From Sinomonas humi (lineage in GTDB: Bacteria > Actinomycetota > Actinomycetes > Actinomycetales > Micrococcaceae), in the NCBI RefSeq assembly GCF_000802235.1, contig NZ_JTDL01000152.1, positions 1 through 64,000 on the forward strand: DNA of 64,000 bases, in the 5' to 3' direction. The translations under genes and the position numbers were made by a program. Below the pieces are notes generated by a model. That model saw nothing but the letters and a program-made list of their open reading frames with translations. It was not told where the DNA came from and did not search any database. This document shows, one piece after another, positions 1 through 64,000 of this stretch. Each line of letters opens with the position of its first letter. Position 1 is the stretch's first letter.

Positions 1-14
1 CTTCTCATGAGAAG
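1..14. repeat. 14-bp perfect palindrome at window edge
   Basis: The first 14 bases read CTTCTCATGAGAAG, a perfect palindrome. A degenerate relative (TTCTTAATGAGAG) follows at 31-43. Such a pair could be an operator for a gene outside the window to the left. No gene in the window is clearly controlled by it. Confidence 0.35.
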
Positions 15-60
15 TCACCGCCCGCCGTCGTTCTTAATGAGAGCGCCGCCGCCTCAGGGG

Positions 61-150
61 GGAAGTATCCGTACCGAAACGACCAGGGACGGAAGTATCC
101 GTACCCGAAACGACAAGGGACGAAAGTATCCGTACCCGAAACGATCAGCG
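61..150. repeat. Three tandem copies of a ~31-bp repeat downstream of ndk
   Basis: Three head-to-tail copies begin at 61, 91 and 122. All share GAAGTATCCGTACC(C)GAAACGA; copy 1 lacks one C and copy 3 begins GAAAG. The array sits just past the ndk stop codon. A minus-strand reading frame crosses it and would encode repeated Gly-Tyr-Gly-Tyr-Phe, but nothing supports translation. It may be a terminus or scar of a mobile element, or a binding array. Function unknown. Confidence 0.8.
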
Positions 151-164
151 AGGTTGAGGGGGTG

Positions 165-584
165 TTAGGCGCCGAACCAGATGCCGATTTCCCGCTCGGC
201 CGATTCCGGCGAGTCGGAACCGTGCACCAGATTCTGCTGGACCTTGAGCCCCCAGTCCCGTCCGAAGTCGCCGCGAATAGTGCCGGGGGCCGCCGTCGTC
301 GGGTCCGTCGCACCGGCGAGGGAACGGAAGCCCTCGATGACACGCTCGCCCTCGAACACAGCGGCGATCACGGGTCCACTGAGCATGAACTCGAGGAGCG
401 GCTCGTAGAACGGCTTGCCCTCATGCTCGGCGTAGTGCTGCTCGAGCACCTCACGCGTGGCGGTCAGCAGCTTGAGTTCTGCGAGCTGGTAGCCCTTTGC
501 CTCGACGCGGGCGAGAATGGCCCCAGCGAGGCCGCGGGAAACGCCGTCGGGCTTCACGAGGACAAGAGTGCGCTCTGCGGTCAC
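165..584 (-). CDS. ndk: Nucleoside diphosphate kinase
   Basis: The enzyme transfers the gamma phosphate between nucleoside triphosphates and diphosphates through a phospho-histidine, balancing cytoplasmic NTP and dNTP pools. The 139-residue length is normal. The N-terminal [12 protein letters not shown] strand and the active-site NLVHGSDS motif (His near residue 117) are intact. The start is GTG with AGGAG just upstream. It is the distal gene of the folC - DUF4233 - ndk group, all on the minus strand, the same order as in mycobacteria. Identification is secure. Confidence 0.97.
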
Positions 585-622
585 GGGTACTCCTAGATAG
601 GGGTCGTGGAATTGAGGCCAGT

Positions 623-1096
623 CTACTGAGTCTGGACCTCTCCCCCGGACGCGGCCGAGCCGCCCTCGTCAGGATGGCTGCGCTCCCATTCGGCCTGCTC
701 GCGGTCACGCTGAACGTTCTCCCGGTCCAGCCTCGCGCCAGTCCGGATGGCAAACCACCACGCGAGCGTCATGAGCACCCCCACGAAGAACATCATGGGC
801 TCGATGAAACCTAGCGCGATGAGCGCAAGCTGCAGGACCCAGCCGAGGGCCATGCCCCACGAACGCTTGACGACGGCGCACGAGAGAACGAGGACGGCTA
901 CGAGGCCGAGCCCGGCGCCGAGCACGAGCCCCGCGCCGTACTGACTAGCGTGCAGCCCGAACACGGCGAGGGTCGCGAAGAACGCGACGAACGCCTCCAT
1001 GACCAGCACGATCGAGGCGAACTGAACCCGGATCGAACGCCGTTGCCTGGGCATCCCCGGACGCCACTCGCGCTGGGCTCTACTGAGGCGCGCCAT
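623..1096 (-). CDS. DUF4233 integral membrane protein
   Basis: A 157-residue protein with about four hydrophobic segments between residues 22 and 120 and a charged, Arg/Glu-rich C-terminal tail. Small membrane proteins of the DUF4233 family sit between folC and ndk in many Actinobacteria, and this one matches in position and length. Its ATG overlaps the folC stop by one base (TGATG), so the two are probably translationally coupled. The molecular role of the family is not known. Confidence 0.85.
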
Positions 1097-2469
1097 CAGT
1101 CCACTTCCTTTCCGAGAAGGATCCGGGCCTCGCCGACCACGGTGATCGAGCCCGTGACAAGCACGCCGCCCGCGTAGTCCCCCACCTCGTCCGCCCGCTC
1201 GACCGCGTAGGCGATGGCCTCATCGAGCTTGGGCTCAGTGTGGACGGCGTCCTCGTCGAAGCCGAGGTCGAGGGCAATCTCTGCCAGCTCATCGGCGGGA
1301 ATCGCGCGGGGGGAAGCGGACTGGCTGAAGACGTACTCGACCTGCTGCTCGCGGAACTCCTCCTGGAGGGTCCGCAGGATCTCCTCGGCGTCCTTCTCGC
1401 GCAGCACGCCAAGGACGACGACGAGCCTGCTGAAATCGAACGCCTCGAGGAGCGCCTGAGCGCTCACGCTGATCCCACCCGGATTGTGCGCTGCGTCGAC
1501 GACGATCGTGGGCGAAGTCTTGACGACCTCGAGCCGACCGGGCGAAGTGACGGTGGCAAAGCCCTCGCGGAGGACGTCCGGATCCAGCTCCCGCTCACCT
1601 CCCCCGAGGAACGCCTCCAGCGCGGCCACGGCGACAGCCGCATTCTCGGCTTGGTGCGCACCGTGAAGGGGCACCGTGAGGTCCTCGTATCTGCCCGCGA
1701 GGCCCTGAATCGTCACGAGTTGGCCTCCGACGGCCAGGGTCCGGCTCTCCACGCCGAACTCGACGCCTTCGAAGCGGTACTCAGCCCCTACCTCGCGCGC
1801 CTTCTCGAGCAGGACTTGGGCGGCGTCCGCGGGCTGGGCCGCGCTGACAAGGAAGCCGCCGCGCTTGATGATGCCGGCCTTCTCACGGGCGATGTCCTCG
1901 GTAGTGTCGCCGAGCAGGTCCGTGTGGTCGAGGGAGATGGGCGTCACCACGGAGACGACGCCGTCACCCACGTTCGTTGCATCCGTGATCCCGCCGAGGC
2001 CCACTTCGATGACCGCGACGTCGACCGGCTCGTCGGCGAAGATCGCGAAGCCAAGAATCGTCACGCACTCGAAGTAGGTGAGGCGCGGTTGTCCGGCCGC
2101 CGTCAGCTCGGAATCGACGATCCCGATATACGGCGCGATCTCGTTCCAGATCCGCACGAAGGTCGCGTCCGGCACGGGAGCTCCGTCGACGCTGATGCGT
2201 TCCGTGACGCGGCTCAGATGCGGGCTCGTGTAGCGGCCCGTTCGCAGGCCGTGGGCCCGAAGGCCGGCTTCGATCATGCGCGCCGTCGATGTCTTCCCGT
2301 TCGTGCCCGTGATGTGCACGATCGGGAATGCCTTGTTCGGTTCGCCGAGCACGTCCATCGCGCGGAACAAGGGAGCCAGGCGCGGCTCCATCTTGTTCTC
2401 CGGTGCCCGGCCGAGGAGCTCGGCGTAGACCTCCTCGACTGTGGTCAGAGAGCCCGTAGCCTCCGTCAC
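1096..2469 (-). CDS. folC: Folylpolyglutamate synthase / dihydrofolate synthase
   Basis: This ATP-dependent Mur-ligase-fold enzyme adds glutamate to folates, and in many bacteria also joins dihydropteroate to glutamate. The P-loop [14 protein letters not shown] lies near residues 50-65, followed by the central ligase domain and a C-terminal glutamate-ligase domain containing [10 protein letters not shown]. The length of 457 residues is typical. The GTG start overlaps the ileS stop by four bases (GTGA), and the C-terminus abuts the DUF4233 gene, forming a tight ileS-folC-DUF4233 unit expected to be under the ileS T-box. Confidence 0.96.
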
Positions 2470-5400
2470 CGTGCACCCTCCGTCGCCGTCTCGACGCGCT
2501 CGACGATCGCGGTCGGATCGACCTCCGCCTCGAGGAACTCGATCTCGACACTCAGCGTCTCCCCCTTGAGCAGTTCTGCGTGGGCGAGGGCAGCGGCGAT
2601 CACCGAGGGACGCGCGGTGAGGCTCGTGCGGATCCGATCGCTCACATTCAGGTCGGCGTCCTTGCGAGCCTGCTGGATGACGCGCACGAGATCGCGGGCC
2701 AGGCCTTCGGCCTCGAGCTCGGGGGTGACCTCGGTGTCGAGGACCACGAAACCGCCCCCGGGGAGCATCGCGACCGCGCTCGATGCGCCTGCCTTCTCAG
2801 CATCGACGACGGTCTCGAGCGTGTACTCGTGCGGCTCCAACTCGATTCCGCCCGCAGTCACCGCGCCGTCTTCCGCGACAGACCAGTCGCCGGACTTAGA
2901 GCCCTTGATGGCCTGCTGCACCCCCTTGCCGAGGCGAGGTCCAGCGGCGCGGGCGTTGACCACGAGCTTCTGCTCGATGCCGAATTCTTCGGGCGATGCC
3001 TCCTCCGCGTCCAGGAGGCGCACGGACTTGAGGTTCAGCTCGTCCGCGATGACGGCCTCCGAACCGGCGAGCGAGCCAGCCGAGGGCACGACGACGGTCA
3101 TCGCCTTGAGCGGGAGTCGCACCCTGAGCTTCGCGGCCTTGCGCAGGGACGAGCCCGCCGAGCAGACAGCCTGCGTGCGGTCCATCTGTTCCACGAGGGC
3201 AGGCTCGTCGGGGAACAGGGCCCCGTCCGGCCAATCGGTCAGGTGCACCGACCGCCCACCGGTGAGCCCCCGCCACATCTCCTCGGAGACGAGCGGCAAG
3301 AGCGGCGCCGCGGCTCGGCACACGGCTTCCAAGGCAGTGTAGAGGGCGTCAAAAGCGTCGGCATCCTCATCGAAGAAGCGCTGCCGGCTCCTTCGGACGT
3401 ACCAGTTCGTGAGCATCTCGAGGTACTCGCGCAGAAGCTCACAGGCATTCGAGATGTCGTACGCGTCGAGGTGGCCGCGCATGCCCGAGACGAGCCGACC
3501 GGTCTCCGCAAGGAGGTAGCGGTCCAGCGGGTCGGTGTACCCGCTGTACCGGAGTTTCGCATCGTAGCCCCGGTCCGCGGAGTCTCCCCCAGCTCCCTTG
3601 GCGGCGTTCGCATACAGGGTGAAGAAGCTGTACACGTTCCACAGCGGGAGGATGACCTGACGGACGCCATCGCGGATACCCTGTTCGGTGACGACGAGGT
3701 TGCCGCCGCGCAGGATGGGGCTTGCCATGAGGAACCAGCGCATCGCGTCGGAGCCATCGCGGTCCAGCACCTCGGAGACGTCGGGATAGTTCCGAAGGCT
3801 CTTCGACATCTTCTGCCCGTCGGAGCCCAGGACGATCCCGTGGCTGATGACGTTCCGGAACGCGGGCCGGTCGAACAGGGCCGTCGCGAGGATGTGAAGG
3901 GTGTAGAACCAGCCGCGGGTCTGCCCGATGTACTCGACGATGAAATCGCCCGGGTTGTGGGTCTCGAACCAGTCCTGGTTCTCCATCGGATAGTGGACCT
4001 GGGCGTACGGCATCGAGCCCGAGTCGAACCAGACGTCGAGGACGTCGGGGACTCGGCGCATGGTCGACTGCCCGGTCGGATCATCGGGGTTTGGCCGCGT
4101 GAGCTCGTCGATGAATGGGCGGTGGAGGTCCGGCTGCCCCTCGTGGTTGAGCGGGAGGCGGCCGAAGTCGCGCTCAAGCTCGGCCAAGGAGCCGTAGACG
4201 TCGGTGCGCGGGTACTCGGGGTTGTCGGAGACCCACACCGGGATCGGGGAGCCCCAGTAGCGGTTGCGGCTGATCGACCAGTCGCGCGCGTTCTCGAGCC
4301 ATTTGCCGAACTGGCCATGCTTGACGTTGCCGGGGATCCAGTTGATCTGCTCGTTGAGCTCGAGCATCCGGTCCTTGATCTTCGTGACCTCGACGAACCA
4401 GCTCGAGACGGCACGGTAGATGAGGGGGTTGCGGCACCGCCAGCAATGCGGGTAGCTGTGGACGTAGCTCGCCTGCTTGACGAGCCGCCCCTGCTCGCGC
4501 AGAACACGCGTGATCGGCTTGTTGGCCTCGAAGACCTGGAGTCCCACGATGTCCTTGAGCGGTGCATCATCTCCGGAGGCGAACAGCGGAAGGAACTTCG
4601 CGCCGTCGTCCACTGAGAGGATCACGGGGATGCCCGCGGCCTCGCACACCTTCTGGTCATCCTCACCGTAGGCGGGGGCCTGGTGGACGATCCCGGTGCC
4701 GTCGGTCGTCGTGACGTAGTCCGCCACGAGGATCTGCCAGGCTTTCCCGGTCCCCCACGTCTCGGCGTCGGTGAAGTAATCCCAGAGGGGCTCGTAGCCG
4801 ATGCCGTCGAGCTCCGTCCCGAGGTACGTGCGTTCGACGGCGGCGATGGCCGCCTCAGCAGCGGACCCGCCTTCGCCGTCCTCGTAGCCGAGGTCCTTCG
4901 CGTAGCTCGGGATGAGGGTCTCCGCGAGCAGGAAGCGTGCGTCAGCGGGGATGTCGGACACTGTGCCATTCGCGCCGATGGCGCGGGGCCCCGCAGGCAC
5001 GACGGCGTAGCGCACCTCGGGCCCGACCGCGAGCGCTTCGTTCGTGGGAAGGGTCCAAGGCGTGGTCGTCCACGCGATCGCGAGGACGCCCGCGAGCGCC
5101 TTCGACGCCTCCGACTCGCCCGCGAGCAGCGGGAAGGTCACCGTGACCGTCTGGTCTTGGCGGTCCTTGTAGACGTCGTCGTCCATCCGGAGCTCGTGGT
5201 TGGAGAGTGGCGTCTCGTCCTTCCAGCAGTACGGCAGCACGCGGTACCCGCTGTAGGTCAGGCCCTTCTCGTAGAGCCGCTTGAAGGCCCAGATGACGGA
5301 CTCCATGTACTCGACGTTGAGCGTCTTGTAGTCGTTCTCGAAATCCACCCAGCGGGCCTGGCGCTTCACGTACGCCTCCCACTCGTGGGTGTACTTGAGC

Positions 5401-5831
5401 ACGGAGGCACGGCACGCCTCGTTGAACTTGTCGATGCCCATCGTCTCGATGTGGGCCTTGTCGCTCATGCCGAGCTGCTTCATCGCCTCGAGTTCGGCGG
5501 GCAGGCCGTGGGTGTCCCAGCCGAAGCGGCGTTCGACCCGCTTGCCGCGCTGGGTCTGGTACCGCGCGACGAGGTCTTTGGCGTAGCCGGTAAGGAGGTG
5601 GCCGTAGTGCGGGAGGCCATTCGCGAAGGGCGGCCCGTCGTAGAACACGAACTCGTTCGAGCCGTCACGCCCGCTGTCGCGCTGATCGATTGAGGCTTGG
5701 AAGGTGCCATCCTCATCCCAGTACTTGAGGATGCGCTCCTCGAGTTCCGGGAACCGAACGGTGCTCGTCGCCGGCGTGCCGGCCGCATTCTCGTGGTTCG
5801 GGGAGGTGGTCGCCTTGGGGTACACGCTCAC
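2466..5831 (-). CDS. ileS: Isoleucyl-tRNA synthetase (long, IleS2-like type)
   Basis: This class I synthetase charges tRNA-Ile. The ATP-binding HIGH motif appears as HYGH in [12 protein letters not shown] near residue 75, and the KMSKS loop appears as [11 protein letters not shown] in the mid-protein. The central editing (CP1) domain contains the [11 protein letters not shown] strand. At 1121 residues it is longer than the E. coli type and ends without the C-terminal zinc-binding domain of that enzyme. It therefore resembles the eukaryote-like class that in other bacteria tolerates mupirocin. The GTG start follows AAGGA. Expression is probably controlled by the T-box leader directly upstream. 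Confidence 0.96.
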
Positions 5832-5837
5832 GGAAGA

Positions 5838-6066
5838 TCCTTGGCTGTCGAGGCTTCGGAATGCGAGGACGGCATGCGCCCGGATCTGCCGGGCGGTACC
5901 GCGGTACCACCTCGCTTGCCCGACGCTACGTGCTCGCGCACGCCGCGTAGGGCCTCTCGTGAGGGCTGTGACGGGCCTGCCCGTCCGGTTCTACTGAGCG
6001 GCGCCCGCATCCGCGGGATTCGCTGTTCTTCCGGAAGCTCGCCGGTGATGGCCGGGTCGACGCTTT
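5838..6066 (-). promoter_or_regulatory. T-box riboswitch (Ile), ileS leader
   Basis: On the minus strand the leader carries the antiterminator/antisequestrator core AGGTGGTACCGCGG (about 5901-5914). Upstream is the compact actinobacterial stem I segment GGCCATCACCGGCGAGC, with an ATC isoleucine specifier at 6047-6049. A stem-II-like hairpin (ACGGGCAGGCCCGT) lies between them. There is no U-run terminator before the ileS start. The AAGGA ribosome-binding site can instead pair inside the downstream fold, which fits the translational class of T-box known for actinobacterial ileS. End points are approximate. Confidence 0.9.
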
Positions 6067-6074
6067 GCTGTCCA

Positions 6075-6100
6075 GTCTAACGTTCAATCAAACGTTAGAC
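6075..6100. promoter_or_regulatory. 10-bp perfect inverted repeat overlapping likely ileS promoter
   Basis: The arms GTCTAACGTT and AACGTTAGAC are separated by six bases. The minus strand of the right-hand part reads TAGACT, a good actinobacterial -10 hexamer for the T-box leader that starts just downstream. The dyad therefore overlaps the probable ileS promoter and follows the 3' end of the SDR gene. It could be an operator for a TetR- or MarR-type regulator. It has no U-run, so a terminator role is less likely. Confidence 0.6.
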
Positions 6101-6106
6101 ACACAC

Positions 6107-6910
6107 TCAGCCGCGGCGGAGGAGCTTGTGAGCCGCTGCCTGGGCGACGGGGCGGATCACGATGTCGTCCAGGTTGACGTGATGCGGCACCGTCACGGCG
6201 TAGCGGATGACGTCGGCCACGTCCTCCGCCGTCAGGGGCTCCTCGACGCCCTCATACACCTTCTCGGCGGCCTCGGCGTCGCCGTCGAGGCGCCTGAGAG
6301 AGAACTCCTCGGTCTTGACGAGGCCGGGCATCACCTCGATGACCCGCACGTTGTGCTCGGCCTCCTCGAGCCTGAGGGCGCGGGTCATGCCATGCTCGGC
6401 GAACTTCGCTGCGTTGTACCCGCCACCGCCCTCGTACGAGACGAGGCCCGCGACCGAGGTCAGGTTGAGGACGGTGCCGCGGCCGTGCGCTCGGAGCATT
6501 GGGAGGAAGGCGCGAGTGACCTTCATAGTGCCGATCACGTTGACGCGCAGCATCCACTCCCAGTCGTCGGTCTTCGCGTCGGCGATCCATTCGGTGCCGC
6601 GAGCCCCGCCTGCGACGTTGACGAGGGTGTCGATGCCCCCGCCGTCCTCCACGGCGCGCACGAGGCGGGCGACGTCGTCGTCCTCCGCTATGTCTGCAGG
6701 AAGCGCGACGGCACCGCTTTCAGCAGCCAGCCGCTCGAGCCGCTCGGCGCGACGCGCAACGGCGTATACCCGCCAGCCCTCGGCCCTTAGCGCGCGAACG
6801 GCAGCCTCGCCGATGCCTGTGCTCGCGCCTGTCACGAGAGCTGCCCTCTGGGCACGGCTCGGGGTGGCTGCATCAGGGGCGGGGGTGAGCTGCGTCGCGT
6901 CAGAGGTCAT
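6107..6910 (-). CDS. Short-chain dehydrogenase/reductase
   Basis: A classical SDR of about 267 residues. The cofactor loop is TGASTGIGEAA near the N-terminus, NVAGG replaces the usual NNAG, Ser lies in LTSVAG, and the catalytic pair is YNAAK. The ARRAERL segment after the second strand suggests NADP(H) preference. The ATG at 6910 was preferred to a TTG three codons upstream. The substrate cannot be deduced; the closest recognised type is the YdfG/serine 3-dehydrogenase-like group. It ends just before the inverted repeat ahead of ileS. Confidence 0.85.
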   Translation of the reverse strand: MTSDATQLTPAPDAATPSRAQRAALVTGASTGIGEAAVRALRAEGWRVYAVARRAERLERLAAESGAVALPADIAEDDDVARLVRAVEDGGGIDTLVNVAGGARGTEWIADAKTDDWEWMLRVNVIGTMKVTRAFLPMLRAHGRGTVLNLTSVAGLVSYEGGGGYNAAKFAEHGMTRALRLEEAEHNVRVIEVMPGLVKTEEFSLRRLDGDAEAAEKVYEGVEEPLTAEDVADVIRYAVTVPHHVNLDDIVIRPVAQAAAHKLLRRG

Positions 6911-6934
6911 GGAACCCAAATTACCCCCGGTCGC

Positions 6935-7285
6935 TCATCTCCCCGCGCGGAGGATCTCCTGCAGGACCACGGCCTGGTTGTGCTCCTCGTCATGCGCGGA
7001 GTAGACGAGCTCGACCTTCTCGTGCTCCCGCACAGCCTCCTTGAGCTGCTCAAGCGCCTCAGAGCCCCGGAGTTCCTCTCGGTAGCGGCGCGCGAACTCG
7101 TCGAAACGCTCCGGGTCGTGGCCGAACCACTTCCGCAGGTCCGTCGAGGGGCCGACCTCCTTGAGCCAGAGATCGACGCCGGCCTTCTCCTTGCTCACCC
7201 CCCGGGGCCAGATCCGGTCCACGAGGATTCGAAAGGCCCCTTCGGGCGCTGGTTCGTACACGCGACGCAGGCTGACGGTACCCAT
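6935..7285 (-). CDS. DUF488 family protein
   Basis: A small protein of 116 residues carrying the family signature LVDRIWPRGVSKEKA near residues 22-36, followed by WFGHDPERF and a C-terminal VYSAHDEEHNQAVVL. DUF488 proteins are widespread, of unproven function, and often encoded near redox or repair genes. The start chosen is the ATG at 7285, giving MGTVSLRR; frames upstream of it run into the divergent valS gene. The intergenic space to valS is only 37 bases, so both promoters must be packed there. Confidence 0.85.
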   Translation of the reverse strand: MGTVSLRRVYEPAPEGAFRILVDRIWPRGVSKEKAGVDLWLKEVGPSTDLRKWFGHDPERFDEFARRYREELRGSEALEQLKEAVREHEKVELVYSAHDEEHNQAVVLQEILRAGR

Positions 7286-7309
7286 GGGCCCATGGTTGGG
7301 ATTCGTACG

Positions 7310-7315
7310 TAGAAT
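7310..7315 (+). promoter_or_regulatory. Extended -10 element of a leaderless valS promoter
   Basis: TAGAAT ends seven bases before the valS ATG at 7323. Transcription would then start at or within one base of the A of ATG. There is no Shine-Dalgarno sequence in the seven bases between, which supports a leaderless message. Confidence 0.6.
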
Positions 7316-7322
7316 TGCAACC

Positions 7323-9938
7323 ATGCCTGAAGCGAACCCCACGGGTACAGACACGCCCGCAGCCGCCATGACGACGCACGTCCCCGACAAGCCCGCGCTC
7401 GAGGGCCTCGAGGCCAAGCTCACCGAGCGGTGGCTCGAGGAAGGCGTCTACCGCTTCAACCCCGAGACGAGCCGCGGCCAGGTCTACTCGATCGACACTC
7501 CCCCGCCCACCGCATCGGGCTCCCTGCACGTCGGGCACATGTTCTCGTTCACCCAGACGGACCTCCTCGCGCGCTACCAGCGCATGACCGGCAAGAACGT
7601 CTTCTACCCCATGGGCTGGGACGACAACGGCCTCCCCACGGAGCGGCGCGTCCAGAACTACTACGGTGTCCGCTGCGATCCCAGCATCCCCTACGACGCC
7701 GACTACCGGCCGCCTGCCCAGCCCGCCAAGAACCAGCGCGACTTCGACGTCATCTCGCGCCGCAACTTCATCGAGCTCTGCGAGGAGCTGGCGGTCGAAG
7801 ACGAGAAGGTCTTCGAGCACCTCTTCAAGACGCTCGGCCTCTCGGTCGACTGGGACATGACGTACCGCACGATCGATGATGTCTCGCGCGCAGTCTCCCA
7901 GCGGGCCTTCCTGCGCAACCTCGCCGAGGGGGATGCCTACCTCGCCGAGGCGCCGACTCTGTGGGACGTCACTTTCCGTACCGCGGTCGCCCAGGCGGAG
8001 CTCGAGGACCGAGAGGTTCCGGGCGCCTACTACCGCTATGCCTTTACGGCCGACGACGGCCGCGAGGTTCACATCGAGACCACACGTCCCGAGCTGCTCG
8101 CCGCGTGCGCGGCCCTCGTCGCGCATCCGGACGACGAACGCTACAAGGGGCTCTTCGGCACCACGGTGCGCTCGCCGCTGTTCGGCGTCGAAGTCGAAGT
8201 GAAGGCCCACCCGCTCGCCAAGCCGGACAAGGGCTCTGGCATCGCTATGGTCTGCACCTTCGGTGATCTCACCGACGTTACATGGTGGCGCGAGCTGCAG
8301 CTTCCGACCCGTTCGATCATCGGCCGCGACGGTCGCCTGCTCGCGGAGACGCCCGAATGGATCACGTCCGAGGAGGGCCGCGCAGCCTACGCCGAGATCG
8401 CCGGCAAGACTGCCTTCTCCGCGAAGGAGGGCGTGGTCAAAATGCTCGGCGAGCGTGGGCTGCTCGACGGCGAGCCGAAGAAGATCATGCACCCGGTCAA
8501 CTTCTACGAGAAGGGCGACAAGCCTCTCGAGGTCGTGACGAGCCGGCAGTGGTATATCCGCAACGGGGGGCGGGACTCGGACAGGCGCGCGCGGCTCATC
8601 GAGCGTGGCCGCGAGCTCGCCTGGCACCCCGCCTTCATGCGCTCGCGCTACGAGAACTGGGTCGAGGGCCTCAACGGGGACTGGCTCGTATCACGCCAGC
8701 GGTTCTTCGGGGTGCCGATTCCGGTCTGGTACCGCCTGGACGAGGGCGGGAACCCTGACTATGAGAACCCGATCGTCCCGGACGACTCGATGCTTCCTGT
8801 CGACCCGGTGGCCGAGCCAGCACCCGGATTCGACGAGTCTCAGAGGGACCAGCCGGGCGGCTTCACCGGCGACCCCGACGTTCTGGACACCTGGGCGACG
8901 TCCTCGCTGACGCCGCAGATCGTGGGCCGCTGGAGCCGTGATGATGCGTTCTTCGCGAACGTGTTCCCGTTCGATCTCCGCCCTCAGGCCCACGAGATCA
9001 TCCGAACGTGGCTCTTCTCGACAGCCGTCCGGGCAGACGCATTGCACGGCTGCGTTCCGTGGACCAACGCGGCAATCTCGGGGTGGGTCCTGGACCCGGA
9101 CCGGAAGAAGATGTCGAAGTCGAAGGGCAACGTCGTCGTGCCGACCGACATCCTCGAGGAGTTCGGCGCCGACGCTGTGCGCTATTGGGCGGCCTCAGCA
9201 AAGCTCGGTGCCGACACAGCCTTCGAGGTGGCCCAGATGAAGATCGGTCGCCGCCTTGCGATCAAGATCCTCAACGCGTCGAAGTTCGTCCTGGGGCTCG
9301 GCGCGACCGAGGCCAACGTGGTACGCGACCCCTCCGACCCCGTGCTTGCGAACCCGCTCGACCGGGCCCTCCTCGCCCAGCTCGCCGACGTCGTCGCACA
9401 GGCAGGCAGCGCCTTCGCAGCATACGACCCTGCGAAAGCCCTCCAGCTGACCGAGTCCTTCTTCTGGCAGTTCACGGACGACTATGTGGAGCTCGTCAAG
9501 GATCGAGCGTACGGCGCTCAGGGCGAGGCCCAGCAGGCGTCCGTCCTCGCAGCGCTCGCGACGACCCTCGACTCGCTCCTGCGCCTCTTCGCACCCGTCC
9601 TTCCGTTTGCCACCGAAGAGGTGTGGAGCTGGTGGCGCGAGGGTTCCGTGCATAAGGCGCCTTGGCCTGAGCCGCTGCCCGTCGAGGGCGACCTCGCAAT
9701 GCTCGCCACCGTGGGCCTCGCGCTCTCCGGCATCCGCAAGGCGAAGTCGGAGGCGAAGGTCAAGCAGCGCACCGAGGTGCTCTCGGCCACAGTTTCCGCG
9801 CCATCTGCCCAGCTCGCCCAGCTCAAGGGTGGCCTCGGGGATCTCCGGGCCGCCGCGAACGCGCGCGAGATCGTTCTGGGCGACGCCGATGATGAGCTGA
9901 GGGTTTCCTCCGTCGAACTCGCGGCGGTCGACGCCTAG
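7323..9938 (+). CDS. valS: Valyl-tRNA synthetase
   Basis: This class I synthetase charges tRNA-Val and hydrolyses misacylated threonine. The HIGH motif is HVGH in SGSLHVGHMFSFTQTD (near residue 57), and KMSKS is intact in DRKKMSKSKGNVV (near residue 600). At 871 residues it is of the actinobacterial length, with an anticodon-binding domain and a short C-terminal arm. The ATG at 7323 gives MPEANPTGTD. It is divergent from the DUF488 gene and is followed by a strong terminator. Confidence 0.97.
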   Translation: MPEANPTGTDTPAAAMTTHVPDKPALEGLEAKLTERWLEEGVYRFNPETSRGQVYSIDTPPPTASGSLHVGHMFSFTQTDLLARYQRMTGKNVFYPMGWDDNGLPTERRVQNYYGVRCDPSIPYDADYRPPAQPAKNQRDFDVISRRNFIELCEELAVEDEKVFEHLFKTLGLSVDWDMTYRTIDDVSRAVSQRAFLRNLAEGDAYLAEAPTLWDVTFRTAVAQAELEDREVPGAYYRYAFTADDGREVHIETTRPELLAACAALVAHPDDERYKGLFGTTVRSPLFGVEVEVKAHPLAKPDKGSGIAMVCTFGDLTDVTWWRELQLPTRSIIGRDGRLLAETPEWITSEEGRAAYAEIAGKTAFSAKEGVVKMLGERGLLDGEPKKIMHPVNFYEKGDKPLEVVTSRQWYIRNGGRDSDRRARLIERGRELAWHPAFMRSRYENWVEGLNGDWLVSRQRFFGVPIPVWYRLDEGGNPDYENPIVPDDSMLPVDPVAEPAPGFDESQRDQPGGFTGDPDVLDTWATSSLTPQIVGRWSRDDAFFANVFPFDLRPQAHEIIRTWLFSTAVRADALHGCVPWTNAAISGWVLDPDRKKMSKSKGNVVVPTDILEEFGADAVRYWAASAKLGADTAFEVAQMKIGRRLAIKILNASKFVLGLGATEANVVRDPSDPVLANPLDRALLAQLADVVAQAGSAFAAYDPAKALQLTESFFWQFTDDYVELVKDRAYGAQGEAQQASVLAALATTLDSLLRLFAPVLPFATEEVWSWWREGSVHKAPWPEPLPVEGDLAMLATVGLALSGIRKAKSEAKVKQRTEVLSATVSAPSAQLAQLKGGLGDLRAAANAREIVLGDADDELRVSSVELAAVDA

Positions 9939-9991
9939 CGCGAAGAGTCTCGGCCCGCGAGGCTCTCGCCAAAAGGGTCTCAGGCAAAGGG

Positions 9992-10027
9992 GAAGCCCCA
10001 TCAGCGTTCTCGCGTTGGTGGGGCTTC
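9992..10027 (+). terminator. Hairpin terminator after valS
   Basis: Arms GAAGCCCCA and TGGGGCTTC enclose a partly paired 18-base loop, followed by GACTTTACG. Position and strength fit termination of valS; the T-run is weak, as is common at high GC. Confidence 0.75.
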
Positions 10028-10202
10028 GACTTTACGACTGCTTCGGTGACGTCGTGCAGTCTGGTGGAATCCTCGGCATCCAGGTCTTGCTCTCCGTCAC
10101 TGGGAGCCAGCCGTCGACTTTGCCTGAGGCTGCGTCGTGACGACTGTCACTGAATCTTCGGCTTCCACGTCCTCATCCTGTTGGGGAGGAGGTACTAATT
10201 AT

Positions 10203-10218
10203 TGTGAGCGCGATCACA
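10203..10218. promoter_or_regulatory. CRP/GlxR-type palindrome
   Basis: TGTGAGCGCGATCACA is a perfect TGTGA-N6-TCACA dyad, the consensus of cAMP-receptor-type regulators (GlxR in Corynebacterium, CRP in mycobacteria). It lies between two convergent genes, valS and the DsbA-like gene, with no obvious target promoter. The rest of 10028-10202 holds no supported gene. Confidence 0.6.
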
Positions 10219-10231
10219 GCCAGCTGCAAGA

Positions 10232-10269
10232 GGGCCGGGCGAAGTACAGTTGCGTAATTCGCCCGGCCC
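10232..10269 (-). terminator. 12-bp perfect hairpin terminator of the DsbA-like gene
   Basis: Arms GGGCCGGGCGAA and TTCGCCCGGCCC enclose a 14-base loop. It lies 23 bases beyond the stop codon of the minus-strand DsbA-like gene. Confidence 0.8.
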
Positions 10270-10292
10270 CGCCTGACCGGTTGGAGTCGCGC

Positions 10293-10916
10293 TCAGACCG
10301 CCTTCGGGCGCTCCGTCCGCGTCCGCTTGATCTCAAAGAAGTGCGGGTACCCGGCGAGCGTGACCGAGGCATCCCAGAGCTGGCCCGCTTCCTCACCCTC
10401 CGGCACGCGGGTCATGACCGGGCCGAAGAACGCAGTGCCGTTGAAGGCGACAACGGGCGTACCGACGTCCTGCCCGACGAGTTCGATCCCCGACTTGTGG
10501 CTCGCGCGCAGCTGCGAATCGTACTCGTCACTGTCCGCGTATCCAGCCAGGTCGGCGGGAAGGCCAACCTGTTCGAGCGCCCGCCGTATCACCTCAGGCC
10601 GGTCTTTGACGCCCTCGTTGTGGATGAGCGTTCCCATCGCGTCGTACAGCGGCTTGATGTGCTCCTTGCCGTGGAGCTCGGACGCCGCAACGATAACGCG
10701 TACCGGGCCCCAGTTCTCATCCATCGCCCGCTGGTAGTCGCTCTCGAGCTCCCGGCCCTCATTGAGAACCGAGAGGCTCATGACGTGCCATTCCGTCTCG
10801 ATGTCGCGGACCTTCTCCACCTCGCCGATCCAGCGAGACGTCACCCAGGCAAAGGGACAGGCCGGGTCGAACCAAAAGTCGGCCTTGTTCTTGCTGCCCT
10901 GCACCACGTCAGTCAT
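10293..10916 (-). CDS. DsbA-family (mycothiol-dependent nitroreductase-like) thioredoxin-fold protein
   Basis: A cytoplasmic thioredoxin-fold protein of 207 residues with no signal peptide. WFDPACPFAW at residues 16-25 marks the redox site. Here the second cysteine of the usual CxxC is alanine (CPFA), which leaves a single active-site thiol as in one-thiol mycothiol-dependent enzymes. GTPVVAF near residue 150 is the cis-proline strand. The ATG at 10916 follows AGGAG. Position beside clpX/rpiB matches Rv2466c of M. tuberculosis, a mycothiol-dependent reductase of this fold. Substrate not visible. Confidence 0.85.
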   Translation of the reverse strand: MTDVVQGSKNKADFWFDPACPFAWVTSRWIGEVEKVRDIETEWHVMSLSVLNEGRELESDYQRAMDENWGPVRVIVAASELHGKEHIKPLYDAMGTLIHNEGVKDRPEVIRRALEQVGLPADLAGYADSDEYDSQLRASHKSGIELVGQDVGTPVVAFNGTAFFGPVMTRVPEGEEAGQLWDASVTLAGYPHFFEIKRTRTERPKAV

Positions 10917-10958
10917 CCTCTGCTCCTTCTATCGGCGTCCGGCACGCAATTCGGGTCG

Positions 10959-12248
10959 TTACGCGGACTTGGTCCTGCGCTTGGCAACCACGCTGTGCGG
11001 AATCAAGGCTGGCGGCTCGTGGCGTACGACGACGTCGCGGTTGACCACGACTCCGGCCACGTCGTCCCGGCTCGGCAGATCGAACATGACCGGGAGGAGC
11101 ACCTCCTCCATGATCGCGCGGAGGCCGCGGGCACCGGTGCCCCGCTCGAGCGCCAAATCCGCAATGGCCTCCAGCGCCCCGTCCTCGAAGTGGAGTTCCA
11201 CCCCGTCGAGCTGGAACATCTTTTGGTACTGCTTGACAAGAGCGTTCTTAGGCTCCGTCAGGATCTGCATGAGGGCAGGACGGTCAAGGTTTTCAACCGT
11301 CGTGATGACGGGAAGACGACCGATGAATTCGGGGATCAGCCCGAACTTCAGCAAGTCCTCCGGCATGACGTCGGCGTACGTGCTCTCGTGCTTCGTGATG
11401 GAGCTGAGCGGCACCCCGAAGCCGATGCCCTTCTTGCCTGCGCGCTGTCCGATGATCTCCTCGAGACCAGCGAACGCGCCGGCAACAATGAACAGCACGT
11501 TCGTCGTGTCGATCTGGATGAACTCCTGGTGCGGGTGCTTTCGGCCGCCCTGGGGAGGGACCGAGGCAACTGTGCCCTCGAGAATCTTGAGCAGCGCCTG
11601 CTGGACGCCTTCTCCAGAAACGTCCCTCGTGATTGAGGGGTTCTCGCTCTTGCGCGAGATCTTGTCGATCTCGTCGATGTAGATGATGCCTTGCTCAGCC
11701 TTCTTGACGTCATAGTCAGCGGCCTGGATCAGCTTGAGGAGGATGTTCTCGACGTCCTCGCCTACATAACCCGCTTCGGTGAGCGCCGTCGCGTCCGCCA
11801 CCGCGAACGGAACGTTCAGGCGTCGCGCGAGAGTCTGGGCGAGATACGTCTTGCCACAGCCCGTCGGGCCAATGAGCAGGATATTGGACTTCGCGATCTC
11901 CACATCGTCGTGGCCGTGTCCCTCCGCTAGCGATCCCGACTTCGACCCATGGCCGGCCTGAATCCGCTTGTAGTGGTTGTACACCGCGACGGCGAGAGCC
12001 CTCTTCGCGTGCTCCTGGCCGACCACGTATTCCTGCAGGAAGTCGAAGATCTCTCGGGGCTTCGGCAATTCGAAGCTTCCGAGATCCGAGACCTCAGCGA
12101 GCTCCTCCTCGATGATCTCGTTGCAGAGCTCGATGCACTCGTCGCAGATGTAGACACCAGGGCCCGCGATGAGCTTCCGCACCTGCTTTTGGCTCTTCCC
12201 GCAGAACGAGCACTTCAGCAGATCCGCGCTCTCACCAATTCGAGCCAT
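10959..12248 (-). CDS. clpX: ClpX, ATP-dependent unfoldase of the Clp protease
   Basis: ClpX recognises tagged or damaged proteins, unfolds them and feeds them to ClpP. The 429-residue protein has the N-terminal C4 zinc finger (CSFCGK...CDEC, residues 13-39), Walker A GPTGCGKT, Walker [11 protein letters not shown] and the ClpP-docking IGF loop (GKKGIGFG). The ATG at 12248 was chosen because the zinc finger then lies at its normal distance; frames upstream lack similarity. GGGA lies just upstream. It is followed by the DsbA-like gene and preceded by clpP2 on the same strand. Confidence 0.97.
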
Positions 12249-12399
12249 TCGTCGAATCCCTTCGTGTAGGGGCAGAAGCCGTGACCACTCCACTGTAGGA
12301 CACCGCACCGACAGGGCAGCGAAGCCAAACGCCGGTGCCACCGAACATTTCTCGGCGGCACCGGCGATATGGCGACGAGCGCCCCGGGCGTCCCTGAAC

Positions 12400-13059
12400 T
12401 CAGCGGGCGATCGCGCTCTGCCGAATCTTGCGCGACTCGAGGACCTCGTCGACGAGTCCGTAGGCCTGAGCCTCCGGGGCAGTCAGGAAGAGGTCTCGCT
12501 CGATGTCGCGGCTGATCTCCTCCGGCGTCTTGTTGGTGTGCTTGGCCCACGTCTGCTCGAGCCATTCACGCATTCGCAGGACCTCCCGCGCCTGAATCTC
12601 GAGATCCGTCGCCTGACCACCCTGGCCGCCCGAGAGCGAGGGCTGATGGATCATGACCGTCGAGTTCGGGAGCGCGAGCCGCTTGCCCGGAGTGCCAGCA
12701 GCCAGGATGACGGCCGCCGCCGAGGCAGCCATCCCAAGGCACACCGTCTGGATCTCGGGGCGAATGAACTGCATCGTGTCGTAGATGGCCGTCATCGCGG
12801 TGAACGAACCACCAGGCGAGTTGATGTACATCGTGATGTCACGGTCGGGATCATTGGCCTCGAGGACGAGCAGCTGGGCCATGATGTCGTCCGCGGACGC
12901 GTCGTCGACCTGGACGCCCATGAAGATGATGCGGTCCTCGAAGAGCTTCGTGTACGGGTCCTGACGCTTGAACCCGTACGGCGTGCGCTCTTCGAACTGC
13001 GGAAGCACGTAGCGGCTCGTCGGCATACTGGCCGGGTTGGCGCCCATGTTGTAGTTCAT
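12400..13059 (-). CDS. clpP2: ClpP2, ATP-dependent Clp protease proteolytic subunit
   Basis: A 219-residue serine protease subunit. The catalytic triad is Ser in GMAASAAAV, His in MIHQPS and Asp in IERDLFLT. The tandem arrangement with a second clpP upstream and clpX downstream is the actinobacterial pattern, in which ClpP1 and ClpP2 form a mixed tetradecamer. The ClpP2 assignment rests on order (nearest clpX) and on the longer N-terminus. The ATG at 13059 follows AAGGAGC. About 150 bases separate it from clpX. Confidence 0.95.
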
Positions 13060-13098
13060 CAGTTGCTCCTTCTTGCCGTGCGTTGCCGCGGGCGTCTC

Positions 13099-13719
<621 letters not shown>

Positions 13720-13882
13720 CGTGCGATACCTCTCGATCTGCTCCAAAAGCGGTTGCTACAGGGACACTAGCCCGTTTCGAAGCCTCTTTGTTCCGCGCGC
13801 CGCCACTGTTCGCTTTCGGCGCATGCTCCCCGACGGGCCGCGTCCAACAAGGCTCCAAGTCGTGCGCTCAGGGCGAACGGCA

Positions 13883-13922
13883 GAGGCCGCCGCTCCCACT
13901 CATTCGCGGGTGCGGCGGCCTC
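13883..13922 (-). terminator. Hairpin terminator after tig
   Basis: Arms GAGGCCGCCGC and GCGGCGGCCTC enclose an 18-base loop, 37 bases beyond the trigger factor stop codon. There is no long U-run. It separates tig from the clpP1P2 operon. Confidence 0.7.
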
Positions 13923-13967
13923 GTGCCAGAGCCGATCAGAACTTCGTGCCAGAGCCGATCAGAACTT
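13922..13967. repeat. 23-bp perfect tandem duplication across the tig stop codon
   Basis: Two identical 23-base copies (13922-13944 and 13945-13967) lie head to tail. The second copy contains the last codons and stop of tig; the first places the same stop context downstream. It looks like a recent slippage duplication. Confidence 0.9.
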
Positions 13968-15341
13968 GGCGGCAGCGGGATCGTCGCTCGGGATGACCTC
14001 GGCAGCAGCTTCCTCAGAAGCCTCAGCCTCAGAGGCTTCCTCGCCTGCGGGGCGGACGAAGTCAGTCAGGTCGACGGCGTTGCCCTCCGAATCGGTCACC
14101 TCGGCCTGGCCGAGGACGACGGCGAGGGCCTTGCGGCGCCGCACCTCGCCGACCATCATCGGCACTTGGCCGGACTGGTCCATGATCTGGGCGAACTGGT
14201 TCGGATCCATGCCGTACTGCGAAGCCGTCGAGATGAGGTACTCGATCAGCTCGTTCTGCGAGACCCCGATCTCCTCCTTGTCCGCAATCGCGTCAAGGAT
14301 GACCTCGTTCTTGAAGGCGCGCTCGGTGTTGGTCTTGACCTCGGCCCGGTGCTCCTCGGTGTCGTGGTCCTCGGCGGCCGCGTGGCCTCCGGACTCCGGG
14401 TTGAAGTGGGCGGCGACCTGCTCCTCGATGACAGTGTCCGGGACGGGGACCTCGACGAGCTCAACGAGCTTCTCAAGGACCTTGTCACGGGCTTCGATGC
14501 CCTGCTGGGCGACCTTCGCGTCGGCGGCCTGCTTCTCGAGGTCCTCGCGGAGCTCCGCGATCGTGTCGAACTCGGAAGCGAGCTGCGCGAAGTCGTCGTC
14601 CGCCTCGGGGAGTTCGCGCTCCTTGACCGCGGTGACCTTGACGTTCACCTGCGCGGTCTCGCCAGCGTGCTCTCCACCGGCGAGCTCGGTCTCGAAGATG
14701 GCTTCCTCGTCAGCGCTGAGGCCGGTCACGGCCTCATCAAGACCCTCGAGCATGGTGCCGGAGCCAACCTGGTAGGACAGGCCCGACGCCGAGTCAACCT
14801 CCTCGCCGTCGACCGTCGCGGTGAGGTCGATGGTCAGGAAGTCGTCCGCCTGGGCCGGGCGGTCCACTGGCTTGAGGGTGCCGAAGCGCGAACGAAGGTC
14901 GTTGAGGGACTTCTCGACGTCCTCGTCGGAAGCCTTCACCGCCTCGACGTCAACCTTGATGCCGGCGTAGTCCGGAAGCTCCACCTCGGGGCGAACGTCG
15001 ACCTCGACGCTAAAGGTGAGCTGCCCCTCGGTTGCGGACGGATCCGGGACCTCGGTGATCTCGACCTCGGGGCGCGAGAGCGGTCGGATCCCCGTCTCTG
15101 CTACGGCCTGCTGGTACCAATCGTTGAGACCGTCGTTGATCGCAGTCTCAAGAACGTAGCCGCGGCCAACGCGCTGGTCGATGATGCGGGAAGGAACCTT
15201 GCCCTTGCGGAAGCCCGGAACCTGAATCTGCTCGGCGACCTGCCGGTACGCCGCGTCGATGTTCGGCTTGAGCTCCTCGAACGGAACCTCGACGTTCAGC
15301 TTGACGCGGGTGGGGGTCAGATTCTCGGCGGCGCTCTTCAC
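13959..15341 (-). CDS. tig: Trigger factor, ribosome-bound chaperone and prolyl isomerase
   Basis: Trigger factor binds at the ribosome exit tunnel and folds nascent chains. The 460-residue protein has the N-terminal ribosome-binding domain with the signature GFRKGKVP, a central FKBP-type isomerase domain (residues ~160-245) and a helical C-terminal substrate cradle with an acidic, Ala/Glu-rich tail. The GTG start at 15341 follows AGGAGAG; the frame upstream only reads through tRNA-Pro. It is followed by clpP1-clpP2-clpX, the usual folding/degradation cluster. Confidence 0.96.
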
Positions 15342-15405
15342 AGCGTGGCTCTCCTGGATGTTCTGGTAGGGTTGCCGCCCTGGCTGGCTTGCCGACGGCG
15401 GAACT

Positions 15406-15481
<76 letters not shown>

Positions 15482-15552
15482 TCTCCGATGCACAGACCAC
15501 AATACAGGCGACGCTGCAGGGGCGCACACTCGCGCGTCGATAAGCGCGAGAG

Positions 15553-15623
15553 AGGGGCTGACGGGAATCGAACCCGCGTATCCAGTTTGGAAGACTGGCG
15601 CTCTACCATTGAGCTACAGCCCC
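15553..15623 (-). tRNA. tRNA-Gly (anticodon TCC)
   Basis: The acceptor GGGGCTG pairs with CAGCCCC, the anticodon loop CTTCCAA reads TCC, and the T loop TTCGATT is canonical. 71 bases, discriminator T, no encoded CCA. It is on the same strand as tRNA-Pro, 71 bases upstream of it. Confidence 0.95.
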
Positions 15624-15693
15624 TTGGGCGCCTTCAACTAAAGCGGGTGCCCGAACCGCTGTCAAATCCCAAGGCCTTCCGAACCGGGAGATG

Positions 15694-16596
15694 TCAGCCG
15701 GTCTGGCACGCGGGGCACCAGTAGAGTTTGCGGCCCGCCTCATCCGCGAGCAGGATGGCGGTCCCGCAAATGCGGCATTCCAGCCCCTGCCGCTTGTAGA
15801 CCCAGTGCGCCTCCTCCGGGGCCGGAAGCGAGCCGATAGGGCTCGTCCAGATCGAGGGATCGGTCGTGATGATGCGGCCGTCCCGCACGCCTTGGCCCAG
15901 GGCTTGGACTGCGTCAGCCCACAGCTCGAGCGCCCGCTGCGTTCCGAGGGCTGAGCCGAGCACGGCCGGCTCGAGCCTTGCACGGAAGAGCAGTTCGGCA
16001 CGGTAGACGTTTCCGATTCCCGCAACGACCGTCTGGTCCATGAGGAGCCTGGCGATGGGCGTCCGACGGCGGTTCACGCGTTGGGCGAATGCCTCCCCCG
16101 GGTCGGTGCCCGAGGCCCGAAGTCCGAGGGGATCCGGGCCGAGGCGTGCCAGAACAGCCTCGACCTCGGGCTGAGTTGCAACCGCGCACACCGTCGCTCC
16201 GCGGAGGTCGGCCCAGCCGTGCTCGGAGGCGAGCCGCACCCGGACTGCCCCGACGGGAGGCGGGGGCCCGGCGTAGGCCGAGTCGCCGTCGTCGTCCACG
16301 AGTTCCCGCTCGCCGACACGGCGAGGTGCCCCGATGCTGGACGCGCCGCGGAACGTCGCGTCTCCCCCGAAATCCCACGCGCCGTAGAGCCCAAGATGCA
16401 CGTGGAGGTACAGCGGACCCTCGAATCGGAGGAACAGCTGCTTGCCGTGCGCTTGGGCAGATTCGAGCACGCGACTGTCCAGGAGGCCCGCTCCGGCACT
16501 GAACCGGCCCTGCGGACTTGTGACGACAAGCCTCTCGCCTGCGAAGACGTCGTTGAATTGGCGGGCGAGGCGATGGATGGAATGGCCTTCGGGCAC
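15694..16596 (-). CDS. nei: Fpg/Nei-family DNA glycosylase-AP lyase (Nei2-like)
   Basis: A bifunctional base-excision repair enzyme that removes oxidised bases and cuts the abasic site. The N-terminal PEGHSIHR supplies the catalytic Pro and Glu. A helix-two-turn-helix region follows (DQTVVAGIGNVYRAE). The C-terminal zinc finger has CRICG and CPACQ pairs at residues ~277-297. The His after PEG and the position beside rpiB match Nei2 (Rv2464c) more than MutM. Start GTG. It is separated from rpiB by five bases, so the two are cotranscribed. Confidence 0.93.
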   Translation of the reverse strand: MPEGHSIHRLARQFNDVFAGERLVVTSPQGRFSAGAGLLDSRVLESAQAHGKQLFLRFEGPLYLHVHLGLYGAWDFGGDATFRGASSIGAPRRVGERELVDDDGDSAYAGPPPPVGAVRVRLASEHGWADLRGATVCAVATQPEVEAVLARLGPDPLGLRASGTDPGEAFAQRVNRRRTPIARLLMDQTVVAGIGNVYRAELLFRARLEPAVLGSALGTQRALELWADAVQALGQGVRDGRIITTDPSIWTSPIGSLPAPEEAHWVYKRQGLECRICGTAILLADEAGRKLYWCPACQTG

Positions 16597-16601
16597 TGCC
16601 C

Positions 16602-17084
16602 TCAGTCCACGATCTCGCCGGTGGTCTCGTAGACCGCGATCTTCCCGATTCGGCGGACATGGCGCTCGTCCTCGCTGAACGGCTCCTCCAGGAACGCCTC
16701 GATGAGCCCAGTGGCCTCCTCGACACTGTGCTGGCGCCCCCCGACGGCGATCACGTTCGCATCGTTGTGCTCACGGGCGAGCCTCGCCGTGTCCAGGTTC
16801 CAGGCGAGTGCGGCCCGCACGCCCTTGACCTTGTTGGCTGCGATCTGCTCGCCGTTGCCCGAACCGCCGAGAACGATCCCGAGCGCGTGGACTCCGGCCT
16901 CCTGATCGGCGACGACGGCGAGGGCAGCCCGAATGCAGAAGGCCGGGTAGTCATCGAGGGGATCGTATTCGCGCGGGCCGTGGTCGACCACGTCGTAGCC
17001 CTGGCTCCCGAGGTAGCTCACGAGATGCGAGCTCAGTTCCATCCCAGCGTGATCGGTGGCGATGTGGACGCGGGGCTTGGTCAC
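16602..17084 (-). CDS. rpiB: Ribose-5-phosphate isomerase B
   Basis: The enzyme interconverts ribose 5-phosphate and ribulose 5-phosphate in the non-oxidative pentose phosphate pathway. The 160-residue protein has HIATDHAGMEL near the N-terminus and GGSGNGEQIAANK, where Ser replaces the catalytic Cys of the E. coli enzyme, as in mycobacteria. GTG start. It is translated just ahead of nei, and acts in the same pathway as gnd encoded near the other end of the window. Confidence 0.96.
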   Translation of the reverse strand: MTKPRVHIATDHAGMELSSHLVSYLGSQGYDVVDHGPREYDPLDDYPAFCIRAALAVVADQEAGVHALGIVLGGSGNGEQIAANKVKGVRAALAWNLDTARLAREHNDANVIAVGGRQHSVEEATGLIEAFLEEPFSEDERHVRRIGKIAVYETTGEIVD

Positions 17085-17124
17085 GGCGAGGTTCCTCTCG
17101 GGTCAGCGGTGGGGCGGGTCAAGC

Positions 17125-18084
17125 CTACTTTGCCGCAGGCCCGCCGAGCACTTCCGCTACATGTTCCGCGAGCGCCGGATCCTTCGCGGAGAAGACGTAG
17201 CGCGTGCCGTCGCGGCAGAGCACATCAACGGCCTGGCCGCTCGCGACGAGCGCGGAGACGAGCTTGCCGTGCTTTCGGTAGCCCCAGCCGCCATAGGACC
17301 GCGCGGAGACGGCTCCTGCGCCTGCGCGCAGGACCCGCGCAGTGCTGATGCTTGCGACGCGCACGAGGCCGACGAACGCGAGACGGACCTCCTCCGGTTC
17401 GACGCTCACGCGGAGGATCAGCATCGACGCGACCACGAGGCACGCGAACGCGATGACCGCCGAGACCCAAGGAGAAACGAGGAGCATGAGAAGCGAGAGG
17501 TTGATGCCGACGACGGCGAGCATCACGAACACAGATGAACGCGCATGGGCCCAGAAGACGAAGGTGTTGCGCACCCGCTCGGGGTCCAGGGCCTCGAGCA
17601 GCGCTTCCTCATCCCGCGGACTCCACTGCTCGTCCGGCTTGAAGAGCATGAACATGACGACGGCGAGCGCGACCGTCGCGCCGCTTCCCGAGGCGAGGAC
17701 GAAGGGGTCCGGGTGAGTGTCGCGAGCGTCCTTCGCCCCGACTTGGCCTATGAGGCCCGCCCCGAGGACAGTCACGAGGAACATGGACATGCCGACTCCG
17801 CCGGCCATGAAGATCTTCCGCGAGATCGGGGGACGGGATTGGATCCCCGCTTGAAGGCACAGGACGATCCCGATGACTGCGACGAGGAAGGCCCCGCCGA
17901 TGAGGTACGTCCAGAACGGGATGAACGAGCGGCCTCCGTTGGCATCCCACAGCCATGCGACCGGCTCGGGAACTTGGCCCCTGAAGGTGAAGGCGGCGAG
18001 CAGGAAGCCTCCCGCCAGGAGGATCGGGTAGCCGATCGCGAATCGGACGGCCTTGCGGTCCCAGCGCCCCTCCGACTCAGCCAT
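17125..18084 (-). CDS. Polytopic membrane protein of unknown function
   Basis: 319 residues with about six transmembrane helices (roughly residues 16-33, 57-77, 91-113, 132-148, 182-198 and 202-224) and a soluble C-terminal domain of about 95 residues containing repeated VEPEEVRL-like charged strands. No enzyme motif was recognised. Conserved membrane proteins occur at this position beside rpiB in related Micrococcaceae, but I cannot name the family. It lies 40 bases upstream of rpiB on the same strand and may head that transcript. Confidence 0.75.
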   Translation of the reverse strand: MAESEGRWDRKAVRFAIGYPILLAGGFLLAAFTFRGQVPEPVAWLWDANGGRSFIPFWTYLIGGAFLVAVIGIVLCLQAGIQSRPPISRKIFMAGGVGMSMFLVTVLGAGLIGQVGAKDARDTHPDPFVLASGSGATVALAVVMFMLFKPDEQWSPRDEEALLEALDPERVRNTFVFWAHARSSVFVMLAVVGINLSLLMLLVSPWVSAVIAFACLVVASMLILRVSVEPEEVRLAFVGLVRVASISTARVLRAGAGAVSARSYGGWGYRKHGKLVSALVASGQAVDVLCRDGTRYVFSAKDPALAEHVAEVLGGPAAK

Positions 18085-18135
18085 GCCACCACGCTAGCGC
18101 AGGGGACGCTCGCCGTGTCATACACCCGCGAGTAC

Positions 18136-18165
18136 TTGCACCGCAGCAGGAACTGAAAGAATAAT
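18136..18165 (+). promoter_or_regulatory. Sigma-A-type promoter of pepN
   Basis: TTGCAC (18136-18141) and AATAAT (18160-18165) are separated by 18 bases, within an unusually AT-rich patch. Predicted transcription starts near 18172, about 48 bases before the pepN ATG, which follows GAGGAGG. Confidence 0.6.
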
Positions 18166-18219
18166 TTCAAATATGTGCGGCGCGCCACAGCGCCGGGACG
18201 CTAATGCGAGGAGGCGCGC

Positions 18220-20784
<2,565 letters not shown>

Positions 20785-20793
20785 GCGCCGCTC

Positions 20794-21261
20794 ATGGCCA
20801 CCGGCGAGCACCACTACAGCGTCACAGTGACCTGGACGGGAAATCGGGGAACCGGGACTTCCGGCTATCGGGAGTACGGACGGGAGCATGACATCGCGCT
20901 CCCGGGCCTGCCCGTACTCCCCGGCTCGGCAGACCCCACGTTCCGCGGCGACAGGGACCGTTTCAATCCCGAGCAGCTGCTCTTGGCGGCCCTCTCTCAG
21001 TGCCACATGCTCTCGTACCTGCACGTAGCGGTGAACCACGGGCTCGTCGTTACGGGCTACACGGATGCCGCCGCGGGGACAATGCGACTGAACCGTGACG
21101 GGAGCGGCGAGTTCACCGAGGTGGTGCTGCACCCACGGGTGGAACTCGCCGACGAGGGCCAGCGCGCGCTTGCGGACGCCCTCCACGAGGAGGCGCACCA
21201 GCTGTGTTTCATCGCACGTTCTGTGAACTTTCCGGTCCGCACCGAACCCACGTTTCCCTGA
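20794..21261 (+). CDS. OsmC/Ohr-family peroxide-resistance protein
   Basis: Thiol peroxidase of the OsmC superfamily, 155 residues. The two redox cysteines are in LSQCHMLSYL (near residue 72) and HQLCFIARS (near residue 138), at the expected spacing. The RFNPEQLLLAALS helix is a family hallmark. It probably reduces organic hydroperoxides in the cytoplasm. Transcribed with pepN, from which it is separated by nine bases. Confidence 0.92.
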   Translation: MATGEHHYSVTVTWTGNRGTGTSGYREYGREHDIALPGLPVLPGSADPTFRGDRDRFNPEQLLLAALSQCHMLSYLHVAVNHGLVVTGYTDAAAGTMRLNRDGSGEFTEVVLHPRVELADEGQRALADALHEEAHQLCFIARSVNFPVRTEPTFP

Positions 21262-21329
21262 CGTCCAGCAAACCTCGCTAGGGTGGAAAACAACCCACTT
21301 TTCCCCCCAGCTGAGGAGGCACTCGGACT

Positions 21330-22127
21330 GTGCAGTTCGCTCTGCGTATGCCCCTGACCGCGCCCAACGCCACTGCTTCTCCCACACCCACGCCGACCCC
21401 GACGCCGTCGGCTACGGGCTCCCCGCTGCCGCACCTGACCACGGCGGAACTCAACTCCGCCGTGGACACGTTCAACTCGACCCTCCTGCAGGTCGCGATC
21501 GCCATCGGCGTCGGCCTCCTCGTGTGGCTCGTGGCCTCGTTCCTCATCCGTCAGGTCGTCAAGCGAGTCCTCGCCGGCTCGCAGCTGACCAAGCGGCGCC
21601 TGTTCCGGTGGGCGGCCCCCGCGCTCCGTGCGCTGGACTCGGAGCGGCGGGCCCAACGCGCCAAGACGATCGGCTCGCTCCTGAACTCGGTGGTTGTCGT
21701 CGTCATTACGACGATCGTGCTCATCTATGTGCTCAAGGCCTTCGGCGTCGACATCGCGCCGCTCCTGACGAGCGTCGGCATCCTCGGTGTTGCCGTCGCC
21801 TTCGGCGCCCAGCAGCTCATCCGCGACTTCCTGTCCGGGATCTTCCTCACACTCGAGGACCAGTTCGGCATCGGCGACGTGATCGAACTCGGCGCAGGCG
21901 AAGTGGTCGGGACCGTGGAAAGCGTAGGCCTGCGCATCACACGGGTACGCGGGGAGGACGGCGCGATCTGGTACCTGCGCAACGGCGAGATCCTCCGCGT
22001 CGGCAACCGGTCCCAGGGCTCGTTCATTCCGGCCCCGGCCTCCCCGGCTCCCGGGCAGGCGGCGGCGTCGGGCCCCAGCGCTGCAGCCACCAAGCCGGAT
22101 GCCCAAGGCCAGCGCTCCGCCGAATGA
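21330..22127 (+). CDS. MscS-family small-conductance mechanosensitive channel
   Basis: 265 residues. An N-terminal Thr/Pro repeat (TPTPTPTPS) is followed by TM helices near residues 52-72 and 112-132 and the pore-lining TM3, a glycine/alanine-patterned helix containing GVAVAFGAQQLIRDFLSG. The beta domain begins with the family motif EDQFGIGDVIEL. The channel relieves turgor after osmotic downshock. The GTG at 21330 has GAGGAGG 11 bases upstream; an ATG seven codons in is an alternative. The protein ends in a disordered Ala/Pro tail. Confidence 0.93.
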   Translation: MQFALRMPLTAPNATASPTPTPTPTPSATGSPLPHLTTAELNSAVDTFNSTLLQVAIAIGVGLLVWLVASFLIRQVVKRVLAGSQLTKRRLFRWAAPALRALDSERRAQRAKTIGSLLNSVVVVVITTIVLIYVLKAFGVDIAPLLTSVGILGVAVAFGAQQLIRDFLSGIFLTLEDQFGIGDVIELGAGEVVGTVESVGLRITRVRGEDGAIWYLRNGEILRVGNRSQGSFIPAPASPAPGQAAASGPSAAATKPDAQGQRSAE

Positions 22128-22191
22128 CGCGCCCTCCCCGCGACGGGCTACGGTGGATCGAGGACAGCACGAGGAAGGACGGCTCACCCCA

Positions 22192-22647
22192 GTGACCGAG
22201 AACCAGAGCGAGGGCCTGGCCCGCAGGAACCTACTCAAGGTGAACGACCCGTTCGCCCAAGAGGACTACGCGAACACGTTCTATGCCGAGATCGGGGGGC
22301 ACGAGGCCTTCGTCAAGCTCGTGGACGTGTTCTACGACGGCGTAGCCGAGGACCCTGTTCTGCGTCCGATGTACCCCGAGGAGGATCTGGGACCGGCGCG
22401 GAGGCGGCTCACGATGTTCCTCGAGCAGTATTGGGGCGGCCCGGGCACGTACAGCGAGGAGCGGGGGCATCCTCGCCTGCGGATGCGCCACGTGCCGTTC
22501 AAGGTCAACCCCGAGGCCCGCGACAGGTGGCTGCACCATATGCGGGCCGGAGTGGACGCATTACACCTCGCACCGCTCCACGAGGCCACGCTTTGGGACT
22601 ACCTTGAGCGAGCTGCCCACTCGCTCGTCAACACCTTCGAGGACTGA
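22192..22647 (+). CDS. glbO: Group II truncated haemoglobin (trHbO)
   Basis: 151-residue haem protein of the 2/2 globin fold. The motif RRLTMFLEQYWGGPGTY contains the conserved Tyr and Trp/Gly positions of group II, and the proximal His lies in RMRHVPF. FYDGVAEDPVLRPMYP is the conserved E-helix approach. It probably handles oxygen, NO or peroxide near the membrane. The GTG at 22192 is favoured over a longer frame because it begins at the usual N-terminus. Position close to pepN matches Rv2470. Confidence 0.94.
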   Translation: MTENQSEGLARRNLLKVNDPFAQEDYANTFYAEIGGHEAFVKLVDVFYDGVAEDPVLRPMYPEEDLGPARRRLTMFLEQYWGGPGTYSEERGHPRLRMRHVPFKVNPEARDRWLHHMRAGVDALHLAPLHEATLWDYLERAAHSLVNTFED

Positions 22648-22658
22648 TCCCAGCCGGG

Positions 22659-23336
22659 TCAGCTCGTCCTCCGGCTGCCGGGAACGCGGCACAGGACATG
22701 CCCGCGCGGTGAACTGATCCGCAGCCACGGCCCAGACTCGAACATTGCCATGGATTCCGTGGCCCTGAGGAAACCCAGCGCCTCCGCCGCGAAGGCGACG
22801 CCGGCCGGAAGGCGCTGCACGCCGTCGACCTCCCTGCCCCACACCGCCGCACGTGCGCCGTCGACCATCGCCGCTCCCGGCTGCTCTGGAACCATTGCGG
22901 CGACCTCCGCCATGCCAGCCGCAGCCGCGGCCGCAAGCACCTCGCCCGAGACCTCGCCGACCCCCGTCCACGGACCGCGCGGAGGGGTCACCGCCGCCCA
23001 AGGCACGTGGACGGACGACGGCGGGATGTCGAGGAGCGTGCCGTCGTCGGCAAGGCGGGCGAGGCGGTCCACGACGGAAGCCATCGGCACGGTCGTGTCG
23101 ACGTCGGCCGCTCGCGCGAGCGGCATCGCCCGCATGCCCAACACGGTCGGCGTCCCCTCCCCCAGCATCCGCGGGCGCAGGACGCACACATAGAGCGCCA
23201 GGACCGGCCCGACGGCCTGAAGCCGGACAGCGCCGGTGGGGTCGATCGCGCGGGCGCGGGCCAGGAAAGTGCGGAGGTCGGCGACGGCCTCGCGGTCCCC
23301 AAGGTCCAAGGGCGTCTGGACTCCGGCGGGGCTCAC
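22659..23336 (-). CDS. Conserved hypothetical protein, coupled to a thioesterase
   Basis: 225 residues, Ala/Val/Arg-rich, without transmembrane segments or a recognised catalytic motif. The GTG start overlaps the stop of the upstream thioesterase gene by four bases (GTGA), so the two are translationally coupled and probably act together. I do not recognise the family with confidence; no function is proposed. Confidence 0.7.
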   Translation of the reverse strand: MSPAGVQTPLDLGDREAVADLRTFLARARAIDPTGAVRLQAVGPVLALYVCVLRPRMLGEGTPTVLGMRAMPLARAADVDTTVPMASVVDRLARLADDGTLLDIPPSSVHVPWAAVTPPRGPWTGVGEVSGEVLAAAAAAGMAEVAAMVPEQPGAAMVDGARAAVWGREVDGVQRLPAGVAFAAEALGFLRATESMAMFESGPWLRISSPRGHVLCRVPGSRRTS

Positions 23337-23941
23337 GCGACACCGCCCGTCGCGGGTTCCTCGGCGGGAGCCTCGTCAGGCAGCGCCGCAGGCGAGCCCG
23401 TCCGACCCTCGTTGGGCAACGGCGGCCTTCTGCGGAAGGGGACGGCAGGGCCGGAGTAATGGGCGAATGCCTCCCGGAGGCCGCGCGGCACGCGAACGGG
23501 CCGTCCTGTTGAGCGGCTTACCAGGACCATCGACGTCGCGGCGTACGCGTAGAGCGCGCTTCCGTCCCGCTCTGCAACCGAATAGCCCAGGTCGAAGCTC
23601 GACCCCCCGAGCCGCGTCATCCAGAGATTCACAGCGATGGGGGCGGGCCGGTAGAGGAGCGGTGCGAGATACTCGATCTCGTGGCGGCCGACCAGCGTGA
23701 AGTTCTCAGAGGTGACGAAATCGAACATGGTGGCTTCCGAGCCCGATTCCTGACGGGACTCATGGTCGGATGAGATCCCGGCCGCGCTGCCGCCGCCTCG
23801 GACGCCCTCGGGAAGCGGTTCGCGGAGCCAGTGGACTCGGGCATCCTCGAGGAACTGCAGGAAGCGCACGTTGTTGACGTGCCCGTACGAATCCACGTCG
23901 CCGAAACGCAGCTGAAGTGGGAATTGGTAAGCAGCAGGCAT
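23333..23941 (-). CDS. Hot-dog-fold acyl-CoA thioesterase (4HBT/FabZ-like)
   Basis: 202 residues. LRFGDVDSYGHVNNVRFLQF near residues 10-29 is the 4-hydroxybenzoyl-CoA thioesterase signature, with the catalytic Asp in FGDVD and His in GHVNN. A strand with HEIEYLAPL follows. The C-terminal 60 residues are basic and Pro-rich. The ATG at 23941 (MPAAYQF) was chosen because the hot-dog domain starts there; the frame upstream overlaps the divergent tesB. The substrate acyl-CoA is unknown. Confidence 0.88.
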   Translation of the reverse strand: MPAAYQFPLQLRFGDVDSYGHVNNVRFLQFLEDARVHWLREPLPEGVRGGGSAAGISSDHESRQESGSEATMFDFVTSENFTLVGRHEIEYLAPLLYRPAPIAVNLWMTRLGGSSFDLGYSVAERDGSALYAYAATSMVLVSRSTGRPVRVPRGLREAFAHYSGPAVPFRRRPPLPNEGRTGSPAALPDEAPAEEPATGGVA

Positions 23942-24033
23942 ACTTCCATCTTCCCCCGGCCGCTTCCGCGTCGCGAACCGGCGCGGCGGCCATCGGCTTG
24001 TTGGCTTCCTACCGGCGCGTCTAGTGTCAAGGC

Positions 24034-24924
24034 ATGACGTCGCCCGCCCGCCAGTCCGGACCCACGGACACGCTGCTGACACTGCTCGACCTCGACAACC
24101 TGGGCGGTGCTCGCACCGACAAGGACATCTTCGTGGGCCCGAGCGAGCGGCAACCGCGGCATCGCGTGTTCGGCGGCCAGGTTCTGGCCCAGAGCCTGAT
24201 GGCCGCGACCCGGACCGTGCCACAGGACCGCCTGGTCCACTCGATGCACGGGTACTTCCTGCGCCCCGGGGACGCTGACAAGTCCATCACGTTCGGAGTC
24301 GAACGGCTCCGCGACGGGCGCTCCTTCTCAGCGCGTCAGGTCCACGCTTATCAGGACGGTTTGCCCATCCTGTCGATGATCGCCTCGTTCCAGACGGAGT
24401 CGGTCGGCGTTGACCATCAGTCGGAGATGCCCGTGGGTCTGCCCGACCCGGAAACCCTGCCGAGCACCGCCGACCTGCTCGGGTCGATCGATCACCCTGT
24501 CGCGCAGTACTGGGCTTTCGACAGGCCGTTCGACGTCCGCCACGTCGATCCTGCCCTCTACGTCTCCGCTTCTGGCGATCACGTGGCCCGGAACGCGGTC
24601 TGGATGAAGACGTTCGGTCCCATGCCCGACGACGAGCGGCTCCACCGGGCAGCCCTCGCCTATGCGAGCGACTACACCGTACTCGAGCCTGTCCTGCGGC
24701 GGCACGGCCTCAGCTGGGTAACCCCCGAACTGAACCTCGCGAGTCTCGACCACGCGATGTGGTGGCACCGCCCTGTCCGTGTCGACGAATGGCTGCTCTA
24801 CGTGCAGGAGTCCCCGAGCGCACACGGCGCCCGGGGACTCGGCGTGGGCAGGATCTTCACGCGCGACGGTGTGCACGTCGCCACCGTCGGCCAGGAGGGG
24901 ATGGTTCGGATCCCGATGCCCTAG
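24034..24924 (+). CDS. tesB: Acyl-CoA thioesterase II
   Basis: 296-residue double hot-dog thioesterase that hydrolyses medium- and long-chain acyl-CoA. HRVFGGQVLAQSLMAA (residues ~46-61), HSMHGYFLRPGD and the RSFSARQVHAYQ strand are typical of TesB, with the C-terminal SLDHAMWWHRP supplying the second hot-dog helix. Divergent from the 4HBT-like thioesterase, with 92 bases between starts. It converges on ettA, leaving only three bases between stop codons. Confidence 0.94.
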   Translation: MTSPARQSGPTDTLLTLLDLDNLGGARTDKDIFVGPSERQPRHRVFGGQVLAQSLMAATRTVPQDRLVHSMHGYFLRPGDADKSITFGVERLRDGRSFSARQVHAYQDGLPILSMIASFQTESVGVDHQSEMPVGLPDPETLPSTADLLGSIDHPVAQYWAFDRPFDVRHVDPALYVSASGDHVARNAVWMKTFGPMPDDERLHRAALAYASDYTVLEPVLRRHGLSWVTPELNLASLDHAMWWHRPVRVDEWLLYVQESPSAHGARGLGVGRIFTRDGVHVATVGQEGMVRIPMP

Positions 24925-24927
24925 GGT

Positions 24928-26610
24928 TCAGTCGCGCGTGAGCTTCCGGTGAGTCACGCGGTGCGGGGCCGCCGCATCCGGGCCCAGCCGTTCGACCTTG
25001 TTCTGCTCGTACGACTCGAAGTTGCCCTCGAACCAGTACCACTTCGACTCGTCCTCGTCCGTTCCCTCATAGGCGAGGATGTGCGTGGCGACGCGGTCGA
25101 GGAACCAGCGGTCGTGGGAGACGACGACGGCGCAGCCCGGGAACTCCAGCAGCGCATTCTCGAGGCTGGCCAGCGTCTCGACATCCAGGTCGTTCGTGGG
25201 CTCGTCGAGGAGCAGGAGGTTCCCGCCCTGCTTGAGCGTCAGGGCGAGGTTCAGGCGGTTCCGTTCACCACCGGAGAGAACGCCCGCTTTCTTCTGCTGG
25301 TCCGGGCCCTTGAAGCCGAACGCTGAGACATAGGCCCGCGAAGGCATCTCGACCTGGCCGACCTGGATGTGGTCAAGCCCGTCGGAGACGACCTCCCAGA
25401 GCGACTTGTTCGGGTCGATTCCGCCACGCGTCTGGTCGACGTACGAGATCTTCACCGAGTCGCCGACCTTGAGGTCGCCGCCGTCGAGGGGCTCGAGTCC
25501 GACGATCGTCTTGAAAAGAGTGGTCTTGCCGACGCCGTTCGGCCCGATCACGCCGACGATGCCGTTCCGCGGGAGCGAGAACGAAAGGCCTTCGATGAGC
25601 GTCCGGTCGCCGAAGCCCTTCTTCAGGTTGCTGGCCTCGATGACCATCTGACCGAGCCGCGGTCCCGGCGGGATCTGGATCTCCTCGAAGTCCAGCTTGC
25701 GAGTGCGCTCGGCCTCCGCCGCCATCTCCTCGTAGCGCGCCAGACGCGCCTTCGACTTGGTCTGGCGCCCCTTTGCATTCGAGCGAACCCAGTCGAGTTC
25801 TTCAGCGAGACGCTTGGCGAGCTTGACGTCCTTCTTGCCCTGCACCTCAAGGCGAGCGCGCTTCTTCTCTAGGTACGTCGAATAGTTCCCCTCGTAGGGG
25901 TACAGGCGTCCGCGGTCCACCTCGCAGATCCACTCTGCTACGTGGTCGAGGAAGTACCGATCGTGGGTCACGGCGAGCACAGCGCCGGGGTAGCTTGCGA
26001 GGTGCTGCTCGAGCCATTGGACGCTTTCCGCGTCAAGGTGGTTGGTCGGCTCGTCGAGGAGCAGGAGGTCAGGCTTCTGGAGGAGAAGCTTGCACAGCGC
26101 GACGCGACGGCGCTCACCACCGGAGAGCACTCGCACATCAGCCTCCGGCGGCGGGCAGCGGAGGGCATCCATGGCCTGCTCAAGCTGGGAGTCCAAATCC
26201 CAGGCGTCGGCTGTGTCGATGGCCTCCTGAAGCTTGCCCATCTCGCCGAGGAGAGTGTCGTAGTCGGCGTCCGGGTTCGCCATCTCTTCCGAGATCTCGT
26301 TGAACCGCTGGATCTTGGCGTAGATCTCGCCAACGCCTTCCTGAACGTTCCCGAGGACCGTCTTCTCCTCGTTGAGCGGCGGTTCCTGCAGCAGGATCCC
26401 GACGCTGTAGCCCGGGGATAGCCGGGCCTCACCGTTGGACGGGGTGTCGAGCCCCGCCATGATCTTCAGAATGGTCGACTTGCCGGCGCCATTCGGACCC
26501 ACGACACCGATCTTGGCGCCGGGGAAGAACGACATGCTGACATCGTCGAGGATCACCTTGTCGCCAACGGCTTTCCGGGCCTTGGTCATGGTGTAGATGA
26601 ATTCCGCCAT
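24928..26610 (-). CDS. ettA: EttA, ABC-F energy-dependent translational throttle
   Basis: A soluble ABC-F ATPase that binds the ribosomal E site and gates elongation by ATP/ADP ratio. 560 residues with two ABC cassettes. The first has GPNGAGKST and LSGGERRRVALCK, the second GPNGVGKTT and LSGGERNRLNLA. The EttA arm and a charged inter-domain linker (residues ~245-305) lie between. No transmembrane domain is present. ATG at 26610, MAEFIYTM, the usual EttA N-terminus. In M. tuberculosis the equivalent gene (Rv2477c) lies next to the second ssb gene; here a sugar operon separates them. Confidence 0.96.
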   Translation of the reverse strand: MAEFIYTMTKARKAVGDKVILDDVSMSFFPGAKIGVVGPNGAGKSTILKIMAGLDTPSNGEARLSPGYSVGILLQEPPLNEEKTVLGNVQEGVGEIYAKIQRFNEISEEMANPDADYDTLLGEMGKLQEAIDTADAWDLDSQLEQAMDALRCPPPEADVRVLSGGERRRVALCKLLLQKPDLLLLDEPTNHLDAESVQWLEQHLASYPGAVLAVTHDRYFLDHVAEWICEVDRGRLYPYEGNYSTYLEKKRARLEVQGKKDVKLAKRLAEELDWVRSNAKGRQTKSKARLARYEEMAAEAERTRKLDFEEIQIPPGPRLGQMVIEASNLKKGFGDRTLIEGLSFSLPRNGIVGVIGPNGVGKTTLFKTIVGLEPLDGGDLKVGDSVKISYVDQTRGGIDPNKSLWEVVSDGLDHIQVGQVEMPSRAYVSAFGFKGPDQQKKAGVLSGGERNRLNLALTLKQGGNLLLLDEPTNDLDVETLASLENALLEFPGCAVVVSHDRWFLDRVATHILAYEGTDEDESKWYWFEGNFESYEQNKVERLGPDAAAPHRVTHRKLTRD

Positions 26611-26683
26611 GCCGTCTAATCTAGTGGCTCTGGGCAGCGATCTCACATCCGCTGCACCACGCCCAAGGCCCCGAAGCCAGTGC

Positions 26684-27526
26684 TCACGCGAACGGGAGCA
26701 CTAGCTCCTCGTACCGTTCCCTCATGAGGGCCAGCGTCTTGTCCCCGTCGGTGTCCCAGACCTCCTGATTGAAGATCTCGACCTCGATGAGGCCGTTGTA
26801 TCCAGCATCCCGAACCCAAGCCGTGATCGTTGCAAAGTCGATGACCCCGTCCCCCATCATGCCGCGCGAGAGAAGCGCGTCCGCCGCGATGGGGAGGTTG
26901 AAGTCGCAAACCTGGTACGAGGCGAGACGTCGCTCTCGCCCAGCGCGAGCAATCTGCTCCGCGAGCTCCGGATCCCACCAGACGTGGAACGTGTCGACGG
27001 CGACAGCAACATCGTCCGGATCGAACGGAGCAGTCATATCGAGCGCCTGCCTAAGGGTAGAGACCACCGCGCGGTCAGCGGCGTACATCGGATGCAGGGG
27101 CTCGAGCAGAAGCCTCACTCCGTGATCGCGTGCGAACGGGACAAGCTCCGCGAGGCGCTCCCCCACACGCTCTCTCGCAGCGGCCACGTCCTTCGTGCCG
27201 AGGGGCAAGCCGCCGACCACGAGGTACAGGTCGCGCGTTCCGAGAGTCGCGGCCTCGAGGATGGCGCTGCGATTGTCCTCGAGCGCGGCTTCACGCCCGT
27301 GAGCGTCAGCCGCGGTCAGGAACCCGCCGCGGCAGAGTGACGAGACCTCGAGTCCGGCAGCCCTGATCATCGCGGCGGCCCTCTCGAGGCCTGCCTCGTG
27401 GACCCGGTCGCGCCATGGACCGATCGCGGGGATCCCCGCACGGACACACCCTTCGACGGCCTCTTGCAGACTCCAGCGCTTGGTCGTAGCCGTGTTGAGG
27501 GAAAGCCGCTCGCTTCCGGCCCTCAT
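26684..27526 (-). CDS. Sugar phosphate isomerase/epimerase (AP-endonuclease-2 TIM barrel)
   Basis: 280-residue xylose-isomerase-like TIM barrel. LLLEPLHPMY and the VDTFHVWWDPEL segment supply the metal-binding Glu, Asp and His, followed by VCDFN and the C-terminal EVEIFN glutamate. Such proteins epimerise or isomerise sugars, inosose or keto-sugars. The ATG overlaps the stop of the DUF993 gene by four bases (ATGA), so it is the last gene of a coupled three-gene operon. The exact substrate is unknown. Confidence 0.88.
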   Translation of the reverse strand: MRAGSERLSLNTATTKRWSLQEAVEGCVRAGIPAIGPWRDRVHEAGLERAAAMIRAAGLEVSSLCRGGFLTAADAHGREAALEDNRSAILEAATLGTRDLYLVVGGLPLGTKDVAAARERVGERLAELVPFARDHGVRLLLEPLHPMYAADRAVVSTLRQALDMTAPFDPDDVAVAVDTFHVWWDPELAEQIARAGRERRLASYQVCDFNLPIAADALLSRGMMGDGVIDFATITAWVRDAGYNGLIEVEIFNQEVWDTDGDKTLALMRERYEELVLPFA

Positions 27527-28758
27527 TGCGCCACCCCGTTGACGTCGAGATAGGCGGACATTCGTCGAACCGCGAGTTCTGGGTCCCGGAGGAGCCCGGC
27601 ACGGTCGGCTAGCTCGAACGTTCGGGCGAGATGCACAACAGATCGGCCCGACTGGAGTCCGCCCACCATCTGGAAGCCAGGCTGCTGCCCGTTGAGCCAT
27701 GCAATGAAGGCAATTCCCGTCTTGTAATAGAACGTCGGGGCGCTGAAGATGTGGCGGCCGAGATCCCGGGTGCTGTCCAAGATTGCCCTGGCTTCCTCAC
27801 CGCGCCCGTCGTCGTACGCTTGGAGCGCTGCTGATGCCGCCGGGTAGATGGCAGCAAAGATGCCCAAGAGTGCATCCGATTGTCGTTCGCCGTCGCCGTG
27901 GATCAGCTCCGGGTAGTTGAAGTCGTCGCCCGTGTAGAGACGCACCCCCGAGGGCAGCTCGGCGCGGAGCGACTTCTCGTGCTCGGCGTCGAGCAGGGAG
28001 ACCTTTACACCGTCGATCTTGTCGGCGTGAGCGTGCACGAGGTCGAGGAAGGTGCGGGTGGCTGCGGGGATGTCCTCACTGCCCCAGTAGCCCTTGAGCG
28101 CGGGGTCGAACATCGTGCCGAGCCAATGGAGGACGACGGGTTCCTTCGCCTCCCCGATGAGAGTGGAGTACACACGGAGATAATCGTCGGGACCCGCAGC
28201 AGCACGAGCGAGCGCCCGCGAGGCCATGATGATGGCCTTGGGCCCGGACTCCTCGACGGCAGCCAACTGCTCCCTGTAGGCATCAAGCGCCATCGCGACT
28301 CCTACCGCGCCGGCCGGGACCGCTTCCAGCTCAAGCTGGTCGGTTCCCGCTCCGCATGCCACGAGGTCCCGTACGGAAAGGCCGGCCGTAGCGCCGCTCC
28401 GGGCATTGGCCACGGTCTTGGCCTCGGCGCCGACGCGTTGGATCAGCTCCCGAGTCGCCTCCCAGTCGAGGCCCATCCCCCGCTGAGCGGTGTCCATCGC
28501 GTCTGCAACTCCCAGACCGTACGACCAGAGTTCTCGGCGGAATGCGAGAGTACTCTCCCAATCGAGGTTTGCAGGGGCTCCGGGCGTATTGTCCGCCCCC
28601 ATAAGGGGGACGACATGTGCGGCGGCATAGGCCTTCCGGGCGCGAATCGGCGCCTCGGGCCGGCACCATTCGTACGGCGCGCCGAGCTCGTGGCGGCGCA
28701 CCCCACCTCCTGATTCGGGGAGCGAGACTTCGAGGCGTGCTCCGGTCAACGCGCTCAC
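27523..28758 (-). CDS. DUF993 / dihydrodipicolinate-synthase-like protein
   Basis: 411 residues. The pattern of a central GDDFNYPELIHGDG segment, KGYWGSEDIPAA and KTGIAFIAWLNG resembles the DUF993 family, distantly related to class I aldolases of the DapA type. The presumed Schiff-base region is KVSLLD near residue 250. GTG start at 28758 overlaps the oxidoreductase stop by four bases (GTGA). Flanked by a Gfo/Idh/MocA oxidoreductase and an isomerase, it probably performs a lyase or aldolase step in catabolism of a sugar or cyclitol. Family assignment is from memory and is the least certain of the three. Confidence 0.65.
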   Translation of the reverse strand: MSALTGARLEVSLPESGGGVRRHELGAPYEWCRPEAPIRARKAYAAAHVVPLMGADNTPGAPANLDWESTLAFRRELWSYGLGVADAMDTAQRGMGLDWEATRELIQRVGAEAKTVANARSGATAGLSVRDLVACGAGTDQLELEAVPAGAVGVAMALDAYREQLAAVEESGPKAIIMASRALARAAAGPDDYLRVYSTLIGEAKEPVVLHWLGTMFDPALKGYWGSEDIPAATRTFLDLVHAHADKIDGVKVSLLDAEHEKSLRAELPSGVRLYTGDDFNYPELIHGDGERQSDALLGIFAAIYPAASAALQAYDDGRGEEARAILDSTRDLGRHIFSAPTFYYKTGIAFIAWLNGQQPGFQMVGGLQSGRSVVHLARTFELADRAGLLRDPELAVRRMSAYLDVNGVAQ

Positions 28759-29924
28759 AGGACGATCTCCGGGATTTCGATCGTCCGACGCTCCGCATTC
28801 GAGCGAAGGCCGAGCTCGGCGAGCTGAACGCCGCGCGCCGCGGAGAGCAGCCCGTAGCGGTGCTCCCGGCCAGCGACGACGTCGCGCAGAAACTCTTCCC
28901 ACTGAAGCTTGAACCCATTGTCCAGATCCTGATTCGCGGGAACCTCCTGCCACTGTGAACGGAACGACTCTGTGACCGGCAGGTCTGGATTCCACACAGG
29001 CTTAGGCGTGTGTGCGCGGTGTTGGGCCACACACTTGGTCAGTCCGGCGACGGCGGAACCCTCGGTTCCGTCGACTTGGAACTCGACGAGCTCATCTCGA
29101 TATACGCGGACAGCCCAGGAAGAATTGATCTGCCCCACGACTGGATCTCCGTCGGGCGTCTCCAGCTCGAAGATGCCGTAGGACGCATCGTCCGCCGTCG
29201 CCGCGTACGGCTGCCCAGCCTCGTCCCACCGGGTGGGGATGTGCGTCGCGGTCAGAGCGTTCACGCTCTTGACCTTGCCGATGATTCCTTCGAGCACGTA
29301 GTTCCAGTGGCAGAACATGTCCGTCGTCATCCCACCGCCGTCTTCTTTGCGGTAGTTCCACGACGGGCGCTGGGCGGCCTGAATCTCTCCTTCGAAGACC
29401 CAGTAGCCGAATTCGCCTCGAATCGAAAGGATGCGGCCGAAGAAGCCCTCATCAACCAGGCGGCGCAGCTTGACGAGGCCCGGCAGGTAGAGCTTGTCGT
29501 GCACGACGCCGGCAGTCACGCCCGTCTCACGCCCGATCCGGGCGAGCTCGATCGCTTCATCGAGGGTCTCGGCGGTCGGCTTCTCCGTGAAGACGTGCTT
29601 CCCTGCGCGCATGGCCTTCCGGAGGGTCTCTGCGCGCAAGCTGGTCATCGAAGCATCGAAGACGACGTCGACGCTGGGGTCCGCGATCAGGGCGTCCAGA
29701 TCCGTGGACCACTCCGAGACCTTGTGGAGCTCGGCAAGCTCGCGGAGCTTCGCCTCATTCCGGCCAACCAGGATCGGCTCGATGAGGACGCGCGAGCCGT
29801 CCTCGAGGTTCAGACCGCCTGCGTCCCTGATGGGCAGGATCGACCGCAGCAGATGCTGACGGTAGCCCATCCGGCCGGTGATGCCATTCATGGCGATTCG
29901 AAGCGTTCTCGTCTCGGTGGCCAC
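28755..29924 (-). CDS. Gfo/Idh/MocA-family oxidoreductase
   Basis: 389-residue NAD(P)-dependent sugar or cyclitol dehydrogenase. The N-terminal Rossmann strand AMNGITGRMGYRQHL is followed by KHVFTEKPTAET, whose EKP lysine is the family catalytic motif. GGGMTTDMFCHWNYVL carries the conserved Asp/His of the C-terminal domain. The GTG start at 29924 follows GGAGG. First gene of the operon, divergent from the LacI regulator, with three operator-like sites between them. Expected role: oxidation of a sugar before isomerisation and cleavage by the following two proteins. Confidence 0.9.
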   Translation of the reverse strand: MATETRTLRIAMNGITGRMGYRQHLLRSILPIRDAGGLNLEDGSRVLIEPILVGRNEAKLRELAELHKVSEWSTDLDALIADPSVDVVFDASMTSLRAETLRKAMRAGKHVFTEKPTAETLDEAIELARIGRETGVTAGVVHDKLYLPGLVKLRRLVDEGFFGRILSIRGEFGYWVFEGEIQAAQRPSWNYRKEDGGGMTTDMFCHWNYVLEGIIGKVKSVNALTATHIPTRWDEAGQPYAATADDASYGIFELETPDGDPVVGQINSSWAVRVYRDELVEFQVDGTEGSAVAGLTKCVAQHRAHTPKPVWNPDLPVTESFRSQWQEVPANQDLDNGFKLQWEEFLRDVVAGREHRYGLLSAARGVQLAELGLRSNAERRTIEIPEIVL

Positions 29925-29964
29925 TGCCGCCTCCTTGCGTGGGCTCCGTCAGATGCGGAGCAAG

Positions 29965-30048
29965 TCAAGCGCTTCCACTGCTCCCGGAAAGCGCATTCCG
30001 TCCGTCAAGTCTGCGACACACCTGCCCGCGTTGGCAAGCGCATTCCTT
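29965..30048. promoter_or_regulatory. Three LacI-type operator-like sites in the divergent promoter
   Basis: TCAAGCGCTTCCA (29965-29977), GGAAAGCGCATTCC (29986-29999) and GGCAAGCGCATTCC (30033-30046) share the AAGCGC(A)TTCC core. The central CG-containing dyad is the hallmark of LacI/GalR operators. They lie between the oxidoreductase operon and lacI, so the regulator probably represses both directions. A CATAAT hexamer near 30067 could be the lacI -10. Confidence 0.7.
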
Positions 30049-30102
30049 CACCTGCTCACTCAATGCCATAATCTGAGCGAAAGCCTGAAGAGGGAGACGT
30101 TC

Positions 30103-31188
30103 ATGCCAGCGGTGACTCTCAGCGAGGTCGCACGAGCGGCGGGGGTTTCGCCCGCCACCGCGTCCCGGGTCCTGAACGGGTCCAGCCGGATACCGGGAGC
30201 GGACATCGCTGAGCGTGTCAAAGCGGCCGCCGCGGCGCTCGGATATATCCCCAATGCCCAGGCTCAGGCCCTAGCTCGTTCAAGTTCCGGCCTCCTCGGC
30301 CTGATCGTTCACGACATCGCGGATCCCTACTTCTCGTCGATTGCGCGCGGCGTCCAGTCCGCGGCTAGGGAACTGAACAAGATCCTCTTGCTCACGAGCA
30401 CCGAGGGCACGCCCTCCGAGGAACGCCTCGCGGTAGAGGCATTCACGTCACGCCGGGCCGACGCGATCGTGCTGGCTGGCAGCCGCTCGACCCGCCCCGA
30501 GGACGACGCGGCGAATTCTGCCCTCCTCCGAGAGGCATACCGCTACCTCGCCAATGGGGGCCGCCTCGTGCTCGCCGGTCATGACCTCGTGGATCCGTCC
30601 GCCCACGAAAGCCGGGGGCACGGGGACGCAGCGTTCACAGTTGGTACCCCACCAGTGCTCATCGATATCCCGAATGAGTCGCTTGCGTGCAGGCTTGCCC
30701 GCGCGCTCGGCGGCCAAGGCCATTCCCGATTCCTCATCGTCGCGGGCCCGGAAGGTCTCATGACCTCTGACCTGCGCGTTGCAGGATTCCAACGAGGACT
30801 CGCCGAGCAGGGACTCGAAAGTGCCGAGGTACTCCGAGCCGCATTCAACCGCGACGGTGGATTCGGGGCCGCCCTTGAACTCGAGGACAAGGTGCGCGAA
30901 GCCGCGGACAGCGGCAACCCATACTGCATCTTCGCGGTCAACGACAGGATGGCCATGGGTGTCGTAGCCGCTCTCCGCCACTGCGGCCTCCAGGCTCCGG
31001 CGGACTACGCCGTGGCAGGCTTCGACGACATCAACACCCTCGAGGACTTCATTCCCGGGCTGACGACCGTTCGCCTCCCACTCGAGGAGATCGGCCGGAG
31101 CGCGGCAGAGGCCGCCCTGACCGGCGCCGACCCCGCCCCTGCATCAGGAGAGGTCGTCCTGCGGGAGAGCACAGCGCCGGCCTCCTGA
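30103..31188 (+). CDS. LacI-family transcriptional regulator of the adjacent sugar operon
   Basis: 361 residues. N-terminal helix-turn-helix TLSEVARAAGVSPATASRVL (residues 4-23) is followed by the hinge helix (QAQALARSSSG) and a periplasmic-binding-protein-like effector domain with GFDDINTLEDFIPGLTTV. The ATG at 30103 follows AGAGGGAG. Divergent from the Gfo/Idh - DUF993 - isomerase operon, which it most likely represses until a sugar ligand binds. Confidence 0.93.
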   Translation: MPAVTLSEVARAAGVSPATASRVLNGSSRIPGADIAERVKAAAAALGYIPNAQAQALARSSSGLLGLIVHDIADPYFSSIARGVQSAARELNKILLLTSTEGTPSEERLAVEAFTSRRADAIVLAGSRSTRPEDDAANSALLREAYRYLANGGRLVLAGHDLVDPSAHESRGHGDAAFTVGTPPVLIDIPNESLACRLARALGGQGHSRFLIVAGPEGLMTSDLRVAGFQRGLAEQGLESAEVLRAAFNRDGGFGAALELEDKVREAADSGNPYCIFAVNDRMAMGVVAALRHCGLQAPADYAVAGFDDINTLEDFIPGLTTVRLPLEEIGRSAAEAALTGADPAPASGEVVLRESTAPAS

Positions 31189-31190
31189 GC

Positions 31191-31709
31191 TCACGCGTTC
31201 ACAAGATCGGTCCCCAGATCTGCCCCGTCTCGCCGCACGAGGCCCTCCGGTGCCTCAGCCTCCGAAAACGGATCTCCGCCGTCGTCCGAATCGCTCCCCT
31301 CTGAACCGTCTGTGACTGCCACGACGCCCAAGGTTCGCCCCTCGGTCCCCGACATTTCGCCGGTCTCGGAGTCCACAACCCCGACTCCTTCGACGATCAC
31401 GCGAGCACCGCCCGTCTCCTGCCGCTGGCCGTCCTGAGGATTGCGCGCGAACTTGGCCGATCCCCAGAAGAGGTCGTGCCCGACCGATTCCGCTTCGACC
31501 TCCGCCGACTGGTAGACGCGGCCGTCCCTCTCCCACTGCTTGAGGCGAAGCTTGCCAACCACAATGACGCGGTTGCCCTTCTTGAGGCTTCCGCACATGT
31601 TGCTCGCCAACTGCCGGAAGCCGACTACCGTGAACCAGTTTGTGTGCCCGTCGACCCACGCACTTGCTTCACGGTCGTAGCGCCGATCGGTGACCGCAAG
31701 TCTGAAACT
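31191..31709 (-). pseudogene. ssb: C-terminal part of a split single-stranded-DNA-binding protein gene
   Basis: Reading minus from the junction at 31709 gives SFRLAVTDRRYDREASAWVD, then an intact OB-fold core (WFTVVGFRQLASNMCG, VGKLRLKQWERDGRVYQSAE) and an acidic C-terminal tail, 171 residues in total. The frame has no ATG/GTG near the junction and runs back to a TGA inside the inserted element. The missing first 30 residues lie 13.4 kb away at 45130-45225. Joined, the two parts make a 201-residue SSB. The TTG/ATG codons at 31610/31598 could only start a truncated fragment. Confidence 0.93.
31706..31709. other. attL junction of the integrated element
   Basis: Minus-strand AGTT is the only sequence shared with the other junction (45135-45138). 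To its left the ssb frame continues (TTC AGA CTT); to its right lies element DNA. A very short core is typical of large serine integrases. Confidence 0.8.
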
Positions 31710-31765
31710 CGAGACGATGTCACCCCCGCACGTTCAGCATTGGTAGTGCTTCAACCAAAGAGAAA

Positions 31766-31794
31766 GCCCCGGCGGTGCGCTAACACCCCGGGGC
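31766..31794. other. GC-rich hairpin beside attL
   Basis: GCCCCGG...CCGGGGC arms with a small bulge, 57 bases inside attL. It may terminate leftward or rightward transcription at the element edge. Moderate pairing only. Confidence 0.4.
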
Positions 31795-31825
31795 GTGGCA
31801 ACCGACTAGCAAGGAGTCGATCACA

Positions 31826-32224
31826 GTGACAAATTCTACTAGCACCATCCCTGCAGGCACCCGCGTCTGTCACCGCACGTTCGGTCTCGGAAAGGTTCTC
31901 CCCGCGCCCACGAAGGGCCGAGGCGAGGCCCTGGTCGAGTTCGAGTCCGGCGCCGTGTCGATCGTGGCGGCGCAGGATTTCGTGGCCATCCCGCCCGAGG
32001 GCTTCAAGCCCGTTTTCGACGACGATGGCCTGGCCTATTACGACGGGCCCACAGTCATGGCCGGGGACGTGGTGATCACGCGGAACTGGCAGCCTGAGGA
32101 GGGCATGATCTTCTGGCTCTCGCCGAGCGACCGCAAGCGTTCCGATGACTATTTCACGACCGGCGAGATCCGCACTCTCATCGGCGCACTCCAGGACCTG
32201 CTCAACGAGACCGACAGAAAGTGA
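31826..32224 (+). CDS. Hypothetical element protein, 132 aa
   Basis: The GTG start follows AAGGAG nine bases upstream. The N-terminal half reads as a small beta-barrel (GTRVCHRTFGLGKVLPAP... then VEFESGAVSIVAAQDFVAI), reminiscent of CarD/SH3-like modules, though I do not assign it. The C-terminal half is acidic and amphipathic. First of three overlapping plus-strand genes at the attL end. Small genes beside att sites sometimes encode excision or directionality factors; that is only a possibility here. Confidence 0.65.
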   Translation: MTNSTSTIPAGTRVCHRTFGLGKVLPAPTKGRGEALVEFESGAVSIVAAQDFVAIPPEGFKPVFDDDGLAYYDGPTVMAGDVVITRNWQPEEGMIFWLSPSDRKRSDDYFTTGEIRTLIGALQDLLNETDRK

Positions 32225-32433
32225 GCCACATGCCCGACGATCCCCGTCCCCACAGCATCGACTGCGCCGTCGCGTGGACGATCCGATTACGCCACGACGG
32301 CAGAGTCGATTTCGAGCCGTGCGAGGGGATGGACCCCGCCCAGGCCGAGACGGCGCGCCGCCTTCTCGAATGGTTCTGCCCAGGCTGCCCGCACGATGAA
32401 ACCCACGAGAGGATGCAACATGCCACGACGTAG
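32221..32433 (+). CDS. Small Cys/His-containing element protein, 70 aa
   Basis: GTG start overlapping the previous stop by four bases (GTGA); an ATG three codons in is the alternative. The C-terminus holds FCPGCPHDETHERM, a CxxC with nearby histidines that could bind zinc. No family was recognised. Confidence 0.6.
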   Translation: MSHMPDDPRPHSIDCAVAWTIRLRHDGRVDFEPCEGMDPAQAETARRLLEWFCPGCPHDETHERMQHATT

Positions 32434-32611
32434 AAGCCTCCGAAGCGACCTGTACCGCGCCGCCCGCGTGCTCGGGGACGTTCAAGCCGCCGAGCGCGGT
32501 CCCGGAGCCCTCGGGAAGCGCGAGGTGAGGAAAGCTGCCTACCGCCGCTCCGGGAGCCTGACTGGAGCGTTCCTGCGGGCTTTGGGCCTGATGGGCGGCC
32601 GGAGGCGCTGA
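32420..32611 (+). CDS. Small basic element protein, 63 aa
   Basis: The ATG at 32420 follows GAGAGGA and overlaps the previous gene by 14 bases. The protein MPRRRSLRSDLYRAARVLGD... is very basic and helical. Short proteins of this type (Arg-rich start, LYRAARxLGDVQA, GKRxxR) recur in actinobacterial phages and integrated elements. They are of unknown role and possibly nucleic-acid-binding. Confidence 0.65.
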   Translation: MPRRRSLRSDLYRAARVLGDVQAAERGPGALGKREVRKAAYRRSGSLTGAFLRALGLMGGRRR

Positions 32612-32648
32612 GAGGCCTCGCAGGAAGCGGTGCTACCCTCGTGCGAGT

Positions 32649-32684
32649 CCGTCCCGGGCCCTAAACGGCAACAAGCCCGGGACG
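32649..32684. other. 11-bp perfect hairpin
   Basis: CCGTCCCGGGC and GCCCGGGACGG enclose a 14-base loop just before the stronger terminator at 32704. The two hairpins share GGGCC-rich arms and could form alternative structures. Confidence 0.5.
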
Positions 32685-32703
32685 GGCCCCACAACCGAAA
32701 AAA

Positions 32704-32737
32704 GCAGGGCCCGGAGCGCGATTGCTCCGGGCCCTGC
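32704..32737 (-). terminator. Strong bidirectional terminator between convergent element modules
   Basis: Two perfect 14-base arms (GCAGGGCCCGGAGC / GCTCCGGGCCCTGC) enclose a six-base loop. On the minus strand they are followed by TTTTTT, a textbook terminator for the tape measure operon; on the plus strand the tail CTTTGCT is weaker. No gene is supported in 32738-32958. Confidence 0.88.
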
Positions 32738-32958
32738 CTTTGCTGGGATGTTTCCGCGCTCCTGACTTGGGGGAGGATCCAATCGGGCACGGGGGTCAGT
32801 CGACCCCTTTCTGGGTGTACGTCAAGGAGCGGCGTCCCCATCGCTGGGGAGGGAGGCCGGCCTCCGCGCTCTAACCCGCAGCCCCCCATGCTACGCTCGG
32901 CGGGCTCGCCCCGGTTTCGGAAATGTTCACCACATGCCTCCGGCCGGGGCGAGTCCCT

Positions 32959-35900
32959 TCATCGCCTGATCTGATGCCCGGCGCTCGGGAGTGCCCACGT
33001 GGCCCCGTAGCGGCCGAACTCGTCCCAGAGCTGCTTGATGACCTTCTGGTCGGGCATCCCGAAGTTGTCGTGGATGTCCACGTGCAGATGGAGTTCGGGC
33101 GCACCCCCGCCGAGGGCAGACCCGGCAGGCCCTGCACCCCGAGGCGAGATGACCCGCTCCGGCTGGCCGGTGTTGTTGATCACCCGGGTGATGCCGGGCT
33201 CCAGCCATCCACCCTCGTCGTACCCGACGTAGGGGCCGCCCTGCGCCATCGAGACGAGGCCGGGAACGCTGCTGATGTCCCCGTACCGCGACTTGATGTA
33301 GCCGATGCCCGCCACGATGTTCGCGACGGGATCGAATATGTTGTCCGGCAGTGCCTGCGAGCGGTACGCCTCGAACGTTGACCCGATGGTCTGCATGAGG
33401 CCACGGGACGGGTCGCCCATGGCGGCATTGGAATCCCAATTATTCGTGGCGTTCGGGTTGCCGCCCGACTCGTGCATGGCGATGGTTTCGAGCCCGTTGA
33501 GCCAGTTCGCACCAGAGACGCCCGCTGCCGCCATGGCCGCCTGTACCCAGCCTGCGAGGTCGCCCGAGACAGCACCGGGGGAGCCGACGTTGCCCGCGCC
33601 GCCCTTGGGGGCGTTCTGGTCCTTCGCGCCGAGGAACTTCAGCAGGTCGTCCCCGAGCGTGTGCACGCCCGAGTCCAGCAGCGAGCCGAAGCCGGTCTTG
33701 CCGAGGTTCGCATCCGCGAGGGACTCGATGCCCTGCACGATCGGAGTCGCCGCCATGCGCAGGCCGCCGAGCGCGGCATCCTTGAGCCCATTCAGCGCCC
33801 CGCCGATGGCAGAGCCGATGCTGCCGAGGATGTCCCCGACCACGCCGCCCCCGGCGAAGTGGTTGCCCGAGCTCCTGCCCGAGCCGCCGCCGTACATCGA
33901 GTTGATCGCGTCGATGCCCGCCGCGCCGCCGAGGGCCCTGACGGCCTGCGGAACGAGGATGCCCTCGCCGGGAGACAGCATCGCGTGCACGATGTCATTC
34001 CCCGGAGAGTAGCCGGGGACGGTGCCGCCCTTGGCGAAGGAGAGGCTGATCGGGTCGAGCTTGCCGAGGCCGACCATGCCCGCCACGTCGTTCCAGACCG
34101 GCATGATGCCCTTGTTGTAGACCTGGTCGATGACGAACTTGACCGGGGTCTTGGCCGAGTCCACGATGCCGTCCCAGACCTTCTTGATGCCCTGCCCGAA
34201 GAGGTCGAAGCCCTTGCCGACATCGCTGATCATGTTCTTGATCGGCGTGAACACGTTGTCGGAGAGCCAGTTCCACACCGTGGAGATCGCCGTCTGGATG
34301 GCGTCCCAGACCGGCTTGATCACGTTGTCGTGGAGCCAGTTCCACTCGATCCCGAGGCCCTTGATCTCCATGTGGATGAAGTTCATGACGTTCGAGACGA
34401 TCCAGTTCCATGCGGTCGAGATCGCATTCTGGATGCCCTGCCAGACGGGGACGATCACGTTCTGCCAGAACCACGTGAACGTGGACGCCACCTGCTTGAC
34501 GTACGCGATGATCGGGTTGATGACGTTCTGGAGGATCCAGTTCCAGACCGTCCGCATCACGTCCTGGATCCCGTTCCAGACGGGCACGAGGACGTTCTGC
34601 CACAGCCACGTGTACGTCTGGGCCACGAGCTTCACGTACGCGATGATCGGGTTGATGACGTTGGCGAGCAGGAAGGCCCACGCGATCTTCGCCACGTCCA
34701 CGATCCCGTCCCACACCGGCTTGAAGACGCTCTTCCAGAGCCAGTTGAACAGCGCAGACAGCATGTTCACCGCGAGCACGATCGGCGTCACGAGGACCGT
34801 GAAGATCACCGCGACCGCGACCTTGATGACCGTCACGATGCCGTCGAAGATCGGCTTCAGGAAGGTCACCACGGCCTTCCATGCGGTCACGAAGTCGTTG
34901 GCGACGACCTTGACGACCGCGACAGTGGTATTCCAGACCGAGGTGAACCATGCTGCCACCGGGTTCCAGACGGACATGAACCAGCCCACGAAGCCCTGCC
35001 AGACGCCGACGATCGCATTCACCGCTGGCTTTGTGAAGTTCACGATCGCGCCCCAGACCTGCTGCCAGTGCGTGACGAGGAGGAATATCGCCACCCCGAG
35101 GGCCACCACCGCGGCGATGATCAGGAAGATGGGTGCGCCCACGGATTCGAGCACGCCGAATGCCGTGGCCATGGCGCTGATCGCGAACGAGACCCCCACC
35201 ATTCCCGCCACGAGGATGCCCAGCCCGCCCGCCACGAGCATGATCGTCGCGGCCATCTGCTTGTTGTGCGTGATCCAGTCCGCGATCGGCCCGATGAACC
35301 CCGAGACCTTGTCCATGAGGGTGCCCAGCACCGGCAGGAGCGCGGTGCCGATGGCGATCTTCGCCGTCTCGAAGGCCTGCTTGGCCTCGTCCATCTTGGT
35401 GTTGAAGTTCCCCTGGATCTCGGTCCAGCCCTTCACGTTGCCCTGCGCGTCGGCTGTGGCGCCCGTGATGTCCTTGACCGCCTTCGAGGTGTTCCCCGCA
35501 TTCTCGCCCGCGATCATCAGGGCCACATTCAGGCCCGTCGCGTCACCCGTGGCCTTGGCCATGGCCTGCGTGTAGTTCTGCAGCACATCCTTGCCGCTCA
35601 TCTGCGCGTCGCCGATGCGGTGGGTCGCGCCGAGGAGGGTGGCGAAGGACTGGGCCTGCTTGGCCGAGACGGGATCGAGTGCGAGCGCGGCCTTGCTGTA
35701 CTCCTTCATCGTCATCGAGCCGTCGAAGAGGTGCTGGGCGAGCTGCTGCGCCGCCGGGGTCAGGGACGACATGGCGGTCTTCATCTGCAGGATCACCTTG
35801 TCGGTGCCCGCCGGCATCATCTTGGTGATGCGCTGGGAGATCTCCTCCAGCGTGCCCGAGAGCCCCTTGGACTTGATGTCGGAGGCCAGCTGGTTCGTGG

Positions 35901-37005
35901 TCATCCCGAGGAGGGCGAGCTGCTTGGCCTGCATCGCCGTGGGGTTCACCATGTGGCGGATCACGTCGGAGAGGTTCTGGGCGCTCTGCTGTGCCGACAT
36001 GCCGTGCATGGTCATGGAGGACATGTCGCCGAGGATGTCGTTCAGCGACACGTGCGCCGCCGAGGCCACCGGCAGGATCGCGGGCATGGCCGCGGCGAGG
36101 TCTTCGAACCTCATCTTGCCGTCAGCGGTCGCCTGCACGAGCTTCGAGGTCACGTCGGCGGCGGCCTGCGCGGGCTGGTGGTAGTCGAGGAGCGCCGAGG
36201 ACACGGCGTCGGCCACCGTCTCCAGGTCCGCGCCTTCGGCCTTGGCGCCCTCCTGTGCGGCCTTGACCACATTGAGGCCCTCGGCACCGTGGAAGCCCGC
36301 CGAGTTGATCTTGTAGAGGCCGTTCCCGAGGTCTTCCATGGTCGCGCCGGTATCCCGCGCGATCTGCATCGCCCCGGTCAGGTCGCTGCCGAGGTTGTTC
36401 ACGGACTCGCCCGCGGACGTGGAGAGCTTCGTGAAGTTCTGCTGCACGTCGGCCGCGGACTTCGCGGCGGACACCGCGAACATGCCCACGCCGACACCCA
36501 CCGCACCCGCGGCGACGCCGACGCCCTTGAGGATCCCGGACCACGCCTGACCCTTGGCCCCGGCCTCGCTCTGCGCGTCGGAGAGCTCCTTGTGCCGCTT
36601 CGCCGTCGTGTCCAGCGCCGCCTGGAGCTTGGCGAGGGCGGCCTCCTCCTCGCCCGTGGCCGTCTTCAGCGCGGTTGCAGCCTCGGCCGCGGCCTTCGCC
36701 TGCTCGTCGCCGGAGAGCTTCGCGGCGTCGGCCACCGCCTTCTGCGCGGCCTCCACCTTCGCGCCGGCGGTGACGATCTCGGCCTGAGCCCCGACCACCG
36801 CATCCTTCGCAGCCGCGTGCGCGCGACCGAGGGCCGCCACCTTGGCCTGCGCGGCGTCCATGTTCTGCCCGGACGCGCCGAGGGCGGTGCGCATCTTGTC
36901 CAGTGCGCCGGAGACCGAGCCGAGGGAGCCCTCGAAGTCCTTGAAGATCGCCGTGGCACGGTCGCGCGCCTCGATCTCGAACAGGATCATCTCGTTGCTG
37001 GTCAC
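32959..37005 (-). CDS. Phage tail tape measure protein with lytic transglycosylase domain
   Basis: 1348 residues, 30% of the element. An N-terminal coiled coil (residues ~1-160) is followed by a TP901-type tape measure core with QQNFTKLSTSAGES and TSMTMHG-like phrases, and a hydrophobic segment (~585-650). An array of ~47-residue aromatic repeats (VINPIIAYVK, WNWILQN, PVWNGIQD; ~755-945) and a C-terminal SLT transglycosylase domain (AMHESGGNPNATNNW, GLMQTI; ~1150-1250) complete it. GTG start overlaps the preceding stop by four bases. The protein sets tail length and helps DNA entry in siphophages. It is intact although no other tail gene is present. Confidence 0.93.
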   Translation of the reverse strand: MTSNEMILFEIEARDRATAIFKDFEGSLGSVSGALDKMRTALGASGQNMDAAQAKVAALGRAHAAAKDAVVGAQAEIVTAGAKVEAAQKAVADAAKLSGDEQAKAAAEAATALKTATGEEEAALAKLQAALDTTAKRHKELSDAQSEAGAKGQAWSGILKGVGVAAGAVGVGVGMFAVSAAKSAADVQQNFTKLSTSAGESVNNLGSDLTGAMQIARDTGATMEDLGNGLYKINSAGFHGAEGLNVVKAAQEGAKAEGADLETVADAVSSALLDYHQPAQAAADVTSKLVQATADGKMRFEDLAAAMPAILPVASAAHVSLNDILGDMSSMTMHGMSAQQSAQNLSDVIRHMVNPTAMQAKQLALLGMTTNQLASDIKSKGLSGTLEEISQRITKMMPAGTDKVILQMKTAMSSLTPAAQQLAQHLFDGSMTMKEYSKAALALDPVSAKQAQSFATLLGATHRIGDAQMSGKDVLQNYTQAMAKATGDATGLNVALMIAGENAGNTSKAVKDITGATADAQGNVKGWTEIQGNFNTKMDEAKQAFETAKIAIGTALLPVLGTLMDKVSGFIGPIADWITHNKQMAATIMLVAGGLGILVAGMVGVSFAISAMATAFGVLESVGAPIFLIIAAVVALGVAIFLLVTHWQQVWGAIVNFTKPAVNAIVGVWQGFVGWFMSVWNPVAAWFTSVWNTTVAVVKVVANDFVTAWKAVVTFLKPIFDGIVTVIKVAVAVIFTVLVTPIVLAVNMLSALFNWLWKSVFKPVWDGIVDVAKIAWAFLLANVINPIIAYVKLVAQTYTWLWQNVLVPVWNGIQDVMRTVWNWILQNVINPIIAYVKQVASTFTWFWQNVIVPVWQGIQNAISTAWNWIVSNVMNFIHMEIKGLGIEWNWLHDNVIKPVWDAIQTAISTVWNWLSDNVFTPIKNMISDVGKGFDLFGQGIKKVWDGIVDSAKTPVKFVIDQVYNKGIMPVWNDVAGMVGLGKLDPISLSFAKGGTVPGYSPGNDIVHAMLSPGEGILVPQAVRALGGAAGIDAINSMYGGGSGRSSGNHFAGGGVVGDILGSIGSAIGGALNGLKDAALGGLRMAATPIVQGIESLADANLGKTGFGSLLDSGVHTLGDDLLKFLGAKDQNAPKGGAGNVGSPGAVSGDLAGWVQAAMAAAGVSGANWLNGLETIAMHESGGNPNATNNWDSNAAMGDPSRGLMQTIGSTFEAYRSQALPDNIFDPVANIVAGIGYIKSRYGDISSVPGLVSMAQGGPYVGYDEGGWLEPGITRVINNTGQPERVISPRGAGPAGSALGGGAPELHLHVDIHDNFGMPDQKVIKQLWDEFGRYGATWALPSAGHQIRR

Positions 37006-37274
37006 ACGCCTCCGACAAGCTCGTCGGCGAGGTCGAGGAACCGCTTCTGGTGCCGCAGGGCCTTCGCGAGGAGCAGGACTGCCTCACGCTCGCTCCGGCA
37101 CCCTGCAGCGCGGCCATAGAGGCCCGCGGCCTTCTCCGCAGCGCGGGCCTGACGCCGAAGGAGCCGGCGCTCGCGGGCAGAGACCCCTGGCCGAGATGCC
37201 TCCTCCGCAGCTCGGTGCGAGAGGTGCGCCATTTCGCGGCAGAGACCTACGTAGTCAAATGGTTGTTCGGTCAC
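37002..37274 (-). CDS. Helical basic protein directly upstream of the tape measure gene, 90 aa
   Basis: GTG start five bases after AGGAG; the stop overlaps the tape measure start (GTGTGACC). All-helical, Arg/Ala-rich, with one Cys pair. In tailed phages this position belongs to the tail assembly chaperones, but neither a slippery heptamer nor similarity to those was seen. A chaperone-like role is therefore speculative. Confidence 0.65.
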   Translation of the reverse strand: MTEQPFDYVGLCREMAHLSHRAAEEASRPGVSARERRLLRRQARAAEKAAGLYGRAAGCRSEREAVLLLAKALRHQKRFLDLADELVGGV

Positions 37275-37299
37275 ATAACTCCTAGTGGGTCGTGGGGTG

Positions 37300-37426
37300 C
37301 CCCGCGGAGCCGGCGACCCAGACCGGCCCCGCGGGGCGGAGTCCCTCGGCGAGGAAAGGTAACCGAGGAACGGGGGTCCCCGGGACGTGCGGCGGAGGTA
37401 TGTGAGTCCACGCCGCGTCCCGGGGA
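37300..37426 (-). ncRNA. Two large hairpins in the leader before the 90-aa gene
   Basis: In the 157-base gap between genes, GCCCCGCGG/CCGCGGGGC (37300-37337, extended by GCCGG/CCGGC) and TCCCCGGGACG..GCGGCG with CGCCGCGTCCCGGGGA (37377-37426, two-base bulge) form long GC-rich stems. They would lie in the transcript ahead of the tape measure pair. They could act as an attenuator, processing site or packaging signal. No U-run is present. Confidence 0.45.
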
Positions 37427-37431
37427 AGCAA

Positions 37432-37671
37432 TCACAGCGTCAGGTCCATGGCAGCGGCACGGGCTGCCGCGCGCCTCTTGGCGATCGAGTGCGGCATGAC
37501 GGCCTCGGCGTCGGCCTCCAGGAGGTCATCGAACCGCTTCTCCAGCGACGCGCGGAAGGCTCGGGACTCGGCGAGCTCGGCTTGGAGCTCGTCGCGGAGC
37601 CTCTCGACCTCCTCGCGGGTGGCAAGCGAGGCGAGCTGGCCCCGTAGCGCCTTCGCGATCTCGGCGTTCAC
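37432..37671 (-). CDS. Coiled-coil element protein, 79 aa
   Basis: GTG start overlapping the upstream stop by four bases (GTGA). Residues 5-60 form a continuous heptad-rich helix (ATREEVERLRDELQAELAES); the C-terminus is basic. It could be a scaffold or oligomerisation protein. No family was recognised. Confidence 0.65.
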   Translation of the reverse strand: MNAEIAKALRGQLASLATREEVERLRDELQAELAESRAFRASLEKRFDDLLEADAEAVMPHSIAKRRAAARAAAMDLTL

Positions 37672-38003
37672 CGTGCGCCCCTCTCCCGCTCGGCCAGTGC
37701 CACCTTCGCCGCGTCATGGAGCGCGATCGCCCGCGTCGGGCCGACCTTCTCCATGAGCAAGATGTACCGTTCGGCCGATTGCACCGCGCCAAACGCGAGC
37801 CGGGCGAGATCCTGCTCCTCCGGCGTCAGGGGGCGTGACTTCTCGACTCGGCCGGGGCACTTCTCGCCCGTCGTCCGGTGCGGGATGACGGTCTTGCCGC
37901 AACCCTCGCACGGCTGGGGGACGTAGTGGCTGCTCGGGCCGGACGCCGAGGACTTGGCGCCGGCCGGCCGGGGTGACTTGGCTTGATCGGGTATGTAGAC
38001 CAC
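37668..38003 (-). CDS. Zinc-finger-like element protein, 111 aa
   Basis: The N-terminal 35 residues are Pro/Ser-rich and disordered. CEGCGKTVIPHRTTGEKCPG (residues ~33-52) looks like a small C3H or CCHC zinc site. The rest is helical, ending in GERGAR-like basic residues. Start GTG beside AAGGAG; the leader ACCCACTAAGGAGT is nearly repeated before the 90-aa gene (37275-37289), suggesting duplicated expression signals. Confidence 0.65.
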   Translation of the reverse strand: MVYIPDQAKSPRPAGAKSSASGPSSHYVPQPCEGCGKTVIPHRTTGEKCPGRVEKSRPLTPEEQDLARLAFGAVQSAERYILLMEKVGPTRAIALHDAAKVALAERERGAR

Positions 38004-38018
38004 AGACTCCTTAGTGGG

Positions 38019-38900
38019 TTAGCGGGCGTTGATGCCCGCGGCGATGAACTGCTGCGCGTTTCCGTACGCGACACGAGCCTCCCGCTCGGCGGCCTGCTCG
38101 ATCTGGAGCTCGCGGAGCCGGACCCCGGCCTGCCTGAACTGCTCCTGCGCCTCTGCCAGGCTCAGCTTCGGCTCGGGCCTGGGCTTCAGGGCGTCCTCGT
38201 AGGCACGCTCGGCCCTCCCTGGGTCCGCTGCGGCCGTGCGCGCGACGCTGTCGGCCAGCAGGGAGAGGTGCTCCGCGAAGCCGGGCGCATCATTCCCGTC
38301 AAGGCCCGACTGACGCAGAAGCGCCTCTACGGTATTCCGGAAGAGCCAGTCAACAAGCGTGTGGGGCACCTTGCCCGCGTGCTCGGCGGCGTGCTCGGCG
38401 ACAGCGGCCTCGGCGTCTCGCACCGCGCCCTCGGCGGGTGGGATCAGCGACTCCGCGAGCTCGGCACGCCGGGCACGCTTGGCCTCGGCCTTGACCTCCT
38501 GCCGGGCGTCTACCCGGGCCAGCGCCGAGAGCAGCGTCTCGGCGTCCACGACTCCGGCGACGTCGGCCTCGTCGGCCCGAGCATCCCGGGCAGCTTCGAT
38601 CTCGGCCCGCTGCCGGGTCCGGTCCTGCGCCGCCGCGTCCAGCTCCGCGAGATCCCGGTCCAGAGCGTCACGCTCGTCCGTGAGGACCTTCAGCGCTGCC
38701 CGGGCGTCCCGGAGGACCTCCGCGAGGTCTTCGCCCTTCAGGATCTCGGCTGGGCCGACGGTGAGCGAGAAGTAATCGCCCTCCGGCAGCTCGACGTCCT
38801 CCGCCTCGGGCTCCTCGGTCTCATCCACGACGGGAGCGGGGATCTCCTTCCGGGGCTTCCTGACGGGCAGCTCAGGCCGGCTCAGGCCGAGACGTTCCAT
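38019..38900 (-). CDS. Long coiled-coil element protein, 293 aa
   Basis: Acidic N-terminus (VVDETEEPEAEDVELPEGD), then Ala/Arg/Glu-rich heptads through most of residues 60-200 and a helical C-terminus. Composition resembles phage scaffolding or tail-associated proteins, but no signature allows a call. The ATG at 38900 lies inside the 3' end of the ribbon-helix-helix gene (29-base overlap). Part of the same minus-strand operon as the tape measure gene. Confidence 0.65.
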   Translation of the reverse strand: MERLGLSRPELPVRKPRKEIPAPVVDETEEPEAEDVELPEGDYFSLTVGPAEILKGEDLAEVLRDARAALKVLTDERDALDRDLAELDAAAQDRTRQRAEIEAARDARADEADVAGVVDAETLLSALARVDARQEVKAEAKRARRAELAESLIPPAEGAVRDAEAAVAEHAAEHAGKVPHTLVDWLFRNTVEALLRQSGLDGNDAPGFAEHLSLLADSVARTAAADPGRAERAYEDALKPRPEPKLSLAEAQEQFRQAGVRLRELQIEQAAEREARVAYGNAQQFIAAGINAR

Positions 38901-39039
38901 TGAGCACCTCCTCCTCGGCCTCAGCGGCCGCGTATGTGCGGATGGCCCTCGCGGCGACGACGCGCAGCGAGCGCTCCTCTTCCCGGGCGACGGACTTGAG
39001 CAGCTCGTATGAGGCGGGATCGAGATTCAGATGCACCAC
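38872..39039 (-). CDS. Ribbon-helix-helix (Arc/CopG-like) small regulator, 55 aa
   Basis: Short gene read directly from the sequence. The GTG start follows AAGGAGG by eight bases, then a hydrophobic beta strand (VHLNLDPASYELLKSVARE) and two helices (EERSLRVVAARAIRTYAAA), the pattern of RHH DNA-binding proteins. The stop overlaps the next gene. Likely an autoregulator or copy-control/antitoxin-type repressor of the element. No toxin partner was recognised. Confidence 0.7.
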   Translation of the reverse strand: MVHLNLDPASYELLKSVAREEERSLRVVAARAIRTYAAAEAEEEVLNGTSRPEPA

Positions 39040-39042
39040 GGT

Positions 39043-39330
39043 TCAGCCCTCCTTCCGGGCATGGGAAGAGCGCCGCGACTGCTCACGGCGCTCGGTGTCT
39101 ATGTTGTGTGCGGCACGATTCCCGGTCGGATCCTGCCACTCGATCTGGCGGCGGGGGGAAGAGATCGGACCGGCGGCCTCGGTCTCGTGGCGGTACTGCT
39201 TCGCCAACCGGTCGGCTCGGGAACTGCTGATGGTTTCGCCGCGCTCGGCGGCCTCGGCGAGGATCGCCTCGCGGATTGCTTGCGTGCTCAGACGCGGATC
39301 GATGCGGGATTCGTTTCCCACATACTCCAA
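39043..39330 (-). CDS. Charged helical element protein, 95 aa
   Basis: Starts at TTG (39330) with GGGAG upstream, or at a GTG three codons later. Residues 10-50 form Arg/Glu-rich helices (STQAIREAILAEAAERGETI); the tail is basic and disordered. Ends four bases before the RHH gene, whose ribosome-binding site it contains. It may head the operon leading to the tape measure gene. Function unknown. Confidence 0.55.
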   Translation of the reverse strand: MEYVGNESRIDPRLSTQAIREAILAEAAERGETISSSRADRLAKQYRHETEAAGPISSPRRQIEWQDPTGNRAAHNIDTERREQSRRSSHARKEG

Positions 39331-39398
39331 TCTTCGGGATCTCCCGGCTCGGAGTCGGGATTACTCCCCAGTATGCCAATCGGTGCCTAAATGTCCAC

Positions 39399-40025
39399 AT
39401 GACGCGCCGAATTGTGGACGAATGGAATAAAGGCCCCTCTCGCGGCCGCAAATTGACCGACCCTCACAAGTACCCATTCGGGGCGTTGAAAACGGCTGAG
39501 CGGGGCGCACGGCGGGGCTGGGGGTTAATTCGGGGGTACGGCTCGGGTCAGGCGCGCGCGTTACGCGATATTTCTGGGAGGTCCGCGCTCGGGGTTGCCA
39601 TACGCGAGGGGCAGGAGCGCGGGGAGATAAGGACAAAGGGAGAAGGGGGTGGGAGCAGCCCTAGTAGCGTCGCTACTAGGAAGATTTCCCCCGCCGAGTT
39701 CTTCTCTAGCAACCCGGAAGCCAACCAGATCTATTCCATAGCCGACGTTACTGATGGCCAGTTCGAGGCCGCCCTCGCCCGCGAGGAGGGGAACCCGGAC
39801 CCGCGACTCGGATTGGGGGTGCGCCACGGGACCGGGCTCCGGCAAGCGTACGGCTCGCACCGCCGTCCACGAAAGCCCCCGGGAGGCTGGGGCTCGGCTG
39901 ACCCGCCCGCGCGTAGACACGTGCGATGGGTAGTCGGCTCTGGGGCTTTCACCTCAGTGGCCGACCTACCCCCCTACCCTTCAGCAGCGCGCCGCTTGCC
40001 GCCGTCGGCCCAGGCTTCGAGGTAG
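39399..40025 (+). pseudogene. Possible decayed regulator frame in the resolvase/operon gap
   Basis: The 640 bases between the resolvase stop and the 95-aa gene hold no convincing gene. A plus-strand frame here encodes IYSIADVTDGQFEAALAREE, which resembles the middle of actinobacterial element regulators (…TDxQFExALAEAREEGN…), but the continuation expected there is absent, there is no ribosome-binding site and rare codons are common. It is either a decayed gene or coincidence in a regulatory region. The resolvase gene overlaps its end. Confidence 0.25.
39660..39680. promoter_or_regulatory. 21-bp near-perfect palindrome in the large non-coding gap
   Basis: CCTAGTAGCG-T-CGCTACTAGG has 10-base arms around one central base. 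It lies in the largest gene-poor gap of the element, upstream of the minus-strand operon. It could be the operator of the RHH protein, part of an origin, or a packaging/nicking site. Confidence 0.6.
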
Positions 40026-40549
40026 CCGTCAGCCTTGCGGGGCTTGCGGTCCTTGGCCCCTGCCTTGCGGCCGCCCACGGGCAGGCCAGCCTTGCGGCGG
40101 CGCTCGATGCCGGCCTTGGTCCGCTCGCTGCGGCGCTTGGACTCCTGCTGTGCCATCCAGCCGGTAATGCCGACGAGAAGTTCCCTCATCGCCGGATCGC
40201 TCGTGTGCAGCCACGGCTCCTGGTGCGACCACACCGCACAGCCGTGCTCAGTGAGCAGGCGCAGTGTGGCCAAGGTGTCTTCCATGCCGCGCCTGCTGAG
40301 GCGGTCCAGCGACCACACGAGCACCACGTCGTAATGGCCGAGGCGGGCGCCGTTGAGGAGCTCGGCACGCTGCCTGTCGAAGTCCTGGCCCTTGCCGTTC
40401 GTGCTGGTGTAGGCACTGTCCTCGATGGCATGCGCTGCCACGACGTCGAGCCCGCGACGCCCGGCCCAGTCGTGCAGCACCTGCAGTTGGTTCTCGGTGG
40501 TCTGCTCTGCCGTACTGACGCGCGCCCACACAGCCGCTTTGGTAGTCAT
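39974..40549 (-). CDS. Small serine recombinase (resolvase/invertase family)
   Basis: 191 residues. The catalytic Ser is in VWARVSTAEQTTENQ (residue 12), with the conserved LVWSLDRLSRRGMEDTL region and the E-helix. The C-terminal DNA-binding part (RRSERTKAGIERRRKAGLPV) is present, but the usual Hin-type helix-turn-helix end is short and basic. Probably resolves multimers of the excised circular element or acts in regulation. ATG at 40549. A res-like repeat lies immediately upstream. Confidence 0.88.
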   Translation of the reverse strand: MTTKAAVWARVSTAEQTTENQLQVLHDWAGRRGLDVVAAHAIEDSAYTSTNGKGQDFDRQRAELLNGARLGHYDVVLVWSLDRLSRRGMEDTLATLRLLTEHGCAVWSHQEPWLHTSDPAMRELLVGITGWMAQQESKRRSERTKAGIERRRKAGLPVGGRKAGAKDRKPRKADGYLEAWADGGKRRAAEG

Positions 40550-40655
40550 GAATTAGAGGTTCCTCTAGTTGACCCGGTTTGGCAAGGTCTCGGCCCAGTG
40601 TTTCCGCAGGTGAGACGGCAGTGCGAGCGGCGCTGCAGCATGGGGTCTAATTCAT
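40548..40655. promoter_or_regulatory. Candidate res site upstream of the resolvase
   Basis: A 10-base inverted repeat (ATGAATTAGA at 40548-40557, TCTAATTCAT at 40646-40655) brackets ~88 bases. Within it, next to the start codon, is a 14-base palindrome TAGAGGTTCCTCTA (40554-40567). Resolvases usually bind several dyads just ahead of their own gene, so this fits a res/autoregulatory site. 40656-40783 contains no supported gene. Confidence 0.55.
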
Positions 40656-40783
40656 CCCTCGCGCGCGCCCGCACCCGCCCGCCTGCCTGTCGTTCCTGCA
40701 TCGGGACTAACGCGCGAAAGTAGAGGCGGCGGCTTTTAGAACGTCCACACGCGATGTTCTACGCACGCGGCGTTTGGACAGCA

Positions 40784-40814
40784 CAGCCCCCTCAGCACGA
40801 GACCGAGGGGGCTG
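40784..40814 (-). terminator. Terminator of the Rep operon
   Basis: CAGCCCCCTC / GAGGGGGCTG with an 11-base loop, nine bases past the stop of the 70-aa gene on the minus strand. Confidence 0.8.
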
Positions 40815-40823
40815 CCGCTGCTG

Positions 40824-41036
40824 TCAGGAGAGCAGCTCGTCGAGCATGTCTGCGAGCCGTTCGGCGTCCTCGCGGCGGAGCACTATCCTCGGCCAGTTGC
40901 GGGCGCAGACCGCAATGCCGTCCTCGGGCAGGCCATTCGGCTTGGAGATCTTGGCCCGCCGGACGACGAGGTCCTGGCCGTCCCGCACGACGCGGTCCCA
41001 GAAGCCGACGCGGCTGATGAAGGTCTCGGACATCAT
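40824..41036 (-). CDS. Small element protein, 70 aa
   Basis: MMSETFISRVGFWDRVVRDG... with a C-terminal amphipathic helix (LRREDAERLADMLDELL). The ATG overlaps the stop of the 26-aa gene (AATGATG). Last gene of the integrase-Rep operon before a terminator. Unknown function. Confidence 0.65.
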   Translation of the reverse strand: MMSETFISRVGFWDRVVRDGQDLVVRRAKISKPNGLPEDGIAVCARNWPRIVLRREDAERLADMLDELLS

Positions 41037-41113
41037 TCGTTCTCCAGTTCCGTCGTGGGCAATTCCTCTTCCACGTCGCCGTTGGCGTCCGTGGTGACCG
41101 TCGGTGCTGTCAT
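41033..41113 (-). CDS. 26-residue coupled microprotein
   Basis: MTAPTVTTDANGDVEEELPT plus LENE. The ATG overlaps the upstream stop (ATGA) and its own stop overlaps the next start (TGATG). The tight coupling on both sides is the only evidence that it is translated; the acidic, unstructured sequence gives no function. Confidence 0.5.
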   Translation of the reverse strand: MTAPTVTTDANGDVEEELPTTELENE

Positions 41114-41286
41114 CGTGCCTTCTCTCTCGATTCGTACATCGCGAGCTGGGCCTTGGCTGCCCTGAGCTCGATCTGGAGTCGGGTGTTCCTGTCGTGGAGC
41201 TGCTGGCAGAGCCACTGCAGCTCTCGCTTGGCGTAGGGCTTCAGCCACGGCTGCGGCTTGTAGTCCTGGGGCACTGCATCGGTCAC
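41110..41286 (-). CDS. Small helical protein coupled to the RepA-like ATPase, 58 aa
   Basis: GTG start at 41286 overlaps the ATPase stop (GTGA); GGAGG is three bases upstream. Sequence: Trp/Tyr-containing start (DYKPQPWLKPYAKRELQWLC) then a Glu/Arg coiled coil. Stop overlaps the next ATG. Small proteins of this type follow Rep-like ATPases in several actinobacterial elements. Unknown role, possibly a replication accessory. Confidence 0.6.
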   Translation of the reverse strand: MTDAVPQDYKPQPWLKPYAKRELQWLCQQLHDRNTRLQIELRAAKAQLAMYESREKAR

Positions 41287-42788
41287 ATTCCTCCAGTTGG
41301 TTCATCAGTTGGGTCACGTCTCCCTCGGGCATGAACCGACTGAGCCGACTGAGCCGACTGGGGCTCAGTCAGTCCAGTTGGCTCAGTTGGTTCAGTCAGA
41401 CCATCTCCCCTAGGCACTTGAGCCGACTGGTGAGCCGACTGGCCGGGGAAGTACCAGAACGTCCTCCGAGGGAAGCCGCTGGACCGGTCATCGAGCCGCA
41501 GCTTCCCCTTGGCGCGCTTGATCGCGGACTCGCTGTGGCCAGCCTTCCTGCCCTCGGTCTTGATGGTCGCGCTGTCGCAGGAGCCGCCGCGGCTGGCAAG
41601 GAAGTCTTCGAGCCATCCGGAGGCCTCGTGGACCGCGCCGCGGTCTTCGCCGCCGTCCTGCTGGGCGCGGCGCATCGCGTCGGCGATGCTGCCGTCGTGC
41701 TCGCCGTGCCACTCGACGCGGCCGGTCCACGCGGGCCCTTCGTCGGTGGGCACGGCGTGGGACTCGACGGTGAAGGCGAGCGTGGGGAGGTTGCTGCGCC
41801 CGAGGTTGTTCTTGGGAGTGCCGAAGAGCCGGAGCCTGTCGGTGTCGTCGTCGGGGTCCGGGACGACGGTGTGGACCGAGCGCGCGACGGCCGTGAACGC
41901 CTTGGAGCCCATCACGAGCTGCAGCGGGTCGCTGGTGCCCGACTTGTTGTGGTGGATCAGTCCGAGCACGGCCATCCCGGTCCGGCCGGCGACCGAGACG
42001 AGCGGTTCGAGCGCCTGCCGCACCTCGGAGTCCCGGTGCGTGTCCAGGTCCCCGAGACGGGAGATGATCGGGTCGAGGATCAGGAGCGAGGCGCCGGTCT
42101 GCCGTGCGGCCTGCTCCGTGCGCTGGTTGTCCCTCGGCAGGGAGAGCCCGACGTGGATCTCGTCCGCGTTGAGCACCTCGACGCGGAATACCCTGTCCCC
42201 GTCCGCCCCGGCCGCGATGAGCCGAGGGACGATCGTGTGCTCCCAGCTGTCCTCGGTGGCGCACACGAGGACGCTGCGCGGCTTCCCGTAGAACTCGCCC
42301 GGGAGCTCGCCCCGGGTGACCTGAGCGGCGAGCCAGTACGCGAGGGTGGACTTGCCGAGGCCTTCCCGGCCGGCGAGCAGGGCGAGGGTGCCAAGCGCGA
42401 TCCGGCCGTCCCACATCCACTTCACGCGGCGCGGCTTGATCGAAGACGCGGGAGTCAGGACGAGGCTGCGCTCGTGCTCCCCGGACCTCGCGTAAGCCTC
42501 CTCGATGCCCAGGAGATCGGCGTCGCTCGGGCCGTCTGGGATCCCTGCCGGCTCGCGGCCCATCGCGCTCTCGAACGAGACCGACGCCTCTACCTGTCGC
42601 TTCGCGGCTTCGAGGATCTCGTGCTGCCGTGCGGCAGCATTGTCGTCGTAGTCGCGGAGGGTCGGCTCTGAATTGTCGGAGAGGTTCGCTAGACTGGTCG
42701 TACCTGATTCGTCGCCGTGCTGGGCGTTTGAGTGGCCTCGGGGTTCGCCGCCCGGGGCCCTCTCTTTTGTCTGGGCACTATCGGCCAC
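41283..42788 (-). CDS. RepA-like hexameric AAA ATPase/helicase
   Basis: 501 residues. Walker A GREGLGKSTLAYW (residues ~139-151), Walker B LLILDPIIS (~232) and VLGLIHHNKSG follow the RepA/AAA_25 helicase pattern found in plasmids and phage-like elements. A C-terminal winged-helix-like segment (SATIKTEGRKAGHSESAIKR) comes next, then a repetitive Gln/Ser/Pro tail encoded by the iteron-like array. It probably drives replication of the excised element. ATG at 42788 overlaps the upstream 69-aa gene by 11 bases. Confidence 0.82.
   Translation of the reverse strand: MADSAQTKERAPGGEPRGHSNAQHGDESGTTSLANLSDNSEPTLRDYDDNAAARQHEILEAAKRQVEASVSFESAMGREPAGIPDGPSDADLLGIEEAYARSGEHERSLVLTPASSIKPRRVKWMWDGRIALGTLALLAGREGLGKSTLAYWLAAQVTRGELPGEFYGKPRSVLVCATEDSWEHTIVPRLIAAGADGDRVFRVEVLNADEIHVGLSLPRDNQRTEQAARQTGASLLILDPIISRLGDLDTHRDSEVRQALEPLVSVAGRTGMAVLGLIHHNKSGTSDPLQLVMGSKAFTAVARSVHTVVPDPDDDTDRLRLFGTPKNNLGRSNLPTLAFTVESHAVPTDEGPAWTGRVEWHGEHDGSIADAMRRAQQDGGEDRGAVHEASGWLEDFLASRGGSCDSATIKTEGRKAGHSESAIKRAKGKLRLDDRSSGFPRRTFWYFPGQSAHQSAQVPRGDGLTEPTEPTGLTEPQSAQSAQSVHARGRRDPTDEPTGGM
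41294..41441. repeat. Iteron-like array of GARCCRACTG decamers
   Basis: Five direct copies (41333, 41342, 41351, 41420, 41432) of GARCCGACTG and four inverted copies (41294, 41306, 41375, 41384) of CAGTTGGYTC-type, spaced by 9 or 12 bases, fill the 3' end of the RepA-like gene. The array encodes a low-complexity tail (TEPTEPTGL, QSAQSAQS), but the presence of both orientations suggests a DNA-level role, such as an iteron replication origin. Confidence 0.6.
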
Positions 42789-42987
42789 ACGCAGACCCCC
42801 TCAGTAGAGCGGCGATGCGATCGGCCTGCTCGGGGGTGAGGGGCGGGGCCGCGGAAACGACCCGCTCGACATACTGGGCGAGCTTGGCTGCGGCGAGGTC
42901 GCGTCGGGCCTCGGCTATCTCTTCAGGGTCTCGGCGGCGCGCGGCTACTCCGAGCCTGCTCTTCGCCTGCACAACTTCGGATGACAT
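42778..42987 (-). CDS. Small conserved element protein, 69 aa
   Basis: MSSEVVQAKSRLGVAARRRD..., helical. Short proteins with this start, an EARRDLAAAK helix and PPLTPEQADRIAALLR near the end recur next to integrase/Rep genes in actinobacterial elements; role unknown. The ATG at 42987 follows GGGAG. It is separated from the preceding gene by 148 bases and overlaps the ATPase start. Confidence 0.7.
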   Translation of the reverse strand: MSSEVVQAKSRLGVAARRRDPEEIAEARRDLAAAKLAQYVERVVSAAPPLTPEQADRIAALLRGSACGR

Positions 42988-43135
42988 GGAAAAGCTCCCG
43001 CGACAGGCAGCATAAAAAGCTGCATGCATCACTGGGAGCTTGCTGGGCCTTACTTCCCTCGGTTGAGGGCCCTGTATGTGGCGGAACCATTGGCTTCCGC
43101 GGCCGTGTAGTTCGACCTTACCAAGCACCTATGGT

Positions 43136-43735
43136 CTAGGTGAGCAAATGCAGTTGGACGCCCTTCCGCGTGTCGCGGCCGCCACCTTCGATCAGCGCAT
43201 TCACTGCGGCGCGATAGAGGGAAAGGACGGATACATTGCGGAGGGCGACCGATGTGGCATTAGAGCCCTCTGGGATATTGCACAGGCAGGACACTTTCAC
43301 CGGCTCCAAGTGCGTGCCTGGGCCCGTGAGCCGGTACTCGCCATCCTTCTTCCGGCTTCGATCTACGTAGATGAGTTCGACTGCGCCGTCGCGGACGGCG
43401 AACGCGACGGACCAGTCCTTTTCGGTGGTGCCGCATTTGATCGGGATGCGGTTCGTCCGACCAAAGGCCGCTACGGTGTGCCGCGACACGAATTGGATCC
43501 ATCTATCCTCACGGGACATCCTGTTCAATTCCCTGAGGTCATCCGCGAGCTTCCCCCACCTGTCGACCGCCTCGAACAGTTGTGGTCCGGGAGCGAGCGA
43601 CCCGCCGTCGCCGCGGTCCCATTTCCACTTCGTCGCTGGTCCCCGAGGTTCACGTGCCATCTTCTCGAGATCTTCGAGGTCAGACATTCCCTTCGCCAGC
43701 TTGGCCCGGAAGTCGTCCCCCACGCTGCCGCTCAT
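43136..43735 (-). CDS. Unknown protein coupled to the integrase, 199 aa
   Basis: ATG overlaps the integrase stop (ATGA) and has AAGGAG upstream. N-terminal helix (DDFRAKLAKGMSDLEDLEKM), then a mixed alpha/beta body with WIQFVSRHTVAAFG and VSCLCNIPEG. No family was recognised. Tight coupling to a large serine integrase makes it one candidate for a recombination directionality factor, but there is no sequence proof. Confidence 0.65.
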   Translation of the reverse strand: MSGSVGDDFRAKLAKGMSDLEDLEKMAREPRGPATKWKWDRGDGGSLAPGPQLFEAVDRWGKLADDLRELNRMSREDRWIQFVSRHTVAAFGRTNRIPIKCGTTEKDWSVAFAVRDGAVELIYVDRSRKKDGEYRLTGPGTHLEPVKVSCLCNIPEGSNATSVALRNVSVLSLYRAAVNALIEGGGRDTRKGVQLHLLT

Positions 43736-45117
43736 GACGTCTCCTTCCAGTCGAACCGCACCTGCTCGGGCGAGAACCTGACTCCCCGCCCTGCCGGGAG
43801 CATCGTGATTGCCGCCAGCTGGCGAAGGATCTTCCTCTGGTCCTCCAATGGCGTCGCCGCCCACGCCGCCGCAGCATCCTCAGTCCCGACGAACGCCGAC
43901 AGTGGGTCGGTCACCGTCGCCCGATCGAGCTCACCCTCGATCTCGGCCAGGCGCTTGCGTATGCGCTGGAGGTCATCGCGCACATCGGCTTCAGTCACGA
44001 GCTCCTCACTGAGGAGCCGCACGAGCGACGCCCGTTTTTCCCTCAGGCGGACGGCCTCGCCGCGGAGCTCGGCCACGCGGTCGCTACGCACTAGCCGAGA
44101 CGCGATGTCCGGCTGGCTGAGACGCCTCACGATCACAGCCTCGACGGCTTCCTCCACGAGCCCGGCCGTTCGCTGCGTGCAGCCCTTCCGGCAGCGGTAG
44201 GCGCGCGCGTCGTTCGCGGTGCCCTTGCCTGGCCCCTCGTACATCGGGCCGCCGCACTTCCCGCAGAGGAGGATGCCAGACAGGAGGTGCTTTGCACTGC
44301 TGACCACGGGCGATGTCTTTCGGCGGGGATCCTTGAGCAGGCGGACGATCTCGTCGTGCTGCTCCTCTGTCAGGATGGGCGGCCACTCCCCCGTGGCGAC
44401 ATCCTCGCCCAGGTAGAAACGCCGTCCGGGGTGCATGGGGTTCAGGAGCACACGTCGGACCGGAGTCGGCGACCATCGCCCCGACGAGTTCTTGGCGGAT
44501 GTCCTGAGGCCTCGCGCATTCCAGTCGCGCGCTACATCGGAGATCGAGCCGCCGGACAGGACGGCCTGCACGCCATCCTTGATGGCCTGAGCCTCGGCCT
44601 CGACCACGAACACCTTCCCGGATTCGTCGCGGCCGTATCCGAATGGCCGGCGGACCCAGAATGCCCTGCCTGCCTCGGCGCGCTGACGGTTGGCAGTCTT
44701 CTGCCGCTCGGCTTTGTGGGCGACTTCCATCGCGGCGATGGAAGTCAAGATCTGGCTGACTGCGATGCCGGAGGGGTCGGCCAGGTTCAAAGACGTGCCG
44801 TGCACGCTCGCCACCTCAAGCGCGTGAGGCTTCCCGGCGTCGATCACTCGCTGGAGGTCCCTCATGGACCGCGAGAGCCTGTCTAGGTGCCATACGGCAA
44901 GCTGGGTCACCTCACCAGCGGCAATGGCCCTGATGAGCTCCTCGAAGCCCTCGCGGATCTTCCCCGAGGTGGCAGACCGATCGTTGTCCCTGAATACTCG
45001 AGGCTTGCCCCAGCCCTTCGCCTCGGCGAGCTTGGTGCAGTTCTTGAGTTGACGCTCCACGGCTACGGCATCGCCGGTCCGGTCCTTCGATTGCCTCACA
45101 TAGATTGCTGAGCCCAT
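43732..45117 (-). CDS. int: Large serine recombinase (integrase)
   Basis: 461 residues. The N-terminal catalytic domain has Ser10 in YVRQSKDRTG and the WHLDRLSRSMRDLQ region. A recombinase domain (FGYGRDESGKVF...) follows, then a zinc ribbon with CGKCGG and CRKGC (~285-312) and a coiled coil (~340-395). It catalyses integration at a short core and needs a separate factor for excision. The ATG lies 18 bases from attR and 12 bases after the stop of the truncated ssb, with no ribosome-binding site, so it may be expressed from the host ssb promoter. Confidence 0.95.
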   Translation of the reverse strand: MGSAIYVRQSKDRTGDAVAVERQLKNCTKLAEAKGWGKPRVFRDNDRSATSGKIREGFEELIRAIAAGEVTQLAVWHLDRLSRSMRDLQRVIDAGKPHALEVASVHGTSLNLADPSGIAVSQILTSIAAMEVAHKAERQKTANRQRAEAGRAFWVRRPFGYGRDESGKVFVVEAEAQAIKDGVQAVLSGGSISDVARDWNARGLRTSAKNSSGRWSPTPVRRVLLNPMHPGRRFYLGEDVATGEWPPILTEEQHDEIVRLLKDPRRKTSPVVSSAKHLLSGILLCGKCGGPMYEGPGKGTANDARAYRCRKGCTQRTAGLVEEAVEAVIVRRLSQPDIASRLVRSDRVAELRGEAVRLREKRASLVRLLSEELVTEADVRDDLQRIRKRLAEIEGELDRATVTDPLSAFVGTEDAAAAWAATPLEDQRKILRQLAAITMLPAGRGVRFSPEQVRFDWKETS

Positions 45118-45129
45118 GTGGAAACAGTA

Positions 45130-45225
45130 CTACCAACTATTGACAAACGCACCGCCGTTTGTCGTGTTGGTCCTCGGGTCCGTCGCAACGAATCCCCGAA
45201 CCGTGATCATGTCGCTCATCGCCAT
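45130..45225 (-). pseudogene. ssb: N-terminal part of the split ssb gene
   Basis: Starts at ATG (45225) seven bases after AAGGAG and reads MAMSDMITVRGFVATDPRTN followed by TTNGGAFVNS, the first strands of an SSB OB fold. After attR it picks up TGG TAG from the element and stops at 31 residues. The remaining 171 residues are at 31191-31709. Excision at the AGTT core would restore one continuous frame. Confidence 0.93.
45135..45138. other. attR junction of the integrated element
   Basis: Minus-strand AGTT shared with 31706-31709. Host ssb sequence lies to the right and element DNA to the left. Confidence 0.8.
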
Positions 45226-45408
45226 CCCCTGTCTCCTTGGAATCCGGTTCCCGCTCCGCGGGTACAACCAGCCTCCGTCAGCTCCAGGACAGGCCTTGGC
45301 GTCTGGGCGCTCTATGTGGACGACGCGCCGCGATGAGGTCTGTGGAGACCCAATGATGCCCGAGAAAGTAGCCGAGCAACGGCAAACGCATGGTTCCCAG
45401 AAGCAGAA

Positions 45409-45434
45409 CACCCCCGGTCCGGAGACCGGGGGTG
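45409..45434 (-). terminator. Terminator after tRNA-Arg
   Basis: CACCCCCGGT / ACCGGGGGTG with a six-base loop, about 50 bases beyond the tRNA on the minus strand. The ssb promoter should therefore lie within 45226-45408; no clear hexamers stand out there. Confidence 0.75.
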
Positions 45435-45486
45435 CAGGCATGCCCGAGATGTGGAACCAGCCACATCCCCGAGACAGCCACAAACG

Positions 45487-45559
45487 CGCCCCAGGAGGGA
45501 GTCGAACCCCCGACCAGAGGATTAGAAGGCCCCTGCTCTATCCGCTGAGCTACTGGGGC
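45487..45559 (-). tRNA. tRNA-Arg (anticodon TCT)
   Basis: The acceptor GCCCCAG pairs with CTGGGGC, the loop CTTCTAA reads TCT, and the T arm GGGGGTTCGACTCCC is canonical. The anticodon stem (GGGGC/TCCTC) has one G-T pair and one mismatch next to the loop. 73 bases, discriminator G, no CCA. It is not the integration target, which is ssb. Confidence 0.93.
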
Positions 45560-45592
45560 GGGCGCGGTGCGGTGCGCTGCGTCCCGACCAGT

Positions 45593-47125
45593 CTATCGTG
45601 CGGCGGAGGCCTGCTTGAGTGGAGCGACTCGAGTGAACAGGCTCCGCGTCTTCCAGTCCCAGAACATCATGTACGCGACGAAGATGACGCTCAGCGCGAT
45701 CGCCACAGCGCGGATCGCGACCAGCGGTATCCAGTCGAAGACGTCGAGCTGGTCGGTGAGCGCAATCACGGTAAAGAAGACCGTGGCGAAGTAGTACGCC
45801 CGCAGGTACCACCCTTCGGCCACCCCCGCGAGGGCGAAGAACGCTGCAAGCCACGTGACGTACCAGGGCTGAATGGCCGCCGCGGTAACGACGACAGCAG
45901 TGAGAGCGAGTGCGATCCGCAGCATGGTCTTGTCGAAGCTTCCGCGGAAGACGTACCAGAGCGCCACCACCATTCCAAGGCCCCGGCCGATCGCCTTGAT
46001 GATCTCGCCCACCGCGTCGCCCGGTCCGTTCACGTACTGGACGAGGGTAGCCACGGTGATCGAGAGGAGCCCGAAGGGCGCGTACCAAGTCCAGATGGTG
46101 CCGGATGTGGTCATCGCCGGGAGCCACCCGAACCAGAAGCCCGTGAGCGCTCCCTCAATCGTCAGAAGCCCGCCGGAGATAAGGACGGTCAGGGCCCAGC
46201 ACGTGATCTTCCGACCCCACCCAGCTTGGCGACCCGCCCAGAGGAGTCCGATGAACGGCAAGGCGATGAGGGTGATGGGTTTGATTCCGATCGACAAAGT
46301 CACCCAGATGACTCCGCGGATGGGACGGCCGCGGACTGTGGCGAGCAGTCCCAGTAGGACTAGGCCAAGCATGAGCGCGTCGTTGTGGATGCTCGCGACG
46401 AAGTTGATGACGAACAGCGGGTTCGCGACGGTCAGCCACAGCGTCCGCGCTGTCGGAAGCCTGTAATGGTGTGCAAGCCCGACGACGGCGACGGCGCACA
46501 GGGCGACTCCAAGCGCCGCGACAATCCTGAACAGCGCAATGGCAACCTCGAGGTTTCCCCCGCTGATCCAGACGATGCCCTGCTCGATCCATAGGAACAG
46601 GGGGCCGTAGGGCGTGGGAGCCTCGGTCCAGAGCGAGTCGGGGCCGAGGTTGTGGTAATTGTTCAGCGCCGAAATCCCGTTGACGTACGGGTTCAGGCCC
46701 GCCATCATCAGGCGCCCTTGTCCAATGTAGGCGTAGACGTCCCTGCTGAAGAGCGGGAAGGTCAGCATGAGCGGGGCGCACCACAGGGCCGCTATCCGGA
46801 AGAGCGCGGCTGGGTGAACTGAGCTCCACTCCCCGACGCGCTGCCCCAGCCGCAGCCAAGCCCGGACGAGGAACAGCCCGCCGAAGGTAACCAGGATGGT
46901 GCAGGAGACAACGAGAAACGGGTTGTCACGCAGGAAGATGAAGAAGGGAACGCGGATGAGCGAGGATCCGCTCGCCATCCATCCGACGCCAAGGCCTCCG
47001 GCCATCATGCAGACCGACGCAAGGAAGCCCTGCCACACGGCAATGCTCCCCCCACCGGGGAGCCCGGCAATGGTCCGGGCACTAGGCGCAGTGCTCAGAC
47101 TGCGGCCAGCCGAAGGCTGAAGCAT
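45593..47125 (-). CDS. Polyprenol-phosphate-mannose-dependent alpha-(1->6)-mannosyltransferase (MptA/MptB-like)
   Basis: 510-residue GT-C membrane enzyme with about 13 hydrophobic helices. The cytoplasm-to-periplasm loop FSRDVYAYIGQGRLMM near residue 130 contains the catalytic Asp region shared with the paralogue at 48638-50197. It probably extends the mannan core of lipomannan or a related lipoglycan from polyprenyl-phosphomannose. ATG at 47125 with TAGGGA upstream. Divergent from a second GT-C gene. Confidence 0.85.
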   Translation of the reverse strand: MLQPSAGRSLSTAPSARTIAGLPGGGSIAVWQGFLASVCMMAGGLGVGWMASGSSLIRVPFFIFLRDNPFLVVSCTILVTFGGLFLVRAWLRLGQRVGEWSSVHPAALFRIAALWCAPLMLTFPLFSRDVYAYIGQGRLMMAGLNPYVNGISALNNYHNLGPDSLWTEAPTPYGPLFLWIEQGIVWISGGNLEVAIALFRIVAALGVALCAVAVVGLAHHYRLPTARTLWLTVANPLFVINFVASIHNDALMLGLVLLGLLATVRGRPIRGVIWVTLSIGIKPITLIALPFIGLLWAGRQAGWGRKITCWALTVLISGGLLTIEGALTGFWFGWLPAMTTSGTIWTWYAPFGLLSITVATLVQYVNGPGDAVGEIIKAIGRGLGMVVALWYVFRGSFDKTMLRIALALTAVVVTAAAIQPWYVTWLAAFFALAGVAEGWYLRAYYFATVFFTVIALTDQLDVFDWIPLVAIRAVAIALSVIFVAYMMFWDWKTRSLFTRVAPLKQASAAR

Positions 47126-47287
47126 CGGAGTCCCTACTGTTAACTCAGGAGCCAAGCGGTCCGCCGCGCGCGAGCGCCGCCTCGGGGGCGCACATCGGCG
47201 GGCCGTCCGCTCAGGATGACATCCATTCGATGCTATCAGCAGCAGCTGTGCGAGCCGCCCCCAAAGGCCCCGCTGATAGACTGCCGG

Positions 47288-48658
47288 GTGGCCGCCACGA
47301 CCGTCTGCGGCCGTCAAGACGCCCAGGAGAGCACCATTTCCATCGAGACGCCCCGCCCTGCGAACCTCAGCCCTCGGAACGAACGGCTCCGCCTGCTGAA
47401 GCGCTTTCTGTTCTCGCCCCGGGGCCTCCTGGTCGGTTATCTTTTGGTCCACCTCGGCTTCCTCGCCTACTTCCTGGTGTACGTCTTCCAAGGGCAGGCC
47501 TTCAGTGACACCAACATCTACCGCGATTGGGCCGCCTCGGGTTTCCCGCAGAACGTCCAGCCCTCCCCGTGGGTGTACCCGTTCGCCGGCCTGCTGCCCA
47601 TCTGGATCTCGGGCATCTTCGGCCCTGGCCCCTTCCTCGCCGTCTGGGTGATCCTCGTGTCGATCCTCAACGGCGTCGCCCTCGGGGTCCTGAGCGGTTG
47701 GGGCAAGAAGCCGGAAGGCGTCCGCGCGGCCTGGTGGTGGCTCGTCTTCATCGCTCTCCTCGGCAACCTCGGCTTCGCCCGCGTAGACGGCGTAACCGCA
47801 CCAATCGTGCTCATGGGCCTCAGCCTCGGAGTGGCAAGCCCGTTCGCGGCGACCGCAATCCTCGCCTTCGCGACGTGGATGAAGGTCTGGCCGGCCGCGG
47901 CGCTCGTGCCGCTCTTCGCCGTCGTACGCGACCGCTGGAAGATCGTGGCCGGCGGGGCTGCCGTGACCGTGCTCGTGGCGCTCGCCGCCTCCGCACTCGG
48001 GGTGACCTCGCACCTCCTCGACTTCCTCACCACTCAAGGCTCGCGTGGAATGCAGCTCGAGGCGACCTTCACGACACCATGGCTCTGGATGTCCGTCCTC
48101 GGCCTAGGGGGCGCCCGGATGTACATGAACACCGAGATCAACTCGATGCAGGTCGACGGGCCCGGGAGCACGGTAGCTTCCGCCCTCATGCAGCCGCTGT
48201 TCGTGGTCGTTGCGCTCGCCGTGGCGGGGGTCATCTTCTGGGCGCTGCATCAAGGCAAGAAGCGCGGTCATGAAGACCGTTCGGAGCTCCTGCTCGCCGG
48301 CGCACTGACCATGGTCAGTGCGTTCATCGTGTTCAACAAGGTCGGCTCACCACAGTTCATGGTCTGGCTCGGGCCCGTGGTCGCTCTGGGACTTGCGCAG
48401 GATCGCCGTGGCTGGCGTGTCCCGGCAGTCCTCCTCCTTGCCATCGGGGTCGCCACGTATTTCATCTACCCGCTGTTCTACGACGCGCTCAGCCACAACA
48501 ACCCGCTCATGGCGGGCGTGCTTACGCTGCGCAACATCCTGCTGGTTGTGCTCTTCGTGTGGTCGAGCATTCGTCTGGTCCGGCTGGGCCGCCGCGGCGC
48601 TCCTGTTGCTGATCAGGGACTGCGCGCCGGTACCGGGTCAGGAACTGCGGGCCGCTAG
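47288..48658 (+). CDS. GT87-family (DUF2029-like) membrane glycosyltransferase
   Basis: A GT-C type protein of about 456 residues with roughly ten helices; FSDTNIYRDWA near residue 65 is the extracytoplasmic loop with the conserved Asp. Probably a mannosyl- or arabinosyl-type transferase using a polyprenyl-phosphate sugar. TAGACT at 47277-47282 lies five bases before the GTG at 47288, suggesting a leaderless start there; an ATG at 47216 is the alternative. Its 3' end overlaps that of the convergent mannosyltransferase by 21 bases. Confidence 0.78.
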   Translation: MAATTVCGRQDAQESTISIETPRPANLSPRNERLRLLKRFLFSPRGLLVGYLLVHLGFLAYFLVYVFQGQAFSDTNIYRDWAASGFPQNVQPSPWVYPFAGLLPIWISGIFGPGPFLAVWVILVSILNGVALGVLSGWGKKPEGVRAAWWWLVFIALLGNLGFARVDGVTAPIVLMGLSLGVASPFAATAILAFATWMKVWPAAALVPLFAVVRDRWKIVAGGAAVTVLVALAASALGVTSHLLDFLTTQGSRGMQLEATFTTPWLWMSVLGLGGARMYMNTEINSMQVDGPGSTVASALMQPLFVVVALAVAGVIFWALHQGKKRGHEDRSELLLAGALTMVSAFIVFNKVGSPQFMVWLGPVVALGLAQDRRGWRVPAVLLLAIGVATYFIYPLFYDALSHNNPLMAGVLTLRNILLVVLFVWSSIRLVRLGRRGAPVADQGLRAGTGSGTAGR

Positions 48659-50197
48659 GTCGTGGCGCCGGACCGCTCGCTCGAAGACGAGCCTGCGCGT
48701 CTTCGGGTCGAGCAGGACTAGATACCCGAGGAAGACAAACGCCACGAGGACCGCGAGCGACTCAGGCGCCAGCGGCGTGTTCACGAAGCTGAAGACATAG
48801 AGCTGATCCTGCGCTCCGAACACCACGAAGAAGACCACCGTCAAGTACCAGAGCTTGATCTCCCAGTTGTCCCGGATACCCGTCACCGCGAGGAACGGGA
48901 TGAACCAGAGCACGTACCAGGGCTGGATGATGGGGCCGAGCACCACGATCGACATGAAGGCCATTCCGAGGCGGCGCACCACCTTGCGGTCGTCGCCTCG
49001 CAGGATGAACCAGACCGCCAGGCCGATGCCGATCCACTTGACGACTGTACGGAATCCGTCCGCTATCGATCCACCGTTCAGGCCGACGATCGTGGTGAGG
49101 GTATCCACGATGTTGCTCGCGAAACCCGAAGGCGTGTACGCGATGAAGCCGGGAGTCGGGTCCACGATCGCGTTGACCCACCCGAAGCCGAGCCCGTAGA
49201 CGGGCGCGCTCGCGGCGAAGATCGCGAGACTGATGAGGCCCGTCGCAGCCCAGCACGCGAATCGCCGAAGCCAAGTCGCCCCGGGCCCAGCCCAGAGGAG
49301 TCCGATGAACGGGAGGACGACGGCGGTAATCGGCTTGATCCCGATGGACAGGGTCACGAACACGATTCCCAGAAGCCAGTTCCCCCGGGCGGCGTAGTAG
49401 ACGCCCGCGACTGCGAAGCCGATCATGAGCGCCTCGTTGTGAGCGCTCGCTATGCAGCTGATGAGGAAGAGCGGGTTGGCGACCGTGAGCCAGACTGCAC
49501 GGGCCCCGTCCACACCGTGAAGTTGGGCGAGGCGGTAGCCGTAGTACGCGCACAGGGCAACTCCGCCGAGGGCAAGGACGCGGAACAGGAGCACGGAGGA
49601 ATCAGGCTGGCCAGCGGTCAACTGGACGACCCAGCGCTCAAGCCAGAGGAAGTACGGGCCGTAGGGGGTCCGGGTCGTGGCCCAGGATGGATCAGTTCCG
49701 AGCTCAAGCCAGTTGTTGAGCGTAGAAATCCCCGTCGTGTACGGGTTCATTCCGGCTGCCATGAGACGCCCCTGCCCCACATAGGCGTAGACGTCCCGCG
49801 AGTAGATGGGCACCGCAACCACAAGCGGAAGCCCCCAGAGGGCGATCGCGAGGCCGACTGGCCGAATCGTGCCCGGACCCCAGTAGCGGAGCCGCTGGCC
49901 GAGCCTCAGCCACGAACGAGTGAGGAGCATCGCGCCCAACGCGAGGGCGAGGATGCAGCTCGTCACGCCCCACGTCTCCGTCCGCAACGGAATGAGGAGC
50001 GGGTTACGGGTCAGAGGTGAGACATCGGCGAATCGGCCCACGCCGAACGACCCGTAGACCATGAGCAGCGATCCGACGAAGCCTTGACCGATGGCCCAGT
50101 GGGGCGGCTGGTTCACTCCGACGGGAGGAAGGGCGGTCCAGAGCGACTTCAGCCACTCGAGAATCCTCCCGAGAAAGCCAAAGCGCATCGTGGACAT
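48638..50197 (-). CDS. Polyprenol-phosphate-mannose-dependent alpha-(1->6)-mannosyltransferase (MptA/MptB-like), second copy
   Basis: 519 residues, about 13 transmembrane helices, with YSRDVYAYVGQGRLMAAG and LTVANPLFLISCIASAHNEA, both closely matching the paralogue at 45593-47125. The pair parallels MptA and MptB of corynebacteria and mycobacteria, which build the proximal and distal parts of the lipomannan backbone. Which copy is which cannot be decided from sequence alone. Flanks the GT87 gene. Confidence 0.85.
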   Translation of the reverse strand: MSTMRFGFLGRILEWLKSLWTALPPVGVNQPPHWAIGQGFVGSLLMVYGSFGVGRFADVSPLTRNPLLIPLRTETWGVTSCILALALGAMLLTRSWLRLGQRLRYWGPGTIRPVGLAIALWGLPLVVAVPIYSRDVYAYVGQGRLMAAGMNPYTTGISTLNNWLELGTDPSWATTRTPYGPYFLWLERWVVQLTAGQPDSSVLLFRVLALGGVALCAYYGYRLAQLHGVDGARAVWLTVANPLFLISCIASAHNEALMIGFAVAGVYYAARGNWLLGIVFVTLSIGIKPITAVVLPFIGLLWAGPGATWLRRFACWAATGLISLAIFAASAPVYGLGFGWVNAIVDPTPGFIAYTPSGFASNIVDTLTTIVGLNGGSIADGFRTVVKWIGIGLAVWFILRGDDRKVVRRLGMAFMSIVVLGPIIQPWYVLWFIPFLAVTGIRDNWEIKLWYLTVVFFVVFGAQDQLYVFSFVNTPLAPESLAVLVAFVFLGYLVLLDPKTRRLVFERAVRRHDLAARSS

Positions 50198-50280
50198 AGG
50201 TCACCCTTCGATCAAAGCCGGGAGAGAGCCCCAGTTTAGCACCGGGGCCCTCTCTGAACGCCGTTGATCGGGCGCTCGGG

Positions 50281-50286
50281 TACATT
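50281..50286 (+). promoter_or_regulatory. -10 element suggesting a leaderless orn message
   Basis: TACATT ends six bases before the GTG start of orn, which has no ribosome-binding site. No good -35 was found. Confidence 0.45.
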
Positions 50287-50292
50287 GGCAGG

Positions 50293-50940
50293 GTGTCAAA
50301 TCATGCTGAACGCATCGTGTGGATCGATTGCGAGATGACCGGGCTGGACATCGCCCGCGACGCGCTCATTGAAGTCGCGGTGCTCGTGACCGACTCGGAA
50401 CTCAACGTCCTAGGCGAGGGGGTCGACGTCGTCATCCGGCCTTCGGACGAAGCGCTCGCCGGCATGAACGACTTCGTGCGCCAGATGCACACCACGTCGA
50501 AGCTGCTCGAGGAGCTCCCCCACGGCCTGACCCTTGAGGCCGCTCAGGCCGAGGTCATGGCCTACATCCGTCAGTGGGTCCCGGAGCCCAACAAGGCGCA
50601 GCTGGGCGGGAACTCGGTGGGAACCGACCGTATGTTCCTCGCCCGGGACATGCCGCACGTCGTCGAGCACCTCCACTACCGGATCATCGACGTCTCGACG
50701 ATCAAGGAACTCGCGCGGCGTTGGTACCCCCGAGCCTACTTCCAGTCCCCGGCGAAGACCGGAGGACACCGCGCGCTCGGTGACATCCGTGATTCGATCG
50801 ACGAGCTGCGCTACTACCGGGAGGCCGTCTTCGTGCCCCAGCCGGGCCCGGACTCGGCAACAGCACGCAGCATCGCGGAACGCATCACGGAAGCAGCGTC
50901 GGGAGTGGCTGGCACCGAGGACACTGCCGCGAGCATGTGA
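50293..50940 (+). CDS. orn: Oligoribonuclease
   Basis: DEDDh 3'-5' exoribonuclease that degrades 2-5-mer RNA and pGpG, finishing RNA turnover. WIDCEMTGLD (residues 10-19) supplies the first acidic pair, and HRALGDIRDSIDEL the catalytic His and final Asp. 215 residues, slightly long because of an Ala/Glu-rich tail. GTG start. Confidence 0.95.
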   Translation: MSNHAERIVWIDCEMTGLDIARDALIEVAVLVTDSELNVLGEGVDVVIRPSDEALAGMNDFVRQMHTTSKLLEELPHGLTLEAAQAEVMAYIRQWVPEPNKAQLGGNSVGTDRMFLARDMPHVVEHLHYRIIDVSTIKELARRWYPRAYFQSPAKTGGHRALGDIRDSIDELRYYREAVFVPQPGPDSATARSIAERITEAASGVAGTEDTAASM

Positions 50941-51010
50941 CCGCGGTCCCAGTTCGCGAAAAATTCGCCGCAACCCCGTCGAAGTGGCAAAAGCATCGGT
51001 GAACAGCAGG

Positions 51011-51016
51011 TAGACT
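51011..51016 (+). promoter_or_regulatory. -10 of the tRNA-His promoter
   Basis: TAGACT lies 62 bases before the tRNA. No clear -35 was found in the 50941-51010 gap. Confidence 0.4.
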
Positions 51017-51078
51017 AGTGGTCGTTGCCGGCGCGGCAGCCAAGGGACGTGTTCCCTCGGCGTGCGCTGGTAGAGCTT

Positions 51079-51152
51079 GGTGGGTATAGCTCAGTCGGCA
51101 GAGCGTCTGGTTGTGGTCCAGAAGGTCGCGGGTTCGACCCCCGTTACTCACC
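51079..51152 (+). tRNA. tRNA-His (anticodon GTG)
   Basis: The acceptor GTGGGTA pairs with TACTCAC, the extra 5' G (position -1) is encoded at 51079, and the discriminator is C, both identity marks of tRNA-His. The anticodon loop TTGTGGT reads GTG. The T loop TTCGACC is canonical. Confidence 0.96.
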
Positions 51153-51174
51153 CCGATAGCGGGTACTCCCCGCG

Positions 51175-51208
51175 CAAGAGGCCGCACGGTTCGCCGTGCG
51201 GCCTCTTG
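51175..51208 (+). terminator. 15-bp hairpin with TTCG tetraloop after tRNA-His
   Basis: Perfect arms CAAGAGGCCGCACGG / CCGTGCGGCCTCTTG around TTCG, an unusually stable terminator. Confidence 0.88.
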
Positions 51209-51250
51209 CATTGGCCCGCGTCCCCGTCCCGACAGACCGAGGAGCCACAC

Positions 51251-51823
51251 ATGACCGTCCACGCCGTGACCATCTGGGGCGAGCCCGTCCTGCACCGGAG
51301 GGCCGCGGAAGTGACCGAGTTCAATGACGAGCTGCGGGCACTCATCGAAGACATGCATGAGACCAATGACGCCGCGAACGGCGTCGGGCTCGCGGCGCCC
51401 CAGATCGGCGTGGGCCTTCGGATCTTCGTCTACAAGTACAAGAACGACGACGGCGTCCCGCCCCGCGGCGTCGTCGTCAATCCTCGGCTGACCCTCACCA
51501 AGGTCCCAGGCACAGCCCCGGACCCCGAGGAGGACGAGGAAGGCTGCCTTTCGTTCCCAGGCGAGTCGTATCCCCTCAAGCGGGCCGACTGGGCGCACGT
51601 TGAGGGCTTCGACGGCGACGGCAAGCCTGTGGACTTCATCGCAACCGGCTGGTTCGCCCGAGTGATGCAGCACGAGTACGACCACCTCGACGGGAAGCTC
51701 TACATCGACAAGCTCGTGGACCGCTACGCCCGCAAGGCCAAGAAGGCCGCCAAGAAGAACGGGTGGGGCGTACCGGGCCTCACCTGGATGCCAGGAGTCG
51801 ACCCCGACCCGTTCGGCCACTGA
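51251..51823 (+). CDS. def: Peptide deformylase
   Basis: Metalloenzyme that removes the N-formyl group from nascent proteins. 190 residues with motif 1 GVGLAAPQIG, motif 2 EGCLSFPG (metal Cys) and motif 3 QHEYDHLDG (metal His pair and catalytic Glu). The ATG at 51251 follows GAGGAG. The C-terminal tail is basic (ARKAKKAAKK). Followed by a terminator. Confidence 0.96.
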   Translation: MTVHAVTIWGEPVLHRRAAEVTEFNDELRALIEDMHETNDAANGVGLAAPQIGVGLRIFVYKYKNDDGVPPRGVVVNPRLTLTKVPGTAPDPEEDEEGCLSFPGESYPLKRADWAHVEGFDGDGKPVDFIATGWFARVMQHEYDHLDGKLYIDKLVDRYARKAKKAAKKNGWGVPGLTWMPGVDPDPFGH

Positions 51824-51873
51824 CCCGACGGGACCCAGCGGACTTCATCCGCCCCTCTATCTGGGAAATGCCG

Positions 51874-51904
51874 AAGGGGGCACCGCATCGTGCGGTGCCC
51901 CCTT
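51874..51904 (+). terminator. Terminator after def
   Basis: Arms AAGGGGGCACCGCA / TGCGGTGCCCCCTT with a three-base loop, followed by CTTC. It may also stop the convergent minus-strand transcript ending at 51945. Confidence 0.85.
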
Positions 51905-51944
51905 CTTCGCCTACTGGTCGTTTCGAATAAATGGCGGGCCGAAG

Positions 51945-52190
51945 CTACTGCTCCCTCGCCACCCGAGCCAGATCCTCCTCGGCGGTTCGCAGCAGCTCTT
52001 CGAGCTGCGCTACCCGCTCGGGACTCACATCGCCCGTTTCAAGCTTGGCCCGGGCGTGCTGAAGCAAGCGCCGCGCCTGCTTCGCGTTCTCCTTGGCCAC
52101 GTCCAGTGCGTGTTCCAGAGTGCTCTCGTGCTCAGTCGCTTCCATAGCTGCATCTTGCCCCGGCTCTCTGGGTGAATCCAGTGACGTCAC
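51945..52190 (-). CDS. Small coiled-coil protein downstream of gapB, 81 aa
   Basis: Acidic helical protein (EHALDVAKENAKQARRLLQH) with heptads across most of its length. The GTG start overlaps the gapB stop by four bases (GTGA), suggesting coupling; an ATG 15 codons in is the alternative. No function recognised. Confidence 0.65.
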   Translation of the reverse strand: MTSLDSPREPGQDAAMEATEHESTLEHALDVAKENAKQARRLLQHARAKLETGDVSPERVAQLEELLRTAEEDLARVAREQ

Positions 52191-53665
52191 CGAGTTGTTG
52201 CCAAAAGCTCTTGCTGCGCCCGCTCAGTGGTCTGAGCTGGGAAGGAGGGAGCGTTGACGCCCGCCATCTCCTCGAGCACACGCACGACCTGGCAGCTGTA
52301 GCCGAACTCGTTGTCGTACCAGACGTACAGCACCAGATTCTTTCCATTGCTGATCGTTGCGAGCCCATCCACGATCCCGGCCCGACGCGAGCCGACGAAG
52401 TCGGTCGAGACAACCTCTGGCGAGGCGATGTAGTCGATCTGCTTCCGCAGCTCCGAATGCAGCGACACATCGCGCAAGTAGGCGTTGACCTCATCCTTCG
52501 TGGTCTCGTTCTGGAGGGTCAGGTTGAGGATCGCCATCGAGACATCAGGGGTGGGGACGCGAATCGCGTTGCCCGTGAGCTTCCCGGCGAGCTCGGGGAG
52601 CGCCTTGGCGACGGCCTTCGCCGCACCGGTCTCGGTGAGCACCATGTTGAGGGCGGCAGAGCGCCCTCGCCGATCGCCCTTGTGGAAGTTGTCAGTGAGA
52701 TTCTGATCGTTCGTGAACGAGTGCACGGTCTCGACGTGCCCGTGCACCACGCCGTACTTGTCGTTGACGGCCTTGAGGACGGGAGTGATCGCGTTGGTCG
52801 TGCATGAGGCCGCCGTGACGATCCGGTCCGCTTCCGAGATGTCAGCGTGGTTGATGCCGTGGACGATGTTCGGCAGGCCGCCCTTGCCGGGTGCAGTCAG
52901 GAGCACTCGCGCGACGCCCTTGCTCTCGAGGTGCTGCGAGAGGCCGGCCTCATCACGCCACTTGCCGGTGTTGTCGACCACGATCGCGTTGTCGATCCCG
53001 TAGGCGGTGTAATCGACCGCTGCCGGGCTGTCGGAGTAGATCACCTGGATGAGCGTCCCGTTCGCGAGGATGGTGTTGTTCTCCTCGTCGACCGTAATGG
53101 TGCCTTCGAACGGGCCATGCACGGAGTCGCGGCGGAGAAGGCTCGCACGCTTGACGAGGTCCTTGTCCGACCCCTTGCGCACGACGATCGCCCGCAGGCG
53201 GAGCCCGTGGCCGCCGCCTGCATGCTCGATGAGGATGCGCGCTACGAGTCGGCCGATCCGGCCGAAGCCGTAGAGGACGACGTCGGTGCTCGGCCGCGGG
53301 TCGGCTCCACGCTGGCCGACAATGGGCGCGAGCTCGTCGCGGAGGAACGCCTCAAGCGAGCGGCCTGCGGCCTCGGACCGGAACTTCTCATTGAGCCGGG
53401 CGAGATCGAGCGACGCGGCGCCGAGCTGGAGCGAATCGAGGACCCGCAGGATCGGGAGCGTCTCCTCGAGGTCGAGTTCCTCGCTGTCGATCTGCCGTGC
53501 CCAACGATGGAGCTTGAGCAGGCTGACGACCGACTGGTTGATGAGGCTACGGCCGTGAACAGAGGTCACGACGTTGTTCTCGCGGTACAGGCGCCCGATC
53601 AGGGGGATCATCTCTTCAGCCGCAGCCTCGCGGCTGATCCACGTATTGAGGGCGGAGTCCGTCAT
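52187..53665 (-). CDS. gapB: Glyceraldehyde-3-phosphate dehydrogenase, GapB type with N-terminal extension
   Basis: 492 residues. The first ~125 form a helical extension absent from ordinary GAPDH. The Rossmann strand VVLYGFGRIGRLVARIL follows, then the catalytic Cys in TAASCTTNAITP and the phosphate-binding TGAAKAVAKALPEL. Long enzymes like this resemble GapB of Corynebacterium, which is NADP-capable and gluconeogenic. The ATG at 53665 (MTDSALN) was chosen as the first good start; a GTG lies upstream. Together with rpiB and gnd it links to central carbon and NADPH metabolism. Confidence 0.9.
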   Translation of the reverse strand: MTDSALNTWISREAAAEEMIPLIGRLYRENNVVTSVHGRSLINQSVVSLLKLHRWARQIDSEELDLEETLPILRVLDSLQLGAASLDLARLNEKFRSEAAGRSLEAFLRDELAPIVGQRGADPRPSTDVVLYGFGRIGRLVARILIEHAGGGHGLRLRAIVVRKGSDKDLVKRASLLRRDSVHGPFEGTITVDEENNTILANGTLIQVIYSDSPAAVDYTAYGIDNAIVVDNTGKWRDEAGLSQHLESKGVARVLLTAPGKGGLPNIVHGINHADISEADRIVTAASCTTNAITPVLKAVNDKYGVVHGHVETVHSFTNDQNLTDNFHKGDRRGRSAALNMVLTETGAAKAVAKALPELAGKLTGNAIRVPTPDVSMAILNLTLQNETTKDEVNAYLRDVSLHSELRKQIDYIASPEVVSTDFVGSRRAGIVDGLATISNGKNLVLYVWYDNEFGYSCQVVRVLEEMAGVNAPSFPAQTTERAQQELLATTR

Positions 53666-53828
53666 GCTCACACAGGTGCCTTTCTCTGCGGTCTTGCGCA
53701 CGCCGTCGTGCGCGGCCGGGGCCTGGTGCTGGCGCCCGACACGAAGAAAGCCGACAACTGCGATCGCAGAGCCGGCTCCTGAACTTCTACGTTCGCTTTC
53801 AATGCTACGGGAGTGCGCACCGCGGAAC

Positions 53829-53864
53829 GCCGGGAGGCCCTGTGAAATCGCACACAGGGCCTCC
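53829..53864 (-). terminator. Terminator of the Tat-exported protein gene
   Basis: Arms CGGGAGGCCCTGTG / CACAGGGCCTCCCG with an eight-base loop, 20 bases past the stop codon of the gene ending at 53884. Confidence 0.85.
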
Positions 53865-53883
53865 CGAGTTCGTTGGCTCTAGC

Positions 53884-54477
53884 TCAATCGGACAGAGTGA
53901 TGTAGACGGTGACCGCCTCGGTCACGGTCGTACCTTGGTAGGTCACCGTTACGGTGAGATAAGCGGTCGCGGGCCGTTCTCCCGAGGACAGATTCTGGGT
54001 GTTGACGGCGAAGAGCGCTTGTCCGTTGGAATCCGTGATGAGGGTGGCAGCGGGATGAGGCGAGTTCTCAGGCCCACCGTTGGAGGGAGCGGGGTAGGCG
54101 TATACCCCAAGCAAGTCCCCGTCGCGGTTCTTCCCCGAAGCGGTCACGGTGACGGTTGCCCCGGCGATGGGATTCCCGGCCGTGTCCGTGACCTTCACCG
54201 GGAAGTCGTACGAGCGGCGGGAAACGTTCGAGTTCGTGCTTCCGTAATGGTGATCGCCCTTCCAGGACGTAATGTACGTTCCCGTTGACGGGCGAATGAT
54301 GAATCGAGCCGAGGCGGCGGCAAGCGGAGCCGCTGCAACGGCTGCGATCACCGGAGCGGACCATGCCGCGGTGCTGACGAACTTTCTTCGGTTCAGAGAT
54401 GCAACGGGGGCGCTAGATCCCCCCCCCCCCCCCGACAGGGCGTTCTTGTCCTCTGAGCTCTGCGACGTTGAATCCAT
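53884..54477 (-). CDS. Tat-exported Ig-like-domain protein with a phase-variation-prone G tract
   Basis: 197 residues from the ATG at 54477. After a Ser/Asp-rich start and five glycines encoded within a run of 15 G (codons ~14-19) comes a twin-arginine signal (NRRKFVSTAAWSAPVIAAVA) and Ala-rich cleavage region. A beta-rich domain with VKVTDTAGNPIAGATVTVTA, the pattern of bacterial Ig-like (Big) domains, follows. Probably a secreted or surface protein. One base more or less in the G run gives an immediate or early stop, so expression could switch. A terminator follows. Confidence 0.8.
   Translation of the reverse strand: MDSTSQSSEDKNALSGGGGGSSAPVASLNRRKFVSTAAWSAPVIAAVAAAPLAAASARFIIRPSTGTYITSWKGDHHYGSTNSNVSRRSYDFPVKVTDTAGNPIAGATVTVTASGKNRDGDLLGVYAYPAPSNGGPENSPHPAATLITDSNGQALFAVNTQNLSSGERPATAYLTVTVTYQGTTVTEAVTVYITLSD
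54419..54433 (-). repeat. Homopolymer of 15 G (coding strand) in a secreted-protein gene
   Basis: Plus strand has 15 consecutive C. With 15 G the frame continues as GGA TCT AGC. With 16 it reads ATC TAG, a stop directly after the tract. With 14 it reads GAT CTA GCG and stops within about ten codons. Confidence 0.85.
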
Positions 54478-54612
54478 GGCCTTCCCCTTCAGCTTGCGTG
54501 TCTGCCGGCGCTTTTGGTTCTGCGCGACATGGCTCAAGATATGGCCCGAAGACAGGTTCTCAGTGGCAAATCTCGCGGACTACGTATTGCCTTTTCCGAA
54601 CTCGTAGACGCT

Positions 54613-54637
54613 CTTGCCCGGAAGGACCCCGGGCAAG
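54613..54637 (-). terminator. Terminator of RNase P RNA
   Basis: CTTGCCCGG / CCGGGCAAG with a seven-base loop, 15 bases past the RNA 3' end. Confidence 0.8.
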
Positions 54638-54651
54638 GGGAAAGGGGTGCG

Positions 54652-55060
54652 AGGTCAGGCCGGCCTGTGAGCCGGGTTCTGTCACCATGGCGAGTTGCCT
54701 CGGCATGGGAGGCGATCATCCATCTAGAACCGCCGTTGCCGACGGCCTCAAGCGGCCTACCCGGGCGCTCGGGCGGGCAGCCCTCGAACGCGCCCTGTCT
54801 GGCCTTGCTCCGGGTGGGGTTTACCGAGCCTCCTCGGTCACCCGAGGAGCTGGTGGTCTCTTACACCGCCGTTTCACCCTTACCGTCGCGCTCCACGTCA
54901 ATGACGTGGCCCGCGGCGGCGGTCTCTTCTCTGTGGCACTGGCCTGCGGGTTTCCCCGAGTGGGCGTTACCCACCACCCTGCCCTGCGGAGCCCGGACTT
55001 TCCTCGCGACGCCCTTCCTCAACGGAAGAAGCGTCCCGCGATCGCCCGGCCGACCTGACC
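54652..55060 (-). ncRNA. rnpB: RNase P RNA, class A
   Basis: The minus strand contains GAGGAAAGTCCGGGCTCC, the universal P4-proximal block, and near the 3' end GAACCCGGCTCACAGGCC, its partner. P1 is formed by AGGTCGGCCGG (5' end, 55046-55056) and CCGGCCTGACCT (54652-54663). The catalytic RNA trims the 5' leader of tRNA precursors such as the four in this window. Length about 405; the 5' end is approximate. Confidence 0.95.
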
Positions 55061-55070
55061 TCGCCCCAGC

Positions 55071-55076
55071 ATTCTA
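55071..55076 (-). promoter_or_regulatory. -10 of the rnpB promoter
   Basis: Minus-strand TAGAAT, with the predicted start near 55064, a few bases ahead of P1. The -35 is weak. Confidence 0.55.
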
Positions 55077-55138
55077 CCGGCGCTGTCCCCCTCGGCCGCG
55101 TCAGCTGTTCCACGGCAGATCCCCTCCACGCAAACCGG

Positions 55139-55144
55139 TAGGAT
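55139..55144 (+). promoter_or_regulatory. -10 element suggesting a leaderless yaaA message
   Basis: TAGGAT ends six bases before the second of two adjacent GTG codons (55151) and there is no ribosome-binding site. Confidence 0.5.
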
Positions 55145-55150
55145 TCCGTG

Positions 55151-55915
55151 GTGCTCATCCTCCTGCCGCCCTCCGAAGGCAAGACCCCCGCGTCTGGGGG
55201 CGCCGCCGTCGACCTCTCCGCATTGAGCTTCCCCACCCTCGAGATAGCGCGCAAGCAGGTGATGGAGAGCCTCGCCGAGGTGAGCGGCCGGGACGACGCG
55301 CTTGAAGCCCTGGGGGTGGGTGCATCGCTTGCGCACGACGTCGAGCGCAACCGGCGGCTTCACGCCGAGCCGGCGGCTCCAGCGCACCGCGTGTACTCGG
55401 GCGTCCTCTACGAAGCGCTCGGCTACGCGTCCCTCACCGCCGCCCAGCGCAGGAAGGCCGATGCCTCCATCGTGGTTGTTTCGGCGCTTTGGGGCGCGGT
55501 GGGCTTCTCGGATCTCGTTCCGGCGTACCGCCTGTCGATGTCGACGGCGCTCCCTGGCCTCGGGAGGCTGGCCTCCTTCTGGAAGCCGCTGCTCACCGAG
55601 GCGCTCGCCGATCGGGCCTCGGAGGGCCTCGTCGTCGACTGCCGATCGAGCACCTACGCCGCGGCTTACGCTCCCCCAGTCAGCCGCACTGTCACAGTGG
55701 ACGCCCTCACCGAGCGGAACGGGAAGCGGACGGTAGTGAGCCACTTCGCCAAGCATCATCGAGGCGAGTTCGTCCGGCATCTGCTGACCCGCAAGGGCAG
55801 AATGCCGGGGACACCCCAGGCGCTCCTGACTGCCGCGCGCGAACGCTGGAATGCGGAGCTCCACGAAGGTACCGGCAAGAAGCCGCCCTCGCTCGTCCTG
55901 GTCCTCGAGGGGTAG
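55151..55915 (+). CDS. yaaA: YaaA/UPF0246 peroxide-stress protein
   Basis: 254 residues from the GTG at 55151 (LILLPPSEGKT, the usual N-terminus); a GTG one codon upstream is possible. LPPSEGKTPA, VVVSALWGAVGFSDLVPAYR and VVSHFAKHHRGEFVRHLL are conserved blocks of the family, which in E. coli limits intracellular free iron during hydrogen peroxide stress. Divergent from rnpB. Its stop abuts that of the zinc-ribbon gene. Confidence 0.9.
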   Translation: MLILLPPSEGKTPASGGAAVDLSALSFPTLEIARKQVMESLAEVSGRDDALEALGVGASLAHDVERNRRLHAEPAAPAHRVYSGVLYEALGYASLTAAQRRKADASIVVVSALWGAVGFSDLVPAYRLSMSTALPGLGRLASFWKPLLTEALADRASEGLVVDCRSSTYAAAYAPPVSRTVTVDALTERNGKRTVVSHFAKHHRGEFVRHLLTRKGRMPGTPQALLTAARERWNAELHEGTGKKPPSLVLVLEG

Positions 55916-56650
55916 TCAGCTCCACTCGGGAGAACGCACAAGGATGCAGCCCGAGTCGGGGCAGAAGACGACGTCGTCCTCGGCGGCCGAACGGATTGCT
56001 GCGAGATCGCCGGGACTGAGAGACATCCCTGAGCCTTCCGAGGTCCCATGGAACAGGCGCGCAGCGCCGACGCCACGCTTCGCGAGGGTCTTCTCGTAGA
56101 CCTCGACGAGCCCCAAATCGATGTTCGCAGCGACCCTGGACCTTTCAGCGGCGACCTGGGCCCGCTCCTCTGCCACGGTGGAGAGCTGGACGTCGAGCTC
56201 GTTCCGGAGGGCCGCGCTCGCCGCTTGCGCCTGTGCAAGCTCGGCCGCCGCCGAGGCCTGTTGCTCGCGCAGCCCGTCGAGCCGCTCGAGGACTTCCAGC
56301 TCGGCGTCCTCAAGGTCTGAGCGGCGAGCCGAAAGCCCCTCGATGTCGTGCTGGAGTGCCTGGAGATCCTTCGAGAGGCCGCCCGCATAGAGCCGCGCCT
56401 CGTCCTTCTCGATTCTCGCGCTGACCTGCTCGACATCCTGCTCGGCCTTGACGAGCTCAGCCTGAGCCTCCTCGACGGCGAGGTCAGCATCGCGCACTGC
56501 CCGGGACGCAGCTGCGAGTTCCTCGGCGGTTGGAACGAGCCGCGGATCAGCGTCGAGCGCCTGCCTGCGCAAGTCCAAGGAGTGGAGCTTCGCGTCGAGC
56601 GCTTGGAGGTCGAGCAGCTTGAGCTGTTCTGCGGCGGGGGCCTTGGGCAT
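55916..56650 (-). CDS. Coiled-coil zinc-ribbon protein (DUF164/CT398-like)
   Basis: 244 residues. A long coiled coil (residues ~20-190) is followed by a short C-terminal ribbon. The family normally has two CxxC pairs. Here the first is lost (GTSEGSGMSLSPGD) and the second is stretched to CPDSGC, so zinc binding is doubtful. ATG at 56650 follows AGGAGG. It lies downstream of the NIF3-family gene, a pairing common in Actinobacteria and consistent with a shared, poorly known role. Confidence 0.88.
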   Translation of the reverse strand: MPKAPAAEQLKLLDLQALDAKLHSLDLRRQALDADPRLVPTAEELAAASRAVRDADLAVEEAQAELVKAEQDVEQVSARIEKDEARLYAGGLSKDLQALQHDIEGLSARRSDLEDAELEVLERLDGLREQQASAAAELAQAQAASAALRNELDVQLSTVAEERAQVAAERSRVAANIDLGLVEVYEKTLAKRGVGAARLFHGTSEGSGMSLSPGDLAAIRSAAEDDVVFCPDSGCILVRSPEWS

Positions 56651-56694
56651 GGTTCCTCCTGGCGGGTTCGAGCGGGCCGCTCCTGGCTGCGACT

Positions 56695-57654
56695 CTATCC
56701 CTCGCCGGGTGTGAGGATGAAGTCCCACGGGTCGGTGTTGACGGTGGAGACTCGGATATCGATTGAGTGCCCCTGATCGTGCAGGACGTTGTCGAGGGCC
56801 TGCGCCGCAGCGGGGAGCCACAGCCACTCGCTCGCGAAGTGGCTCACATCGATGAGGTATGGGCGCCCGTCAGGGCTCGACTCCCGGGCCTCCGAGGCCG
56901 GGTGGTGGCGCAGATCGGCCGTCACATACACGTCGGCGCCGGCGGCTCGCACGCTCTCGAAGAGGCTGTCCCCCGCGCCTCCGCAGAGCGCCACGCGGCG
57001 GACGAGTCCATCCCGGTCGCCAGAGACCCGCACTCCCCCGGCAACCGTGGGAAGAATCCCGAACAAGGCTCCGGCAAAGTCAGCGAGACTTGTGATCTCG
57101 GGGAGCTCGCCGACCCGCCCGATGCCTTCCTCGGGCAGGCCGTTCTCCGCCTTCGTGAGCGGCTCCACGTTCTCGAGTCCGAGGGCATCGGCTAGGACAT
57201 CGGAGACGCCGCCCACCGCGCTGTCGCCATTCGTGTGAACGGTCAGCAGCGCCGTGCCGGCCTCAATCAGCCTGTGCACCGCCCGGCCCTTGGGAGTGTT
57301 CGCCGCAACCGAATGGACGCCGCGTAGAAGCAGCGGATGGTGGGTGATGAGAAGATCGGCGCCCCACGTCGCGGCCTCTTCGATCACCTCGAGTACGGGG
57401 TCCACGGCGAAGAGAACCTTCGTCACCTCCTGCGAGGGATGGCCTGTCACGAGGCCGACGGCGTCCCAGCCCTCCGCCAACGATTCCGGCCAAAGCTCCT
57501 CCACGGCGAGGAGCACCTTGGCGAGGGTCGGTGTGGAAGTCGGCGCCCCGGCGTCGTCCGCGCCTTCCTCTCGGGCGGGAGCCTGTTCGGCTCCCTCTTC
57601 GGAAGCCTGCACTGGACTCTCTGGAGCCTGCGCTGGCCGTTCCTCGTCCACCAT
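56695..57654 (-). CDS. NIF3-family (DUF34) dinuclear metal protein, GTP cyclohydrolase I type 2
   Basis: 319 residues. An acidic, disordered N-terminus (~45 residues) is followed by the NIF3 core: LLITHHPLLLRG carries the metal His pair, TVHTNGDSAVGG the next ligand, and DVSHFASEW the C-terminal His. The family hexamerises into a toroid; its function is debated. The ATG at 57654 has GGGAG upstream; a GTG at 57714 would add 20 residues. Forms an operon with the zinc-ribbon gene 44 bases downstream. Confidence 0.9.
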   Translation of the reverse strand: MVDEERPAQAPESPVQASEEGAEQAPAREEGADDAGAPTSTPTLAKVLLAVEELWPESLAEGWDAVGLVTGHPSQEVTKVLFAVDPVLEVIEEAATWGADLLITHHPLLLRGVHSVAANTPKGRAVHRLIEAGTALLTVHTNGDSAVGGVSDVLADALGLENVEPLTKAENGLPEEGIGRVGELPEITSLADFAGALFGILPTVAGGVRVSGDRDGLVRRVALCGGAGDSLFESVRAAGADVYVTADLRHHPASEARESSPDGRPYLIDVSHFASEWLWLPAAAQALDNVLHDQGHSIDIRVSTVNTDPWDFILTPGEG

Positions 57655-57768
57655 GGCGTCATCTCCCGGCGTCTCAGATCCAGCGCGCTGTCCCGTACCG
57701 CTTCCCTCAGTCACTAGGCCCGGTCCTCTCTCGGGAATCTTCCGCTCGTCCCGGACATTGTAGGCAGC

Positions 57769-58293
57769 ATGAAGACCTTCATTCTGGGCGGCGGATGCTT
57801 CTGGTGTCTCGACGCCGTCTACCAGAAGACGCGGGGTGTGACCGCCGTCGTCTCCGGCTACACGGGTGGCGATCTGCCCAATCCCGACTACTACAGCGTC
57901 TGCAGCGGCATGACGGGACATGCCGAGGTGGTGGCCGTGACGTTCGACGAAACGGTGATTCCCAGCGAGACCATCCTCGACATGTTCTTCGCCATGCATG
58001 ATCCGACCACGCCCAACCGGCAGGGCTACGACGTGGGCACCCAGTACAGGTCCTCGATGTTCTACGTGGACGACGAGGAAAAGGTCCTCTTCGAGGAGTC
58101 GATCGAACGCAATCAGCCGCTATGGGATCGGCCGATCGTCACCGAGGTCACTCGCGCGAGCACCTTCTACCCCGCCGAGGAATTCCACCAGAACTACTAC
58201 GCGAAAAATCCGGATGCGGGATATTGCCACGTGATCATCAACCCGAAGCTCGCCAAGGCCCGGAAATATTACTCGGCGTGGCTTGACGCCTAG
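57769..58293 (+). CDS. msrA: Peptide methionine sulfoxide reductase A
   Basis: 174 residues that reduce the S-form of methionine sulfoxide. GGGCFWCLDAVYQ (active Cys at residue 10), SGYTGGD and the conserved PAEEFHQNYYAKNP block are intact. Cys146 near the C-terminus (GYCHV) probably resolves the sulfenic acid. ATG at 57769, divergent from the NIF3 gene. Confidence 0.95.
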   Translation: MKTFILGGGCFWCLDAVYQKTRGVTAVVSGYTGGDLPNPDYYSVCSGMTGHAEVVAVTFDETVIPSETILDMFFAMHDPTTPNRQGYDVGTQYRSSMFYVDDEEKVLFEESIERNQPLWDRPIVTEVTRASTFYPAEEFHQNYYAKNPDAGYCHVIINPKLAKARKYYSAWLDA

Positions 58294-58383
58294 CTCCGGT
58301 TTGCGACCCGTGGCTAGGCTGAGCGCGGCCAGCCCCACGCGCTGCCTGGATTGAACGCGCCCCGAAACGACAAGAAGGAACCT

Positions 58384-59316
58384 ATGCGCATCTACGATGA
58401 CGTCACCCAGCTGGTCGGCAACACGCCTCTCGTCCGGCTCAACCGCCTCACCGAGGGCCTTGGCGCGGACGTCGCGGTCAAGCTCGAGTTCTACAACCCG
58501 GCGAACAGCGTCAAGGACCGCATCGGTGTCGCGATTGTCGACGCGGCCGAGAAGGCGGGTGCGCTCAAGCCCGGCGGCACCATCGTCGAAGGCACGTCCG
58601 GCAACACGGGCATCGCGCTCGCCCTCGTCGGTGCCGCTCGGGGCTACAAGGTCATCCTCACGATGCCCGAGACGATGTCGACGGAGCGCCGCGTCCTGCT
58701 CCGCGCCTACGGCGCCGAAATCGTCCTCACCCCCGGCTCCGAGGGCATGCGCGGCGCCGTCGAGAAGGCCCAGGAAATCGTCGCCAACACCGAGAACTCG
58801 ATCTGGGCCCAGCAGTTCGCCAACCCAGCCAACCCCGCGATCCACCGTGCGACGACGGGCGAAGAGGTGTGGTCCGATACCGACGGCAAGGTCGACATCT
58901 TCGTCGGCGGCATCGGCACAGGTGGCACGATCACCGGTGCCGGCCAGCTTCTCAAGGAGCGCAAGCCCGGCCTCCGGGTCGTCGCAGTGGAGCCGAAGGA
59001 CTCTGCAATCCTCAACGGAGGCGCTCCCGGTCCGCACAAGATCCAGGGCCTCGGTGCCAACTTCGTTCCCGAGGTGCTCGATACCAACGTCTATGACGAG
59101 GTGCTCGACGCCACGCTGGAGGACTCCGTCGCGACGGCCCGCGCTCTCGCGACCCAGGAGGGCATCCTGGGCGGCATCTCCTCGGGCGCCGCAGTGTGGG
59201 GAGCCCTCGAGCTCGCGAAGCGTCCCGAGAACGCCGGCAAGCTCATCGTCGTCGTCGTACCCGACTTCGGCGAGCGTTACATCTCGACCGTCCTCTTCGA
59301 CGACATCCGCGGCTAA
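58384..59316 (+). CDS. cysK: Cysteine synthase A (O-acetylserine sulfhydrylase)
   Basis: 310-residue PLP enzyme that makes cysteine from O-acetylserine and sulfide. The PLP lysine is in [11 protein letters not shown] (residue ~42), the substrate loop is [12 protein letters not shown], and the phosphate-binding loop is [13 protein letters not shown]. The ATG at 58384 follows AAGGAA. cysE follows after 38 bases, so the substrate-making enzyme is cotranscribed and can form the cysteine synthase complex. Confidence 0.96.
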
Positions 59317-59354
59317 AGTCGCCCCTTCCGGCGGGCTGCGGTAGAAAGAACCCT

Positions 59355-59942
59355 GTGTCTCTGATCAAACGCACCTTCGCGCGGCTTCGGGAGGACCTCG
59401 AGTCCGCCCGAGCCCACGACCCCGCAGCCCGCGGGAACGTCGAGAACTTCCTCGCCTACTCCGGACTCCACGCCATCTGGATCCACCGCCTGACGCACCG
59501 TATGTGGCAGAACCCTGAGCTGCGCTTCCCCGCGAGACTCATCTCGCAAGCCGGCCGATTCATAACAGGCATCGAAATCCATCCCGGTGCCACGATCGGC
59601 CGCCGTTTCTTCATCGATCACGGCATGGGGGTTGTGATCGGCGAGACATCCGAAATCGGTGACGACGTGATGATCTACCACGGTGTGACCCTCGGCGGTC
59701 GTTCCCTCGCCAAGGTCAAGCGCCACCCTACGATCGGCGACGGTGTCACCATCGGCGCGGGCGCCAAGGTGCTCGGGCCCATCACGATCGGCCGAGGCAG
59801 TGCCGTGGGAGCCAACGCCGTGGTAGTGAAGGATGCTCCTCCGAACTCGATCGTCACCGGCATCCCTGCGACCTGGCGCCACCGAGACGCCGTCAAGGAG
59901 ACCAAGCCGGCCGTCGATCCCGCGGAGTACTACTACATCTGA
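59355..59942 (+). CDS. cysE: Serine O-acetyltransferase
   Basis: 195 residues. The short helical N-terminus and left-handed beta helix with hexapeptide repeats ([24 protein letters not shown]) are typical of the EpsC/CysE short form. The catalytic His is in IYHGVTLGG. The C-terminal DPAEYYYI ends in Ile, the residue that inserts into CysK. GTG start at 59355. A TAGAAA hexamer seven bases upstream could allow a leaderless internal transcript. Confidence 0.95.
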
Positions 59943-60023
59943 CGGGCCACGCTTCTCCCGCCATGCACACGCTGTTCACTCAGCGTTCGCTAGCTCGCGG
60001 GCTGGGACGGGCATGCTCGCCCC

Positions 60024-61631
60024 ATGACCACCACGCCTCCCGAAAACTCCCCTGTCACGCGTCGGCGTCTGCTCATCGGCGCTAGCCTCGCCGCCGTCGC
60101 CGGTTCAGCCGCCATCGCAGGACCCGCTCAGGCCGCGCCGGACGCGCCCCAAGGCTCGAGCAAGGATCTCCCCGGATCCCTCTCGGCCTCTGACCCTGTC
60201 TCCGTTCCCACGGTCGACGGCCTCCACCTCCAGTTCGGCTCCGACGCATCGAGCGTGATCGTCGTCTCCTGGCACACACTGCAGCCGGTAGCGGACGCGC
60301 GGGTTCTCCTCGGAGACGGCCACGGCAACTTCACAGCGGCTGTCGGTGCCGCGACCAAGAGCTACGTAGACGACAAGTCGGGGCGGACCGTCTACACCCA
60401 CCACGCGACGCTCACGGGGCTTCAAGCGTCCACCGGCTACCTCTACGCCGCCATCCACGCCGGCGCGACCCCTGAGTTCGGAACCTTCACAACCGGTCCC
60501 CGTGGCCGGGCCCGGGTCACGTTCACGAGCTTCGGCGACCAGGGCACGCCGACGCTCGGCAAGCAACAGCCCGGCAGCACCACATGGGTCAACGACAATC
60601 TCGGGTCTCCCGCCGCTGGCGACACGACCGGCGGGGTCGAGCGGGTCCAGCCCATGTTCCACCTCTTCAACGGCGACCTCTGCTACGCCAATCTCGCGAG
60701 CGACCGCATCAGGACCTGGTGGGACTTCTGGACCAACAACTCCCGCAGCGCCCGGAATCGGCCGTGGATGCCTTCGGCCGGCAACCATGAGAACGAACTC
60801 GGGAACGGCCCCATCGGCTACGCCGCCTACCAGACCTACTTCCAGGTTCCCGAAGCCGGGGGCCAGACTGATGTGACCCGTGGCCTCTGGTACAGCTTCA
60901 CGGTCGGCGCCGTGCGCGTCATTTCCCTCGCGAACGACGACATCTGCTATCAGGACGGCGGGAACTCCTACGTCCGCGGCTACTCTCGGGGCGCCCAGAA
61001 GGCGTGGCTCGAGAGCGAGCTCAACGCGGCACGCTCGAGCCGGGACGTCGACTGGATCGTTGTGTGCATGCACCAGGTCGCGATCAGCACGGCGAACAAC
61101 TTCAACGGGGCCGACCTAGGTGTCCGGCAGGAATGGGTCCCGCTGTTCGACAAGTACGGGGTGGACCTCGTCGTGTGCGGTCACGAGCACCACTATGAGC
61201 GATCGCATCCCATCCGGGGCCAGCAGGCGAACCAGACGCTGACTCCCATCCCCACCGCCACGAACACGCAGACCGTGGACACGACGCAGGGCACGGTCCA
61301 CATGGTGCTCGGTGGCGGGGGGACGTCAGCGCCCTCGAACCAGCTCCTCTTCACGCCTCCGGAATGCCGAGTGATCGTCTCCGTCTCGGCGCAGCCCGAC
61401 CCGAACACCGGGCACCGGACGCCGGTCTACGTCCACGAGCAAGCCTCATGGTCGGCGGTTCGCGACGCTGCGAAGGCGTATGGATTCGGCGCGTTCGAGG
61501 TCGACCCAGGCGCCCCCGGCGGGGAGACGACGATGAAGGTCACCTACTACAACGTGACCGGCGTCGGCGGCGGGCTTGAGGCGTTCGAGACGTTCACACT
61601 GCGCCGGCCACGGTCTGACGCGCACCGTTGA
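60024..61631 (+). CDS. Tat-exported purple-acid-type metallophosphatase
   Basis: 535 residues. A twin-arginine signal (TRRRLLIGASLAAVAG) ends in AQAAP. An N-terminal fibronectin-like domain is followed by the metallophosphoesterase core: SFGDQGT, NGDLCYAN, PSAGNHENE, CMHQVA and GHEHHYERSHP, the full set of ligands of purple acid phosphatases. Probably releases phosphate from extracellular esters. ATG at 60024; 82 bases after cysE. Confidence 0.93.
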   Translation: MTTTPPENSPVTRRRLLIGASLAAVAGSAAIAGPAQAAPDAPQGSSKDLPGSLSASDPVSVPTVDGLHLQFGSDASSVIVVSWHTLQPVADARVLLGDGHGNFTAAVGAATKSYVDDKSGRTVYTHHATLTGLQASTGYLYAAIHAGATPEFGTFTTGPRGRARVTFTSFGDQGTPTLGKQQPGSTTWVNDNLGSPAAGDTTGGVERVQPMFHLFNGDLCYANLASDRIRTWWDFWTNNSRSARNRPWMPSAGNHENELGNGPIGYAAYQTYFQVPEAGGQTDVTRGLWYSFTVGAVRVISLANDDICYQDGGNSYVRGYSRGAQKAWLESELNAARSSRDVDWIVVCMHQVAISTANNFNGADLGVRQEWVPLFDKYGVDLVVCGHEHHYERSHPIRGQQANQTLTPIPTATNTQTVDTTQGTVHMVLGGGGTSAPSNQLLFTPPECRVIVSVSAQPDPNTGHRTPVYVHEQASWSAVRDAAKAYGFGAFEVDPGAPGGETTMKVTYYNVTGVGGGLEAFETFTLRRPRSDAHR

Positions 61632-61670
61632 CGAATACCGGGAAAGCCTTCGAAACGACAAACGACAAAC

Positions 61671-61706
61671 GACGGCGCCGCCCACCTCTCGGTGAGCGGC
61701 GCCGTC
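61671..61706. terminator. Bidirectional terminator between phosphatase and gnd
   Basis: Arms GACGGCGCCGC / GCGGCGCCGTC with a 14-base loop between convergent genes. On the minus strand it is followed by a GTTTGTC triplicate (AAACGAC repeats at 61653-61670 on plus). Confidence 0.8.
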
Positions 61707-61733
61707 GTGCGCGACGAGACGAATGCCGGCAGG

Positions 61734-63173
61734 TCAGTGGGTGTCGACCGCGGAGACCTCGGAGTGGTCTTCGCCCCAGAGCGTGTGGAACGTGCCCTCG
61801 GTGTCGACCCGCTGGTAGGTGTGTGCTCCGAACAGGTCGCGCTGGCCCTGGATGAGGGCGGCCGGGAGACGCTTGCGGCGCAGGCCGTCGTAGTACGCGA
61901 GCGAGGACGAGAAGACGGGCACCGGGATACCGAGCTGGACAGCTGTCGCGACGACGCGCCGCCAGGCCGGGACGGCGTCGCCGACCGACTTGACGAAGGC
62001 CGGGGCGAACAGGAGGTTCGCGGGCTTCTCGTCGCCCTTGTACGCCTCCATGATGTCCTTGAGGAGCTCGGCGCGGATGATGCAGCCGGCGCGCCACAGC
62101 GAGGCGATCTCGTCGAGCTTGAGGTCCCAGCCGTACTCCTTCGCGGCGCTCGAGAGCATGTCGAGGCCCTGTGCGTAGCTGACGAGCTTCGACGCGTAGA
62201 GTGCCTGGCGCACGTCCTCGACGAAGTTCTCAGGCAGGCTCACATCGCCCTCGTGGCCGGCGAGCGTCTCCTGGGCGATCTCACGCTGCGCGCGCTGGGA
62301 GGAAATGCCGCGCGCGAACACCGACTCCGCGATGCCCGAGACCGGCGACCCGAGGTCGAGCGCCGACTGGACGGTCCACCGGCCCGTGCCCTTCTGCCCC
62401 GCCGCGTCCACGACGACGTCGACGAACGGCTTGCCCGTCTTAGGATCGACATGGCGAAGCACCTCGGCCGTGATCTCGATCAGGAACGAGGAGAGCTCGC
62501 CCTTGTTCCACTCCTCGAAGATCGCCGCCTGCTCGGCCGGCTCGATCCCGGCACCCGCCCGGAGGAGGTCGTAGGCCTCGCCGATGACCTGCATGTCCGC
62601 GTACTCGATGCCGTTGTGCACCATCTTCACGAAGTGACCCGCGCCATCGGTGCCGATCCACGCGCAGCACGGGGCGCCGTCGTCGGCCTTCGCCGAGATC
62701 TTCTCGAGCAGCGGGCCGAGCGCCTGGTACGACTCCTTCGAGCCGCCGGGCATGATGGACGGGCCGTTGAGCGCGCCCTCCTCACCCCCGGAGACGCCCA
62801 CACCCACGAAGTGGAGGCCCTTCTCGGCCAGCGCAGCCTCCCGGCGGCGCGTGTCCTCGTAATGCGAGTTGCCGGCGTCGATCACGATGTCGCCCTCTTC
62901 GAGGAGCGGCACGAGCTGGTCGATGACGGCGTCGACAGGAGCACCGGCCTTGACCATGATGAGCACCCGACGGGGCTTCTCGAGCGAGTCGACGAGCTCT
63001 TGGAGGGACTCCGTGCGCACGAAGTCCCCCTCGTCGCCGTGCTTGGCGAGCAAGGTGTCGGTCTTCTCGACGGAGCGGTTGTGGAGCGCGACGGTGTAGC
63101 CGTTGCGTGCGAGGTTGCGGGCGAGGTTCGCGCCCATCACCGCGAGTCCGGTGACGCCGATCTGTGCAGACAA
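61734..63173 (-). CDS. gnd: 6-phosphogluconate dehydrogenase (decarboxylating)
   Basis: 479 residues, oxidative pentose phosphate pathway, making ribulose 5-phosphate and NAD(P)H. GVTGLAVMGANLARN is the Rossmann loop; GVGVSGGEEGALNGPSIMPG and KMVHNGIEYADMQ hold substrate and catalytic residues (Lys, Asn). The TTG start at 63173 has GGAGAG upstream. 193 bases separate it from the upstream SDR gene, with which it shares the gluconate theme. Confidence 0.96.
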   Translation of the reverse strand: MSAQIGVTGLAVMGANLARNLARNGYTVALHNRSVEKTDTLLAKHGDEGDFVRTESLQELVDSLEKPRRVLIMVKAGAPVDAVIDQLVPLLEEGDIVIDAGNSHYEDTRRREAALAEKGLHFVGVGVSGGEEGALNGPSIMPGGSKESYQALGPLLEKISAKADDGAPCCAWIGTDGAGHFVKMVHNGIEYADMQVIGEAYDLLRAGAGIEPAEQAAIFEEWNKGELSSFLIEITAEVLRHVDPKTGKPFVDVVVDAAGQKGTGRWTVQSALDLGSPVSGIAESVFARGISSQRAQREIAQETLAGHEGDVSLPENFVEDVRQALYASKLVSYAQGLDMLSSAAKEYGWDLKLDEIASLWRAGCIIRAELLKDIMEAYKGDEKPANLLFAPAFVKSVGDAVPAWRRVVATAVQLGIPVPVFSSSLAYYDGLRRKRLPAALIQGQRDLFGAHTYQRVDTEGTFHTLWGEDHSEVSAVDTH

Positions 63174-63366
63174 TGTACTCTCCGTTTCTCGGGCCGTGCC
63201 CGCGTAGCTGCGCGGGGTGTGGCCGCAGCAGGTGCCGCAGACTACGCTAGTGGACCACTCGCTGCGGCGGTGTTTCTTGACAGCCTATTTCGGTGAACCT
63301 AACTTCTGCCCTGGTTTGCCGCCGTTGCCACTGAGAATCTGGCAGGCTCACGTCTTCCCCAAGGCA

Positions 63367-64000
63367 TCAGACGACGACGGTCATCCCGCCGTCGACAAAG
63401 ATCGTCTGGCCGTTGACGAAGTCCGACGCCGATGAAGCGAGCCACACGACCGGGCCTGCAATGTCGTCGACCGTCCCCCAACGGCGCGCCGGCGTCCGAC
63501 CCAGGATCCAGCTGTTGAACTCGGGATCGTCGACGAGGTTCTGCGTCATCTCCGTATGAATGTAGCCCGGCGCCACGCCGTTGATCTGGAGTCCCGAACC
63601 CGCCCATTCGGCTGTCATCGCCCGAGTGAGGTTGCGAAGACCTCCCTTTGCCGCCGTGTAGGCGCCGATCGAGGGCCGCGCCAGATCGGTCTGGACCGAA
63701 CAGATGTTGATGATCTTTCCTCCGCCGCGAGCAGCCATGCCACGGGCGGCCTCGCGCCCGACGAGGAAGGCGCTCGTGAGGTCCGTGCGGATCACGCGGT
63801 CCCAGTCGGTCGGGTCGAGGTCGAACAGCGGGACACGGTGCTGGATGCCCGCGTTGTTGACGAGGATGGCCAGAGGGCCGGCCTTCTCCTCGGCCTCCCG
63901 GACTCCCGCTTCCACACTTGCGGCATCAGTGACATCGAACGCAACAGAATGGGCCCGGTCTTCGCCGTACGCGGCCGCGAACTCCCGGCGCGCCTCCTCG
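63367..64000 (-). CDS. SDR oxidoreductase, gluconate 5-dehydrogenase-like (5' end beyond window)
   Basis: The minus-strand frame is open to the window edge; about 210 residues are visible, so only the N-terminal Rossmann loop is missing. LVNNAGIQHRVPLFDL, INICSVQT (catalytic Ser), the YTAAKGGLRNLTRA pair and VNGQTIFVDGGMTVVV are close to IdnO/Ga5DH enzymes, which interconvert 5-ketogluconate and gluconate. Adjacent gnd supports a gluconate role. Confidence 0.85.
   Translation of the reverse strand, partial: EEARREFAAAYGEDRAHSVAFDVTDAASVEAGVREAEEKAGPLAILVNNAGIQHRVPLFDLDPTDWDRVIRTDLTSAFLVGREAARGMAARGGGKIINICSVQTDLARPSIGAYTAAKGGLRNLTRAMTAEWAGSGLQINGVAPGYIHTEMTQNLVDDPEFNSWILGRTPARRWGTVDDIAGPVVWLASSASDFVNGQTIFVDGGMTVVV

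Follow-up and report, generated by a model that had tools for sequence, protein, structure and literature searches.

Phage satellites that carry a tape measure protein (TMP) are already known as a kind, through the precedent of the Vibrio cholerae PLEs (PMC12987554). PLEs encode alternative TMP, TAC and BhuB proteins, and TMP-carrying satellites were first shown to work in 2026; the PLE TMPs are reported to be built into satellite tails, and deletion of tmp to cut transduction by about 96–99.9% (PMC12987554). The cf-PICIs are likewise integrated and need a helper tail; they carry part of the virion gene set, with genes for capsid, portal, connector and terminase proteins (PMC10690885), and some have putative tmp genes (PMC12987554, Extended Data Fig. 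10 legend). The mycobacterial candidate PICIs and the PICI-like phiRv1 and phiRv2 are integrated actinobacterial elements whose reported virion gene encodes the major capsid protein (PMC10654092). The PICMIs of Vibrionaceae are described without a capsid-remodelling gene and, by implication, without a terS homologue; they offer a model in which concatemers let a small satellite fill a full head, their packaging looks headful, and the available part of the report does not mention a TMP (PMC10803314).

Here we analyse a window of 64,000 nucleotides from Sinomonas humi (contig NZ_JTDL01000152.1, positions 1 to 64,000), in which a paralogue of ssb is split by an element of ∼13.43 kb. Like the PLEs, which are reported to make chimeric tails in which the satellite TMP replaces that of the helper (PMC12987554), this is an integrated satellite-type element with a full TMP. 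The bacterial phylum is different, and so probably is the tail type (ICP1 is contractile). The PLE11 TMP is 20% identical to that of ICP1 and 95 aa apart from it (PMC12987554), whereas the element TMPs described below are 64–91% identical to the closest phage TMPs and within 2% of their length; the strong divergence from the helper that marks the PLEs is thus absent, as judged against the closest phages rather than the true helper. In contrast to the cf-PICIs, the element encodes no capsid, portal, connector or terminase, and where the mycobacterial elements have a major capsid protein it has a TMP; it resembles the PICMIs in having neither a capsid-remodelling gene nor a terS homologue. Searches of open-licence papers yielded no actinobacterial TMP-carrying satellite. 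Satellite tape measures, so far shown in the Vibrio PLEs, would with this element extend to Actinobacteria, in a system that is not visibly related to the PLEs.

Insertion site and gene content

The element divides the ssb paralogue into a C-terminal part (31191..31720, minus strand) and an N-terminal part (45154..45225, minus strand) and adjoins them at two GGTG attachment junctions on the minus strand, at 31721..31724 and 45150..45153, respectively; the corresponding sequence in G009 is GGGG. The gene is uninterrupted in 5 of 15 genus genomes (G009, G006, G001, G007 and G010), and nine others match it at only 38–45%, probably through another ssb gene. The insertion at ssb suspected in the first-pass annotation is thereby borne out, and the GGTG at both junctions sets the element size, of which the TMP gene fills 30%, as had been claimed.

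Fourteen genes were called in the element with a codon-score script trained on ten window genes. PHROGs scans covered these genes, an uncalled 116-aa ORF and one alternative start (16 sequences; E≤0.1 for 10 and E≤0.01 for six), and besides the TMP none matched a terminase, portal, capsid, tube, baseplate or lysis family. The TMP is therefore the sole recognised virion gene, in line with the first reading, and the full virion and lysis gene set of an intact prophage is absent.

The TMP gene (32959..37005) is on the minus strand, starts with GTG at 37005 and comprises 1348 codons without an internal stop, so that the intact 1348-residue protein originally described stands. It contains a PhageMin_Tail domain (Pfam, residues 213–405, positions 35791–36369, minus strand, E 3.8e-22), the SLT domain noted earlier (Pfam, residues 1166–1246, about 33268–33510, minus strand, E 2.1e-12) and a hydrophobic segment recognised by eye around residues 590–700. 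The protein matches 32 PHROGs families, mostly tape-measure families (best 1.1e-75). One of them, phrog_971, bears an endolysin label. The tight coupling to a small neighbour is likewise real, the TMP start overlapping the stop of a 90-aa gene (37002..37274, minus strand). That random decay would not leave such a frame intact, as was first reasoned, is an argument and not a measurement; the related elements described below test it better.

A peptide-pattern scan for relatives of the TMP gave one distant genome-contig match, in Streptomyces swartbergensis (30%), and patterns made from the single TMP matched no viral contigs, although later alignment-based scans did. Among 50,697 phage records 2270 match, none with at least 80% query coverage, and identity is 23–38% in the 25 of these that were listed; in 12 further phage records the best place, whatever its length, is 60–80% identical to the TMP. 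An alignment of the TMP C-terminus found, at a strict limit of 1e-60, 1 of 396 genomes in a phylum sample, the window's own.

The 90-aa protein is predicted to form a three-helix bundle (mean pLDDT 94.6, single-sequence prediction). Structure prediction of the small upstream proteins, proposed as a check, thus gave a fold for this one but no significant fold match, the best having E values of 0.70 (PDB) and 0.55 (viral library). No tail assembly chaperone for the TMP could be recognised in the element, a difference from the PLEs; the TMP is accompanied by the coupled 90-aa protein. Further upstream of the TMP on the minus strand are genes for a 79-aa protein (37432..37671) matching only phrog_6719 (unknown function, E 0.0035), a 111-aa protein (37668..38003) with a cysteine motif seen by eye and no Pfam or PHROGs family, a 293-aa protein (38019..38900) without a Pfam family that by eye is probably a coiled coil and serves as marker of the element family, and a 55-aa protein (38872..39039) named ribbon-helix-helix (RHH)-like by eye, without a Pfam match, 38% identical to its counterpart in the sister element of G014. 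A 92-aa protein (39043..39321, minus strand) matched no family.

The minus strand continues with a serine resolvase/invertase of 191 aa (39974..40549; Pfam, PHROGs), a 70-aa protein (40824..41036) similar in its C-terminal half to a gene of element G002b, a 54-aa protein (41110..41274) also similar to a G002b gene, and a RepA-like ATPase of the AAA_25 family (501 aa, 41283..42788; PF13481, 1.2e-27; phrog_10729, DNA polymerase/primase, 3.8e-50), with which the element would have its own replication gene. Then follow a 199-aa protein of unknown function (43136..43735, minus strand; gene call and PHROGs scan) and a large serine integrase (461 aa, 43732..45117, minus strand; Pfam Resolvase, Recombinase and Zn_ribbon_recom; phrog_95, 3.1e-94), so that an integrase is present together with a defined attachment site, the split ssb. 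At the opposite end a plus-strand gene (31826..32224) encodes a 132-aa protein without a Pfam or PHROGs family, the N-terminal ∼50 aa of which share 48% identity with the corresponding end gene in G014's element.

Related elements and a phage lineage with homologous genes

TMP homologues occur at 14 places in 11 of 148 relatives: three in small elements, one in an unrelated SLT gene and 10 in prophage-like surroundings, meaning other virion genes nearby as judged from gene calls rather than HMMs, made with the same codon-score script, which performs poorly on lower-GC genomes such as G067 and G024, where "prophage" is an ORF reading. Two small elements with a TMP lie in one genome of the same genus, G002a (TMP at 1895830–1899015) and G002b (1993851–1997381), and a sister element in G014 has no TMP; a search for related gene sets elsewhere, as first suggested, was thus productive. 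A frameshifted TMP in close relatives had been named as a finding that would refute the first reading, and none of the three element TMPs (window, G002a and G002b) shows a stop or frameshift. In G014 a restriction-modification pair (PF07669, PF06616) occupies the expected TMP position, indicating that the TMP can be lost. Among 395 family genomes only three, all of the same genus (G000, G002 and G014), have the 293-aa marker, and its alignment matched no viral contig. The element layout recurs with different integrases at different sites.

Packaging-related genes differ among these elements. G002a and G014 encode TerS-like proteins, 67% identical to each other, which themselves match no terminase family and have no match in viral contigs (by alignment) or phage records; hhalign links them with 97.2% probability to a protein beside TerL in phage G713, which matches a TerS family (E 0.006). 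Both elements also encode a head-maturation protease (phrog_80, 1e-7 and 3e-5) that matches the N-terminus of a 641-aa phage protein at 73–75% and, more weakly, its end with the last ∼50 aa, the middle being missing; other relatives, in 12 phage and three plasmid records, are all distant. G002b encodes a TerL (PF03237, 6.6e-23). TerS has no match among the window proteins, and the protease has none in G000 by alignment, so the window element would rely wholly on a helper terminase.

Retrieval of viral contigs through the protease turned up IMG/VR phages of 50–61 kb, read as having full structural modules, which carry the closest TMPs found. A subsequent TMP scan found G1099, with a TMP of 1345 aa that is 68% identical to the window TMP over its full length. 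Phages of this lineage have homologues of the TerS-like protein and protease of the sister elements in the same order, and over 151 aa the window resolvase shares 69% identity with the G1099 resolvase, only partly called, that lies upstream of TerS. The three element TMPs and their closest phage TMPs measure 1348/1345, 1061/1080 and 1176/1180 aa. Differences between the window and G1099 TMPs number 338/240/604 by codon position (pN/pS 0.40), a value that includes the phage's own history and is not assignable to the element branch. The most divergent TMP stretch is at residues ∼600–780, at the hydrophobic segment, in two of three pairs (window/G1099 and G002b/G002c). We considered this stretch as a satellite-specific swap but do not claim it as one, as the phage pair G712/G713 dips comparably; a mosaic origin of the window TMP, considered because G713 matches well only in the C-terminal half, was likewise dropped given the full-length homologue in G1099. 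No helper phage was found in the host genome or the family sample; helper-type major capsid proteins were found in 0 of 375 family genomes and the protease, by alignment, in 0 of 347 order genomes, both samples being without a positive control.

A non-coding block with its core at 39905..39935 (minus strand) is common to the window, elements G002a and G014, and phages G712, G713 and L110, and is weaker in G1099; in the lineage phages it sits upstream of TerS, making it a candidate packaging site. Against G712 and G713, none of 300 shuffles attains the local score of the window block (z 6.9 and 8.6), compared with 3 and 6 of 300 against G002a and G014, 3 of 300 against G1099 and, for G712 against G1099, 44 of 300; the shuffles keep dinucleotides only approximately, and the regions were chosen after blastn with weak window matches (E 0.003 and 0.022). 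A pattern built from five copies, including the window, which it therefore matches by construction, finds only 3 of 2.9 million viral contigs: G712, G713 and L110, the last a close relative of G712 that was not used for the pattern and has the block upstream of TerS. At its right end the G713 contig shows no match to the block's left side. A tblastx comparison of the resolvase region was discarded as noise arising from weak matches linked together.

A possible satellite with its own tape measure

We think it rather probable, judging from gene content and homology, that the element is an integrated, helper-dependent phage satellite that uses helper heads and tails and installs its own TMP. Upon infection or induction of a phage of the G1099/G712/G713 lineage, the element would excise and replicate, and the helper terminase would recognise the shared block and package element DNA, either multimeric or inside a remodelled head. 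Capsid, tube and tail tip would come from the helper, and the element TMP, made with the coupled 90-aa protein, would take the place of the helper TMP in the tail. The first-pass annotation had proposed such a replacement, changing tail length or DNA-entry specificity. The recurring small elements, the homologous phage lineage and the shared candidate packaging block favour the replacement; the near-constant TMP lengths in three pairs speak against a change of tail length, and DNA-entry specificity may be what is altered.

With the phage-relative length kept, the gain would probably be independence from the helper TMP: escape from TMP-directed exclusion or an assembly inhibitor, preferential use of this TMP in the element's own particles, or passage of the next host's wall and membrane. 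An exchange of TMPs that leaves their length unchanged would have to pay off through DNA entry, escape from exclusion or control of assembly, and not through tail length. More speculatively, and on balance doubtfully, there may be an actinobacterial class of satellites that contribute a TMP keeping phage length and tail geometry with the entry-determining part swapped. Given the divergent stretch at the hydrophobic segment, their particles would then get past barriers at which the helper is stopped, be it the wall, the membrane or exclusion. Candidate helpers and a candidate packaging site make a satellite's reason for its own TMP testable.

The main rival, which we regard as unlikely though to be taken seriously, is origin by deletion from a temperate phage of the G1099 type: the head genes and most tail genes would have gone, other genes would have been gained, and the TMP would not yet have decayed. 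Full-length phages from which the element plainly derives by deletion were what the first-pass annotation said would refute its reading, and G1099 answers to this in part, as it has resolvase, non-coding block and TMP in the element's order. The sister-element protease is the phage protein without its middle, G014 has the restriction-modification pair at the expected TMP position, and the pairwise selection values are not specific to the element's own branch. However, derivation from such a phage does not extend to the integrase, only 25% identical to the partial G1099 integrase over the C-terminal part, or to the replication ATPase and the RHH-like/coiled-coil pair, which have no match in G1099 at E≤0.01. 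Two elements that differ in integrase and site retain the shortened protease, at 65% amino acid identity (pN/pS 0.53), suggesting that the reduced layout is maintained rather than freshly decayed. All three element TMPs are open, and in the window the broken frames of a decaying remnant are not seen, the TMP, resolvase and integrase being all open.

Less likely still, the TMP may mainly disturb helper tail assembly, as a dominant-negative protein or by titrating chaperone and tube, and so protect the host population. Tail assembly is a reported target of satellite-borne defences, Tai (PMC11364771) and Rta (PMC12987554), but Rta has 80 aa (PMC12987554), and a full 1348-aa TMP with an SLT domain and phage-like length exceeds what this would need. 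The shared packaging-type block also points to transfer. That the SLT-bearing protein acts outside virions, remodelling the wall or helping an integrative element of conjugative or plasmid-like kind to enter, is very improbable: the SLT domain is confirmed and serine integrases with RepA-like ATPases also occur in non-phage integrative elements, but the scanned element proteins match no conjugation or FtsK-type family, the whole protein and not the SLT domain alone is collinear with a phage TMP, and a phage-type block is present.

Small elements in G018, G023, G036, G045, G108 and G128 likewise combine an integrase, a replication ATPase and one virion gene, which by ORF reading only is a major capsid protein and not a TMP. 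A second element in G014 also carries a capsid gene. Together with the protease and TerS-like genes or the TMP of the other elements, this suggests that within a single genus the virion module may differ from one small element to the next, which bears on how small "prophage remnants" are read in annotation. A 74-bp block (85%) common to element G002b and prophage G002c resembled a packaging site at first, but with its TTGACA and a hairpin it has more the look of a promoter.

The tape measure gene and its element

The tape measure protein (TMP) gene that the first-pass annotation had placed at 32959-37005 is real and lies on the minus strand. Its 1348-aa product has PhageMin_Tail and SLT domains and matches many tape-measure PHROGs. 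It resides in an element extending from 31721-31724 to 45150-45153 (about 13.43 kb, with GGTG at each junction) within an ssb paralogue. The proposed ssb location was borne out by the uninterrupted paralogue in five of the 15 genus genomes (G009, G006, G001, G007 and G010), a count that leaves out nine genomes matching the split ssb at just 38-45%, probably via a different ssb gene; Sinomonas humi is the fifteenth. A tRNA-Arg gene (45486-45559, minus strand) is situated close to the ssb junction and is not the attachment site.

On the minus strand, the element comprises genes for a serine integrase, a 199-aa protein, a RepA-like ATPase, proteins of 54 and 70 aa and a resolvase, then a non-coding block, followed by genes for a 92-aa protein, an RHH-like protein, a 293-aa coiled-coil-type protein, proteins of 111, 79 and 90 aa, and the TMP; a plus-strand 132-aa gene closes the element. 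TMP is, as had been claimed, the sole recognised virion gene: head, packaging, tube, baseplate and lysis families are absent from the PHROGs matches of all 14 called genes, excepting the families matched by TMP itself, and neither TerS nor protease was found in the element.

Related elements and phages

Among 148 relatives, TMP homologues (E<=1e-20) occupy 14 places in 11 genomes, S. humi included. Gene calls read around all 14 place ten (nine loci) amid other virion genes in prophage-like settings and one (in G121) as an SLT protein outside any prophage. The remaining three are small elements, namely that of the window and two others, G002a and G002b, both in one congeneric genome. G002a (about 1885.8-1900.8 kb) encodes a tyrosine integrase (Pfam), a resolvase, TerS-like, RHH-like and coiled-coil-type proteins, a protease and a 1061-aa TMP. 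Its coiled-coil-type protein is 33% identical to that of the window; of the 395 family genomes, three contain proteins of this type, and all three belong to the same genus. For TMP, PF10145 alone matches 2 of 15 genus genomes and misses G002a. The protease matches the head-maturation family phrog_80 at 1e-7, its top match being phrog_21715 (unknown function) at 1.5e-16. G002b (about 1986.3-2001.7 kb) carries a tyrosine integrase (named by eye, 26% identical to that of G002a), an ATPase (by eye), TerL and a 1176-aa TMP adjoined by a transposase-like gene. A second congeneric genome, G014, contains a sister element of G002a without TMP, in whose slot are an Eco57I-type methylase and a BsuBI/PstI-type endonuclease.

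G002a also encodes a TIR-domain protein (PF13676; L016 13369-14211), perhaps anti-phage cargo, and, after its TMP, a small protein whose RMF-like match is under the cut-off (PF04957, E 0.005; L017 2063-2293). The latter matches the N-terminal end of a phage protein of 739-767 aa adjoining portal (L038 6171; L037 3784), and G014 has a shorter copy.

Searching IMG/VR with the element protease returned G712 and G713, contigs of 61.4 and 50.7 kb respectively, with TerL in G713 (PHROGs) and portal, protease and major capsid protein (MCP) genes in both by reading. Although TMP was not used in finding them, their TMPs are nearer to the window TMP than all earlier matches (58% identity over 715-1348 for G712; 66% over 903-1348 and 39% over 543-869 for G713). 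Scanning with an alignment of the TMP C-terminus yielded seven loci, these two again among them, the best being contig G1099 (58.6 kb), whose 1345-aa TMP is 68% identical to that of the window across 1330 aligned positions. The structural module of G1099 reads as complete, and its serine integrase is partial. A resolvase fragment, 69% identical to the window resolvase, is placed just upstream of a TerS ORF 37-42% identical to the TerS-like proteins of G002a and G014. The N-terminus of a 641-aa G1099 protein matches the 216/225-aa element proteases at 73-75%, with two further stretches of similarity close to the C-terminus (34% identity across 50 aa at E 0.006 and 54% across 37 aa at E 5e-7) and no match to them in its middle. 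Judged by sequence, the elements have parts and their order in common with the G1099/G712/G713 lineage, with different integrases; the ATPase and the RHH-like/coiled-coil pair have no match in this lineage. The family sample yielded no helper prophage (MCP in 0 of 375 genomes, a search run without a positive control).

G014 holds a second small element (contig C16, 231.3-237.4 kb; loci L066 and L032) inside a comM-like gene, with a serine integrase and an ATPase. It also encodes a 508-aa protein that matches the G713 MCP at 30% identity across 222 aa, by which it is a predicted capsid-bearing neighbour of the sister element that lacks TMP. Six further small integrase and ATPase elements (L059, L060, L061, L062, L063 and L065, in G023, G036, G045, G128, G108 and G018) each encode a 270-295-aa protein resembling, by eye, an HK97-type MCP. 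The window ATPase matches seven genomes besides that of S. humi, namely these six, whose loci were read, and G110.

A candidate packaging site

The non-coding block lies directly downstream of the resolvase in the window, and its counterparts lie upstream of TerS in G002a, the G014 element, G712 and G713. Sensitive blastn aligned the window block with G712 (E 0.003) and G713 (E 0.022), and that of G002a with G713 (3e-6) and G712 (4e-4). Local scores of the window block against G712 and G713 exceed those of 300/300 shuffles approximately preserving dinucleotides (z 6.9 and 8.6; 300 per pair). For G002a and G014, respectively 3 and 6 of the 300 shuffles score as high, and every pairing with G1099 is weak (equalled in 1 to 44 of 300). 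G1099 has a diverged yet recognizable version in the same place.

A pattern built from five sequences has one match in the window, none being expected in shuffles; the window sequence was among the five and its match is therefore by construction. The pattern is rare (14 of 112 loci, every one a copy of these places or L110), and its three matches in viral contigs are G712 and G713, both used to write it, and L110. This last contig is closely related to G712, and in it the pattern again lies upstream of TerS. Contig G713 terminates inside the block, as would fit a cos end, and its opposite end does not match the left side of the block. We consider the block a candidate packaging site. A 249-codon plus-strand frame spanning it (39276-40025), not picked by codon score, is probably an antisense chance occurrence. 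G002b and the prophage G002c of the same genome share a different 74-bp block, 85% identical (1993185-1993258 and 1498322-1498395; L018, L067), found once in the element and once in the prophage beside terminase genes, with a promoter-like TTGACA and a hairpin.

A proposed satellite cycle and TMP length

From the presence and relationships of its parts, the element probably works as a helper-dependent satellite with its own TMP. On helper infection it would excise and replicate, the helper terminase would package its DNA via the shared block, and it would borrow head and tail parts of the helper while putting its own TMP into the tail. Four copies of 13.43 kb give ~54 kb, inside the phage-contig size range, an arithmetic fit rather than evidence; PICMIs likewise fill heads with multiple copies (PMC10803314).

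The TMP step has been demonstrated for PLE satellites of Vibrio cholerae. According to PMC12987554, the PLE11 TMP is present in PLE11 virions, tmp deletion cuts transduction by about 99.9% (PLE11), 96% (PLE1) and 99% (PLE4), and putative tmp genes also occur in PLE-like elements and sampled cf-PICIs. Satellite TMPs are thus already known; among the papers listed in searches of the open-licence PMC literature, none showed a TMP in a satellite of Actinobacteria, and the words "tape measure" do not appear in a Streptomyces satellite paper (PMC10690885).

The PLE11 TMP is 20% identical to that of its helper and differs by 95 aa, with a 10-nm difference in tail length (PMC12987554). In contrast, TMPs of the window-element type agree in length with the nearest phage TMPs: 1348 aa in the window versus 1345 in G1099, 1061 in G002a versus 1080 in G712, its closest (1130 in G713), and 1176 in G002b versus 1180 in G002c (91% identical). 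Altered tail length, one suggestion of the first-pass annotation, is therefore an unlikely target.

Alternatively, the element may have arisen from a phage by deletion, its TMP being left intact. Pairwise TMP comparisons give dN/dS 0.37 for G002b versus G002c (0.23 outside residues 600-780) and pN/pS 0.40 for the window versus G1099 (338/240/604 differences per codon position), values that include evolution of the phages themselves. Between elements only, G002a versus G014 gives pN/pS of 0.53 for the protease, 0.47 for the TerS-like protein and 0.51 for the resolvase; the coiled-coil-type protein, at 0.84-0.86 between elements, is therefore fast-evolving.
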